Source: Bacteroidaceae bacterium (GTDB lineage Bacteria; Bacteroidota; Bacteroidia; Bacteroidales; Bacteroidaceae). From it: a stretch of DNA of 38,427 nt. Below the pieces are notes generated by a model that was not told the origin of the DNA, searched no databases, and saw nothing but the letters and a program-made list of their open reading frames with translations. Numbering within the stretch: position 1 is the stretch's first letter; every line of letters starts with the position of its first letter. The stretch spans positions 1-38,427 of the forward strand of contig JAFZVN010000012.1 in the NCBI GenBank assembly GCA_017617805.1. Direction: 5' to 3'. Shown piece after piece: positions 1 to 38,427 of the stretch. The translations under genes and the position numbers were made by a program.

Positions 1-860
1 GCCCAGTCTGTATTGACTGTCACATCGGTAATCGATGTGGATGATGAGCCAGAGCCATTGAAGAACGCACCGGAGAGCCACGTGATGTGGTTCTGCTCCA
101 TCGGAACATCGAAGGTGCGCTCGTAGAGCACATTGCCTGAGGCATCGAGAGCCGTCACCTTCAGGGCGATATTGTCCGACTGTTCATGCAGGAACGTATA
201 GAGGTCGAACTGCTTCTGACTGCCGTCCGTGATATCGACCGTCACCGTCTGCTTGCTCGCCACACTGCCCAGACCCGTTGCAGCATTGAAGGCTCCAGAA
301 CCACCGGTGTAGTAGAACTGCATCTTATGGACATCGGCCGGAATATCATCAGTAATGACAAAGCGGCAGAGCGCCACGATGCGGTCGAGCGACACTTGGT
401 AATCGACAGCCTCTTCGCCAATGGTCACCTCGCCATAGCAGAGGAAGGTGTCGGTATATCCTGTGGCATTGGTGAACTGGATCTTGGCTGGATTCGTCAT
501 CGTGGGGTTGCCGTTGGCACTGTGACCTACAACCACCAGTTGGTAGGTGCCTTCGGGCAGTTGGAAGGAGGCATGTCCGAAATCGGCCATGTCTGAAGTC
601 TGGTTGACCTGCTTCAAGCGCGAATCATCTGTATCGTACACCGCGAAGTTCAGTCGGGTCACCACCGCTGAAGCGGCTTCCGTCGAACGGGTGAGACTCT
701 CAAACGGGGTATTCTCAATCTGGAACACGCTGACTCTCAGGTTGCCCTTAACGTCACCCGTTTCTTGGTCATTAGGAATTTCCAATTTTTCACAGGAGAA
801 CACCATGAACACGACCAGCAGTGCGAACATGGTACTGAGTGAAATCAATATCTTACGCAT
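1..860 (-). CDS. FimB/Mfa2-like fimbrial lipoprotein, 3' end outside window
   Basis: I translated this frame by hand from the ATG at 860-858; it stays open to the window edge (at least 286 residues). It begins with a short charged stretch, a hydrophobic segment and a lipobox ending MVFSC, so it is predicted to be an outer-membrane lipoprotein. The body carries motifs I associate with Bacteroidales FimB/Mfa2-type subunits: LNFAVYD, DFGHASFQLPEGTYQLVVV, an ALCRFVITDDIP segment, a FYYTGG segment, and a VPMEQNHITWLSGAFF stretch near the end. Such proteins act as anchor or tip components of Mfa/Fim-type fimbriae. The gene lies 18 nt downstream of a related lipoprotein gene on the same strand, which suggests co-transcription. 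The edge is probably close to the true C-terminus, because the last visible residues (TVNTDW) are typical of the end of such domains. The exact role within a fimbria is inference. Confidence 0.68.
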   Translation of the reverse strand, partial: MRKILISLSTMFALLVVFMVFSCEKLEIPNDQETGDVKGNLRVSVFQIENTPFESLTRSTEAASAVVTRLNFAVYDTDDSRLKQVNQTSDMADFGHASFQLPEGTYQLVVVGHSANGNPTMTNPAKIQFTNATGYTDTFLCYGEVTIGEEAVDYQVSLDRIVALCRFVITDDIPADVHKMQFYYTGGSGAFNAATGLGSVASKQTVTVDITDGSQKQFDLYTFLHEQSDNIALKVTALDASGNVLYERTFDVPMEQNHITWLSGAFFNGSGSSSTSITDVTVNTDW

Positions 861-878
861 AATATGTCCTCCCATCTT

Positions 879-1766
879 TTAGAAATCCATTGTGTGTTCA
901 CTTATCCACTCGGTAGAAACCTGGAAGCTTCCAGCCACAGCCGTATTGGTGTACATTGCTCCAGAGAGCTTTGTCACACGGTTGCGCTGGAAGGGAACGT
1001 TAGAAACCGTCTTGGAGAACAAGACAGCACCATCCGCATCCAATGTCTCTATCGTCACGTTGATGTTCTGCTCGTCGGTAATGAGGAACAAGAATGTGCT
1101 CGACGTTGAGTTAGCTCCTACATCGGCACTATTACCCACCATATTGGCGATACCAGTATTGACTGTTGCAAATCCCGTACTTGGGTTGAAGTCCTTACCA
1201 CCTGCGGAGAGCGTCATGCGGACATTGGTCACATCAGCCGTCTTACCATCGGTGGAGACCACCTTCAACTGTGCGATAATACGACTGAGAGTGGCGCTGA
1301 TATCCACTGCATTGGTGTTGCTGATTGTCACCTCCTGAGTAGCGGCAAAGGTTTCGAAGGCACGAGAGCCTGTAAAGGAGGCCACAGTAGGACTGGTGAG
1401 CGATAGTGGACTGTTGTCACTGTAGTAGTAGGCCAGCGCCACCATGGTGTAGGTGCCCATCGGCAGGGAGAGGCTGAACTCTCCGAAATCGGCATCAGTT
1501 TTAGCCTGAGTTCTCTTGTACGCCTCCGTGCCGTCAGCTTCGTAGAACGCCAGCATCACGGCATTGATACCGCTATAGTTTGCCACATTTTGAGCAGCTC
1601 GTGTCTCAGGGAAGTCCTCCTGGCTGACATTGAAGCCACTGACGTGAACACGTACAGGTGCTAATGCGTTATTATCTACTAATGTTTCATTTTCATTGCT
1701 ACAACTGGCAGTTGCGAGCAGAATTACACATAGGATTATACCTGCAAATATTGAATTTCTTTTCAT
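879..1766 (-). CDS. FimB/Mfa2-like fimbrial lipoprotein
   Basis: A predicted lipoprotein of 295 residues. I chose the ATG at 1766 because it begins directly with a lipoprotein signal peptide (MKRNSIF, hydrophobic core, lipobox ATASC). An in-frame ATG at 1817 would add 17 residues in front of the signal and is less likely. After the lipobox comes a polar linker, then the same plan as the next gene: a LAFYEADG strand, DFGEFSLSLPMGTYTMVALAY, a SRIIAQLKVVSTD segment, and the late motif VPFQRNRVTKLSGAMYT. These features fit the FimB/Mfa2 group of fimbrial subunits and anchors in Bacteroidales. The two proteins are paralogs in tandem and probably one operon. It could instead be a generic fimbrillin-like surface lipoprotein. 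No major fimbrillin gene is visible in the window; it may lie beyond the left edge. Confidence 0.65.
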   Translation of the reverse strand: MKRNSIFAGIILCVILLATASCSNENETLVDNNALAPVRVHVSGFNVSQEDFPETRAAQNVANYSGINAVMLAFYEADGTEAYKRTQAKTDADFGEFSLSLPMGTYTMVALAYYYSDNSPLSLTSPTVASFTGSRAFETFAATQEVTISNTNAVDISATLSRIIAQLKVVSTDGKTADVTNVRMTLSAGGKDFNPSTGFATVNTGIANMVGNSADVGANSTSSTFLFLITDEQNINVTIETLDADGAVLFSKTVSNVPFQRNRVTKLSGAMYTNTAVAGSFQVSTEWISEHTMDF

Positions 1767-1784
1767 TGTGCTTGAAATTAAAAT

Positions 1785-1809
1785 TATAACAGATGTGTCC
1801 CCTGTTATA
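1785..1809. promoter_or_regulatory. Perfect inverted repeat in the fimbrial leader
   Basis: TATAACAG (1785-1792) and CTGTTATA (1802-1809) are perfect inverted copies separated by 9 nt. They lie 19-43 nt upstream of the chosen start of the fimbrial lipoprotein gene. This could be an operator or an RNA hairpin in the leader. No convincing TAnnTTTG box was found beside it. Confidence 0.4.
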
Positions 1810-1874
1810 GTTATCATTCAATTTCAAACAAAACATCCGGTTCATTTGCAAAACCCTGTGTTGAGTCTTGGATA

Positions 1875-1898
1875 AACCATAAATATCGGGATATGGTT
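1875..1898 (-). terminator. Short hairpin after the UpxY-like gene
   Basis: AACCATA (1875-1881) pairs perfectly with TATGGTT (1892-1898) across a 10-nt loop. It sits about 20 nt past the stop of the UpxY-like gene. There is no long T-run, so termination is only a possibility. Confidence 0.3.
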
Positions 1899-1917
1899 GA
1901 GATTTGTGTGTGAGTTG

Positions 1918-3027
1918 TTAGAGTTGACGGAGGAGTGCAAGAAACTTGCGGAGGGTAGGGTGCTCGGGCAGTTGTTGCAGTACGAGGGTTTTCAATTCTC
2001 GTCGGTACTTGGGGTCCTTGGTGCTGAGAAACAGAGCAGTGAGCAGGTAAGCCAGAGCCGTCTGATTCTGTGTGTCGGCAGGTTGCTGGCGGAGGTCTTT
2101 GATCCGCTGTTTCAACAACCTGTTGTATTTAGATTTCTCCAGTGCGTTCTTGCTGAGAATAGCACAGATGGCCATCAAGGCAATGAGCTGCGTGTTGAGG
2201 AGCGGGTCATCGATGATGGCATGATGGAGGTAGTACAACCGTTGGAGCTGTTCGTTTTCCGTCTTGATGGTCTTTGGGTCAGCTTCCTTCTTTTTCACCC
2301 TGCGGCTGAGGATGGTCAGCAGGGTTGATTCGATGCGGTCGATGAAATCTGCATTGAAGACGAAGGAGTCCTGATCGTGAAGGGTCACGAAGTCAGGAGT
2401 GCGGTCGTGGATGTGGATGTATTGGTCGTTGGCAAAGAACTTGATGGCAATGCTGAAACGCACTCCATCACCTTTGTAATGGACATTGTAAATCTCTGCC
2501 TCAAAATCTTTGAACTGTCCTTGGCGCACGGTCACTTTCATACCTTCATCAATGTCCGTATCCTTCGTTCGAAGTTCAAACTTCTCCCCATATTCCAAAC
2601 ATCCGTTGATGAATTTCCGCATCAGCTCGTCGCGCACAATGATTTCCCCACCTTCCTTGTTGCGATAATGCCAAAGGCACGTGGCACCTGTGTTCCAATA
2701 TTGTCCATGAAGCTTGTCCAAAGCGGCGGAAGAGGCTTGCAGAAATACGAACTTGTGGATGCCCCCACGAAGTTCATTGCTTTTGCGATCTTCATCCTGT
2801 TTGCGTTTGGTTGTGTCGGTGTTGCCAGAACGTTCTTCTTCAACACTTCTCGTCACTTTGCGTCGTCGGATGGCAAGAGCAGGAATGAAATAGTCGAGGA
2901 CTTTTTCATTCTCACCCAAGTCTGTACTGGTGTTGTATTGATCCAGATATGCCTCGATCTTTTCTGGTCGATGGCATGTCATGACAAACCATTGGGGTTG
3001 GTTTTTTATTTGAATTTCTTTTCTCAT
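1918..3027 (-). CDS. NusG/UpxY-like transcription antiterminator with long C-terminal extension
   Basis: A 369-residue protein from the ATG at 3027. The longer frame upstream would need a TTG start at 3075. Residues 8-130 look like a NusG N-terminal (NGN) domain: QPQWFVMTCHRPEKIEAYL, a FIPALAIRRRKV strand, GIHKFVFLQAS and IIVRDELMRKFI. A charged low-complexity insert (about residues 62-86) splits it. A KOW-like segment follows (EGMKVTVRQGQFKDFEAEIY). UpxY proteins of Bacteroides are NusG paralogs of roughly 170 residues that stop premature termination in capsule operons. This one has about 170 extra residues, largely helical and rich in Leu and Lys. It is divergent from carB and is not at the head of an obvious capsule operon; the nearest glycan genes begin 5 kb away on the other strand. 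Assignment to the NusG superfamily is fairly firm; the target operon is unknown. Confidence 0.7.
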   Translation of the reverse strand: MRKEIQIKNQPQWFVMTCHRPEKIEAYLDQYNTSTDLGENEKVLDYFIPALAIRRRKVTRSVEEERSGNTDTTKRKQDEDRKSNELRGGIHKFVFLQASSAALDKLHGQYWNTGATCLWHYRNKEGGEIIVRDELMRKFINGCLEYGEKFELRTKDTDIDEGMKVTVRQGQFKDFEAEIYNVHYKGDGVRFSIAIKFFANDQYIHIHDRTPDFVTLHDQDSFVFNADFIDRIESTLLTILSRRVKKKEADPKTIKTENEQLQRLYYLHHAIIDDPLLNTQLIALMAICAILSKNALEKSKYNRLLKQRIKDLRQQPADTQNQTALAYLLTALFLSTKDPKYRRELKTLVLQQLPEHPTLRKFLALLRQL

Positions 3028-3187
3028 GAGTGCATAATTCCCTCTTTTCGCTCCTTTCTGTTTGGAATGGAGCAAATCAACATGTTTCCAATCAGTTGCT
3101 TCATGTCGAGCGGAGAACCGCTCTTCAATATCCAGAATCAGTCCGAAGGCTGCTCTTATTGACCGACATAAGAACCTGTCAACCCCC

Positions 3188-3259
3188 TCCAGCGATAGCT
3201 GGAAAAGGGAAAATGTGCCATTTAGTGGTGGTAAATGGCAGATTTCGGCTGCAAAGGTA
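3188..3259 (-). promoter_or_regulatory. Promoter -7 box and structured leader of the UpxY-like gene
   Basis: On the minus strand a TACCTTTG box (plus 3252-3259) matches the Bacteroidota -7 consensus. It would give a leader of about 220 nt before the ATG at 3027. The start of that leader holds two hairpins: TGCCATTTA (3216-3224) with TAAATGGCA (3232-3240), a perfect 9-bp arm pair with a 7-nt loop; and CCAGC with GCTGG around 3188-3201 with a 4-nt loop. Long leaders are known to matter for UpxY-type antitermination, so this leader may be the protein's own target. That role is inference. Confidence 0.5.
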
Positions 3260-3358
3260 CGACTTTCTTTTGATATAAGCCCTCATTTTTATCAGAATCT
3301 TTCCAATTGGTAGCCTTATGAGCAAGAATAGGTGGCATTTGGCGTTTTCACATAGCAG

Positions 3359-3462
3359 GAAGAGTTGAAGAATTGAAGAGTTGAAAAATTGAAGAGTTGA
3401 AGAATTCTTGGACGAGCCAAGCGTGCTAAAGATACGATAAGAAGAGTTGAAGGATTGAAGAG
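3359..3462. repeat. Short tandem repeats upstream of carB
   Basis: A 16-bp unit, GAAGAGTTGAAGAATT, occurs three times head to tail at 3359-3406, with one substitution in the second copy. After a 34-bp interruption a fourth variant copy and part of a fifth follow at 3441-3462. The stretch lies in the 0.7-kb gap between the UpxY-like gene and carB. The rest of that gap holds the two promoters; I see no credible gene in it. Confidence 0.8.
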
Positions 3463-3644
3463 CAACAATATGAAAACGAAAAACCGTGAAAAAATAACGG
3501 TGGAGGGTTGACACTTGTCTATCTTTTTTGACGAATGACTGACAAAACCGAAGCGAAGAAGGCAAATGGGTGTCTTTTTGTAGAATTTTGTGAAGAGAAT
3601 GGTGATTTTTTACTTTCTGCGTTTTCCGTCTCATATATTTTTCG

Positions 3645-3652
3645 TACCTTTG
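3645..3652 (+). promoter_or_regulatory. Candidate carB promoter (-7 box)
   Basis: TACCTTTG fits the Bacteroidota -7 consensus TAnnTTTG and lies 79 nt upstream of the carB ATG. A T-rich GTTTTC at 3621-3626 is at about the right distance for a weak -33 box. Confidence 0.5.
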
Positions 3653-3731
3653 CAGCCGATTCAGAAAAGATGAGTAAGTGATGGGGATGGTTAGCATTAT
3701 TTAGAGACACATTATATTATATATAGAATAT

Positions 3732-6700
3732 ATGAAGAAGCAACTGAAGAAGGTGCTTGTCTTGGGCTCAGGAGCCCTGAAGATTGGACAAGCTGGTGAG
3801 TTCGACTATTCGGGTAGTCAGGCTCTCAAGGCACTTCGGGAAGAAGGCATCAGGTCGGTGTTGGTTAATCCGAACGTGGCAACCATCCAAACGAGTGAAG
3901 GTATTGCAGACAAGGTCTATTTCTTGCCCGTCAATACCTTTTTTGTGACCGAAATCATCAAGAAGGAGCGTCCTGACGGCATCCTGTTGGCATTCGGTGG
4001 CCAGACGGCACTGAACTGCGGTACGGAACTGTTCCAGAAGGGCATCCTGAAGGAGTATGGTGTGGAGGTGCTCGGCACCAGTGTGGAAGCCATCATGAAC
4101 ACGGAAGACCGTGACCTCTTCGTGAAGGAACTGAACAAGGTGAACCTCAAGGTACCAGTGTCTCAGGCTTGTGAAACGATGGAGGATGCCATCGCCACAG
4201 CTCGTCGCATCGGTTATCCCATCATGATTCGCTCGGCTTACGCACTGGGTGGCCTGGGTTCAGGTGTTTGTCCCGACGAGGAAACCTTCGTCAAGATTGC
4301 GGAGTCTGCTTTCACATTTGCGCCTCAGGTGTTGGTGGAGGAGAGCTTGAAGGGTTGGAAGGAGATTGAGTTTGAGTGCATCCGCGATGCCAATGACCAC
4401 TGCTTCACGGTGGCTTCGATGGAGAACTTCGACCCACTGGGCATCCACACGGGTGAAAGTATTGTGGTGGCTCCTACTTGCTCATTGACTGAGGAGCAGG
4501 TGAAGATGTTGCAGGACATCACCATCAAGTGTGTGCGTCACCTCAACATCGTGGGTGAGTGCAACATCCAGTTTGCCTTCAATGCGCAGACCAACGACTA
4601 CCGCATCATCGAGATTAACGCCCGTCTGTCCCGTTCTTCTGCTTTGGCATCGAAGGCTACGGGTTATCCACTCGCCTTTGTGGCTGCCAAGATTGCCTTG
4701 GGCTACACGCTCGACCAGATTGGTGAAATGGGCACGACGAACTCAGCCTATGTGGCACCAAGCCTCGACTACCTCATTTGCAAGATTCCACGTTGGGACT
4801 TGACCAAGTTCGTGGGTGTGAGCCGCAAGATTGGTTCCAGCATGAAGTCGGTGGGTGAAATCATGTCCATCGGTCGCACCTTCGAGGAACTCATCCAGAA
4901 GGGTCTTCGCATGATTGGTCAGGGCATGCACGGATTCGTGGGCAACGACCATACGAAGTTCGACAACCTCGATGAAGAACTCGCCAACCCAACTGACCTG
5001 CGTATCTTTGCCATCGCTCAGGCTTTGGAGGAAGGTTACAGCATCGACCGCATCTACGAGTTGACCAAGATTGATCCTTGGTTCATCGAGCGTCTGAAGA
5101 ATATCGTGGATTACAAGCATAAGTTGGAGACTTACAATGCCATCGAGGATGTGCCTGCAGACGTGATGCGTCAGGCCAAGATCTATGGTTTCTCCGATTT
5201 CCAGATTGCCCGTTTCGTGCTGAAGAATCCTGCTGGCAACATGGAGCGTGAGAACCTCGCAGTACGTGCTCATCGCAAGAAGATGGGCATCCTGCCAGCT
5301 GTGAAGCGCATCCCAACAGTGGCCAGCGAGCATCCTGACTTGACCAACTACCTCTACATGACTTACGCAGTGGAGGGTTACGATGTCAACTACTACGCTC
5401 ACGAGAAGTCTGTGGTGGTGCTCGGCTCAGGTGCTTACCGCATCGGTTCGTCTGTGGAGTTCGACTGGTGTTCAGTCAACGCCATCACGACCGCTCGCAA
5501 ACTCGGCTATAAGAGCATCATGATCAACTATAACCCAGAGACCGTATCGACCGACTACGATATGTGCGATCGCCTCTACTTCGACGAGCTTTCCTTCGAG
5601 CGTGTGCTCGACGTGATTGACTTGGAGAATCCTCGTGGCGTCATCGTCTCTGTGGGTGGTCAGATTCCAAACAACCTCGCTATGAAACTCTATCGTCAGA
5701 GTGTGCCAATCCTTGGTACCAGCCCTGTCAGCATTGACCGTGCGGAGAACCGCAACAAGTTCTCTGCTATGCTCGACCAGCTCGGCATCGACCAGCCTCA
5801 GTGGAGCGCACTGACTTCAATGGACGATGTGAAGGCATTCGTGGAGCGTGTGGGATTCCCAGTGCTCGTACGTCCTTCATACGTGCTCTCAGGTGCAGCC
5901 ATGAACGTCTGCTACGACTACGAAGAGCTGGAGCGTTTCCTCCAGATGGCCAGCGAGGTCAGCAAGGAATATCCTGTGGTGATCTCTCAGTTCATGCAGG
6001 AGACCAACGAGGTCGAGTTCGACGCTGTGGCTCAGAATGGTGAGGTAGTTGAGTATGCCATCAGCGAACACGTCGAATTTGCTGGTGTACACTCAGGCGA
6101 CGCCACGATGGTGTTCCCTGCCCAGCAGATCAGCTTCGCCACCATCCGTCAGATCAAGAAGATCAGCCGTGCCATTGCCAAGGAGCTGAACATCTCAGGT
6201 CCATTCAATATCCAGTACCTCGCCAAGGGTCGCGACGTGAAGGTCATCGAGTGTAACCTCCGCGCCTCTCGTTCCTTCCCATTCGTCAGCAAGGTGCTCA
6301 AGCGCAACTTCATCGACACAGCCACTCGCATCATGCTCGATGCTCCTTACACGAAGCCCGACAAGAGCGAGTTCGACATCGACCGTATGGGTGTGAAGGC
6401 CAGCCAGTTCTCCTTTGCCCGTCTGCAGAATGCCGACCCAGTTCTGGGTGTCGATATGAGTTCTACTGGTGAGGTGGGTTGTATGGGCGACACCTACGAA
6501 GAGGCGTTGCTCAACTCCATGATTGCCACTGGCTACAAGATTCCTTCCAAGGACAAGGCCATCATGATTTCATCGGGTGGCACCAAGGAGAAGGTGGCCA
6601 TGCTCGATGCAGCACGTGCCCTGATGGAGAAGGGCTACACCATCTGCGCCAGCGAGGGAACCGCCAAGTTCCTCAACGACAATAATGTCAAGGCTACGGC

Positions 6701-6965
6701 TGTGGCTTGGCCAGATGAGGAGACGAGCGACAAACCAAACGTGATGCAGATGATTGCCGACCACAAGTTCGACCTCATCGTCAACATCCCGAAGAACCAC
6801 ACGAAGCGTGAGCTCACCAACGGCTATCGCATCCGTCGTGGCGCCATCGACCACAACATTCCGCTCATCACCAATGCTCGCCTCGCTTCCGCCTTCATCG
6901 AGGCCTTCTGCGAGAAGGGCATGGAAGACCTGCAGATCAAATCATGGCAGGAATACGATAGTTAA
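3732..6965 (+). CDS. carB: Carbamoyl-phosphate synthase large subunit
   Basis: A full-length 1077-residue CarB, the usual size. It makes carbamoyl phosphate from bicarbonate, ATP and ammonia delivered by the small subunit, feeding pyrimidine and arginine synthesis in the cytoplasm. The two homologous halves are visible. The first opens with VLGSGALKIGQAGEFDYSG and holds the ATP-grasp stretch around RSAYALGGLGSG and EINARLSRSSALASKATGYP. The second opens near residue 562 with VLGSGAYRIGSSVEFDWC and has RPSYVLSGAAMNV and ECNLRASRSFPFVSKV. The C-terminal allosteric MGS-like domain starts near residue 940 (IMISSGGTKEKVAMLDAAR). No carA is adjacent: the upstream neighbour is divergent and a terminator-like hairpin follows, so carB appears monocistronic here. 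Confidence 0.97.
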   Translation: MKKQLKKVLVLGSGALKIGQAGEFDYSGSQALKALREEGIRSVLVNPNVATIQTSEGIADKVYFLPVNTFFVTEIIKKERPDGILLAFGGQTALNCGTELFQKGILKEYGVEVLGTSVEAIMNTEDRDLFVKELNKVNLKVPVSQACETMEDAIATARRIGYPIMIRSAYALGGLGSGVCPDEETFVKIAESAFTFAPQVLVEESLKGWKEIEFECIRDANDHCFTVASMENFDPLGIHTGESIVVAPTCSLTEEQVKMLQDITIKCVRHLNIVGECNIQFAFNAQTNDYRIIEINARLSRSSALASKATGYPLAFVAAKIALGYTLDQIGEMGTTNSAYVAPSLDYLICKIPRWDLTKFVGVSRKIGSSMKSVGEIMSIGRTFEELIQKGLRMIGQGMHGFVGNDHTKFDNLDEELANPTDLRIFAIAQALEEGYSIDRIYELTKIDPWFIERLKNIVDYKHKLETYNAIEDVPADVMRQAKIYGFSDFQIARFVLKNPAGNMERENLAVRAHRKKMGILPAVKRIPTVASEHPDLTNYLYMTYAVEGYDVNYYAHEKSVVVLGSGAYRIGSSVEFDWCSVNAITTARKLGYKSIMINYNPETVSTDYDMCDRLYFDELSFERVLDVIDLENPRGVIVSVGGQIPNNLAMKLYRQSVPILGTSPVSIDRAENRNKFSAMLDQLGIDQPQWSALTSMDDVKAFVERVGFPVLVRPSYVLSGAAMNVCYDYEELERFLQMASEVSKEYPVVISQFMQETNEVEFDAVAQNGEVVEYAISEHVEFAGVHSGDATMVFPAQQISFATIRQIKKISRAIAKELNISGPFNIQYLAKGRDVKVIECNLRASRSFPFVSKVLKRNFIDTATRIMLDAPYTKPDKSEFDIDRMGVKASQFSFARLQNADPVLGVDMSSTGEVGCMGDTYEEALLNSMIATGYKIPSKDKAIMISSGGTKEKVAMLDAARALMEKGYTICASEGTAKFLNDNNVKATAVAWPDEETSDKPNVMQMIADHKFDLIVNIPKNHTKRELTNGYRIRRGAIDHNIPLITNARLASAFIEAFCEKGMEDLQIKSWQEYDS

Positions 6966-7001
6966 AGCCTCCCCTAACCCCTCCCAAAGAGGGGAAAGGT
7001 T
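6965..7001 (+). repeat. Intergenic half-copy of the GC-rich palindromic element family
   Basis: Directly after the carB stop the sequence reads CCTCCCCTAACCCCTCCC, then AAAGAGGGGAAAGG. The CCTCCC / GAGGGG pairing and the CCCTAACCCCTCCC motif resemble the arms of the longer elements found inside genes at 13354, 24680, 32324 and 35747. This copy is in an intergenic position. Confidence 0.55.
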
Positions 7002-7032
7002 TAGAAATTCAGCACTTAACTATAGAATCAAT

Positions 7033-7068
7033 AGAGGGAGCCATCCAGAGCAATCTGGGTGGCTCTCT
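7033..7068 (+). terminator. Probable carB terminator hairpin
   Basis: GAGCCATCCAGA (ending 7049) pairs with TCTGGGTGGCTC (from 7054), with one G-T pair and a 4-nt loop, and the arms extend to an AGAG/CTCT base. It lies about 70 nt past carB. The T-run after it is weak (TTCGTTG). Confidence 0.55.
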
Positions 7069-7117
7069 TCGTTGTAGATTGCATAAGGATGATAATTCAA
7101 ACTTATTCAATCTCCTT

Positions 7118-8026
7118 TTAGCATACATCAAAAAACCTATTCAACTTATTCCAGAATGAAGCGATGGTTAATCTCGTTCTGAAAATATCTGGCTCGTGAA
7201 GTTCCATGCCTCTGGCATCAAGATATTGCTGCCGTAGATTTTTTACGGCATTTCCTGTCTTTAAAGAGTTTATACATTGCGTGTAATAATTGAAGAGAGT
7301 AGGGTACAGATTTGTGAAATCATCATTAATAGCGTAGGCCATCACAAGATGCTCTTCGTCAAGGTTCAAGTGTTCACCATGAAGTAATCTTGCACGAAAC
7401 TTGACTACATTTTGTTTCATGCGGTGAACCGTCACACGATATGCAATGTGTGTCATGCCAAGTGCCTCGGCCATCTCCCTGTCCGAGATAGCTCGTTGGC
7501 TATTGAGGATCGTTAGTAAGGTACGAAGGAAGATGAAACGTCCACGAGGATAGAACACCTGATGGGCATAAGCAATCAATTGTGAGGCGATGGTGAGTTT
7601 TTGTTCGTCAGAAAGAGAATCGTCAGATGGGTGGAATTCGTGGTCAGAATGGGTGGAATGCGTCATCCGTTCTTCTACCTTCACACGATTGCTGAGGTAA
7701 TTTCGGAAAGTATTCAGCAGCCATGTCTCAAAGGCATTTTTGTTCTTGATGCGTTGTAACGACTGATAGGGATAACGGCCACTTTCACGAAGATATAGAA
7801 AATAGTCCTCAATGATATCCTCGAAATCATCATACAACTGCTGATGAAAAACATCATATCGCTCACGTAACTGGTGCTCTAACCGTTGATGCAATAGGTA
7901 GTACATCGCCTCATCATTCCTGTCTTTTTTCTGGAGAATGATGTCCACAAAGTCAGAAACGGGGATACCGGCAAAAGGACTAACCTTAGTCTTCGAACAT
8001 TTAACATCAGCTGTCATTTTATCCAT
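7118..8026 (-). CDS. Atypical sigma-70 family (ECF-like) RNA polymerase sigma factor
   Basis: A 302-residue protein. Residues around 60-115 resemble sigma region 2: an acidic helix with DDFEDIIEDYFLYL, then NAFETWLLNTFRNYLSNRVK. Residues around 165-215 resemble region 4, a helix-turn-helix: RTLLTILNSQRAISDREMAEALGMTHIAYRVTVHRMKQNV. An acidic and His-rich linker joins the two, and about 85 residues follow region 4 without a recognised motif. Overall order and spacing fit an ECF-like sigma factor with a C-terminal tail, but the motifs are diverged; a DNA-binding regulator using the same fold is the alternative. No anti-sigma factor gene is adjacent. M4 (8017) is an alternative start; the promoter box only 10 nt upstream makes either start plausible. 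Its target genes are unknown. Confidence 0.6.
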   Translation of the reverse strand: MDKMTADVKCSKTKVSPFAGIPVSDFVDIILQKKDRNDEAMYYLLHQRLEHQLRERYDVFHQQLYDDFEDIIEDYFLYLRESGRYPYQSLQRIKNKNAFETWLLNTFRNYLSNRVKVEERMTHSTHSDHEFHPSDDSLSDEQKLTIASQLIAYAHQVFYPRGRFIFLRTLLTILNSQRAISDREMAEALGMTHIAYRVTVHRMKQNVVKFRARLLHGEHLNLDEEHLVMAYAINDDFTNLYPTLFNYYTQCINSLKTGNAVKNLRQQYLDARGMELHEPDIFRTRLTIASFWNKLNRFFDVC

Positions 8027-8035
8027 ATTTTACTG

Positions 8036-8043
8036 CAAAAGTA
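8036..8043 (-). promoter_or_regulatory. Promoter -7 box very close to the sigma-factor start
   Basis: On the minus strand, TACTTTTG (plus 8036-8043) matches TAnnTTTG. It ends only about 10 nt before the ATG at 8026, so the leader would be a few nucleotides long. No -33 box is at the ideal distance; TTTGG lies slightly further upstream (8068-8072). Confidence 0.45.
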
Positions 8044-8318
8044 CAAAAAAGAACACAAGAAACCCTCCAAAGATGAAAATATCTTCATTTTGAATGTAAC
8101 ATTTCCCCCTTTCCCATACTATAAGGGTAGAAAGTTGAACAGAAAACAATAACATTATGACACTAAAAGAACCAGGATGATTTTCTCGGCACCATCAATC
8201 ATGAAACGCATGAAAAAATTCTCTTCGACAGGTGGCATTCTGGTTTAAAAAGAGGTTTTTTGTTGGCTGTTCGGTCATTTTATTATATATTTTCTTTCGT
8301 GGTTAGAATAAAATGTCG
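8044..8318. other. Intergenic region, no gene recognised
   Basis: This gap lies between the divergent sigma-factor and WecA-like genes. It contains only very short frames such as the one starting ATGACACTAAAAG at 8157, with nothing to support them. A weak CCCTT / AAGGG pairing occurs near 8108-8128. I see no RNA gene. Confidence 0.5.
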
Positions 8319-8326
8319 TACTTTTG
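8291..8326 (+). promoter_or_regulatory. Promoter of the glycan/SulP operon
   Basis: TACTTTTG (8319-8326) fits the -7 box. TTTCTTTCG (8291-8299) provides a plausible -33 region about 19 nt upstream. The first ATG of the operon is at 8360, giving a leader of about 30 nt. Confidence 0.55.
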
Positions 8327-8359
8327 CAGTTGTAATATGTTTTCTTTTGGAAAAAGAGT

Positions 8360-9805
8360 ATGAATACCTGGCTTCTTTATATCATCATAGCCGCTGTTTT
8401 GGTGGTTGCAGAATTGATATACTTTCGTGTAGCGGACAAGTATAAATTTGTGGATCAATCGAACGGGAACACTCCTACTGTCACAAGAAAGGGCGGTGGC
8501 GTGATTTTCTTGTTGTCTATCGTGATTTGGGGTGTGATGATGTTGTCGTTGGGCAATGAAATTGTCGATTATATTCCTTTTTTTAGTGGACTTTTGCTGA
8601 TTGCAGGAGTGAGTTTCTTTGAAGAATTCCGTCCTGTATCTGATTCCATACGCATCTCTGTCCAATTCATCGCCATGGGACTCATGTTCTGGACTTTGGG
8701 GGTCATGTATATGGATTTGTGGTGGAAAGTGTTGGTTGCCCTTATCTTGTTTGTGGGCACCATCAATGTCATAGGTTTTATGGATGGAGTCAATGGCATT
8801 ACGGCCGGATATAGTCTTGTCGTGTTATTGTCGTTGTTCTTGCTCAATGGTCAACTTGACAAACATTTCATACTAGACTCTTTTTTGGGTGTGTCTATCC
8901 TGGGCGTTTTAGTATTTGGATTCTATAATTTTAGACCGAGTGGAAAGGCAAAAGTATTTGCGGGTTCTGTCGGTTCTGTCGGAATCGCTTTCATCATGCT
9001 GTTTGCCATAGGAAAACTGATTATTCAGACGAGTGATCTCACGTGGTTGGTATTCCTTGTCGTTTATGGTGTCGACGGGTGTCTGACCGTTTTCCATCAG
9101 CTCATACGGCGAGAGAGTTTGGGAAGAACTCACAGAAAACATGCATATCAGCTGATGGCGAATGAGTTGGGGATGAATCATGTGACCGTAAGCTTGATTT
9201 ATATGGGTTTGCAGTTGGTGATTTCCTTAATCATGATTTATTGGATTCCTAACCAAGCTGGCGCACATTGGACTTATCTGATTGTTGTAACATTAGTGCT
9301 CAGTGTGGCATATATCCTCTTCATCAAGAAATATTTCCATTTGTATGAGGCGTATTTGCAGCAAAAGAGATTGGAAAAGACTGAGAGAATCACGCCTGAT
9401 GTATTAGATCAGCTGACGATGCAGGCTCAAGCTACGCCAAGCAGGAGCATGGATTATGATTTTTGCAATACCGATAAAAGCATGTCACACAGAATGCTGA
9501 TGGCTATAGAGCCTCAGTCTTCCGTCCCGTTGCATAGACCTCAGAAAGCTTCGGAAACGGTGGTTTGTTTGCGAGGAAGGTTGGTCGAGGAATTATATGA
9601 TGAAGTAGAACGGCGTTGTGTGGAAGACATCGAATTGTCTCCTAATGGACCCGTGGTGGCATTGAACATTCCAACAGGGCAATGGCACAGGGAACGGGCT
9701 TTAGAGAACGGAACGGTGATCATGGTGGTGAAGGAAGGCAAGTCGGAGACGAAAAAGAAGTCTCTGGTGTATGCCGACGGTCATTACGAGATGTCGAAAG
9801 AATGA
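8360..9805 (+). CDS. WecA/MraY-type glycosyl-1-phosphate transferase fused to a WbuC-like cupin
   Basis: 481 residues. Residues 1-330 form a polytopic membrane enzyme of the MraY/WecA (GT4) family, which moves a sugar-phosphate from a UDP-sugar to undecaprenyl phosphate to start glycan assembly. Visible motifs are TVTRKGGG (40-47), NVIGFMDGVNG (136-146), FYNFRPSGKAKVFAGSVGS (188-206), and the cytoplasmic RTHRKHAYQ (256-264). From about residue 355 a soluble domain follows that resembles WbuC-type cupins: SHRMLMAIEPQSSVPLHR, KASETVVCLRGRLVEELYDE, IPTGQWHRERALENGTVIMV. WbuC proteins are normally separate. The usual HRH metal-ligand pair reads HRP here (392-394), so one histidine is missing, while H443 remains. 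The gene heads a glycan operon and is 28 nt from the next gene. The initiating sugar is unknown. Confidence 0.85.
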   Translation: MNTWLLYIIIAAVLVVAELIYFRVADKYKFVDQSNGNTPTVTRKGGGVIFLLSIVIWGVMMLSLGNEIVDYIPFFSGLLLIAGVSFFEEFRPVSDSIRISVQFIAMGLMFWTLGVMYMDLWWKVLVALILFVGTINVIGFMDGVNGITAGYSLVVLLSLFLLNGQLDKHFILDSFLGVSILGVLVFGFYNFRPSGKAKVFAGSVGSVGIAFIMLFAIGKLIIQTSDLTWLVFLVVYGVDGCLTVFHQLIRRESLGRTHRKHAYQLMANELGMNHVTVSLIYMGLQLVISLIMIYWIPNQAGAHWTYLIVVTLVLSVAYILFIKKYFHLYEAYLQQKRLEKTERITPDVLDQLTMQAQATPSRSMDYDFCNTDKSMSHRMLMAIEPQSSVPLHRPQKASETVVCLRGRLVEELYDEVERRCVEDIELSPNGPVVALNIPTGQWHRERALENGTVIMVVKEGKSETKKKSLVYADGHYEMSKE

Positions 9806-9833
9806 AAAACTTTTAACATGAGAAAAAATTGAT

Positions 9834-11795
9834 ATGAAAAATCTATTTGACAAGATATTAAACTGGTATTTCACCAAGAAATCGCTCCCATATTGGAGCA
9901 TTTTCCTGATTGATTGTGGAACCATCTTCCTGAGTGGCGTTTTGGTGTTTTGGGCTTTCCATAATGTTGACGAGCTTCTGGCAAACTTCTGGCCCCTGCT
10001 GACCACTGTGGCTTGTTTCATTGTACTGAGTATTCCTGGCTTCAAGATTTTCCACACCTATTCAGGTTTCATGCGCTATTCGAGTTTCGTGGATTTGATG
10101 CGTGTGATATATAGCAATAGCATGGCATTTGTATTGGCACTGCTTGCCCAGATTGGAATGGATCATGTTCAAACGGACCTCTTTGTGCATTTCGATGTCA
10201 CGAAAATCATGTTGCTCTATCTGATAGCGACTTTGATCATGTGGTCATTGAGAGTGTTCGTCAAGACCCTCTATGATGTGGCATTCACGAATGCGGAGGC
10301 CATGCGCGTGCTGATTTATGGAGCGATGTCTGAAGGTGTGGGTTTGGCGAAGAACATTATGAATGAGCGTCCCAAGAAATTTATAGTGAAGGGATTTATC
10401 ACACAATATGAACATGCCAAACACCAGCGGATTATGGGCGAGAAAGTGTACTCGATATTGGACGAGGACATTGCCAGCATTATCCGTAAGAACAAAATTG
10501 GTGGAGTGTTGGTGGCACCCTATCTGACCAAGGAGTTCCGATATAACCAAGATATTCAAGATGAGATTTTGGGCGCAGGCGCCAAGATCTTTATGGCTCA
10601 GAGTGCCATTGAGATGAACCCCGATGATGAAGAACAGGTTAGCGACTACAAAAACCTCCAGATGCGTGAGGTGAGTGTGGAAGAACTGCTGCCACGTTCA
10701 GAGATTCGCGTAAATATGAAATCGATTGGCGAACTGCTGAGCGGAAAACGCGTGCTGATCACAGGTTCTGCCGGCTCGATAGGTTCCGAAATAGTCCGTC
10801 AGGTGGCAAAACTGAAACCTGCTGCCCTGATGTTGATTGACCAAGCCGAGACCCCACAGCATGACATCCGACTGATGATGGCAAAGGAATTTGGAGACAT
10901 CCCAGCAGAAACCACCGTTGCCAGCATCTGTCATGAAAAACACATGGAGAGCTTGTTCAAGGAGTTCAAACCCGATTATGTGTTCCATGCTGCAGCCTAT
11001 AAGCATGTGCCCATGATGGAGGATAATCCTTCAGAGGCAGTGCTGAATAATATCTATGGTACGAAGGTGATTGCCGACCTGTCTGTGAAATACGGTGTGA
11101 AGAAATTTGTGATGGTATCGACGGACAAGGCGGTGAATCCAACAAACGTAATGGGATGCAGTAAGCGTATTTGTGAGATTTATGTACAGGCCCTGGACCT
11201 TGCGATTAAGGAAAAGAAAGTGCCTGCAATCAATAGAACTCAATTTGTGACCACACGATTTGGTAATGTACTGGGTAGCAATGGCTCTGTGATTCCGTTG
11301 TTCCGTGAGCAAATCAAGAATGGTGGACCTGTCACGGTGACCGATGAGAACATCGTGCGTTTCTTCATGCTCATTCCCGAGGCTTGTAAGCTGGTGCTGG
11401 AGGCAGGAACAAAGGGTAATGGCGGTGAGATATTCGTGTTTGACATGGGTAAGCCAGTGAGAATCGCAGATTTGGCAAGAAGGATGATCAAGCTCTCGGG
11501 TGCCAAGAATGTGGAGATTAAGTTTACAGGACTGCGCCCGGGTGAGAAGCTCTATGAGGAGGTGCTGAATGAATTGGAGGGTACCAAGCCCACGTTCCAC
11601 GAGAAGATCCGTATCGCTGAAGTCCGTGAATATGACTACGACGCTGTCTGCAAGGATATCGATGACCTTATCGAAATCTCTAAACTTTATGAAGACATGG
11701 ACACCGTCGCTAAGATGAAACAAATTGTTCCAGAATACAAGTCCAACAATTCGATTTACGAAAAGCTGGATCAGCCATTGAAGGCAGAGGAATAA
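9834..11795 (+). CDS. CapD/FlaA1-type nucleoside-diphosphate-sugar epimerase/dehydratase
   Basis: 653 residues, the usual size of the membrane-bound CapD/WbpM group. The N-terminal 150 residues contain about four hydrophobic segments. A first Rossmann-like domain follows (MRVLIYGAMSEGVGLA). The catalytic short-chain dehydrogenase domain begins near residue 305 with RVLITGSAGSIGSEIVRQV. It has FHAAAYKHVPMMEDNP, the signature VSTDKAVNPTNVMGCSKR, and later RFGNVLGSNGSVIPLF and GLRPGEKLYEE. Members usually convert UDP-GlcNAc to a 4-keto-6-deoxy sugar, supplying precursors for surface polysaccharide. The position directly after the glycan-initiating transferase fits this: it may make the sugar that enzyme uses. 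Exact substrate and product are not readable from sequence. Confidence 0.92.
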   Translation: MKNLFDKILNWYFTKKSLPYWSIFLIDCGTIFLSGVLVFWAFHNVDELLANFWPLLTTVACFIVLSIPGFKIFHTYSGFMRYSSFVDLMRVIYSNSMAFVLALLAQIGMDHVQTDLFVHFDVTKIMLLYLIATLIMWSLRVFVKTLYDVAFTNAEAMRVLIYGAMSEGVGLAKNIMNERPKKFIVKGFITQYEHAKHQRIMGEKVYSILDEDIASIIRKNKIGGVLVAPYLTKEFRYNQDIQDEILGAGAKIFMAQSAIEMNPDDEEQVSDYKNLQMREVSVEELLPRSEIRVNMKSIGELLSGKRVLITGSAGSIGSEIVRQVAKLKPAALMLIDQAETPQHDIRLMMAKEFGDIPAETTVASICHEKHMESLFKEFKPDYVFHAAAYKHVPMMEDNPSEAVLNNIYGTKVIADLSVKYGVKKFVMVSTDKAVNPTNVMGCSKRICEIYVQALDLAIKEKKVPAINRTQFVTTRFGNVLGSNGSVIPLFREQIKNGGPVTVTDENIVRFFMLIPEACKLVLEAGTKGNGGEIFVFDMGKPVRIADLARRMIKLSGAKNVEIKFTGLRPGEKLYEEVLNELEGTKPTFHEKIRIAEVREYDYDAVCKDIDDLIEISKLYEDMDTVAKMKQIVPEYKSNNSIYEKLDQPLKAEE

Positions 11796-11802
11796 TTTGT
11801 AC

Positions 11803-11810
11803 TACCTTTG
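11803..11810 (+). promoter_or_regulatory. Possible internal promoter box
   Basis: TACCTTTG lies between the CapD-like gene and the frameshifted glycosyltransferase, 17 nt before its ATG. No good -33 box was found at the right distance, so it is a weak candidate. Confidence 0.3.
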
Positions 11811-11827
11811 TACCCGATTTCCAAAGA

Positions 11828-13068
11828 ATGAGAGTACTAATCATCAATACATCGGAGCGAATCGGGGGGGCTGCTATTGCGGCTAACCGACTGATGGAGG
11901 CCTTGAAAAGAATGGTGTCAAGGCTAAGATGTTGGTGCGTGACAAGCAGACAGACCGCCTCACCGTGATTGCTGTAGGGAAAAACTGGGCACAGCCGTTT
12001 AAGTTCTTGTGGGAACGTCTGTGCATCTTCATTGCCAATGGATTCAGCCGCAGGAACCTCTTTCAGGTGGATATTGCCAATGCAGGTACGGATGTGACAC
12101 GTCATCAGGAGTTTCAGCGTGCGGACGTGATTCATCTGCATTGGGTGAATCAGGGATTCTTGTCGTTGGCAGACTTGGCAAAGGTGATGCGTTCAGGAAA
12201 GCGAGTGGTCATCACGATGCATGACCAGTGGTACTTCACTGGTATCTGCCACTACTCGGCAGCCTGTGAGAAGTACAGCACCCTTTGTGAACAGTGTGAA
12301 CTGATGCGTGGTAATCTGATGGGGGATCTGGCCAAGCAAGTGTTTCAGAAGAAGGAGAAGATATACAGCCAGACGAGGTTGACCTTTGTGGGATGCAGTC
12401 AGTGGATGGCAGATTTGGCCAAGAAATCCAAACTGACTCAAGGACATGAGGTGGTCAGCATTCCCAATGCCATCGACACGGATGTGTTCTGCCCGATGAA
12501 CAAGCAGGAAGCACGTGAGGCTTTCCATCTGCCCCAAGACAAAAGACTGTTACTTTTTGGATGTCAACGTATTACAGACCAGCGCAAGGGATTCCGTTTC
12601 TTGGTGGAGGCGTTGCAACACATCAAACAGCAGCATAGTGACAAGGCTTCCAATATCGAATTGGTGGTGGTTGGTGGAGAGGCAGAGAATGTACGAGACC
12701 TTGTACCTTTCGACATTCTCCCTGTCAGTTATGTGAGTGACCCACAGAAGATGGTGCAACTCTACAATGCTGTTGACATTTATGTGACGCCATCCCTGCA
12801 AGACAACCTGCCCAACACCATCATGGAGGCATTGGCATGTGGCATTCCTTGTGTAGGATTCAAAGTAGGAGGTATTCCTGAGATGATTGATCATCAGGAG
12901 AATGGTTATGTGGCAAACTACAAGGATGCCGAAGACTTTGCCCAAGGAATCCTGTGGACGCTCTCTGCAGACTACGAAACACTGAGCCGTCAAGCCCGCA
13001 ACAAGGTGATGGTCACTTACAGCGAGAATGCTGTGGCCCATAAATATATAGAGGTGTATGAAGGTTAG
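11828..13068 (+). pseudogene. Glycosyltransferase family 4/1 gene with a 1-nt frameshift near its start
   Basis: The natural start is the ATG at 11828: it gives MRVLIINTSERIGGAAIAAN, a typical N-terminus for these enzymes. That frame fails at TGA 11966-11968. The rest of the protein continues in another frame, giving GVKAKMLVRDKQ and onward to 13068. The break lies at the A-run 11906-11909 (TTGAAAAGAATGG). One more A would restore a continuous protein of about 413 residues. The downstream part is intact: LHWVNQGFLSLADL, ITMHDQWYFTGICHY, SIPNAIDTDVF, a nucleotide-sugar site with TPSLQDNLPNTIMEALACG, and GIPEMIDHQENGYVA. This is a GT-B enzyme of a surface glycan pathway. The lesion may be a real mutation, phase variation at a short homopolymer, or a sequencing error. 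A start at ATG 11929 would lose the N-terminal strand and GG motif. Confidence 0.8.
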
Positions 13069-13879
13069 TATCATCACAGTCACCTACAACGCAGAGGACA
13101 CGATTGCACGCACTTTGGAGAGTGTGGCCATGCAGACCTATCCCGACATCGAGCACCTCATCATTGATGGTGCTTCGAAAGACAGGACTGTGGAGATTGC
13201 CCGTCAATACCCTCACGCCACCATCTTCTCAGAGCCAGACAAGGGGCTTTACGATGCCATGAACAAAGGGCTCCAATACGCCACAGGAGATTTCCTTTGT
13301 TTCCTCAATGCAGGGGACAAACTGCACAGCAAGGACACCATTGCAAAAATAGCAGCCCCCCTCTTAATTCCCGAGCAAAGCTCGCCTACCCGTAGCCTTT
13401 CCCCCCAAGGGGGGAAGAACAACCCGCATGGCAACTCCTCCCCTTTGGGGGAGGCTGGGAGGGGGCTTGGAGTCCTTTACGGTGACACCCATATCATGGA
13501 TGCCCAAGGAAACTTCCTCCGCAATCGGAGGCTCACACCACCAGAACATCTCACATGGCGTTCCTTCAAGGAGGGAATGTTAGTGTGCCATCAGGCGTTT
13601 TACATCAATCGTCAGATTGCCCTACCCTACGACTTGACCTACCGCTTCTCCGCTGATTTCGATTGGTGCATTCGTTGCATGAAAGAGGGAGAGCAACGAG
13701 GCATGAAGAACCTCTATATCAGAGAGCCACTTGCCGATTACTTATCGGAGGGAATGACGACAGCCAACCAGCAGGCGTCGCTCAAGGAAAGATTCAGAAT
13801 TATGGCAAAGCATTATGGACTTGCCACAACGATTATACAACATATTTGGTTTATAGTTAGAGCATTAGTTAAAAAGTAA
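13058..13879 (+). CDS. Glycosyltransferase family 2 with an in-frame palindromic insertion
   Basis: 273 residues, overlapping the previous gene by 11 nt. The N-terminal GT-A fold is clear: MKVSIITVTYNAEDTIARTL, EHLIIDGASKDRTVEI, SEPDKGLYDAMNKGLQYATG, FLNAGD (DXD-like metal site). The C-terminal half has VLYGDTHI, CHQAFYINRQ, FSADFDWCIRC. Between the GD motif and VLYGD, residues about 99-137 are encoded by a 114-bp palindromic repeat (13354-13467) and are Pro/Ser/Gly-rich. Relatives normally pass from one to the other through a short loop, so the insertion seems tolerated in a surface loop. The enzyme likely adds one sugar to the lipid-linked glycan. Acceptor unknown. Confidence 0.88.
   Translation: MKVSIITVTYNAEDTIARTLESVAMQTYPDIEHLIIDGASKDRTVEIARQYPHATIFSEPDKGLYDAMNKGLQYATGDFLCFLNAGDKLHSKDTIAKIAAPLLIPEQSSPTRSLSPQGGKNNPHGNSSPLGEAGRGLGVLYGDTHIMDAQGNFLRNRRLTPPEHLTWRSFKEGMLVCHQAFYINRQIALPYDLTYRFSADFDWCIRCMKEGEQRGMKNLYIREPLADYLSEGMTTANQQASLKERFRIMAKHYGLATTIIQHIWFIVRALVKK
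13354..13467 (+). repeat. 114-bp palindromic element inside the GT2 gene
   Basis: The element is bounded by AGCCCCC (13354-13360) and GGGGGCT (13461-13467). It contains nested pairs, including CCCCCC-AAGG-GGGG around 13401-13414 and CCTCCCC-TTT-GGGGGAGG around 13437-13454. It shares the internal motif CCCGCATGG with the elements at 32324 and 35747. The length is exactly 38 codons and it keeps the frame. Confidence 0.8.
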
Positions 13880-13901
13880 AAGTAAGGTAAAAAGTAAGCG
13901 T

Positions 13902-15593
13902 ATGAAAGAAAGCATGAAGAGATTTCGTCCTTCCAGACCCGAGTTGTTCTACACGCTCAAGAACTACAACAAGCAGAAATTCACAGCCGACCTCATGGCA
14001 GGTATCATTGTGGGTATTGTAGCACTACCCCTTGCCATCGCCTTCGGTATCGCCTCTGGTGTATCGCCAGAAAAAGGCATTCTGACAGCCATCATCGCCG
14101 GTTTCGCCATCAGTGCCTTTGGTGGAAGCCGTGTGCAGATTGGCGGTCCTACAGGTGCCTTCATCATCATCATCTATGGCATCATCCAGCAATACGGACT
14201 CACAGGGCTTGCCATCGCCACAGTGATGGCAGGTCTATTCCTTATTCTATTAGGAGTGCTGCGTTTGGGTACCATCATCCGCTATATCCCCTACCCCATC
14301 ATCGTGGGTTTCACCAGCGGTATTGCCCTGACCATCTTCTCCACCCAAGTGAAAGATCTTTTGGGTCTCCACATTGAGGGTTCCGTACCTGCCGACTTCA
14401 TCGAGAAGTGGATTTGTTACATCCAGAACTTCTCCACCATCGATTTAGCCACAGCTTTGGTGGGCATCCTTTCTGTGGTCATCATTGCCTGCACCCCCCT
14501 CATCAGCAAGAAGATACCAGGTTCCCTTGTGGCACTCATCATCATGACGATCGCAGGCATCATCATGACGAATTACTTCGGCATCCATGTCGATACCATT
14601 GGCGACCGCTTCGACATCAATCCTTCTGTACCTGATGCAGACATTCCAGCCCTCGATTGGGAGAACATCAAAGAACTCATCTCTCCAGCCATCACCATTG
14701 CCGTGTTGGGTGCAATCGAGAGTCTGCTCTCAGCCACAGTGGCAGATGGTATCATTGGCCATAAGCACGACTCCAACCAAGAGCTGATTGGTCAGGGTGT
14801 GGCGAATGTGATCAGCCCTATCTTTGGTGGTATTCCTGCCACAGGAGCCATCGCACGTACCATGACCAACATCAACAATGGAGGCCGTACCCCAATCGCA
14901 AGTATCATCCATGCAGTGGTGCTCCTGCTGATATACTTCTTCCTCATGCCATACGCCAAATACATCCCAATGGCTTGTTTGGCAGGTGTGCTCGTGGTGG
15001 TGAGTTACAATATGAGTGGTTGGCGTACCATCCGTGAGATGATGCACAACCCCAAGAGCGACATCTTTGTGCTGTGGCTCACCTTCGGACTCACAGTCAT
15101 CTTCGACCTGACCATTGCCATCGAGGTGGGTCTGATGTTGGCATGTCTGCTCTGCATGCGTCGTATGGCTGAGACCACACAGGTCAGTGTGTTGACAGAC
15201 GACGATGAGATTGACCCAACGGCAGAGACTGACTTGGCAGAGAATCCCAACATCGAGCATCTCACCATTCCAGAGCATGTGGAAGTGTACGAAATCAATG
15301 GTCCTTACTTCTTCGGCATCGCCAATAAGTTCGAGGAGGTGATGGTACGCATGAAGGAGCGTCCACAGGTACGTATCATCCGTATGCGTAAGGTTCCTTT
15401 CATCGACTCCACAGGCATGCACAACCTGACGAACCTCATCGAGATGTCGAAGAAGGAGAACATCAAGATCATCCTTTCAGGTGTGAACGACTACGTGCAT
15501 GGCGTGCTGACCAAGAATGGTTTCAACGAATTGATTGGCGAAGAGAACATCTGTCCAAACATCAATGTCGCACTCGAACGAGCCCAACAATAA
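13902..15593 (+). CDS. SulP family inorganic anion transporter with STAS domain
   Basis: 563 residues. Around residues 15-430 are some ten or more membrane segments with SulP hallmarks: FTADLMAGIIVGIVALPLAI near the start, GVSPEKGILTAIIAG, GGSRVQIGGPTGAF, and a late ATGAIARTMTNINNGGRTPI. The C-terminal 110 residues form a cytoplasmic STAS domain (VEVYEINGPYFFGIANKF, then VPFIDSTGMHNL, with the Ser/Thr of the DST motif). SulP proteins carry sulfate, bicarbonate or related anions; which one applies here cannot be read. The gene follows the GT2 by 22 nt and its end overlaps the next gene, so it seems to be in the glycan operon by position only. Sulfate uptake would be of interest given the sulfur genes at the right end of the window, but that link is speculation. 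Confidence 0.93.
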   Translation: MKESMKRFRPSRPELFYTLKNYNKQKFTADLMAGIIVGIVALPLAIAFGIASGVSPEKGILTAIIAGFAISAFGGSRVQIGGPTGAFIIIIYGIIQQYGLTGLAIATVMAGLFLILLGVLRLGTIIRYIPYPIIVGFTSGIALTIFSTQVKDLLGLHIEGSVPADFIEKWICYIQNFSTIDLATALVGILSVVIIACTPLISKKIPGSLVALIIMTIAGIIMTNYFGIHVDTIGDRFDINPSVPDADIPALDWENIKELISPAITIAVLGAIESLLSATVADGIIGHKHDSNQELIGQGVANVISPIFGGIPATGAIARTMTNINNGGRTPIASIIHAVVLLLIYFFLMPYAKYIPMACLAGVLVVVSYNMSGWRTIREMMHNPKSDIFVLWLTFGLTVIFDLTIAIEVGLMLACLLCMRRMAETTQVSVLTDDDEIDPTAETDLAENPNIEHLTIPEHVEVYEINGPYFFGIANKFEEVMVRMKERPQVRIIRMRKVPFIDSTGMHNLTNLIEMSKKENIKIILSGVNDYVHGVLTKNGFNELIGEENICPNINVALERAQQ

Positions 15594-16731
15594 GACCCTT
15601 GCTGTCATTGGCGGTGGTGCGGCTGGCTTCTTCCTGGCCATCAATGCCAAAGAACTGATGCCAGAACTGGATGTCACCATCTTCGAGCAACAAAAGAAGG
15701 TGCTCGCCAAGGTGGAGATATCTGGAGGAGGACGCTGTAACTGCACCAACACCTTTGCTGATGTGACAGACCTGAAGCAGGTCTATCCACGTGGTGCTCA
15801 ACTGCTCAAGCGACTCTTCAAGCAGTTTGGTCCTGCCGATGCTTATCGATGGTTTGAGGCACATGGGGTGCCTCTCACCGTACAAGAAGACCAATGCGTC
15901 TTTCCTGAGGCACAAGACAGCCACGCCATCATCGACTGCTTCCTGCGTGAAGCCAAGAGATTGGGCATCCACATTCAGTTAGGCACCAAGATAGAAGATG
16001 CAGAGGCACTCCTGCAACAGTATGACTATGTGGCAGTCACCATCGGAGGTACACCACAGAAGGAAGGCTGTGTGCCCAGTCTCTTCACCTTCACCATTCC
16101 CGACCAAGGACTGACAGCGTTGCAAGGGCTGGTAGTGCCCAACACCCTTGTTGGCATCCCCTCCACCTCGTTCCGTAGCCAGGGTGCGCTGCTCATCACC
16201 CACTGGGGCATGAGTGGTCCTGCCATCCTGAAACTCTCCAGTTATGCCGCACGACATCTGGCAGAACAGAACTACCAATCTCCCCTGCGCATCAACTGGA
16301 CAGGTGAGACGGATGCAGAGGCTGTGCGCCTACACATTACTTATATAATAGAGCAGACTCCACAACGGCTTATCGACCACGTCAGACCCTACGGTTTGCA
16401 GACACGTCTCTGGGCATACCTGCTCAACAAGGTAGCGTTGCAAGGCAAACGATGCAACGAACTGGGCAAGAAAGGACTCAACCGACTTGCCGAACTGCTC
16501 ACCAACGACACCTACACCATTGCGGGTCGCAGCCCCTATAAGGACGAGTTTGTCACCTGTGGAGGGATTCCGCTGGACGAGGTGGACAAGCAGACCCTCG
16601 AATCGAAACACACGCCCCATCTGTTCTATGCAGGCGAAGTGCTCGACATCGACGGAGTGACAGGAGGCTTCAACTTCCAAGCCGCATGGACCACGGCCTA
16701 CGCTGTGGCAAAGGGAATAACAAAAAAGTAG
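15565..16731 (+). CDS. HI0933/YhiN family FAD-dependent flavoprotein
   Basis: 388 residues from the ATG at 15565, which overlaps the SulP end by 29 nt; the longer frame needs a TTG. The N-terminus holds the FAD dinucleotide-binding motif VIGGGAAGFFLAI and then the family signature EISGGGRCNCTNT with two Cys. Further family landmarks are LVVPNTLVGIPSTSF, THWGMSGPAILKLSS, CGGIPLDEVDKQTLES, and the C-terminal FAD-contact stretch GEVLDIDGVTGGFNFQAAW. The family is widespread and binds FAD; the substrate is poorly established. Function within this operon is unknown. It is the last gene before a strong terminator that contains its stop codon. Confidence 0.9.
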   Translation: MSHSNEPNNKTLAVIGGGAAGFFLAINAKELMPELDVTIFEQQKKVLAKVEISGGGRCNCTNTFADVTDLKQVYPRGAQLLKRLFKQFGPADAYRWFEAHGVPLTVQEDQCVFPEAQDSHAIIDCFLREAKRLGIHIQLGTKIEDAEALLQQYDYVAVTIGGTPQKEGCVPSLFTFTIPDQGLTALQGLVVPNTLVGIPSTSFRSQGALLITHWGMSGPAILKLSSYAARHLAEQNYQSPLRINWTGETDAEAVRLHITYIIEQTPQRLIDHVRPYGLQTRLWAYLLNKVALQGKRCNELGKKGLNRLAELLTNDTYTIAGRSPYKDEFVTCGGIPLDEVDKQTLESKHTPHLFYAGEVLDIDGVTGGFNFQAAWTTAYAVAKGITKK

Positions 16732-16757
16732 CGAACGATTGTCCGCTACTTTTTTTG
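16722..16757 (+). terminator. Strong terminator, probably bidirectional
   Basis: AAAAAAGTAGCG (16722-16733) pairs perfectly with CGCTACTTTTTT (16744-16755) across a 10-nt loop, flanked by an A-run on one side and a T-run on the other. It lies between convergent genes and should serve both. The flavoprotein stop codon (16729-16731) is inside the left arm. Confidence 0.88.
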
Positions 16758-16775
16758 TATAGAAGTCAAAGGGAG

Positions 16776-19700
16776 TTACTTCATCTTCTGTCCTGCCACG
16801 TTGTACTTCACGCCATTCTTCATGATGAAGATCTGACCCTTCTGGAAGTACTTGCCGTTAGCCTTGCGAGCAGCAGCAGGAGCGTTGATGTTCTCGATAG
16901 CCGTCAGTTCCTTCGCACTTGCTGTACCATAGTAAGTAAGTCTGAAATCATCCACCTTGAACCAATTGGTTGCGAGCGCCTTGATTTCCAATGCATCGCC
17001 TTCTGCCAACTTGAAAGTAATGCTCTCGAGCTGACCTATTTCCTTTGCGTTGATCATGACGAACTCCACAGCACCTCCATTGGCGGCAAGCGAAACCTTA
17101 TTGCCTGCATCGGAAGCCAATACTGCAGAGAGTTCATAGACACCAGCAGGAAGTGACTCGATGGTCTGCTTCACATCATAGTCGAACGTTGCAGCGTTCT
17201 TCCAAGTATTGAACAGATAAGCACCATCCACAGCATCAATCGTGTAAGTAGAATTAGAATTATCCTTCACACCTGTGTCATCACCCTTCGCAGCCGTCCA
17301 ACCAGTCATGTCGCCAGTTTCAAAGCTTGGGTTCACAATCACCTGCGTGAAATCTATAGGATTGTCATCAGATGCACCATCGTAGGAAGGCATACGCAGT
17401 TTAGCACACAAAGCTTCGATTTCAACCACCTTCGCTTTGGCTTCCTCATCTGTATAACCACCATTACCATAAACATTTGAGATTTCCTTGAACTTGTCAG
17501 CAGCCTCGCCATAAGCAGCGGAAGCCTCGTAATCCTCCAGACACTGAGAGAGGGTCTCAAGGGCTGTGTTCAATGTCTGATAAGCAGCAACACTCTCCTT
17601 GGCAGATGCTATCGCATCAATCATGCCTGTGAGTGCGGCAAAAGCATCCTCACCAGTCTCTGCCTTCGATGCAGCAGCGATAGCGCCACTCAATGCCTTC
17701 TGGGCAGCCTCGCTCATAGGCTCATCCAACATAGTCTCAGCATCAGCGATGTAGCCAGGCATCACTTCATCAATGGCATTCTTGTCCATGCCCACATAAG
17801 TCAGGCGGAAGTTATCCCAAAGTGACCAACGACCTTCGATTGTGCCAGTAGTGGACTTGATGCCAAGTCTCAACGTACCATCAGTCACCACGCCACGCAC
17901 CACATTGTCGTAGTCGCCACGTGAGAACACATTGGAAGCGGCCTTCATACCGTTAGGCAGATAAGCACCCTCACCCACCGTAGTGTAGTTGTCCTCCAAA
18001 GGCTCACTATAAGGTGTTTGTGAACCAATATTCTTCACCTTGGCCTCGCTGCTGTTGATATAGATGAAAGCGAGAATCTCGTCCATCTCTGGGTCTTCAA
18101 GATAGTTGTCGTAACATTGTTTCGTGTCGCTCAATGGACGATAGAATGCCTGCACTTTCAATTCATAAACACCCTTAGGCATGCCTGTCAGCGTCTGATA
18201 GAAATCGAAGTTGTCGTTCCAACGCTCCACACATGGGTTGCTGTCAGTCAAACCACCCCATACACCATCAGCATATTGCTCATCATGGCTCCAACCCGTC
18301 AAGCGGTTGTCGAAATTAGGATTAACAATGCTGCTCGTGCAATCCATACCAGGACCCAGACAGTTCTTCTTCACGGCATCAATCATACCCTCCAACTTCT
18401 CACACTCAGCCAAGATTTCCTCAGTGGACATGGTGCCCTTATTCAAAATTTCCAGCGCATCGTAGTCCTTATAATCATACAATTCGTCAGCCTGATCGCC
18501 TGCATAGCCAATTTCCTGCAGCTCTTCGGCTTCAGCCACCTTCGCTGCATACAGGGCATAAGCATCTGCATTGGCCTTCATGACATCAATGGCTTCAATG
18601 AGTTTGTCTTTGAAAGACAGCACATCATCCTTTGTATTCATGGCAGTCAGGTCGGATTCCAGCATCTTGTTATATTCCTCCAAGAGCGACTTCTGCACAT
18701 AAGCATCGTCATATCGAGGCGCAGCCTCCACGTTGAAGTTCACCCAGAAAGCGTAAGATGCCACAGAGTTGCCGAGATAGAGCAACTTCGCGTCGTCGAT
18801 TCCAATCCAGTTCTGAATGGCCTTAGGACACTTGAAGCCTACTTCCAGGTTGCCGTCCTCCACACTCGTAAACACGGTGAAAGGAGTCATATTCGTGGTG
18901 GCCACCTCAACTGAATCATTGCCTGCATAAACGTAGGAACCCTCGCCAGCTGTGGTGTAAGCAGAGAGCGTGAATTCATACACGCCATTGGGCAGACCAG
19001 TGATAGGCACATACATCTTACCGCTGAAATTGCTGCCATTCCATGCTTCCAGGAAGTAAGTGTCATCACCCTGCTTACCAGGAGTGCCACTCGTTTGGAA
19101 GTTCTGTGCCGTAGGTGATTGCTCACGCTGCCAAACACCTGCACCTTGATTCTTCTCAAAGTCAGCATCCGGGATGTACACCTCAGTAAGATCCTTAGGA
19201 TCCTCTGGCGATGCGCTGTTCTCCTTGTAGTCGTTGATAGCAGCCAAGACTGCTTCCGAAGCCTTTTCGATTTGGTCGAGTGTGGAAGCCGTGTTATTGT
19301 AAACAGCCTCCGCATCCTTCGTATCCAAGCCAAAGCCAGCAGCCTCATCAATCCTTTCCTTCAGCAACTGAGCAGCATCATACACTGCCATCTCTGCGAA
19401 ATAAGCCTGATAAGAAGCCAAAGAGACGATAGCCCAGTTCACTTGAGCATCGGCAAGATATTCAGGATCAATCAGACAAAGCTCTGTCTTATTGTCCCTC
19501 AACAGATCAACACCCAAAGGCATAGCCTCCAAGCCCACTTGCTGGTTATAAATGAGGTAAGTACCGTCACTCTGTGGATCAAACTTCCAGAGGTAGGTTC
19601 CCTCATTGTTGTAGTCAATCCAAACAGACGTTTCACTACCTGCCCACAGTTTCACCAACTGGCCAGCCTTGTCGCCTACTTCAACGGAGTCGGTGACAAT

Positions 19701-19940
19701 CACATTGCCTGTTCCCTCATCAATAGAGAGCAGACACTTATAGCCCTTTGACGGGCTGACAGAAGCACGTGTGTTCCAAGAGTTCGCACCCAAAAAGAAT
19801 GATTGGGCACCCACATTATAGAGATAGATAGTATCCCCATAGGTGATTGTTGTGTACTGAGGAACCGGGTGTTTCCACTGTGCCATAGCTGCCACGCTGG
19901 TCAGCAACGACACCAACAAAAGGAGTAGTTTTTGTCTCAT
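16776..19940 (-). CDS. Large secreted multidomain protein (paralog A)
   Basis: 1054 residues from the ATG at 19940, chosen because it begins with a clean signal peptide (MRQKLLLLLVSLLTSVAAMAQ). The N-terminal domain has DTIYLYNVGAQSFFLGAN. Helical stretches rich in Ala, Glu and Lys follow, resembling FIVAR-type spacers. Between them are at least three beta-sandwich-like modules that start with variants of NPSFETGDMTGWT or NPNFDNRLTGWS and end with DDFRLTYYG or DNFRLTYVG. These look like galactose-binding-type (carbohydrate-binding-like) folds. The C-terminus, NGKYFQKGQIFIMKNGVKY then NVAGQKMK, is almost identical to that of paralog B. No catalytic motif was recognised. I infer a secreted or surface adhesin or glycan-binding protein, perhaps a type IX secretion client. 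It is divergent from paralog B. Confidence 0.85.
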   Translation of the reverse strand: MRQKLLLLLVSLLTSVAAMAQWKHPVPQYTTITYGDTIYLYNVGAQSFFLGANSWNTRASVSPSKGYKCLLSIDEGTGNVIVTDSVEVGDKAGQLVKLWAGSETSVWIDYNNEGTYLWKFDPQSDGTYLIYNQQVGLEAMPLGVDLLRDNKTELCLIDPEYLADAQVNWAIVSLASYQAYFAEMAVYDAAQLLKERIDEAAGFGLDTKDAEAVYNNTASTLDQIEKASEAVLAAINDYKENSASPEDPKDLTEVYIPDADFEKNQGAGVWQREQSPTAQNFQTSGTPGKQGDDTYFLEAWNGSNFSGKMYVPITGLPNGVYEFTLSAYTTAGEGSYVYAGNDSVEVATTNMTPFTVFTSVEDGNLEVGFKCPKAIQNWIGIDDAKLLYLGNSVASYAFWVNFNVEAAPRYDDAYVQKSLLEEYNKMLESDLTAMNTKDDVLSFKDKLIEAIDVMKANADAYALYAAKVAEAEELQEIGYAGDQADELYDYKDYDALEILNKGTMSTEEILAECEKLEGMIDAVKKNCLGPGMDCTSSIVNPNFDNRLTGWSHDEQYADGVWGGLTDSNPCVERWNDNFDFYQTLTGMPKGVYELKVQAFYRPLSDTKQCYDNYLEDPEMDEILAFIYINSSEAKVKNIGSQTPYSEPLEDNYTTVGEGAYLPNGMKAASNVFSRGDYDNVVRGVVTDGTLRLGIKSTTGTIEGRWSLWDNFRLTYVGMDKNAIDEVMPGYIADAETMLDEPMSEAAQKALSGAIAAASKAETGEDAFAALTGMIDAIASAKESVAAYQTLNTALETLSQCLEDYEASAAYGEAADKFKEISNVYGNGGYTDEEAKAKVVEIEALCAKLRMPSYDGASDDNPIDFTQVIVNPSFETGDMTGWTAAKGDDTGVKDNSNSTYTIDAVDGAYLFNTWKNAATFDYDVKQTIESLPAGVYELSAVLASDAGNKVSLAANGGAVEFVMINAKEIGQLESITFKLAEGDALEIKALATNWFKVDDFRLTYYGTASAKELTAIENINAPAAARKANGKYFQKGQIFIMKNGVKYNVAGQKMK

Positions 19941-19989
19941 AAAGTTAGTTTTAGTTAATAAGATGGTTAATGAAATAGTTAAGACGTTG

Positions 19990-20022
19990 CAAAGATACGG
20001 CATTGTTTTCATTCAGCCAAAA
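19990..20022 (-). promoter_or_regulatory. Promoter of paralog A
   Basis: On the minus strand, TATCTTTG (plus 19990-19997) forms the -7 box. TTTTG (plus 20018-20022) forms the -33 box, with 20 nt between. This is a near-ideal Bacteroidota promoter about 50 nt upstream of the ATG. Confidence 0.75.
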
Positions 20023-20085
20023 GTTTTCCCCACTTTTTTTATTCTCCCCTACTTGGCCTTTTCTTTTTTTGTTACTATCCATTTA

Positions 20086-20169
20086 CATTTTGAAAGTTTG
20101 AAAATATTTTTCTAAAGTTTCAAAAAATAATTCCAAAGTTTCAAAATATTTTTTCAAACTTTCAAAATG
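20086..20169. repeat. 84-bp AT-rich imperfect palindrome
   Basis: The left arm CATTTTGAAAGTTTGAAAAT and the right arm ending ATTTTTTCAAACTTTCAAAATG are inverted copies (2-nt bulge). The centre carries two direct copies of AAAGTTTCAAAA. It lies between the divergent paralog genes, upstream of both promoters. Confidence 0.75.
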
Positions 20170-20243
20170 TATTTTCTTCACTATGCAATTAGAAAAAGAC
20201 CACGAGGGCATTTCTTTTTCTCAACTCTACTTTTGCAAGTTTC

Positions 20244-20428
20244 TTAAACACAAATTACACGAAGTAAACGAACCATGCAGAGAAAAAATCATTACACGAA
20301 GCACCTTCTGTGCTACTAATTTCACGAAGGCCATTCGGACGGTTCGTGAAATTAGTAGCCGCTTGCGGCTTCGAGTAATAAGAAAATCTGTCCGCATGGC
20401 TTCGTTTCTTTCGTGAAATTTGTGTTAA
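20244..20428. repeat. 185-bp cruciform-like inverted-repeat element
   Basis: The outer arms are TTAAACACAAATTACACGAA (from 20244) and TTTCGTGAAATTTGTGTTAA (ending 20428), followed inward by GAACCATGC and GCATGGCTTC. The inner arms CTACTAATTTCACGAA (20313-20328) and TTCGTGAAATTAGTAG (20343-20358) match perfectly around a 14-nt loop. Small side hairpins (GCACCTTCTGTGC; GCCGCTTGCGGC) sit symmetrically in both arms. A TACTTTTG box at 20228-20235 lies just outside. It has the look of a miniature repeat or structured RNA; no protein is encoded. Confidence 0.8.
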
Positions 20429-20483
20429 AATGAACATACGAAACTTGAATTTCTTTCTTTTTTCATTTTTTTCAACATTTTTC

Positions 20484-20514
20484 TTGTTGCATTCACAATT
20501 TCTCCCTATCTTTG
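20484..20514 (+). promoter_or_regulatory. Promoter of paralog B
   Basis: TATCTTTG (20507-20514) is the -7 box and TTGTTG (20484-20489) the likely -33 box, with suitable spacing. The leader would be about 105 nt. Confidence 0.7.
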
Positions 20515-20562
20515 CCACGAAAACCGTGTGGATGTTGCTTTACAAGAACAGATTTCACTCAG

Positions 20563-20594
20563 ATAGTGTTTAACTAATATAGTGTTTAACTAAT
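20563..20594 (+). repeat. Perfect 16-bp tandem duplication in the leader of paralog B
   Basis: ATAGTGTTTAACTAAT occurs twice back to back (20563-20578 and 20579-20594), ending 31 nt before the ATG. It may be a recent slip duplication or a two-site regulatory element. Confidence 0.85.
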
Positions 20595-20625
20595 CATTTT
20601 TTTAACAATTCAACTACTAACTCTT

Positions 20626-23600
20626 ATGAAGAAAAGTTTACTTTTATTGGCTTCGTTAGTAATGAGTATTGCGGCTTCAGCCCAGTGGACCAAGCCCGTG
20701 CCTAAGGGAACGGATTTGGTGATGGGTGACACCCTTTACCTTTACAATGTCGAGGCTGGCGGTTTCCTGACGGGAGCCAATGATTGGGGTACCCGTGCTT
20801 CTGTATCTGGAGGTCTCGGTAACAAGATCATCATCAAGGCTGTGCCCGATGACGAGGAAGGTGCTGTCATGATTTGCGACTCTGTGCTCTCTGGCAATCA
20901 GAAAGGCAAGATTGACGCGCTCGACTGTCAGGGCTTCGACCAGATTTGGGTGGATGGCACTGAAGGCGGCAGCAAATTCCGCCCAGGCTACGACTCATGG
21001 TTCATCAACAAGTCGGGTGACCACTACATCATCACCAACTCCAATGCGGAAGGCAATTGGGGTGTGTCTGAGTACACCAACACGGGCGAAAAAGGTGCAC
21101 AAGTGACCAACGACCGTACGTTCATGTATCAGGCAGACAAGAAGTTCTCTTACGATGATGAAGGTGAGACCATTGAGGTTCCATACTTCGCTGGCAAGTT
21201 CTGGGACAAGTGGATCTTCGTTGCTCCTGCAGAGTATGATGCGCTGATTCCTCAGCTGTCTGCTTATGATGCAGCCATGAAGCTGAAGGATGCCATTGAC
21301 GCTGTGAAGGCTCAGGATGCAGCTTACAACACGAAGAATCTGGATGCTGTGTTCAACAACACCGCTTCTACTGTTGAAGAGCTGGATGACGCACGCCACA
21401 TTGCCAACGCAGTGGTGGCTCTGAGCAAGGAATTGGCTGCAGCCAAGGCTGAATATCCCAACCTCGACTTCTCCGCTCCAACAGCTGTGTACAACAACAT
21501 TGACGCAACTGAAGACGAATTGAAGGAAGCTCAGCAGCAGACGAAGAACATCGTCAACGAATTCAAGTCTGGTCAGGCTACATTCGATAACCCAATGGAC
21601 TTCACTGACGTGATTGGTGACGGTTCTTCTGTAGATCCTTGGACTCGTGATTTCACAGGTGAGGGCACAACGGGTTCTCACACTACCAACACTTGGTCAA
21701 CCGAGGCTAACGATGGTGCTGACGGCACTGACATGACCACTCCATTCATTGAGCACTGGACTGGTTCAGGTGGTCTCCTCTCTGATCAGAAGATCTATCA
21801 GGTGCTGAGTGACGCACTCCCAGGTCTCTACAAACTGACCATTGACGCACGTGTGTACAGCGAGGCTGGTAAACTGGATAAGTTTGAAGGTGTAAGCATG
21901 TACTTCGGCGACAAGAGCATCGACCTGCAGGAGCAGACTCCTATCACTTATTCAGGCAGCAAGAGCGTGCTTTGGAAGCCTGACTACTTCACTATCGTAG
22001 CTATCGTGAAGGAAGCTGGTGACATCGAGTTCGGTTTCGAAATCAAGGACGCTAACTTCAACTGGATTGCCTTCAAGAACACTTCTCTCCTTTACTATGG
22101 TAACAAGGACGTGGAAGAGAATGCAAAGAAGCTCCTGGGCGAATCTGCAGATCTTGAGAAGGTGCCTGCTGACACTCGCGCAAAGGCTGAACTGATCAAG
22201 GCATACAACGACGCTGTTGACGCTTACAACAAGGCTACATCGCTGGATGAGGCCTCTGCTGCTGCTGAGGCTGCACAGTCTGCCAAGGTTGTTCTCGATG
22301 CCAACATCGCCGCATACGACAATCTCTTCGAGAAGATTGAAGAGTGGGAAGAGAACGTGGCTGAGCACAACGACCTCGAAGGTGACGAATGGGATGCTTT
22401 CGCAGACTTCATCCAGGCTGAGGACGACATCGAAGGCTATCCAACTCCTTCTGTAGGCGCCCTCAAGGAAGCTGACACTTACACCCTTGAGACAGCTGAA
22501 ATCGAAGAATACATCACCGCAGTTGACAAGCTCTATGCTCACGCTATCGCTGCCAGCTTGGTGCCTGGTTCTGACTGCACCAACATGCTTGTGAACCCAT
22601 CCTTCTCTACTGGTGACTTCACTGGTTGGACCAAGAAAGAAGGTAAGCTTGGTAACAAGAACGTGGAGTGCTTCCAGACTGTAGTTGACATCTATCAGAT
22701 TGTGAAAGATGTTCCTAACGGTATCTATTCTATCTCTGTTCAGGCATTCGAGCGTCCTGGTGGCAATGGTAGCTTCGACGGTTCAGAAGAGCCAAGAGTA
22801 TTCCTCTTTATGAACGAGTTCCAGACTCCAGTACAGAACATCTGTGCAGATGCTATTCCAGTCGAGAACGCTATTCCAGGTAAAATCGAGAACGGCCAGG
22901 TAACGGCTTACGACGGTTATGACGGCACTGCAAACTGCTACCTCGATGGTGGTACCACCGCTGGTGCATGGCCATACGACTACGAAGTATCTGGTCAGGG
23001 TTACATTCCTAACTCTATCGACGGTGCTCGCATCGCATTCGAGGCAGGCCGCTATGAGCAGAAGTGCTACGGTATCGTAGAGAACGGTGAAATGAAGATT
23101 GGTCTTACTTCCAACAATGTAAAGATTGAATGGGTACTCTGGGCTAACTTCCGCCTCACTTACGAAGGTAAGTCCGCTGAGGCTCTTGCTGAGCTGCTCC
23201 CATCTTATCTCGAAGAGCTTCAAGTTTATATCGAAGAGCATGAATTGTCAGATCCTGGCAAGGCTGCTGCTGAGCAGGCTGTGGCTGATGCTGAGAAGGC
23301 TCTCAAGAATGAGGATGCTGACGCTATGTGGGATGCTCTCCTTGCTGTCAATGCTGCGCTGAATGCTGCGAAGGAAAATGTTGTTGCCTTCGAAGATTGC
23401 TTCAACAAGAGCATTGAATTGGAAGAGGCTATCAGCACATACGAAGAGACAGCTTCTGAAGAGGCTAAGACCAACGCTGCAGCTGTGGCACAGAAGGTGG
23501 GCAACTACGCTAACCTCACCACAGAGGAACTCAATGCCCTTATCGAGGAGATTGACGAGGCTATGGCAGCTCTGAGAATTCCTCTGACTGAAGGTGCTAC

Positions 23601-24252
23601 ATTTGAGGATTGGATTGACATGACCAGCGTGATCGTGAATCCAGACCTCGAAACTGGCAATGCTAACGGTTGGACTCTGACTGTAGGTGCTCAGAACCTT
23701 GGCTTCCAGAACAACAGCACTTATTCTAATGGCGATGACGAAGAGGTTGGTGTTATCTCTAACTTCATCGAAGGTTGGAAACCTAGTGCAGAACTCGGCG
23801 ATGGCGAAATCAGCCAGGTAATCTATTCTCTCCCAGCAGGTGCATACGCACTTGAGGCTGACATCATCGCTTCTTGGCAGAGCGACGCTACTCGCGAAGT
23901 TAAGGGTGTATATCTCTTCGCTCAGGAGGGTACTGGCGCATGGCAGTGTGTTGCATTGGCAACTGAAAATGGTAAGCCTCTGCACTTCACCAACTACTTC
24001 GTGAAGAAATCTGCTGACACTCCTCTCACCATTGGTGTAGCCGTGAAGGATGCAAATGCTAACTGGCTCGCAGCCGACAACTTCACCATGAAGTTCTTCG
24101 GTAGCGCTGATCAGGAAGGCTTCATCGAGGTTGGTGTGAAGAACATCGACGCTGCTGCTACAAAGGCTAACGGCAAGTACTTCGAAAAGGGTCAGATCTT
24201 CATCATGAAGAACGGCGTGAAGTACAACGTAGCTGGTCAGAGAATCAAGTAA
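20626..24252 (+). CDS. Large secreted multidomain protein (paralog B)
   Basis: 1208 residues. The signal peptide is MKKSLLLLASLVMSIAASAQ. The next 150 residues match paralog A in plan (DTLYLYNVEAGGFLTGANDW, TRASVSGG). Alternating helical spacers (KAELIKAYNDAVDAYNKA; EQAVADAEKALKNEDADA) and beta-sandwich-like modules follow. Two modules open NPSFSTGDFTGWT and NPDLETGNANGWT; module ends include ANFRLTYEG and DNFTMKFFG. The C-terminus NGKYFEKGQIFIMKNGVKY then NVAGQRIK is nearly identical to paralog A, also at DNA level. No enzyme motif is visible. A surface-exposed or secreted glycan-binding or adhesion role is inferred. The frame is closed by a strong terminator and the gene appears to be transcribed alone. 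Confidence 0.87.
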   Translation: MKKSLLLLASLVMSIAASAQWTKPVPKGTDLVMGDTLYLYNVEAGGFLTGANDWGTRASVSGGLGNKIIIKAVPDDEEGAVMICDSVLSGNQKGKIDALDCQGFDQIWVDGTEGGSKFRPGYDSWFINKSGDHYIITNSNAEGNWGVSEYTNTGEKGAQVTNDRTFMYQADKKFSYDDEGETIEVPYFAGKFWDKWIFVAPAEYDALIPQLSAYDAAMKLKDAIDAVKAQDAAYNTKNLDAVFNNTASTVEELDDARHIANAVVALSKELAAAKAEYPNLDFSAPTAVYNNIDATEDELKEAQQQTKNIVNEFKSGQATFDNPMDFTDVIGDGSSVDPWTRDFTGEGTTGSHTTNTWSTEANDGADGTDMTTPFIEHWTGSGGLLSDQKIYQVLSDALPGLYKLTIDARVYSEAGKLDKFEGVSMYFGDKSIDLQEQTPITYSGSKSVLWKPDYFTIVAIVKEAGDIEFGFEIKDANFNWIAFKNTSLLYYGNKDVEENAKKLLGESADLEKVPADTRAKAELIKAYNDAVDAYNKATSLDEASAAAEAAQSAKVVLDANIAAYDNLFEKIEEWEENVAEHNDLEGDEWDAFADFIQAEDDIEGYPTPSVGALKEADTYTLETAEIEEYITAVDKLYAHAIAASLVPGSDCTNMLVNPSFSTGDFTGWTKKEGKLGNKNVECFQTVVDIYQIVKDVPNGIYSISVQAFERPGGNGSFDGSEEPRVFLFMNEFQTPVQNICADAIPVENAIPGKIENGQVTAYDGYDGTANCYLDGGTTAGAWPYDYEVSGQGYIPNSIDGARIAFEAGRYEQKCYGIVENGEMKIGLTSNNVKIEWVLWANFRLTYEGKSAEALAELLPSYLEELQVYIEEHELSDPGKAAAEQAVADAEKALKNEDADAMWDALLAVNAALNAAKENVVAFEDCFNKSIELEEAISTYEETASEEAKTNAAAVAQKVGNYANLTTEELNALIEEIDEAMAALRIPLTEGATFEDWIDMTSVIVNPDLETGNANGWTLTVGAQNLGFQNNSTYSNGDDEEVGVISNFIEGWKPSAELGDGEISQVIYSLPAGAYALEADIIASWQSDATREVKGVYLFAQEGTGAWQCVALATENGKPLHFTNYFVKKSADTPLTIGVAVKDANANWLAADNFTMKFFGSADQEGFIEVGVKNIDAAATKANGKYFEKGQIFIMKNGVKYNVAGQRIK

Positions 24253-24285
24253 TCACAACGATTGATTCAAACTTTTATATAAGGT

Positions 24286-24319
24286 GGGGGAGCCCTAAAA
24301 CGGGGCTCCCCCCTTTTTT
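24286..24319 (+). terminator. Strong intrinsic terminator after paralog B
   Basis: GGGGGAGCCC (24286-24295) pairs perfectly with GGGCTCCCCC (24303-24312) across a short loop. A T-run follows at 24314-24319. Confidence 0.92.
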
Positions 24320-24330
24320 CTTCCTTTTCT

Positions 24331-24362
24331 TTTGGTGATGAGCGAAAGAAGTCGTAACTTTG
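24331..24362 (+). promoter_or_regulatory. prmC promoter, apparently leaderless
   Basis: TTTG (24331-24334), 20 nt, then TAACTTTG (24355-24362) is a near-ideal Bacteroidota promoter. The prmC ATG is at 24367, only 5 nt after the -7 box, so transcription would start at about the first codon. Confidence 0.65.
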
Positions 24363-24366
24363 TACC

Positions 24367-25260
24367 ATGAACAGCGTGTATAGGGATATCCGGCAAGTGC
24401 TGCTGCATGGAGGCATGGAGGAAGGCGAGGCAAAAGCAGTCGCTCTTCTGTTGTTGGAGAAGGTGACAGGATTGCCAGCAGCAAAGGCATTGATAGCCGA
24501 TGCCCAAGACCTGAATTGTCCCAAGGAAGACCTCCTCACACTGGCAGCTCGTATCGCCCAAGGCGAACCTGTCCAATATGTCCTCGGCGAAGCCGACTTC
24601 TGTGGTTTAACTCTGAAAGTAAACCCCAGTGTCCTTATTCCCAGGCCAGAGACAGAGGAGCTGGTGAGGTGGATAAAAAACCCTCTCTGCCCTACGGGCA
24701 TCTCCCCCTATATGGGGAGAAAGCCATCCGGGATGCAAGCAAAACGCATTCTTGACATTGGCACGGGTAGTGGCTGCATTGCCATTGCGCTGGCTAAGCA
24801 GATAGAAGGAGCAGAAGTGGAGGCTTGGGATGTGAGTGAGACTGCCCTGCAGGTTGCCCAAGAGAATGCGGAGAGAAATGGGGTGAAGGTGAATTTCAGG
24901 CAGGTAGATGTGTTGGGAGCGTTGGAGGGAGAGGCTTCTTTCGATATCATTGTTTCCAATCCCCCTTATATTTGTGAGGAGGAAGCTGTGGAGATGGAGA
25001 AAAATGTGTTGGAGCACGAACCTGAGACAGCGTTGTTTGTGCCGAATGAAGACCCGCTGCTGTTCTATCGGAAGATTGGTGCCTTGGGACAAGCATTGTT
25101 GGTAGAGGGAGGCAAGCTCTTCTTCGAAATCAACCGACGATTTGGCAAGGAAGTGGTGAGCCTGCTCCAAGGAATGGGCTATCAAGAAGTGGAACTGCGG
25201 AAAGACTCTTGGGGCAACGACCGCATGGTGAAAGCAATAAAAAAGAAAAATCATCGTTAA
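24367..25260 (+). CDS. prmC: Peptide chain release factor N5-glutamine methyltransferase
   Basis: 297 residues. PrmC (HemK) methylates the Gln of the GGQ motif in release factors, using S-adenosylmethionine. Visible landmarks are GEPVQYVLGEADFCG (about 66-80), IPRPETEELV (91-100), the SAM-binding ILDIGTGSGCIAIALA (128-143), and the catalytic NPPY (188-191). Between RPETEELVRWI and ILDIGTGSG, residues about 104-123 come from a half-copy of the GC-rich palindromic element (24680-24735). Relatives have only a short loop there, so the protein carries about 20 extra residues. It is followed after 22 nt by the PorZ-like gene. Confidence 0.95.
   Translation: MNSVYRDIRQVLLHGGMEEGEAKAVALLLLEKVTGLPAAKALIADAQDLNCPKEDLLTLAARIAQGEPVQYVLGEADFCGLTLKVNPSVLIPRPETEELVRWIKNPLCPTGISPYMGRKPSGMQAKRILDIGTGSGCIAIALAKQIEGAEVEAWDVSETALQVAQENAERNGVKVNFRQVDVLGALEGEASFDIIVSNPPYICEEEAVEMEKNVLEHEPETALFVPNEDPLLFYRKIGALGQALLVEGGKLFFEINRRFGKEVVSLLQGMGYQEVELRKDSWGNDRMVKAIKKKNHR
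24680..24735 (+). repeat. Half-copy of the palindromic element inside prmC
   Basis: The stretch begins ACCCTCTCTGCCCTACGGGC, continues with a CTCCCC / GGGGAG hairpin, then GCCATCCGG. It matches the left half of the elements at 32324 and 35747, stopping after the conserved CCATCCGG. It maintains the reading frame. Confidence 0.8.
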
Positions 25261-25282
25261 TATAGTAAAAACGAGACAAGAC

Positions 25283-27349
25283 ATGAGGAACTTCAGACTT
25301 TTCATATCCATTTGCACCCTGCTGTGGGGAGGACTCTCAGCATTGGCGCAATCAGACAGTTGGAAAATCTATGCGTCGTACCACAATGCCACGAAGGCTG
25401 TGAAGTGCGACTCGCGTATCTTTGCCATTGCCAATGGCGACCTGTATAGCTTTGACAAAGAAGACAACACTGTGGAGCTGTTTGACAAGACCAACGTCCT
25501 AAGTGACTTTGGTATCAAGGACATCGCCTATTCTGCCACAGAGAAAATGCTGGTGGTGCTCTATGAGAATGGCAACATTGACCTGATCGGTCTGTCTGCC
25601 TCCGACTCCCAAGTGTCCACTTGGAATATGCCCGACATCAAAAAGAAGTCGTTGGATGACAAAACCCTGAACGAACTGAAAGTTGTGGACAGCGAGGCGC
25701 TTGTCAGCCTCAACGCTGGTGTGGCTCTCATCAATCTGAAGAAAGGCTACTTCGTGGATTTCTACACCTTCGACAGCAAGGTGACCAATGCCACCATCGT
25801 GGATGGAAAGATCTATGTGAAGACAGCATCAGGAGTGATGGAAGGTGACAGAAAAAAGAATCTCTTGGATGCCAACAACTGGGTCAGGACTTCTGCCACT
25901 GGGGTGACCTTCGGACAAACGGAAGAAGAGAAGACCGAGGCAACCCAACTGCTGGAACAGATGGAGAAGATTGTGCCCGACTCCCCCATCCGCAACTATG
26001 CCTACAAACTGAACATGATTGGAGACAGACTCTTGGTGGCAGGTGGCAACTTCTACTACCCAGAAGTAGAATACACAGGTACAGCGATGAAGTATGAGGG
26101 AAAGAAATGGATGGCCTTCGATGAGGAAGAACCCCTCGAAAAGGTGGGCTCTTTGGTCTATCGCAATGTGACAGACGTGGTACAAGACCCCAATGACAGC
26201 GAACACCATTGGTTGGGCACGAAGCGCAGCGGCATCTATGAGTTCAAGAACTACAAGATGGTGGGACACTACAGCTATGACAACTCTCCCCTGGCCAGCA
26301 TCCTGCCCAATAGTTCCAATCCTGAATGCTTTGTGCGTGTCACAGCGCTCAACTATGACAAGGATGGCAACCTGTGGATGTGCAACAACCAGTGCGACAC
26401 TATCGTGCACATCCTGAAGAAGGATGGAACATGGAAATCCTACTACTACGACGAGGTGGCGAACAAGCCCACATGGGACAACACGATGTTTGACCAACGT
26501 GGATGGGCTTGGATCAACAGCCGACGTACAACCAGCGGTTTAGGTGCTGCTGGCATCTTGGTCATCGACACCAAGGGGACTATCAATACTCAGTCGGACG
26601 ATACCCATAAATACATCTCCACCATCCAAAACCAAAATGGTGAGCTATACACCCCTAACCTTTTCTACTGTACCACAGAAGACTTGAATGGTGCAATCTG
26701 GATAGGGTGTACAACAGGTATCTTCATGACCTCCTCACCTGAGAATGTCTTCGACAACAACTTCGTCTTTACACAACCCATTGTGCCTCGCAATGATGGT
26801 TCAGGACTGGGCGATTACCTGCTCAGCGGTGTGCCTGTCAAGTGCATCACCATCGATGGCGGCAACCGCAAGTGGGTGGGAACCCTCAGTGGTGGCGTCT
26901 ATCTGCTGAGTGCCGATGGTATGGAAACTATCGAACACTTCACAACGGAGAACTCGCCCCTCATCAGCGACGAGATCAACGACATCGCCATCAACGGTAC
27001 CACAGGCGAGGTGTTCATCGCCACCAGCAAGGGACTCTGTTCCTATCATGGTGATGCCACCGATCCTTCCACCTCGATGAAGTCAGACAACCTGAAGGTG
27101 TACCCCAACCCTGTACGCCCAGAGTATCAAGGGAATGTACATATCACGGGGCTGATGTTCAACTCGGATGTGAAGATTGTGAGTGCTGCAGGTAAGCTCG
27201 TGACAGAAGGCACCAGCGTGGGAGGCGAATTCTCGTGGGATTGCTGCTATAAGAATGGACGTCGCGTGGCGACTGGCATCTACTACGCCCTCTGTACGGA
27301 TAAGGACGGCGACCATGGAGCCTGTGCCAAAATACTCATCGTGAAATAA
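25283..27349 (+). CDS. PorZ-like beta-propeller protein with T9SS C-terminal domain
   Basis: 688 residues with a signal peptide (MRNFRLFISICTLLWGGLSA, cleavage near LAQ). Many short beta-propeller blades follow, such as WKIYASYHNATKAV, IFAIANGDLYSFDK, NLWMCNNQCDTIVHI, WIGCTTGIFMTSS and KWVGTLSGGVYLLS, resembling two-component-regulator propellers. The end is a type A T9SS sorting domain: NLKVYPNPVRPEYQGNVHI, VKIVSAAGKLV, GRRVATGIYYALC and a final KILIVK. PorZ of Porphyromonas is a surface component of the T9SS attachment complex with this layout, and this protein is slightly shorter than it. The alternative is a different secreted propeller protein. It lies between prmC and a GT2 in one probable operon. 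Confidence 0.75.
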   Translation: MRNFRLFISICTLLWGGLSALAQSDSWKIYASYHNATKAVKCDSRIFAIANGDLYSFDKEDNTVELFDKTNVLSDFGIKDIAYSATEKMLVVLYENGNIDLIGLSASDSQVSTWNMPDIKKKSLDDKTLNELKVVDSEALVSLNAGVALINLKKGYFVDFYTFDSKVTNATIVDGKIYVKTASGVMEGDRKKNLLDANNWVRTSATGVTFGQTEEEKTEATQLLEQMEKIVPDSPIRNYAYKLNMIGDRLLVAGGNFYYPEVEYTGTAMKYEGKKWMAFDEEEPLEKVGSLVYRNVTDVVQDPNDSEHHWLGTKRSGIYEFKNYKMVGHYSYDNSPLASILPNSSNPECFVRVTALNYDKDGNLWMCNNQCDTIVHILKKDGTWKSYYYDEVANKPTWDNTMFDQRGWAWINSRRTTSGLGAAGILVIDTKGTINTQSDDTHKYISTIQNQNGELYTPNLFYCTTEDLNGAIWIGCTTGIFMTSSPENVFDNNFVFTQPIVPRNDGSGLGDYLLSGVPVKCITIDGGNRKWVGTLSGGVYLLSADGMETIEHFTTENSPLISDEINDIAINGTTGEVFIATSKGLCSYHGDATDPSTSMKSDNLKVYPNPVRPEYQGNVHITGLMFNSDVKIVSAAGKLVTEGTSVGGEFSWDCCYKNGRRVATGIYYALCTDKDGDHGACAKILIVK

Positions 27350-27352
27350 CCC

Positions 27353-28228
27353 ATGCTTTCCATCCTCATTCCTACTTACGACTACACCTGCTACCCGCTC
27401 GTTGCTGACCTGCACCAACAAGCGGAAAAGTTGGATGTGTCCTACGAGATTATCGTAGCAGAGGATGGAAGCCATTCGCAAGTGGACATCATTGCCAACC
27501 ACAAGATGGAGGAGCTGAGTCATTGCCGACACCTGATCAGCAAAGAGCACTTGGGTCCTGCTGGCATCAGAAATCTCTTGGCACGGAAGGCAAGCTACAA
27601 CTGGATTCTCTTCATCGACAGCGATGCGAAGGTGATCCAAGAAGATTTCCTGCAGACCTACCTCCATCAGATTGGAAAGGCTGATGTCATTGTGGGAGGT
27701 TTACGACATCAAAAGGAGAACCACGATCCCAACAAGAGCCTTCGCTTCAAGTATGAGAAGGCGGCAGACCAACATCGTAGTGCAGCAGAACGAGGCCAGC
27801 ACCCATATGACAAGTTCACCCCCTTCAACGTGATGATGCGCCGCTCGACCTTCCTATGCATTGGCTTCGATGAATCTTGTCGTGAATATGGTTACGAGGA
27901 TGCTTTGTTTGGGGTGGAACTGGGAAAGAGACACATCAGCATCCTCCATATCGAGAATCCCTTGCTCCACATGGGCTTGGACACCAACGAGGTTTTTCTT
28001 CAGAAAACGGAAACAGCCCTACGGACTCTGAAAATGCTGAATGGGAAAATGGAACGTCACAGCTATGTGGGAAGAGTCTATGGAGCCTTCCGTAAGTATC
28101 ACATGACATGGGCGTTACAAGGTGCCCACGCCTTACTTTGGAAAGCACTGCGGCACCAACTCAGTTCAAAAAATCCATCCCTCTTCTTGTTCTCACTCTA
28201 CAAACTGCTCTACTATTCCACCTTATAA
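27353..28228 (+). CDS. Glycosyltransferase family 2
   Basis: 291 residues, starting 3 nt after the PorZ-like stop, so probably translationally coupled. GT-A features: MLSILIPTYDYTCYPLV, SYEIIVAEDGSHSQVDI, GPAGIRNLLARKA, and the metal site FIDSDAKV. The later part has FTPFNVMMRRSTF and CREYGYEDALFGVELGK, typical of GT2 acceptor/catalytic regions. The C-terminal 50 residues are basic and partly hydrophobic, perhaps a membrane contact. The last 16 nt overlap tail to tail with the fucosyltransferase-like gene on the other strand. Substrate unknown. Confidence 0.9.
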   Translation: MLSILIPTYDYTCYPLVADLHQQAEKLDVSYEIIVAEDGSHSQVDIIANHKMEELSHCRHLISKEHLGPAGIRNLLARKASYNWILFIDSDAKVIQEDFLQTYLHQIGKADVIVGGLRHQKENHDPNKSLRFKYEKAADQHRSAAERGQHPYDKFTPFNVMMRRSTFLCIGFDESCREYGYEDALFGVELGKRHISILHIENPLLHMGLDTNEVFLQKTETALRTLKMLNGKMERHSYVGRVYGAFRKYHMTWALQGAHALLWKALRHQLSSKNPSLFLFSLYKLLYYSTL

Positions 28229-29046
28229 ACGACCGTTTCCCCATGCCCATTCATTTCTATAATGATATCGGAGAAACTGCTGTAGTAAGAACCTAAGAAA
28301 TAAGCTGTGCGGGCAAGGGTGTACATCTCTGTGACAGCCTCACGCATCCCCAACAACGATGTCCTATCAGCTGTAGAAGGAGATGAGAGTATCCGATGGG
28401 GAAATTTCTGTACAAGAAAAGATTTCACCTGATCATCGTCTGTCGCCACATAGAAGTGAGCCGTAGGAAAGCTTTCCATCTTTTTGACAAAGGCATCAAG
28501 AGGACTATATTGGATGGATTGTACATTATCAGTACGTCTGATGTGTACGCCCACCACCATCTGAGTATCAAAAGATGCGGTTCGACGCTCCACCTCCTCC
28601 AAAATGGAGGGCTGAGGAATGAAATACTTGCTAAACAACGTATCATCAACAAGAAAGAAACATAAGCCCGATGCTATCAACACATTCTTTCCTTTTATCA
28701 CTTCCACCAACTTTTGAGGATTCTCTTGTAGCGTCGATAGTTGATGGTCGAACAAACACAAATCATATCGCACAGACTGAAACAGACGAGGAATGAAAAA
28801 GTTCCGTTTTCTCGGAGGAACATAGCCCCAGGAGGAGAAAGGAGACAATTCTTCCACTTCTCCAATGGGCAAAGGTTGAAACAAATCGCAGAATCGGGCA
28901 TTCAACCCACTTTCCTTGAGCCACACAATCTTCAGACGGATGCCCAAAGACCGACAGAGGGCATCTGCTGCAAGAATGGCACGCATCCGATTGGCCAAAC
29001 CGCCCAAAGGGGAGAGCGTAAGAGTTGTTGCAGGAGCATTCATCAT
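28213..29046 (-). CDS. Fucosyltransferase-like glycosyltransferase (NodZ/GT11-GT23 type motifs)
   Basis: 277 residues. The N-terminus has PLGGLANRMRAILAADALCR, a glycine-rich motif found in O-fucosyl and alpha-fucosyltransferase-like proteins. The nucleotide-sugar motif VGVHIRRTDN is near residue 168. A further segment (AHFYVATDDDQVKSFL) and a closing LARTAYFLGSYYSSFSDIII match the same superfamily. I infer transfer of a deoxy- or related sugar to a surface glycan. The start overlaps the stop of the C10 peptidase gene by 4 nt (ATGA), indicating coupling. The stop overlaps the convergent GT2 gene. M2 is an equally possible start. Confidence 0.7.
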   Translation of the reverse strand: MMNAPATTLTLSPLGGLANRMRAILAADALCRSLGIRLKIVWLKESGLNARFCDLFQPLPIGEVEELSPFSSWGYVPPRKRNFFIPRLFQSVRYDLCLFDHQLSTLQENPQKLVEVIKGKNVLIASGLCFFLVDDTLFSKYFIPQPSILEEVERRTASFDTQMVVGVHIRRTDNVQSIQYSPLDAFVKKMESFPTAHFYVATDDDQVKSFLVQKFPHRILSSPSTADRTSLLGMREAVTEMYTLARTAYFLGSYYSSFSDIIIEMNGHGETVVYKVE

Positions 29047-30722
29047 GGCTTTCGTTCCGCTATCTCTATCCCTCCCTTGGGGAGAAATGCGATGATGATT
29101 TCCTCAGGAAGTTCCAATTCTATCAGTTCGTCAGCAAAGAGATTGGCTTCGTACATCACGTGCAAACGGTACTCACCCAACTTAGGGGCATAGATGGTGC
29201 TCTTGTGGAATCGGCGGGTACTTACCTCGTCCTTCATCAAGGTCAAACCCTGAAGACTGAGGTAGAAGGATTTTCCATCTTCTTCGAGGGGTTCCAAGCG
29301 CAGATAGAAACGTCCTGCCATCTCTGTATTGTGATTCTTGAAGGTGATGCTGAAGTCTGGAGCCGTTCCGTTGAGAATGTGGTCAGGGATGTTGATGTCC
29401 TCCAACGTGAGGTAGGCAGTGGAGGCTGTATCGCTCTGGAGGGTAACTACCTTTCCCTTCACCCGAGCAATGAGATAGTTGGGAGTGCCTGTGCTGGTGA
29501 GTGCCTCACGCCACTCCTTCCCTCCTTGCAAATTATTGTCACGATACATCGGCACGATGGTATAGGCTCCATCAGGCACACGTGCTGGGATGCTTAACAT
29601 CAGAGTGTCAGTATAAGCGGTGTCATCGATTTGCTCCAACAAGAAGTCACGGCTGTAGGTGTAGAGAGGAGCCACAATATCATCGCCCTGCTTGAGCATG
29701 AGAGACACGGAATCGGCATGAAGGTTCCATCCAACGTTGGAGAGGTCGTGAACAGTCAGATTCACCTTTCCACGTTCATAGACAGGCTCAGGCTTGAGAC
29801 TATCCACCACCGCACTGATATACTGAAAAGCATAGTTATGCCGCTCGATGCCCGTTGCGTCGCCATGATAGGTGGGCATGATACCAATGGTGAACATCTG
29901 GAGGATATTCATGCCATTCTCAGGACTATCGTGATCATACCATTTAGGTTGGTTAGGCACCATATCGGGCAGATAGGTCCAGTTGTTATCTACACCCGTC
30001 GGATTGCCCATGCAGATATGAAACCAATCACGTTCATCGTAGCCATCCAACACGTAGGCATGTCCCCCATTGGCGTTGTAGCCTGAGATCAGCACAGGAC
30101 GTCCTGCAGCCAGTTCCTGCTTCAGCATAAGGGTGATTTCCGCCAATGAATAGAAATCACGGAAGTAGAATTGCATGCCGCAGTCGTAGCCAAAATAGTT
30201 GACGAGTGCCATCGGTTGACGGATAGAATTGGCGCCACTGGTTTTTGACCCGTAGCGCATCTCCACAGCAATACCACAATCGAGGCTGAGCAACGCCACC
30301 GCATCTGCCTGTGCTTGGGTGTAGTTCCCTTCCACATAGCGGTCGAGCATCTGTCCCCAATCGTAGGTATGGGAAGCAAAATCAGCCGTCAATGTCAATT
30401 TCGTGCCGAGGCTGTCCACATAGGTATACGAACCCTTACCCTGCATGGGCCATTCCCAATAGTGCATCACTTGACTCATGGCAGTGGCGACACATCCCAC
30501 CACACATCGTTCTCCCGTGCTGTCAACAGGACACAGATTATTGTAAGGAGCATACTGATCCCACACATCCGTCAACAGCGGCTCCACCCTGGAGGGCAAT
30601 GCCTGGTCAGCCACAAAATGACGACTCGAACGACGAATGAGTTTCTGTGCTGCCGCAGTCTGTGCGAAAAGAAGGCACACAGCAAGCACCAAAATCAGAG
30701 AAATGCCACACTTCTTACACAT
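29043..30722 (-). CDS. C10 (streptopain-type) cysteine peptidase
   Basis: 559 residues with a signal peptide (about 1-25, ending QTAAA). The C10 fold is recognised from PLLTDVWDQYAPYNNLCP and the nucleophile motif GCVATAMSQVMHYW (Cys77). The catalytic His is in NANGGHAYVLDGYDERDWFH (His221). The usual propeptide of streptopain is nearly absent: only about 20 residues separate the signal from the catalytic domain. The segment after the His, normally rich in NWGWGG, reads CMGNPTGVDNNWTYL, an unusual departure. Residues 300-559 are beta-rich and may be Ig-like substrate or surface modules. No clear T9SS sorting domain is seen at the end. Likely a secreted or periplasmic protease. Confidence 0.85.
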   Translation of the reverse strand: MCKKCGISLILVLAVCLLFAQTAAAQKLIRRSSRHFVADQALPSRVEPLLTDVWDQYAPYNNLCPVDSTGERCVVGCVATAMSQVMHYWEWPMQGKGSYTYVDSLGTKLTLTADFASHTYDWGQMLDRYVEGNYTQAQADAVALLSLDCGIAVEMRYGSKTSGANSIRQPMALVNYFGYDCGMQFYFRDFYSLAEITLMLKQELAAGRPVLISGYNANGGHAYVLDGYDERDWFHICMGNPTGVDNNWTYLPDMVPNQPKWYDHDSPENGMNILQMFTIGIMPTYHGDATGIERHNYAFQYISAVVDSLKPEPVYERGKVNLTVHDLSNVGWNLHADSVSLMLKQGDDIVAPLYTYSRDFLLEQIDDTAYTDTLMLSIPARVPDGAYTIVPMYRDNNLQGGKEWREALTSTGTPNYLIARVKGKVVTLQSDTASTAYLTLEDINIPDHILNGTAPDFSITFKNHNTEMAGRFYLRLEPLEEDGKSFYLSLQGLTLMKDEVSTRRFHKSTIYAPKLGEYRLHVMYEANLFADELIELELPEEIIIAFLPKGGIEIAERKP

Positions 30723-30734
30723 CGTATCAACCGA

Positions 30735-30768
30735 ATTTGTAATTTGTAAATGGTAAATTGTACATGAA
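30735..30768 (-). repeat. AT-rich junction repeat between murF-alr and the C10 gene
   Basis: On the minus strand the spacer reads CATGTACAATTTACCATTTA and then CAAATTACAAATT. It matches the repeat at 38017-38050 and 33571-33606 apart from a missing TGACGATT portion. It fills nearly all of the 47-nt gap between two genes. Confidence 0.7.
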
Positions 30769-30769
30769 A

Positions 30770-33337
30770 TTATTCTTGTATATACACCCTCTGCACGCGA
30801 TTGCTGATACCCGTAAGCACCTCGTATGGGATGGTGCCAAGGGCATCGCTGAGCACAGTGACAGGGAGATTGTCACCAAAGATTTCGACCATATCACCTT
30901 CCTTACAATCGATGTCAGTCACATCTATCATGCAGACATCCATGCAGATATTTCCCACATAGTCAGCCTTCTGCCCATTCACAAGACAATAACACCCACG
31001 ATTGCCGAGGTGACGATTGAGTCCATCAGCATAGCCGATAGGGATAGCAGCGATTCGGCTGTCACGTTCCAACGTAGTGCGACGTGAATAACCGATGCTG
31101 TCACCCTTAGGCACCTCACGAATCTGAAGAATGGTGGTCTTGAGGGTCGCCACATTATTTAATATGTGGTTGTTGCGAGCGTTGATGCCATAGAGTCCTA
31201 AACCAAGGCGCACCATGTCGAGGTGGTATTCGGGGAAGTGCTCAATACCTGCGGAATTGCATATATGACGAATGATCTTGTGGGAGTAAGCCGCCTGCAA
31301 CTGACGGCTGGCCTCATCGAAAAGCTGGAACTGCCGACGTGAGAAAGCATCGAACTCATCGCCATCGCTGCCCACAAAATGACTGAACACTGAACAAGGC
31401 ACAAGTGCTGTCTGACGGCGCAGACGTTCAATGAGGCGAGGCATATCCTTCTCTGGATTGAAACCCAGACGATGCATGCCTGTATCGAGCTTGATGTGGA
31501 TGGGGAAGTTGGTCACGCCCTCCTTCTCCGCCGCATGGATAAGCTGTTCGAGCAGGTCAAAACTGAACACCTCGGGTTCGAGGCTATAGTCAAAAAGCAT
31601 CTTGAACGAGGTGGTCTCAGGGTTCATGATCATGATGTTGGCGGTGATGCCTGCCTCACGAAGGTCTGCCCCTTCATCAGCCACTGCCACAGCGAGGTAA
31701 TCCACCCCATTGTCCTGCAAGGTTTTGCTCGTCTCCAACGAACCCACACCATAACCGCTCGCCTTTACCATGCACACCATCTTGGTCTCTGGATGCATGA
31801 AGCGGCGATAGTAACGCACATTGTTGACCAAAGCATTGAGATTCACCTCAAGGATGGTCTGGTGTACTTTCAGCGTCAGCAGGTCGCTCACCTTGTCGAA
31901 ACGGAAATGACGTGCGCCCTTGATCAAGATGAACTCATTGTGTAGCTGGTCAAACACCTCACTGCGGATGAGGGCATCGGTCGTGCGGAACATGTAGTGC
32001 TCCATGGGGAAATAGTCAGCGCAAGCACTGAGTTCCTCGCCCACACCAATCACTTTCTCGATGCCACGCGAAGCAGCCATCTGTGCCACACGCGAATAGA
32101 GGCTCTTGGGCGATTCGCCACTCTGCAAGATGTCGCTGAGAATCAAGGTGCGATGCTGCCGTTTCGTCTCAGGACGCCGGCACATGAAGTCAAGAGCAAT
32201 ATCAAGCGACTGCACATCAGAGTTGTAGGAATCGTTGATCAGAGTACACCCATTCTTGCCGTCCTTCACCTCCAAGCGCATCGCCACCTGCTCCAGATGA
32301 GCCATGCGTTCGCACAAGATAGAGACCCTCTCTGCCCTATGGGCATCTCCCCCGTAATGGGGAGAGCCATCCGGCTTGTTCTCAAATGACAAAGACCCCG
32401 CATGGGCGCCCTCCCCATTACGGGGGAGGGTTGGGGAGAGGGTCTGGAGTGTCAGCACCGTAGCAAAGCAGGTGATAGAGTTCTCAATAGAGGCATCATC
32501 GATAAAGGGGATGGTGTATTGCCCCACCCTACCCTCATGTTCGAAGTAGATGGTGGCACTGTCATGATCCTTCTCTATGCGCCTCACTTTCAACGATACC
32601 CTTCCGATGTTATCAGGTAAGGTTTCAGCACAGCGGTGGATGGTGGCATTATCAGAATTGATCACGACCGTCTGACAATGGGCGAAGAGTTGCATCTTCT
32701 CCGCACACTTGATGTCGTAACTCATGAAATTCTCTTGATGCGCCGCACCCAGATTGGTCATCACCCCAATGGTGGGCCTCACGATGCGTTCCAATTTTCC
32801 CATCTCACCAGGCTGTGAAATACCAGCCTCGATAATGGCAAGGTCGTTGTGGGGATTGATGAGCCACACACTCAACGGCACACCCACCTGGCTGTTATAA
32901 CTGCGGGGGGAACGGCACACATTGTAATCGGGCGAAAGCAACTGATACAACCATTCCTTCACCGTGGTCTTTCCGTTCGAACCCGTGATACCAATCACAG
33001 GAATGTTCAACTGACTGCGATGATACGCCGCCAAATCCTGCAAAGCTTGTAGAGGTGATTTCACCATCAGGAAATTGCAGTTCTCTAACGACAAACTCTG
33101 CGGTAGCCCTCCCCCATCGGGGGTCGGGGGGCTCACCACGAAGTTTCTCACCCCTCGCCTGTACAACTCCTCTATATACTTATGGCCATCGTTCTTCTCC
33201 GTCTTCAAGGCAAAGAAGAGCGTCTCCTCTGGGAAACAAAGGCTTCGGCTGTCAATCAACAGCCAATTGATTCTCGCCTCCGCAGTTCCCTTTCTCTGTG
33301 CGCCAATCACTTGCGCAATTTCATCTATCGTATACAT
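30770..33337 (-). CDS. murF-alr: Bifunctional MurF ligase / alanine racemase
   Basis: 855 residues. The N-terminal half is MurF, which joins D-Ala-D-Ala to UDP-MurNAc-tripeptide: SRSLCFPEETLFFAL, the ATP site GITGSNGKTTVKEW (116-129), LGAAHQENF, INDSYNSDVQSLDIAL and ILSDILQSGE. The C-terminal half (from about 490) is a PLP-dependent alanine racemase: ILEVNLNALVNNVRYYRR, the PLP-lysine motif MVKASGYGVGS (Lys525), LGLYGIN, and IGYADGLNR. This fusion is known in Bacteroidota. Two palindromic insertions lie in the MurF half: a small one at residues about 69-78 and a 121-bp element giving residues about 298-338. Both keep the frame and fall in loops between recognised motifs. The gene starts 4 nt after the GSCFA stop. 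Confidence 0.96.
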   Translation of the reverse strand: MYTIDEIAQVIGAQRKGTAEARINWLLIDSRSLCFPEETLFFALKTEKNDGHKYIEELYRRGVRNFVVSPPTPDGGGLPQSLSLENCNFLMVKSPLQALQDLAAYHRSQLNIPVIGITGSNGKTTVKEWLYQLLSPDYNVCRSPRSYNSQVGVPLSVWLINPHNDLAIIEAGISQPGEMGKLERIVRPTIGVMTNLGAAHQENFMSYDIKCAEKMQLFAHCQTVVINSDNATIHRCAETLPDNIGRVSLKVRRIEKDHDSATIYFEHEGRVGQYTIPFIDDASIENSITCFATVLTLQTLSPTLPRNGEGAHAGSLSFENKPDGSPHYGGDAHRAERVSILCERMAHLEQVAMRLEVKDGKNGCTLINDSYNSDVQSLDIALDFMCRRPETKRQHRTLILSDILQSGESPKSLYSRVAQMAASRGIEKVIGVGEELSACADYFPMEHYMFRTTDALIRSEVFDQLHNEFILIKGARHFRFDKVSDLLTLKVHQTILEVNLNALVNNVRYYRRFMHPETKMVCMVKASGYGVGSLETSKTLQDNGVDYLAVAVADEGADLREAGITANIMIMNPETTSFKMLFDYSLEPEVFSFDLLEQLIHAAEKEGVTNFPIHIKLDTGMHRLGFNPEKDMPRLIERLRRQTALVPCSVFSHFVGSDGDEFDAFSRRQFQLFDEASRQLQAAYSHKIIRHICNSAGIEHFPEYHLDMVRLGLGLYGINARNNHILNNVATLKTTILQIREVPKGDSIGYSRRTTLERDSRIAAIPIGYADGLNRHLGNRGCYCLVNGQKADYVGNICMDVCMIDVTDIDCKEGDMVEIFGDNLPVTVLSDALGTIPYEVLTGISNRVQRVYIQE
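32324..32444 (-). repeat. 121-bp palindromic element inside murF-alr
   Basis: On the plus strand it opens GACCCTCTCTGCCC and closes GGAGAGGGTC. CTCCCCCGTAATGGGGAG (32347-32364) and CTCCCCATTACGGGGGAG (32411-32428) are perfect inverted copies. Between them lie GCCATCCGGCTTGTT and CCCCGCATGG, both shared with the patB copy. The encoded peptide includes SPTLPRNGEG and KPDGSPHYGGD. Confidence 0.92.
33105..33132 (-). repeat. Short palindromic element inside murF-alr
   Basis: AGCCCTCCCCC, ATC, GGGGGTCGGGGGGCT forms a hairpin and encodes SPPTPDGGGL in MurF. The AGCCC/GGGCT ends recall the GT2 element at 13354. It probably belongs to the same or a sister repeat family. Confidence 0.65.
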
Positions 33338-33339
33338 CT

Positions 33340-33381
33340 TGTCATTTACTATTTGACAATTTATTATTTATAATTTGACGA
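33340..33381. repeat. AT-rich repeat at the GSCFA/murF-alr junction
   Basis: The plus strand reads CATTTACTATTTGACAATTT, ATTATTTATAATTTGACGATG. Its arrangement of ATTTAC, ATTTGACAATTT and AATTTGACGAT links it to the repeats at 33571 and 38017. It encodes the C-terminal tail of the GSCFA protein (IINNKLSNSK) and supplies the spacer before the murF-alr start. Confidence 0.6.
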
Positions 33382-34238
33382 TGTTGGTGTTGCCGCCACT
33401 CTTTCTCAGCTTTTGCCACCACATCTTTTGTCTTATGATCAAAATATGTGTCTTGGAACCGCTGCCAGATATACTCCACCGCCTTGGCTGACGGATGAAT
33501 CATATCATCGGCATAGAAGCGGTAATCCCGCAGTTCGTCCATCATAATCTCGTAAGAGGGGAAATAATTCCATGTACCATTTGACGATTTACCATTTACA
33601 ATTTCGTCAACCGCTTGCAGTAAAATTCCTTTCGAGATTTGGTTCACGTGATAGCCATCCCGTTTATGACGGATGGGACTCACCGTAAAGATGATTCTCA
33701 ACTTCGGATTCACGCTTTCCAACAGTTGCAGGAGCATCTGCCACTGATCCACGATGTCGTAGGCACTCAGCCGCTCCCTCACAAAGAGGCGGTCTGGCTG
33801 TTTATGGCAGTTGGCCACCAACATGCCCGTCTCCTTTAGTCGATAGATGATGGCTGTGCCAAACGTGATCACCAACACATCTGCCTCTCGCAAGAAAGCA
33901 GCCACACACTGGGTGATGCCGTTGATGCGTTCTACAAGTGTCGCCACATCGGATGATGAGAAACAGCTGTGATGCATCCACGAATGCCACACACCATCCC
34001 CATCGCAAAAGACCTCCTCCTTTCCTATTTCCTTTTCACTGATGCTCCTCAACAAACTGGCCGCAATGCTGGCAGGATTATACAGCGTACCAAAAGGATT
34101 CACCATCGCCTCAAAGCCTCCCCTCGCCATCTTCTCCCCTATCTCATCAGCAAAGCAAGAACCCACCAGCAGCACTTTCGCCCCAGCAGGTATCTTCCAC
34201 TCCGACTCAGGAATGTCTATGTGCGTCATCAGTTCCAT
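33342..34238 (-). CDS. GSCFA domain protein
   Basis: 298 residues. The namesake motif is present as VLLVGSCFADEIGEKM (about 23-38), followed by NPFGTLYNPASIA. Later landmarks are VITFGTAIIYR, FTVSPIRHKRDG, YFPSYEIMMDELRDYRFYADDMIHPS and AVEYIW. The family belongs to the SGNH-type esterase/acyl hydrolase-like group in Bacteroidota, with GS and DMIHPS blocks matching the catalytic Ser and Asp-x-x-His positions. The precise substrate is unknown; it is often found with cell-wall genes, which fits its place just before murF-alr. Residues about 211-223 (NGKSSNGTW) come from the AT-rich repeat at 33571-33606. M4 is an alternative start. Confidence 0.88.
   Translation of the reverse strand: MELMTHIDIPESEWKIPAGAKVLLVGSCFADEIGEKMARGGFEAMVNPFGTLYNPASIAASLLRSISEKEIGKEEVFCDGDGVWHSWMHHSCFSSSDVATLVERINGITQCVAAFLREADVLVITFGTAIIYRLKETGMLVANCHKQPDRLFVRERLSAYDIVDQWQMLLQLLESVNPKLRIIFTVSPIRHKRDGYHVNQISKGILLQAVDEIVNGKSSNGTWNYFPSYEIMMDELRDYRFYADDMIHPSAKAVEYIWQRFQDTYFDHKTKDVVAKAEKEWRQHQHRQIINNKLSNSK
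33571..33606. repeat. AT-rich repeat inside the GSCFA coding region
   Basis: On the plus strand CATGTACCATTTGACGATTT, ACCATTTACAATTTCG differs at only two of 34 positions from the intergenic copy at 38017-38050. It is in frame and encodes DEIVNGKSSNGTW on the minus strand. Confidence 0.85.
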
Positions 34239-34260
34239 CAGCGTTGCCTATGCCGCTTGT

Positions 34261-34857
34261 TTAATCACCAAAGTAAGAGAACTCCTCCTTCGTGCCATCA
34301 GTCTTTGTGAAAGTACCTGCATAGGATTCCCCACAATGCATGACATCTCCATCAGGAGTGTATTCACATTCACTGAAGTAGGTGCCTTCATAACGACCCA
34401 CAAAATCCTTTGTGACAGGATCGTAGGCATCCACCACAAGTGGTCCATTGTAAGATTGTATGTATGAGCCATCTTCCGAAGCATCCTCCTTGGACGCACT
34501 CGCCTCTTCCTCATCTCCCTCTTCAAACGCCACTCGATTAAAACTAACGATTCGAAGCACATAAATGGTATCTGTTTCACCAAGATTGTCCTGAATGAAA
34601 CGGCTCTCATCGCCATCGAGGATAAACATCCGATACCCACCATCTTCCAGATAGCCTGCCACAAGCCAAGTGATGACTCCACCATCAGAGTCAGGAGCAT
34701 CAGCCAATGTCTTGGGAAATCCAGCAGCCACAGAATCGCTGTCCGACAAGACATCCGTCCTCACAGAGGGAACATTCTTACAAGAAATGGAACCCATGCC
34801 TGTCAAAGTCACAAAGACTGCCACAAGCAATAGCAAGAAAAAATTCTTCTTATTCAT
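34261..34857 (-). CDS. Hypothetical lipoprotein
   Basis: 198 residues from the ATG at 34857, which starts a clear lipoprotein signal (MNKKNFFLLLLVAVFVTLTG, lipobox GSISC). No domain was recognised. The middle has an acidic, low-complexity stretch (EEGDEEEASASKEDASEDG). The C-terminal third is rich in Gly, Tyr and Asp with DGDVMHCGESYAGTF, a short beta-repeat look. A free Cys occurs there. It is the first gene of a probable operon with GSCFA, murF-alr, the C10 peptidase and the fucosyltransferase-like gene, 22 nt ahead of the GSCFA gene. An envelope role is likely from location only. Confidence 0.75.
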   Translation of the reverse strand: MNKKNFFLLLLVAVFVTLTGMGSISCKNVPSVRTDVLSDSDSVAAGFPKTLADAPDSDGGVITWLVAGYLEDGGYRMFILDGDESRFIQDNLGETDTIYVLRIVSFNRVAFEEGDEEEASASKEDASEDGSYIQSYNGPLVVDAYDPVTKDFVGRYEGTYFSECEYTPDGDVMHCGESYAGTFTKTDGTKEEFSYFGD

Positions 34858-34878
34858 ATTCTTTTCTTTTAGAGGGTA

Positions 34879-34909
34879 CAAAGGTACGAATTGTTTCCAA
34901 ACAGTCAAA
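34879..34909 (-). promoter_or_regulatory. Promoter of the lipoprotein-GSCFA-murF-alr operon
   Basis: On the minus strand, TACCTTTG (plus 34879-34886) is the -7 box and TTTG (plus 34906-34909) the -33 box, with 19 nt between. The ATG is at 34857, so the leader is about 17 nt. Confidence 0.75.
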
Positions 34910-35017
34910 GAATAGACTCCATTTTTTGTCAGCGAACTTCCTTTTTTAACACACAAACAGAATCATCATCAAATAGACTTGTTGAGGACTGAAGGTGACT
35001 ATAGCCATTGTGCCCCT

Positions 35018-36292
35018 TCAGATAAGTGAGGCCATCCGCTCCAATGCCTCTTTCAGCACATGACGTTGGGTACCCACATTCAAGCGCATGAAGCCCTCGC
35101 CACCAGGACCGAACATCTCACCATCGTTGAGGGCAAGGTGGGCTTGGTTGATAAAGAGGTCGAGGAGTGCCTTGTGGTTCAAGCCCAGGCCACGGCAATC
35201 AAGCCAAACGAGGAAGGAGGCTTGGGGACGAAGTGGCTTGATTTGTGGGATGTGTTGATGGCAATAGTCAACGAGGAAGTCGATGTTCCCCTCCACGTAT
35301 TGAAGCATCTGCTGCCGCCACTCCTCTCCATGCCTCAGGGCAGCGATGGTGGCGATAGGTGCAAACATGTTGGGGTCATCCAATTCATTGGCAGAAAGCC
35401 AATGGTAGAAAGGTTTGCGCAGTTCTTCATTCGGGATGATGCTCCATGAAGAGACGATGCCCGCCATGTTGAAGGTCTTAGTGGGTGCGCCGAATGTGAT
35501 GCTCACCTCGGCAGCCTCTTCGCTCACGGAAGCAAAGGGAATGTGTTTGTTGCCATAGAGTGCCATGTCCGAATGGATCTCGTCACTGATGACGATGAGG
35601 TGATGCTCTTTCGCAAAGTGCGCCAAGCGTTGCAGGGTATCCCTGTCCCACACGATGCCAGCAGGGTTGTGGGGATTGGAAAGGATGAGCAGACGGCACT
35701 TGTCATCACACACCTGATCGAGATTGTCGAAGTCCATCTCATAAAAGACCCTCTCTGTCCTTCGGACATCTCCCCCATAATGGGGAGAACCATCCGGCTT
35801 GTTAGTCGTTTGGGAACACCCCGCATGGTCGCCCTCCCCATTACGGGGGAGGGTTGGGGAGAGGGTCTCTCTCAGTGGATTCCACACCACCTCCCGTTTG
35901 TTTCCTCTGGGTGTCAAAAAGAAGGGATGATAGATAGGGGGCTGGACAATCACTTTCTCGTCCTCCTTCAGGAAGAAGTTGATGACCATACCGATGCCTT
36001 TCACGATGCCAGGAATATAGGTCATCCATTCACGTTCCACCTTCCATTGGTGATGCGTCTCAATCCATTGCTGCACGGTCGGCCAATAGTCCTTGGGCTC
36101 GACCGTATAGCCGAACAAGGAGTGTTCCAGTCGCGCCTTCAATGCGTCTGTGATGAACGCGGGGGTCTCCCAATCCATATCAGCCACCCATAAGGGCAGC
36201 AGATCGCTCCGTCCATATCGTTCCAGAAGCACCTCGTGTTTCAAATCGCCCGACCCTCTGCGGTCAACGGGCTTGTCAAAATCATATATCAT
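35018..36292 (-). CDS. PatB/MalY-type PLP-dependent C-S lyase (cystathionine beta-lyase)
   Basis: 424 residues, about 35-40 longer than usual because of an insertion. It starts DFDKPVDRRGSGDLKHE, followed by LLPLWVADMDWETP, a family signature. The PLP site has SNPHNPAGIVW, VISDEIHSDM and FGAPTKTFNMAG (Lys272). The enzyme cleaves cystathionine or cysteine-like thioethers to thiol, pyruvate and ammonia; which substrate is preferred is not readable. Residues about 142-182 (SPTLPRNGEG, KPDGSPHYGGD) are encoded by the palindromic element at 35747-35867, between WNPL and FYEMDF. It lies downstream of the encapsulin-cysteine desulfurase pair on the same strand but has its own -7 box, so sulfur metabolism links them by function more than by transcript. 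Confidence 0.92.
   Translation of the reverse strand: MIYDFDKPVDRRGSGDLKHEVLLERYGRSDLLPLWVADMDWETPAFITDALKARLEHSLFGYTVEPKDYWPTVQQWIETHHQWKVEREWMTYIPGIVKGIGMVINFFLKEDEKVIVQPPIYHPFFLTPRGNKREVVWNPLRETLSPTLPRNGEGDHAGCSQTTNKPDGSPHYGGDVRRTERVFYEMDFDNLDQVCDDKCRLLILSNPHNPAGIVWDRDTLQRLAHFAKEHHLIVISDEIHSDMALYGNKHIPFASVSEEAAEVSITFGAPTKTFNMAGIVSSWSIIPNEELRKPFYHWLSANELDDPNMFAPIATIAALRHGEEWRQQMLQYVEGNIDFLVDYCHQHIPQIKPLRPQASFLVWLDCRGLGLNHKALLDLFINQAHLALNDGEMFGPGGEGFMRLNVGTQRHVLKEALERMASLI
35747..35867 (-). repeat. 121-bp palindromic element inside the patB-like gene
   Basis: Same length and plan as the copy at 32324: GACCCTCTCTGTCC at one end and GGAGAGGGTC at the other. CTCCCCCATAATGGGGAG and CTCCCCATTACGGGGGAG act as nearly perfect arms, with CCATCCGGCTTGTT and CCCCGCATGG inside. 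One stem mismatch arises at the centre of the left arm (CCATAAT instead of CCGTAAT). Confidence 0.92.
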
Positions 36293-36311
36293 CGTTCTGT
36301 CTTTTTGCCTG

Positions 36312-36319
36312 CAAAGTTA
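36312..36319 (-). promoter_or_regulatory. Promoter -7 box of the patB-like gene
   Basis: TAACTTTG on the minus strand lies 20 nt upstream of the ATG at 36292. No matching -33 box was found. Confidence 0.5.
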
Positions 36320-36337
36320 CACAATTCTCAAGAATAT

Positions 36338-36371
36338 AGCCCCATGCAGTCTTCACAGATTGCACGGGGCT
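36338..36371 (-). terminator. Hairpin after the cysteine desulfurase gene
   Basis: AGCCCCATGCA (36338-36348) pairs with TGCACGGGGCT (36361-36371), with one mismatch and a 12-nt loop. It lies 51 nt beyond the desulfurase stop. There is no T-run on the minus strand, so it may be a weak terminator or an RNA-stabilising hairpin. Confidence 0.45.
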
Positions 36372-36421
36372 GACAAAAAACTTCATCTGTTGGCATAAAG
36401 CCTAATCATAGAAGTCCTATG

Positions 36422-38011
36422 TTATCGGTTTTGCACGTCTGCCACAATCTTCTGGAGAGCGATGACCAGACGGTCAACTTCTTCCTTTGTGTTATAGACA
36501 GCAAACGTAGGACGTACTGACATCTCGTAACCCAATGCTCGCAAGGCTGGTTGTGCGCAGTGATGACCTGCTCGGACTGCGATACCTTCTTTGTCGAGCA
36601 GCTGCCCCACCTGAGGAGCAGGTATGCCAGGGATGTCGAGAGAGATGACACTCACACGTTTCTTCGGGTTGCCCATGATAGTGATGCCTGGGATACGGCT
36701 AATCTGCTGACGGGCATATTCGGTGAGTTCGTGTTCGTGGCGTTCGATGTTGTGGATACCCACACTCTGCACGAAGTCAAGTGCATACCCCAAGCCGATG
36801 GCATCGGCAATATTGGGCGTGCCTGCCTCGAAACGTGCTGGCGGCTCATTAAACTCCGTGTGCTCGATGGTTACATCCTTGATCATGTTGCCTCCACCCT
36901 GCCAAGGCGGCAGTTGTTCGAGCCATTCCTTCTTGCCATACACCACTCCGATGCCTGAAGGGCCATATATCTTATGACCAGAGAACACGAAGAAGTCGCA
37001 GTCAAGTTGTTGCACATCCACCTTCGTATGGGCAATGGATTGTGCACCGTCAATGAGCACAGGGATATTGTGGGAGTGAGCCGTTCGGATGATGCTCTCC
37101 ACGTCGTTGATAGTGCCAAAAGTGTTGTTCACATGTCCCACGCTGATGAACTTGGTGTGGGGTGTGATGAGTTGTTCCAATTCTGAGAGGATGAGGTCGC
37201 CGTTCTTGTCGATGGGAATGGCACGAAGTTCTGCTCCTTGCAACTTGCACATCTGCTGCCAGGGCACGATATTGGCATGGTGGTCGAGAGTGGAGACAAT
37301 CACGTTGTCGCCTTTCTCCAAGAATTTCCTGCCGAACGTCTGTGCCACCAGATTGATGCCTTCAGTCGTGCCACGCACAAAGAGGATGTTCTCTTTGGCT
37401 GGAGCATTGATGAAGCGCGCCACCTTCTCACGGGCACCCTCATACTGATCGGTGCTGCGTGCTGCCAAGGTGTGGGCACCACGATGGATGTTCGAGTAGT
37501 CGGTTTTGTAGAACTCGCTCAATCCATCGATGACCCGCAACGGCTTCTGGGTGGTCGCACCATTGTCGAACCACACGAGGTCGTGGCCATTCACCTTCTG
37601 ATGGAGGATGGGGAACTGCTTGCGGATCTCTTCGGTATTCACCGTGTCAGCCTCATCATAGTGGAGGTTGCGCACAATGTCGGTCTCGGGTATTCCGATA
37701 CCGAAGCCGTTATCCTTCAGCAGGCAGTTCTTCTTCTCTGGCTGCACATCGTCCGTGCTTCCAGATGATGGCGCAGAGGGCACTTCATCCGAGAAGTACT
37801 TGGCGATGACTCCTTTGAAGAGTTCCTCGTCAGCGGCACTCAGACTTCCAATTTGGGGAGCATCCACATTCCCGACAGGGGAGGATGCGGCAGGGATGGG
37901 CAATGCAGACAGATCCAACTCGTCTGGCGCCGCATTCGGTACCGCCACCTGTGGTGCTGTGCCCAAATCTGGCAAGTCAAAGTGAAAGTTATCTAGCTCG
38001 TTCAAATACAT
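36422..38011 (-). CDS. SufS-type cysteine desulfurase with disordered N-terminal extension; predicted family 2A encapsulin cargo
   Basis: 529 residues against about 406 for ordinary SufS. The enzyme part starts near residue 127 (EEIRKQFPIL) and is complete: FDNGATTQKP, RGTTEGINLVAQ, TLDHHANIVPW, the PLP lysine FSGHKIYGPSGIG (Lys347), ARFEAGTPN, and the active Cys in RAGHHCAQPALRALG (Cys485). It removes sulfur from L-cysteine, leaving alanine and an enzyme persulfide. Residues 1-125 are rich in Pro, Ala, Asp and Ser with short hydrophobic patches (FHFDLPDLG, LDLSALPIPA, DEELFKGVIAKYF) and look disordered. In family 2A encapsulin systems the cysteine desulfurase has exactly such an N-terminal extension, which directs it into the shell. 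The shell gene ends 37 nt upstream, so an operon is likely. Confidence 0.93.
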   Translation of the reverse strand: MYLNELDNFHFDLPDLGTAPQVAVPNAAPDELDLSALPIPAASSPVGNVDAPQIGSLSAADEELFKGVIAKYFSDEVPSAPSSGSTDDVQPEKKNCLLKDNGFGIGIPETDIVRNLHYDEADTVNTEEIRKQFPILHQKVNGHDLVWFDNGATTQKPLRVIDGLSEFYKTDYSNIHRGAHTLAARSTDQYEGAREKVARFINAPAKENILFVRGTTEGINLVAQTFGRKFLEKGDNVIVSTLDHHANIVPWQQMCKLQGAELRAIPIDKNGDLILSELEQLITPHTKFISVGHVNNTFGTINDVESIIRTAHSHNIPVLIDGAQSIAHTKVDVQQLDCDFFVFSGHKIYGPSGIGVVYGKKEWLEQLPPWQGGGNMIKDVTIEHTEFNEPPARFEAGTPNIADAIGLGYALDFVQSVGIHNIERHEHELTEYARQQISRIPGITIMGNPKKRVSVISLDIPGIPAPQVGQLLDKEGIAVRAGHHCAQPALRALGYEMSVRPTFAVYNTKEEVDRLVIALQKIVADVQNR

Positions 38012-38016
38012 AAATT

Positions 38017-38050
38017 CATGTACAATTTGACGATTTACTATTTACAATTT
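38017..38050. repeat. AT-rich repeat between the encapsulin and desulfurase genes
   Basis: CATGTACAATTTGACGATTT, then ACTATTTACAATTT, fills the short gap between the two genes and touches the encapsulin stop codon (38049-38051). It matches the copy inside the GSCFA gene at 32 of 34 positions. Confidence 0.85.
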
Positions 38051-38427
38051 ATTTTTCTATCTTGTTCCTGTGCTGATAGTCGTGGTAGTAACCTACCTCC
38101 ACATTCTCCAGCACGGCAATGGCATCGTCGGTGAGCGACGCAAGGCTGAAGTACTTGGTGAGCAAGTAGCTTGCCACGCCATACTGATCAAGACCCATCA
38201 GACGTGCTGAGAGACTTGGGGCAATTTCGCCAGGGATGCCAGCCTGATGCAGACCTACCACGCCCTGTTCCTTCTCACCCACACGTACGAGGATGATGTC
38301 TGTCGTTCCTACGCCACGATTGGTCAAGTACTGTCCCTTCACCTCCACCTTGTCGGATGGAATGATAGGCACACCACGCCAAGTGATGACTTTTGTGCCG
38401 AAGAGGTCGATAGCCACAGGAGGCACA
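38049..38427 (-). CDS. Family 2A encapsulin shell protein, C-terminal part (5' end outside window)
   Basis: The frame is open to the window edge; 125 residues are visible. They fit the C-terminal portion of a SrpI-like (family 2A) encapsulin shell protein, as I recall it: PPVAIDLFGTKVITWRGVPI, IPSDKVEV, IILVRVGEKEQGVVGLHQAG, IPGEIAPSLSARLMGL, then VASYLLTKYFSLASLTDDAI and LENVEVGYYHDYQHRNKIEK. These proteins have the HK97 phage-capsid fold and self-assemble into a closed shell. In known family 2A systems the cargo is a cysteine desulfurase, and the gene immediately downstream here is one with the expected N-terminal extension. No database comparison could be run. The first part of the gene, and any further partner upstream such as a serine acetyltransferase, lies beyond the edge. 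Confidence 0.83.
   Translation of the reverse strand, partial: VPPVAIDLFGTKVITWRGVPIIPSDKVEVKGQYLTNRGVGTTDIILVRVGEKEQGVVGLHQAGIPGEIAPSLSARLMGLDQYGVASYLLTKYFSLASLTDDAIAVLENVEVGYYHDYQHRNKIEK

Follow-up and report, generated by a model that had tools for sequence, protein, structure and literature searches.

The window, by which is meant the whole stretch of DNA analysed here, is a contig of 38,427 bases from a genome in 92 contigs (66% completeness). It ends inside the gene for an encapsulin shell protein, which cannot be read further on this contig; a short spacer and a gene for a cysteine desulfurase (CD) adjoin the shell gene (Table 1). A preliminary description of this DNA had named the last 125 residues of an SrpI-like shell, 37 nt and a SufS-type desulfurase, and the open reading frames and profile matches agree. 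The 125-aa shell fragment, whose ORF (38049-38426) runs off the end of the contig, matches PF19307 (SrpI-like) at 3.3e-39, and the CD matches the sufS profile TIGR01979 at 558 bits (cut-off 475.1) from residue 128. The fragment also matches encap_f2b (3.8e-41), encap_f2a (5.3e-45; 153.8 bits, short of the 380-bit cut-off owing to the truncation) and the solved shells 8t6r (1.6e-34) and 6x8m (1.5e-33). With such profile and structure E-values, the identities of shell and CD are beyond chance. Against NF041166, "family 2A encapsulin cargo cysteine desulfurase", the CD scores 690.8 bits, below the cut-off of 800, and is matched only from profile position 217, leaving the N-terminal part of the model unmatched. 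The broader claim, that a Bacteroidales-type anaerobe carries a Family 2 encapsulin shell adjoining a CD whose N-terminal extension is of the loading type, likewise stands.

Table 1. Features of the shell and desulfurase locus, in window coordinates.
Feature	Position	Strand	Basis or remark
Encapsulin shell protein, C-terminal 125 residues, Family 2B-type	38049..38427	-	gene cut by contig end; profile and structure matches, full-length relatives
Spacer between shell and CD, 37 nt, with short AT-rich repeat	38012..38048	-	repeat recurs elsewhere in genome
SufS-type cysteine desulfurase (CD), 529 aa, putative cargo	36422..38011	-	profile and solved-structure matches
CD N-terminal extension, about residues 1-124, variable, putative loading domain	37640..38011	-	solved SufS chains align from residue 124-125
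FGIGIPE motif of the CD extension	37685..37705	-	motif count in relatives
Lys347 (SGHK) of the CD	36971..36973	-	invariant alignment column; PLP lysine by homology
Cys485 (RxGHHCA) of the CD	36557..36559	-	invariant alignment column; persulfide cysteine by homology
PatB-family C-S lyase, downstream of the CD	35018..36292	-	TIGR04350 430 bits, cut-off 340

Two repeats touch this region. The short AT-rich intergenic repeat TTTACNATTTACNATTTA occurs at 30740-30764, 33353-33370, 33581-33605 and 38027-38051, as well as at other places in the genome; the window holds 7 overlapping matches at these 4 places (0 expected in 100 shuffles), and the spacer repeat as query gives 17 matches in the source genome, itself included. 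A palindromic repeat of ~125 bp lies inside the PatB gene (35740-35890) and inside a MurF-Alr gene (32323-32445), where it reads in frame ..SPTLPRNGEG..NKPDGSPHYGGD.., and it aligns 35 times with the source genome, at roughly two dozen sites. By raw counts, 10 of 13 places examined are inside an open frame of at least 150 aa and 3 are outside, two of the latter having been tested as double elements. Similar inserts are present in the CD extension of the relative G003. The element is reminiscent of the protein-coding palindromic elements of Rickettsia; the literature matches listed for palindromic repeats include no title on Bacteroidales.

A scan of named genomes yielded 384 confirmed loci, the closest 80 of which were kept; all locus counts below describe these 80 and are silent on the other 304. 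Two of the 80 (L147 and L155) come from one assembly. Among these best 80 of 384, 78 record titles name Bacteroidales or a family or genus in it and two name Bacteroidetes. As to hosts, 36 titles carry a ruminant word, 2 name a horse, 26 have only a RUG or RUI code (which we take to denote rumen sets) and 16 have none; none is human or oral, which differs from the host type first assumed. The shells of loci L104-L126 are 89-92% identical to those of the window's genus, and their records are titled Salinivirgaceae, Paludibacteraceae, Bacteroidales and others; this likeness would reflect transfer between families or mixed-up metagenome labels.

The type of the shell becomes legible in full-length relatives, G026 and G003, whose shells are 479 aa long. 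By eye, the window fragment without its cut first codon (124 residues) agrees with the C-terminus of the G026 protein at every position. The preliminary description had proposed comparing a full shell with encapsulin profiles, and the G026 shell answers well: PF19307 matches residues 209-466 (1.7e-111), and encap_f2b scores 557 bits (cut-off 400), compared with 424 bits for encap_f2a (cut-off 380), whose best stretch starts at residue 218. Residues 6-466 align with the solved 2B shell 9bje (1.4e-110), an HK97 relation by sequence homology alone, and residues 105-190 match PF00027 (8.4e-15). A cNMP-binding-like domain within the shell is the published definition of Family 2B, as given in the available text of PMC8346489. 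Because the full shells of the relatives hold this internal domain, the shell is placed in Family 2B, and the system is almost certainly a Family 2B shell with a predicted CD cargo; the domain is read in relatives, the window's own N-terminal part being unassembled. The Family 2A assignment made at first is ruled out by the PF00027 domain and the higher encap_f2b score of these full shells; Family 2B is invisible in the window because the contig ends before the cNMP-like domain. A phosphate-binding Arg-Ser pair characterizes the cNMP domain of CAP. It is replaced in 76 of 77 shells (best 80 of 384 loci; the remaining shell did not fit the pattern used), which agrees with the available text of PMC12407261, where the 2B domains tested bound no cyclic nucleotide. 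The genus set comprises 45 genomes; the shell was searched in 37 of them and additionally read in G455 and G459. PF19307 was found in 22 of the 37, the source genome included, and in none of 24 genomes from other families of the order.

The catalytic part of the CD keeps its active-site motifs. RxGHHCA is present in 75/75 and SGHK in 74/75 CDs (best 80 of 384 loci); we take Lys347 of SGHK to be the PLP lysine and Cys485 of RxGHHCA to be the persulfide cysteine. The N-terminus had been described as 125 residues of low complexity. An extension is indeed present, but residues 100-124 are conserved, with a mean share of the commonest residue of 0.78 vs 0.32 for residues 1-99. The assumption that it is the published 2A loading domain fails: among 79 distinct extensions from the best 80 of 384 loci, the published loading motif YYFL occurs in 0/79, and FGIGIPE or a close form in 79/79. 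These extensions measure 98-183 aa (those under 60 aa were left out). Comparison CDs from two other groups of loci show the reverse, YYFL and not FGIGIPE, in 13/13 Chlorobi-type and 7/7 2A-type proteins, with extensions of 250-371 aa and 250-306 aa, respectively. A KGVIAKYFS-like stretch of the extension resembles, by eye, the published LARLANEFFS motif.

In the 24 genus genomes that carry a long CD, the FGIGIPE pattern occurs once per genome and always in the CD. A search for further cargo bearing the motif found none: the pattern is limited to the 24 CDs and two places in genomes without a CD, namely ORFs of 97 aa and 498 aa, the latter resembling a membrane transporter by eye. The CD extension is therefore best described as a putative loading domain, distinct from the published 2A one, through which the CD would be packaged. 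The shell-associated CD is not the cell's only SufS. A separate SufS of ~405 aa, lacking the extension, is present in 21 of the 24 genomes with a full-length CD; the three genomes lacking a match (G000, G027 and G455) are 66, 84 and 83% complete.

In G026 and G003, the shell and CD close a longer operon that reads regulator, MetY-type enzyme, CysK, ThiS, ThiF, DsrE2, TusA, JAMM, shell, CD; in G026, PatB follows the CD. By family, the operon comprises a GerE regulator (listed with no receiver domain), a Cys_Met_Meta_PP (MetY-type) enzyme, ThiF/MoeB, DrsE_2, TusA and Prok-JAB. CysK exceeds the TIGR01139 cut-off and ThiS that of TIGR01683, DsrE2 scores 70.5 bits against NF047629 (below the cut-off of 210) and the MetY-type enzyme 317.7 bits against TIGR01326 (below 495.1). 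The source genome has the same genes on other contigs: C67 carries JAMM-TusA-DsrE2-ThiF-ThiS-CysK-MetY in that order and C56 carries MetY and the regulator, both collinear with G026. TusA, DsrE2, ThiS, ThiF and JAMM went unnoticed in the preliminary description because they lie off the window contig.

Genomic neighborhood analysis shows that this sulfur relay is tightly linked to the shell. The operon reading started at L031, loci below it being first short copies, and genes were counted where flanks allowed: at least 1.5 kb downstream (77 loci), at least 2 kb upstream (74 loci) or at least 8 kb on both sides (38 loci). Within the best 80 of 384 loci, the first gene recognised downstream of the shell is the CD in 77/77 cases with room, and TusA (74/74) and DsrE2 (73/74) precede the shell. 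ThiS, ThiF and JAMM each occur in 37 of the 38 loci with room on both sides, the miss being L136; CysK follows with 34/38, the MetY-type enzyme with 33/38 and the regulator with 22/38 (same best 80 of 384). PatB, in 7/38 such loci (best 80 of 384), is an accessory at most. All seven core genes are present in 68 of these 80 closest loci (of 384), and among those 68, the only ones covered by the gene-order count, five orders occur (39, 21, 6, 1 and 1 loci). Placed on a quick shell tree, in which 29 of 77 inner branches are weakly supported, the orders require 7 changes. That the genes stay together despite reshuffling points to a shared function rather than to mere inheritance as a block. As a counterpoint, operon linkage can be inherited, and most genomes of the genus share one gene order. 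On balance, the relay is probably tied to the shell functionally, and we infer that it takes its sulfur from the shell and does not merely operate alongside.

The partners of the relay retain their key motifs. The metal motif of JAMM is intact in 69/69 sequences, the Cys-Pro of TusA in 72/72 and the C.M.M of DsrE2 in 76/77 (best 80 of 384 loci). All 69 distinct operon ThiS sequences from the best 80 of 384 loci have FMGG near the C-terminus and, after it, a tail of 2-41 residues; 46 tail sequences occur. A second, thiamine-type ThiS, found in 6 of 11 genomes searched, ends exactly at CGG in 6/6 cases (4 distinct sequences). With a conserved GG and a free-running tail beside a JAMM protease, the operon ThiS has the appearance of a JAMM-trimmed precursor. 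Tailed ThiS, E1 and JAMM thus occur together, the combination that by sequence marks a JAMM-processed sulfur-carrier (protein thiocarboxylate) system.

The distribution across the genus provides further evidence. A long CD is present in 24 of the 45 genomes and a cut CD in G452, on a contig of 3774 bases, making 25. JAMM occurs in 23 of these 25 and in 0 of the 20 genomes without a CD; DsrE2 occurs in 23/25 and 1/20, the sole match without a CD (G018) lying within an 879-aa frame at 41% identity. The two CD genomes without JAMM and DsrE2, G011 and G452, neither support nor contradict the association because their contigs break at the shell or CD. A sulfite-reductase domain was found in only 4 of the 45 genomes, all four with a CD, vs 11 of 14 control genomes, so that a route from sulfate to sulfide is not visible in most members of the genus. 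Apparently these bacteria live on sulfide or organic sulfur; a store is plausible on that basis, though not proved by it. The window also encodes a SulP-type sulfate permease with a STAS domain (13902-15593), in a source genome (66% complete) without a sulfite reductase domain match; its substrate may be another anion than sulfate.

Both halves of the system have published counterparts. The available text of PMC8346489 describes Family 2B encapsulins with CD cargo (199 operons in 9 phyla), which share with the Bacteroidales loci the internal cNMP-binding-like domain, an adjoining CD with a long variable N-terminus and nearby sulfur genes. The most enriched neighbours of CD operons named there are serine O-acetyltransferase and rhodaneses, unlike the DsrE2, TusA, ThiS, ThiF and JAMM found here, although that data set may hold these loci. 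In Family 2A SrpI-CyD, as far as the available text of PMC8049743 goes, the CD also has a disordered N-terminal loading domain; the SrpI shell, however, has no cNMP-like domain, and of the loading motifs LARLANEFFS and AASPYYFLDG the second is missing here. The carrier arm resembles the class 4e JAB/ThiS/E1/SirA operons of Iyer et al. 2006, described with sulfate-assimilation genes: common to both are a ThiS-like protein, a JAB protease, an E1-like protein without a rhodanese domain, SirA (TusA) and O-acetylhomoserine sulfhydrylase, but the available text on class 4e names no encapsulin or desulfurase (PMC1779556). The 2B shell with CD cargo and the ThiS/JAB/E1/SirA operon class are therefore already published, as far as the available parts of PMC8346489 and PMC1779556 go. 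Their union was not found in the open literature among the matches listed, and a search on encapsulin and cysteine desulfurase in Bacteroides found no paper.

The relay is not a feature of every CD encapsulin. The comparison loci, 7 same-class 2A-type and 13 Chlorobi-type, were searched over stretches of 10.6-19 kb, and no match to DsrE2, TusA or JAMM was found in these fetched stretches, which marks the relay as a feature of the present clade. The 13 Chlorobi-type genomes all contain the Fenna-Matthews-Olson family (PF02327), absent from four others tested. Their loci share the 2B shell, the CD next to it, and CysK, MetY and a related regulator nearby, in an order that we read as MetY-regulator-CysK-shell-CD; they differ in having no DsrE2, TusA or JAMM match and in their long, YYFL-bearing CD extensions. 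They do give weak ThiS matches (27-41 bits) and ThiF matches; these look like thiamine genes because they surround a ThiH-like ORF in L177, the one locus read fully. In that same locus, a serine acetyltransferase-like ORF precedes the shell (7778-8737, between CysK and shell; by eye serine O-acetyltransferase-like); a gene of this kind was not noticed at the corresponding place in the Bacteroidales loci. Five Chlorobi-group genomes (G201, G221, G257, G277 and G363; family f42) each encode a pair of full-length 2B shells on separate contigs and are possible two-shell systems.

The Acinetobacter 2A encapsulin is reported to store sulfur. For the Bacteroidales loci, the shell type, CD active-site residues, relay genes, conserved linkage and carrier tail read from sequence suggest a store with an exit route. 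The assembled shell would package the SufS-type CD through its N-terminal extension, and the CD would draw sulfur from cysteine and leave sulfane sulfur inside. Outside the shell, DsrE2 and TusA would relay sulfur toward the ThiS-like carrier, which would be activated by the ThiF/MoeB-type E1, trimmed by the JAMM protease and loaded as a thiocarboxylate. CysK and the Cys/Met-metabolism PLP enzyme could then turn carrier sulfur back into cysteine or homocysteine, the outcome being a sulfur store that could be recharged and would bypass free sulfide. We put the full store-and-remobilise cycle, in which storage and the direction of flow are presumed, somewhat below an even chance. An extended form, in which the cNMP-like domain of the shell also senses a sulfur metabolite and gates withdrawal by the ubiquitin-like arm, is somewhat less likely.

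The weak point of the cycle is sulfur transfer across the shell. No loading extension is visible on TusA, DsrE2, ThiS or JAMM, and FGIGIPE is confined to the CD in CD-bearing genomes, so the relay is probably outside the shell. The SrpI pore measures 3.7 A according to the available text of PMC8049743; so narrow an opening rules out sulfur transfer by a protein, and a small-molecule shuttle must be assumed. Breaking down and remaking cysteine would moreover be futile unless the two are separated in time.

The strongest alternative is carrier-mediated transsulfuration without storage, in which the encapsulated CD feeds TusA, DsrE2 and ThiS for MetY-type homocysteine synthesis and the shell only shields a reactive intermediate. 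The frequency of the MetY-type enzyme (33/38 loci with room, best 80 of 384) speaks for it, as does precedent: ThiS/JAB/E1/SirA with O-acetylhomoserine sulfhydrylase is row 4e of the published operon classes (PMC1779556), and Wolinella has a published thiocarboxylate-dependent route to methionine (reference 34 in PMC5764234), each as far as the available text shows. We nevertheless consider it unlikely, though a serious contender: the cysteine-remaking CysK is equally common (34/38, best 80 of 384), the MetY-type enzyme scores below curated cut-offs for any one activity, and passage of a protein or small molecule through the shell is required here too. Next comes a sulfur-assimilation regulon, in which the carrier set makes cysteine from sulfide and the encapsulated CD stores the surplus, with no direct exchange. 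The 7 2A-type and 13 Chlorobi 2B-type loci, with no relay match in the fetched stretches, indicate that a CD shell need not be accompanied by the relay. This account is also unlikely, and ranks behind the first, because the persulfide carriers TusA and DsrE2 keep their place upstream of the shell more tightly than any other gene, which fits a sulfane and not a sulfide source, and the relay set is absent from genus genomes without a CD. Supply of iron-sulfur cluster or cofactor sulfur, as by an ordinary SufS, would suit the SufS-type catalytic domain but is highly improbable, with a separate SufS in 21 of 24 genomes; Fe-S genes were not noticed beside the shell.

For CD encapsulins, the available text of PMC8049743 leaves an acceptor model and a storage model side by side: SrpI-CyD is induced by sulfur starvation, and storage is suggested as one of the two. 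An outside acceptor and polysulfide stored inside are both compatible with the present loci, and rhodanese has been proposed as the acceptor in the available text of PMC8346489. With encapsulin and carrier joined, the choice of sulfur acceptor becomes accessible to experiment. Through several rearrangements, one clade of anaerobes has retained next to the shell a full candidate route for sulfur exit, and this names the proteins to test. The route would link encapsulins with ubiquitin-like sulfur carriers, both of them known machines, and the new N-terminal motif FGIGIPE would extend the encapsulin loading code. The conserved relay suggests how shell-banked sulfur could return to use in rumen-related anaerobes.
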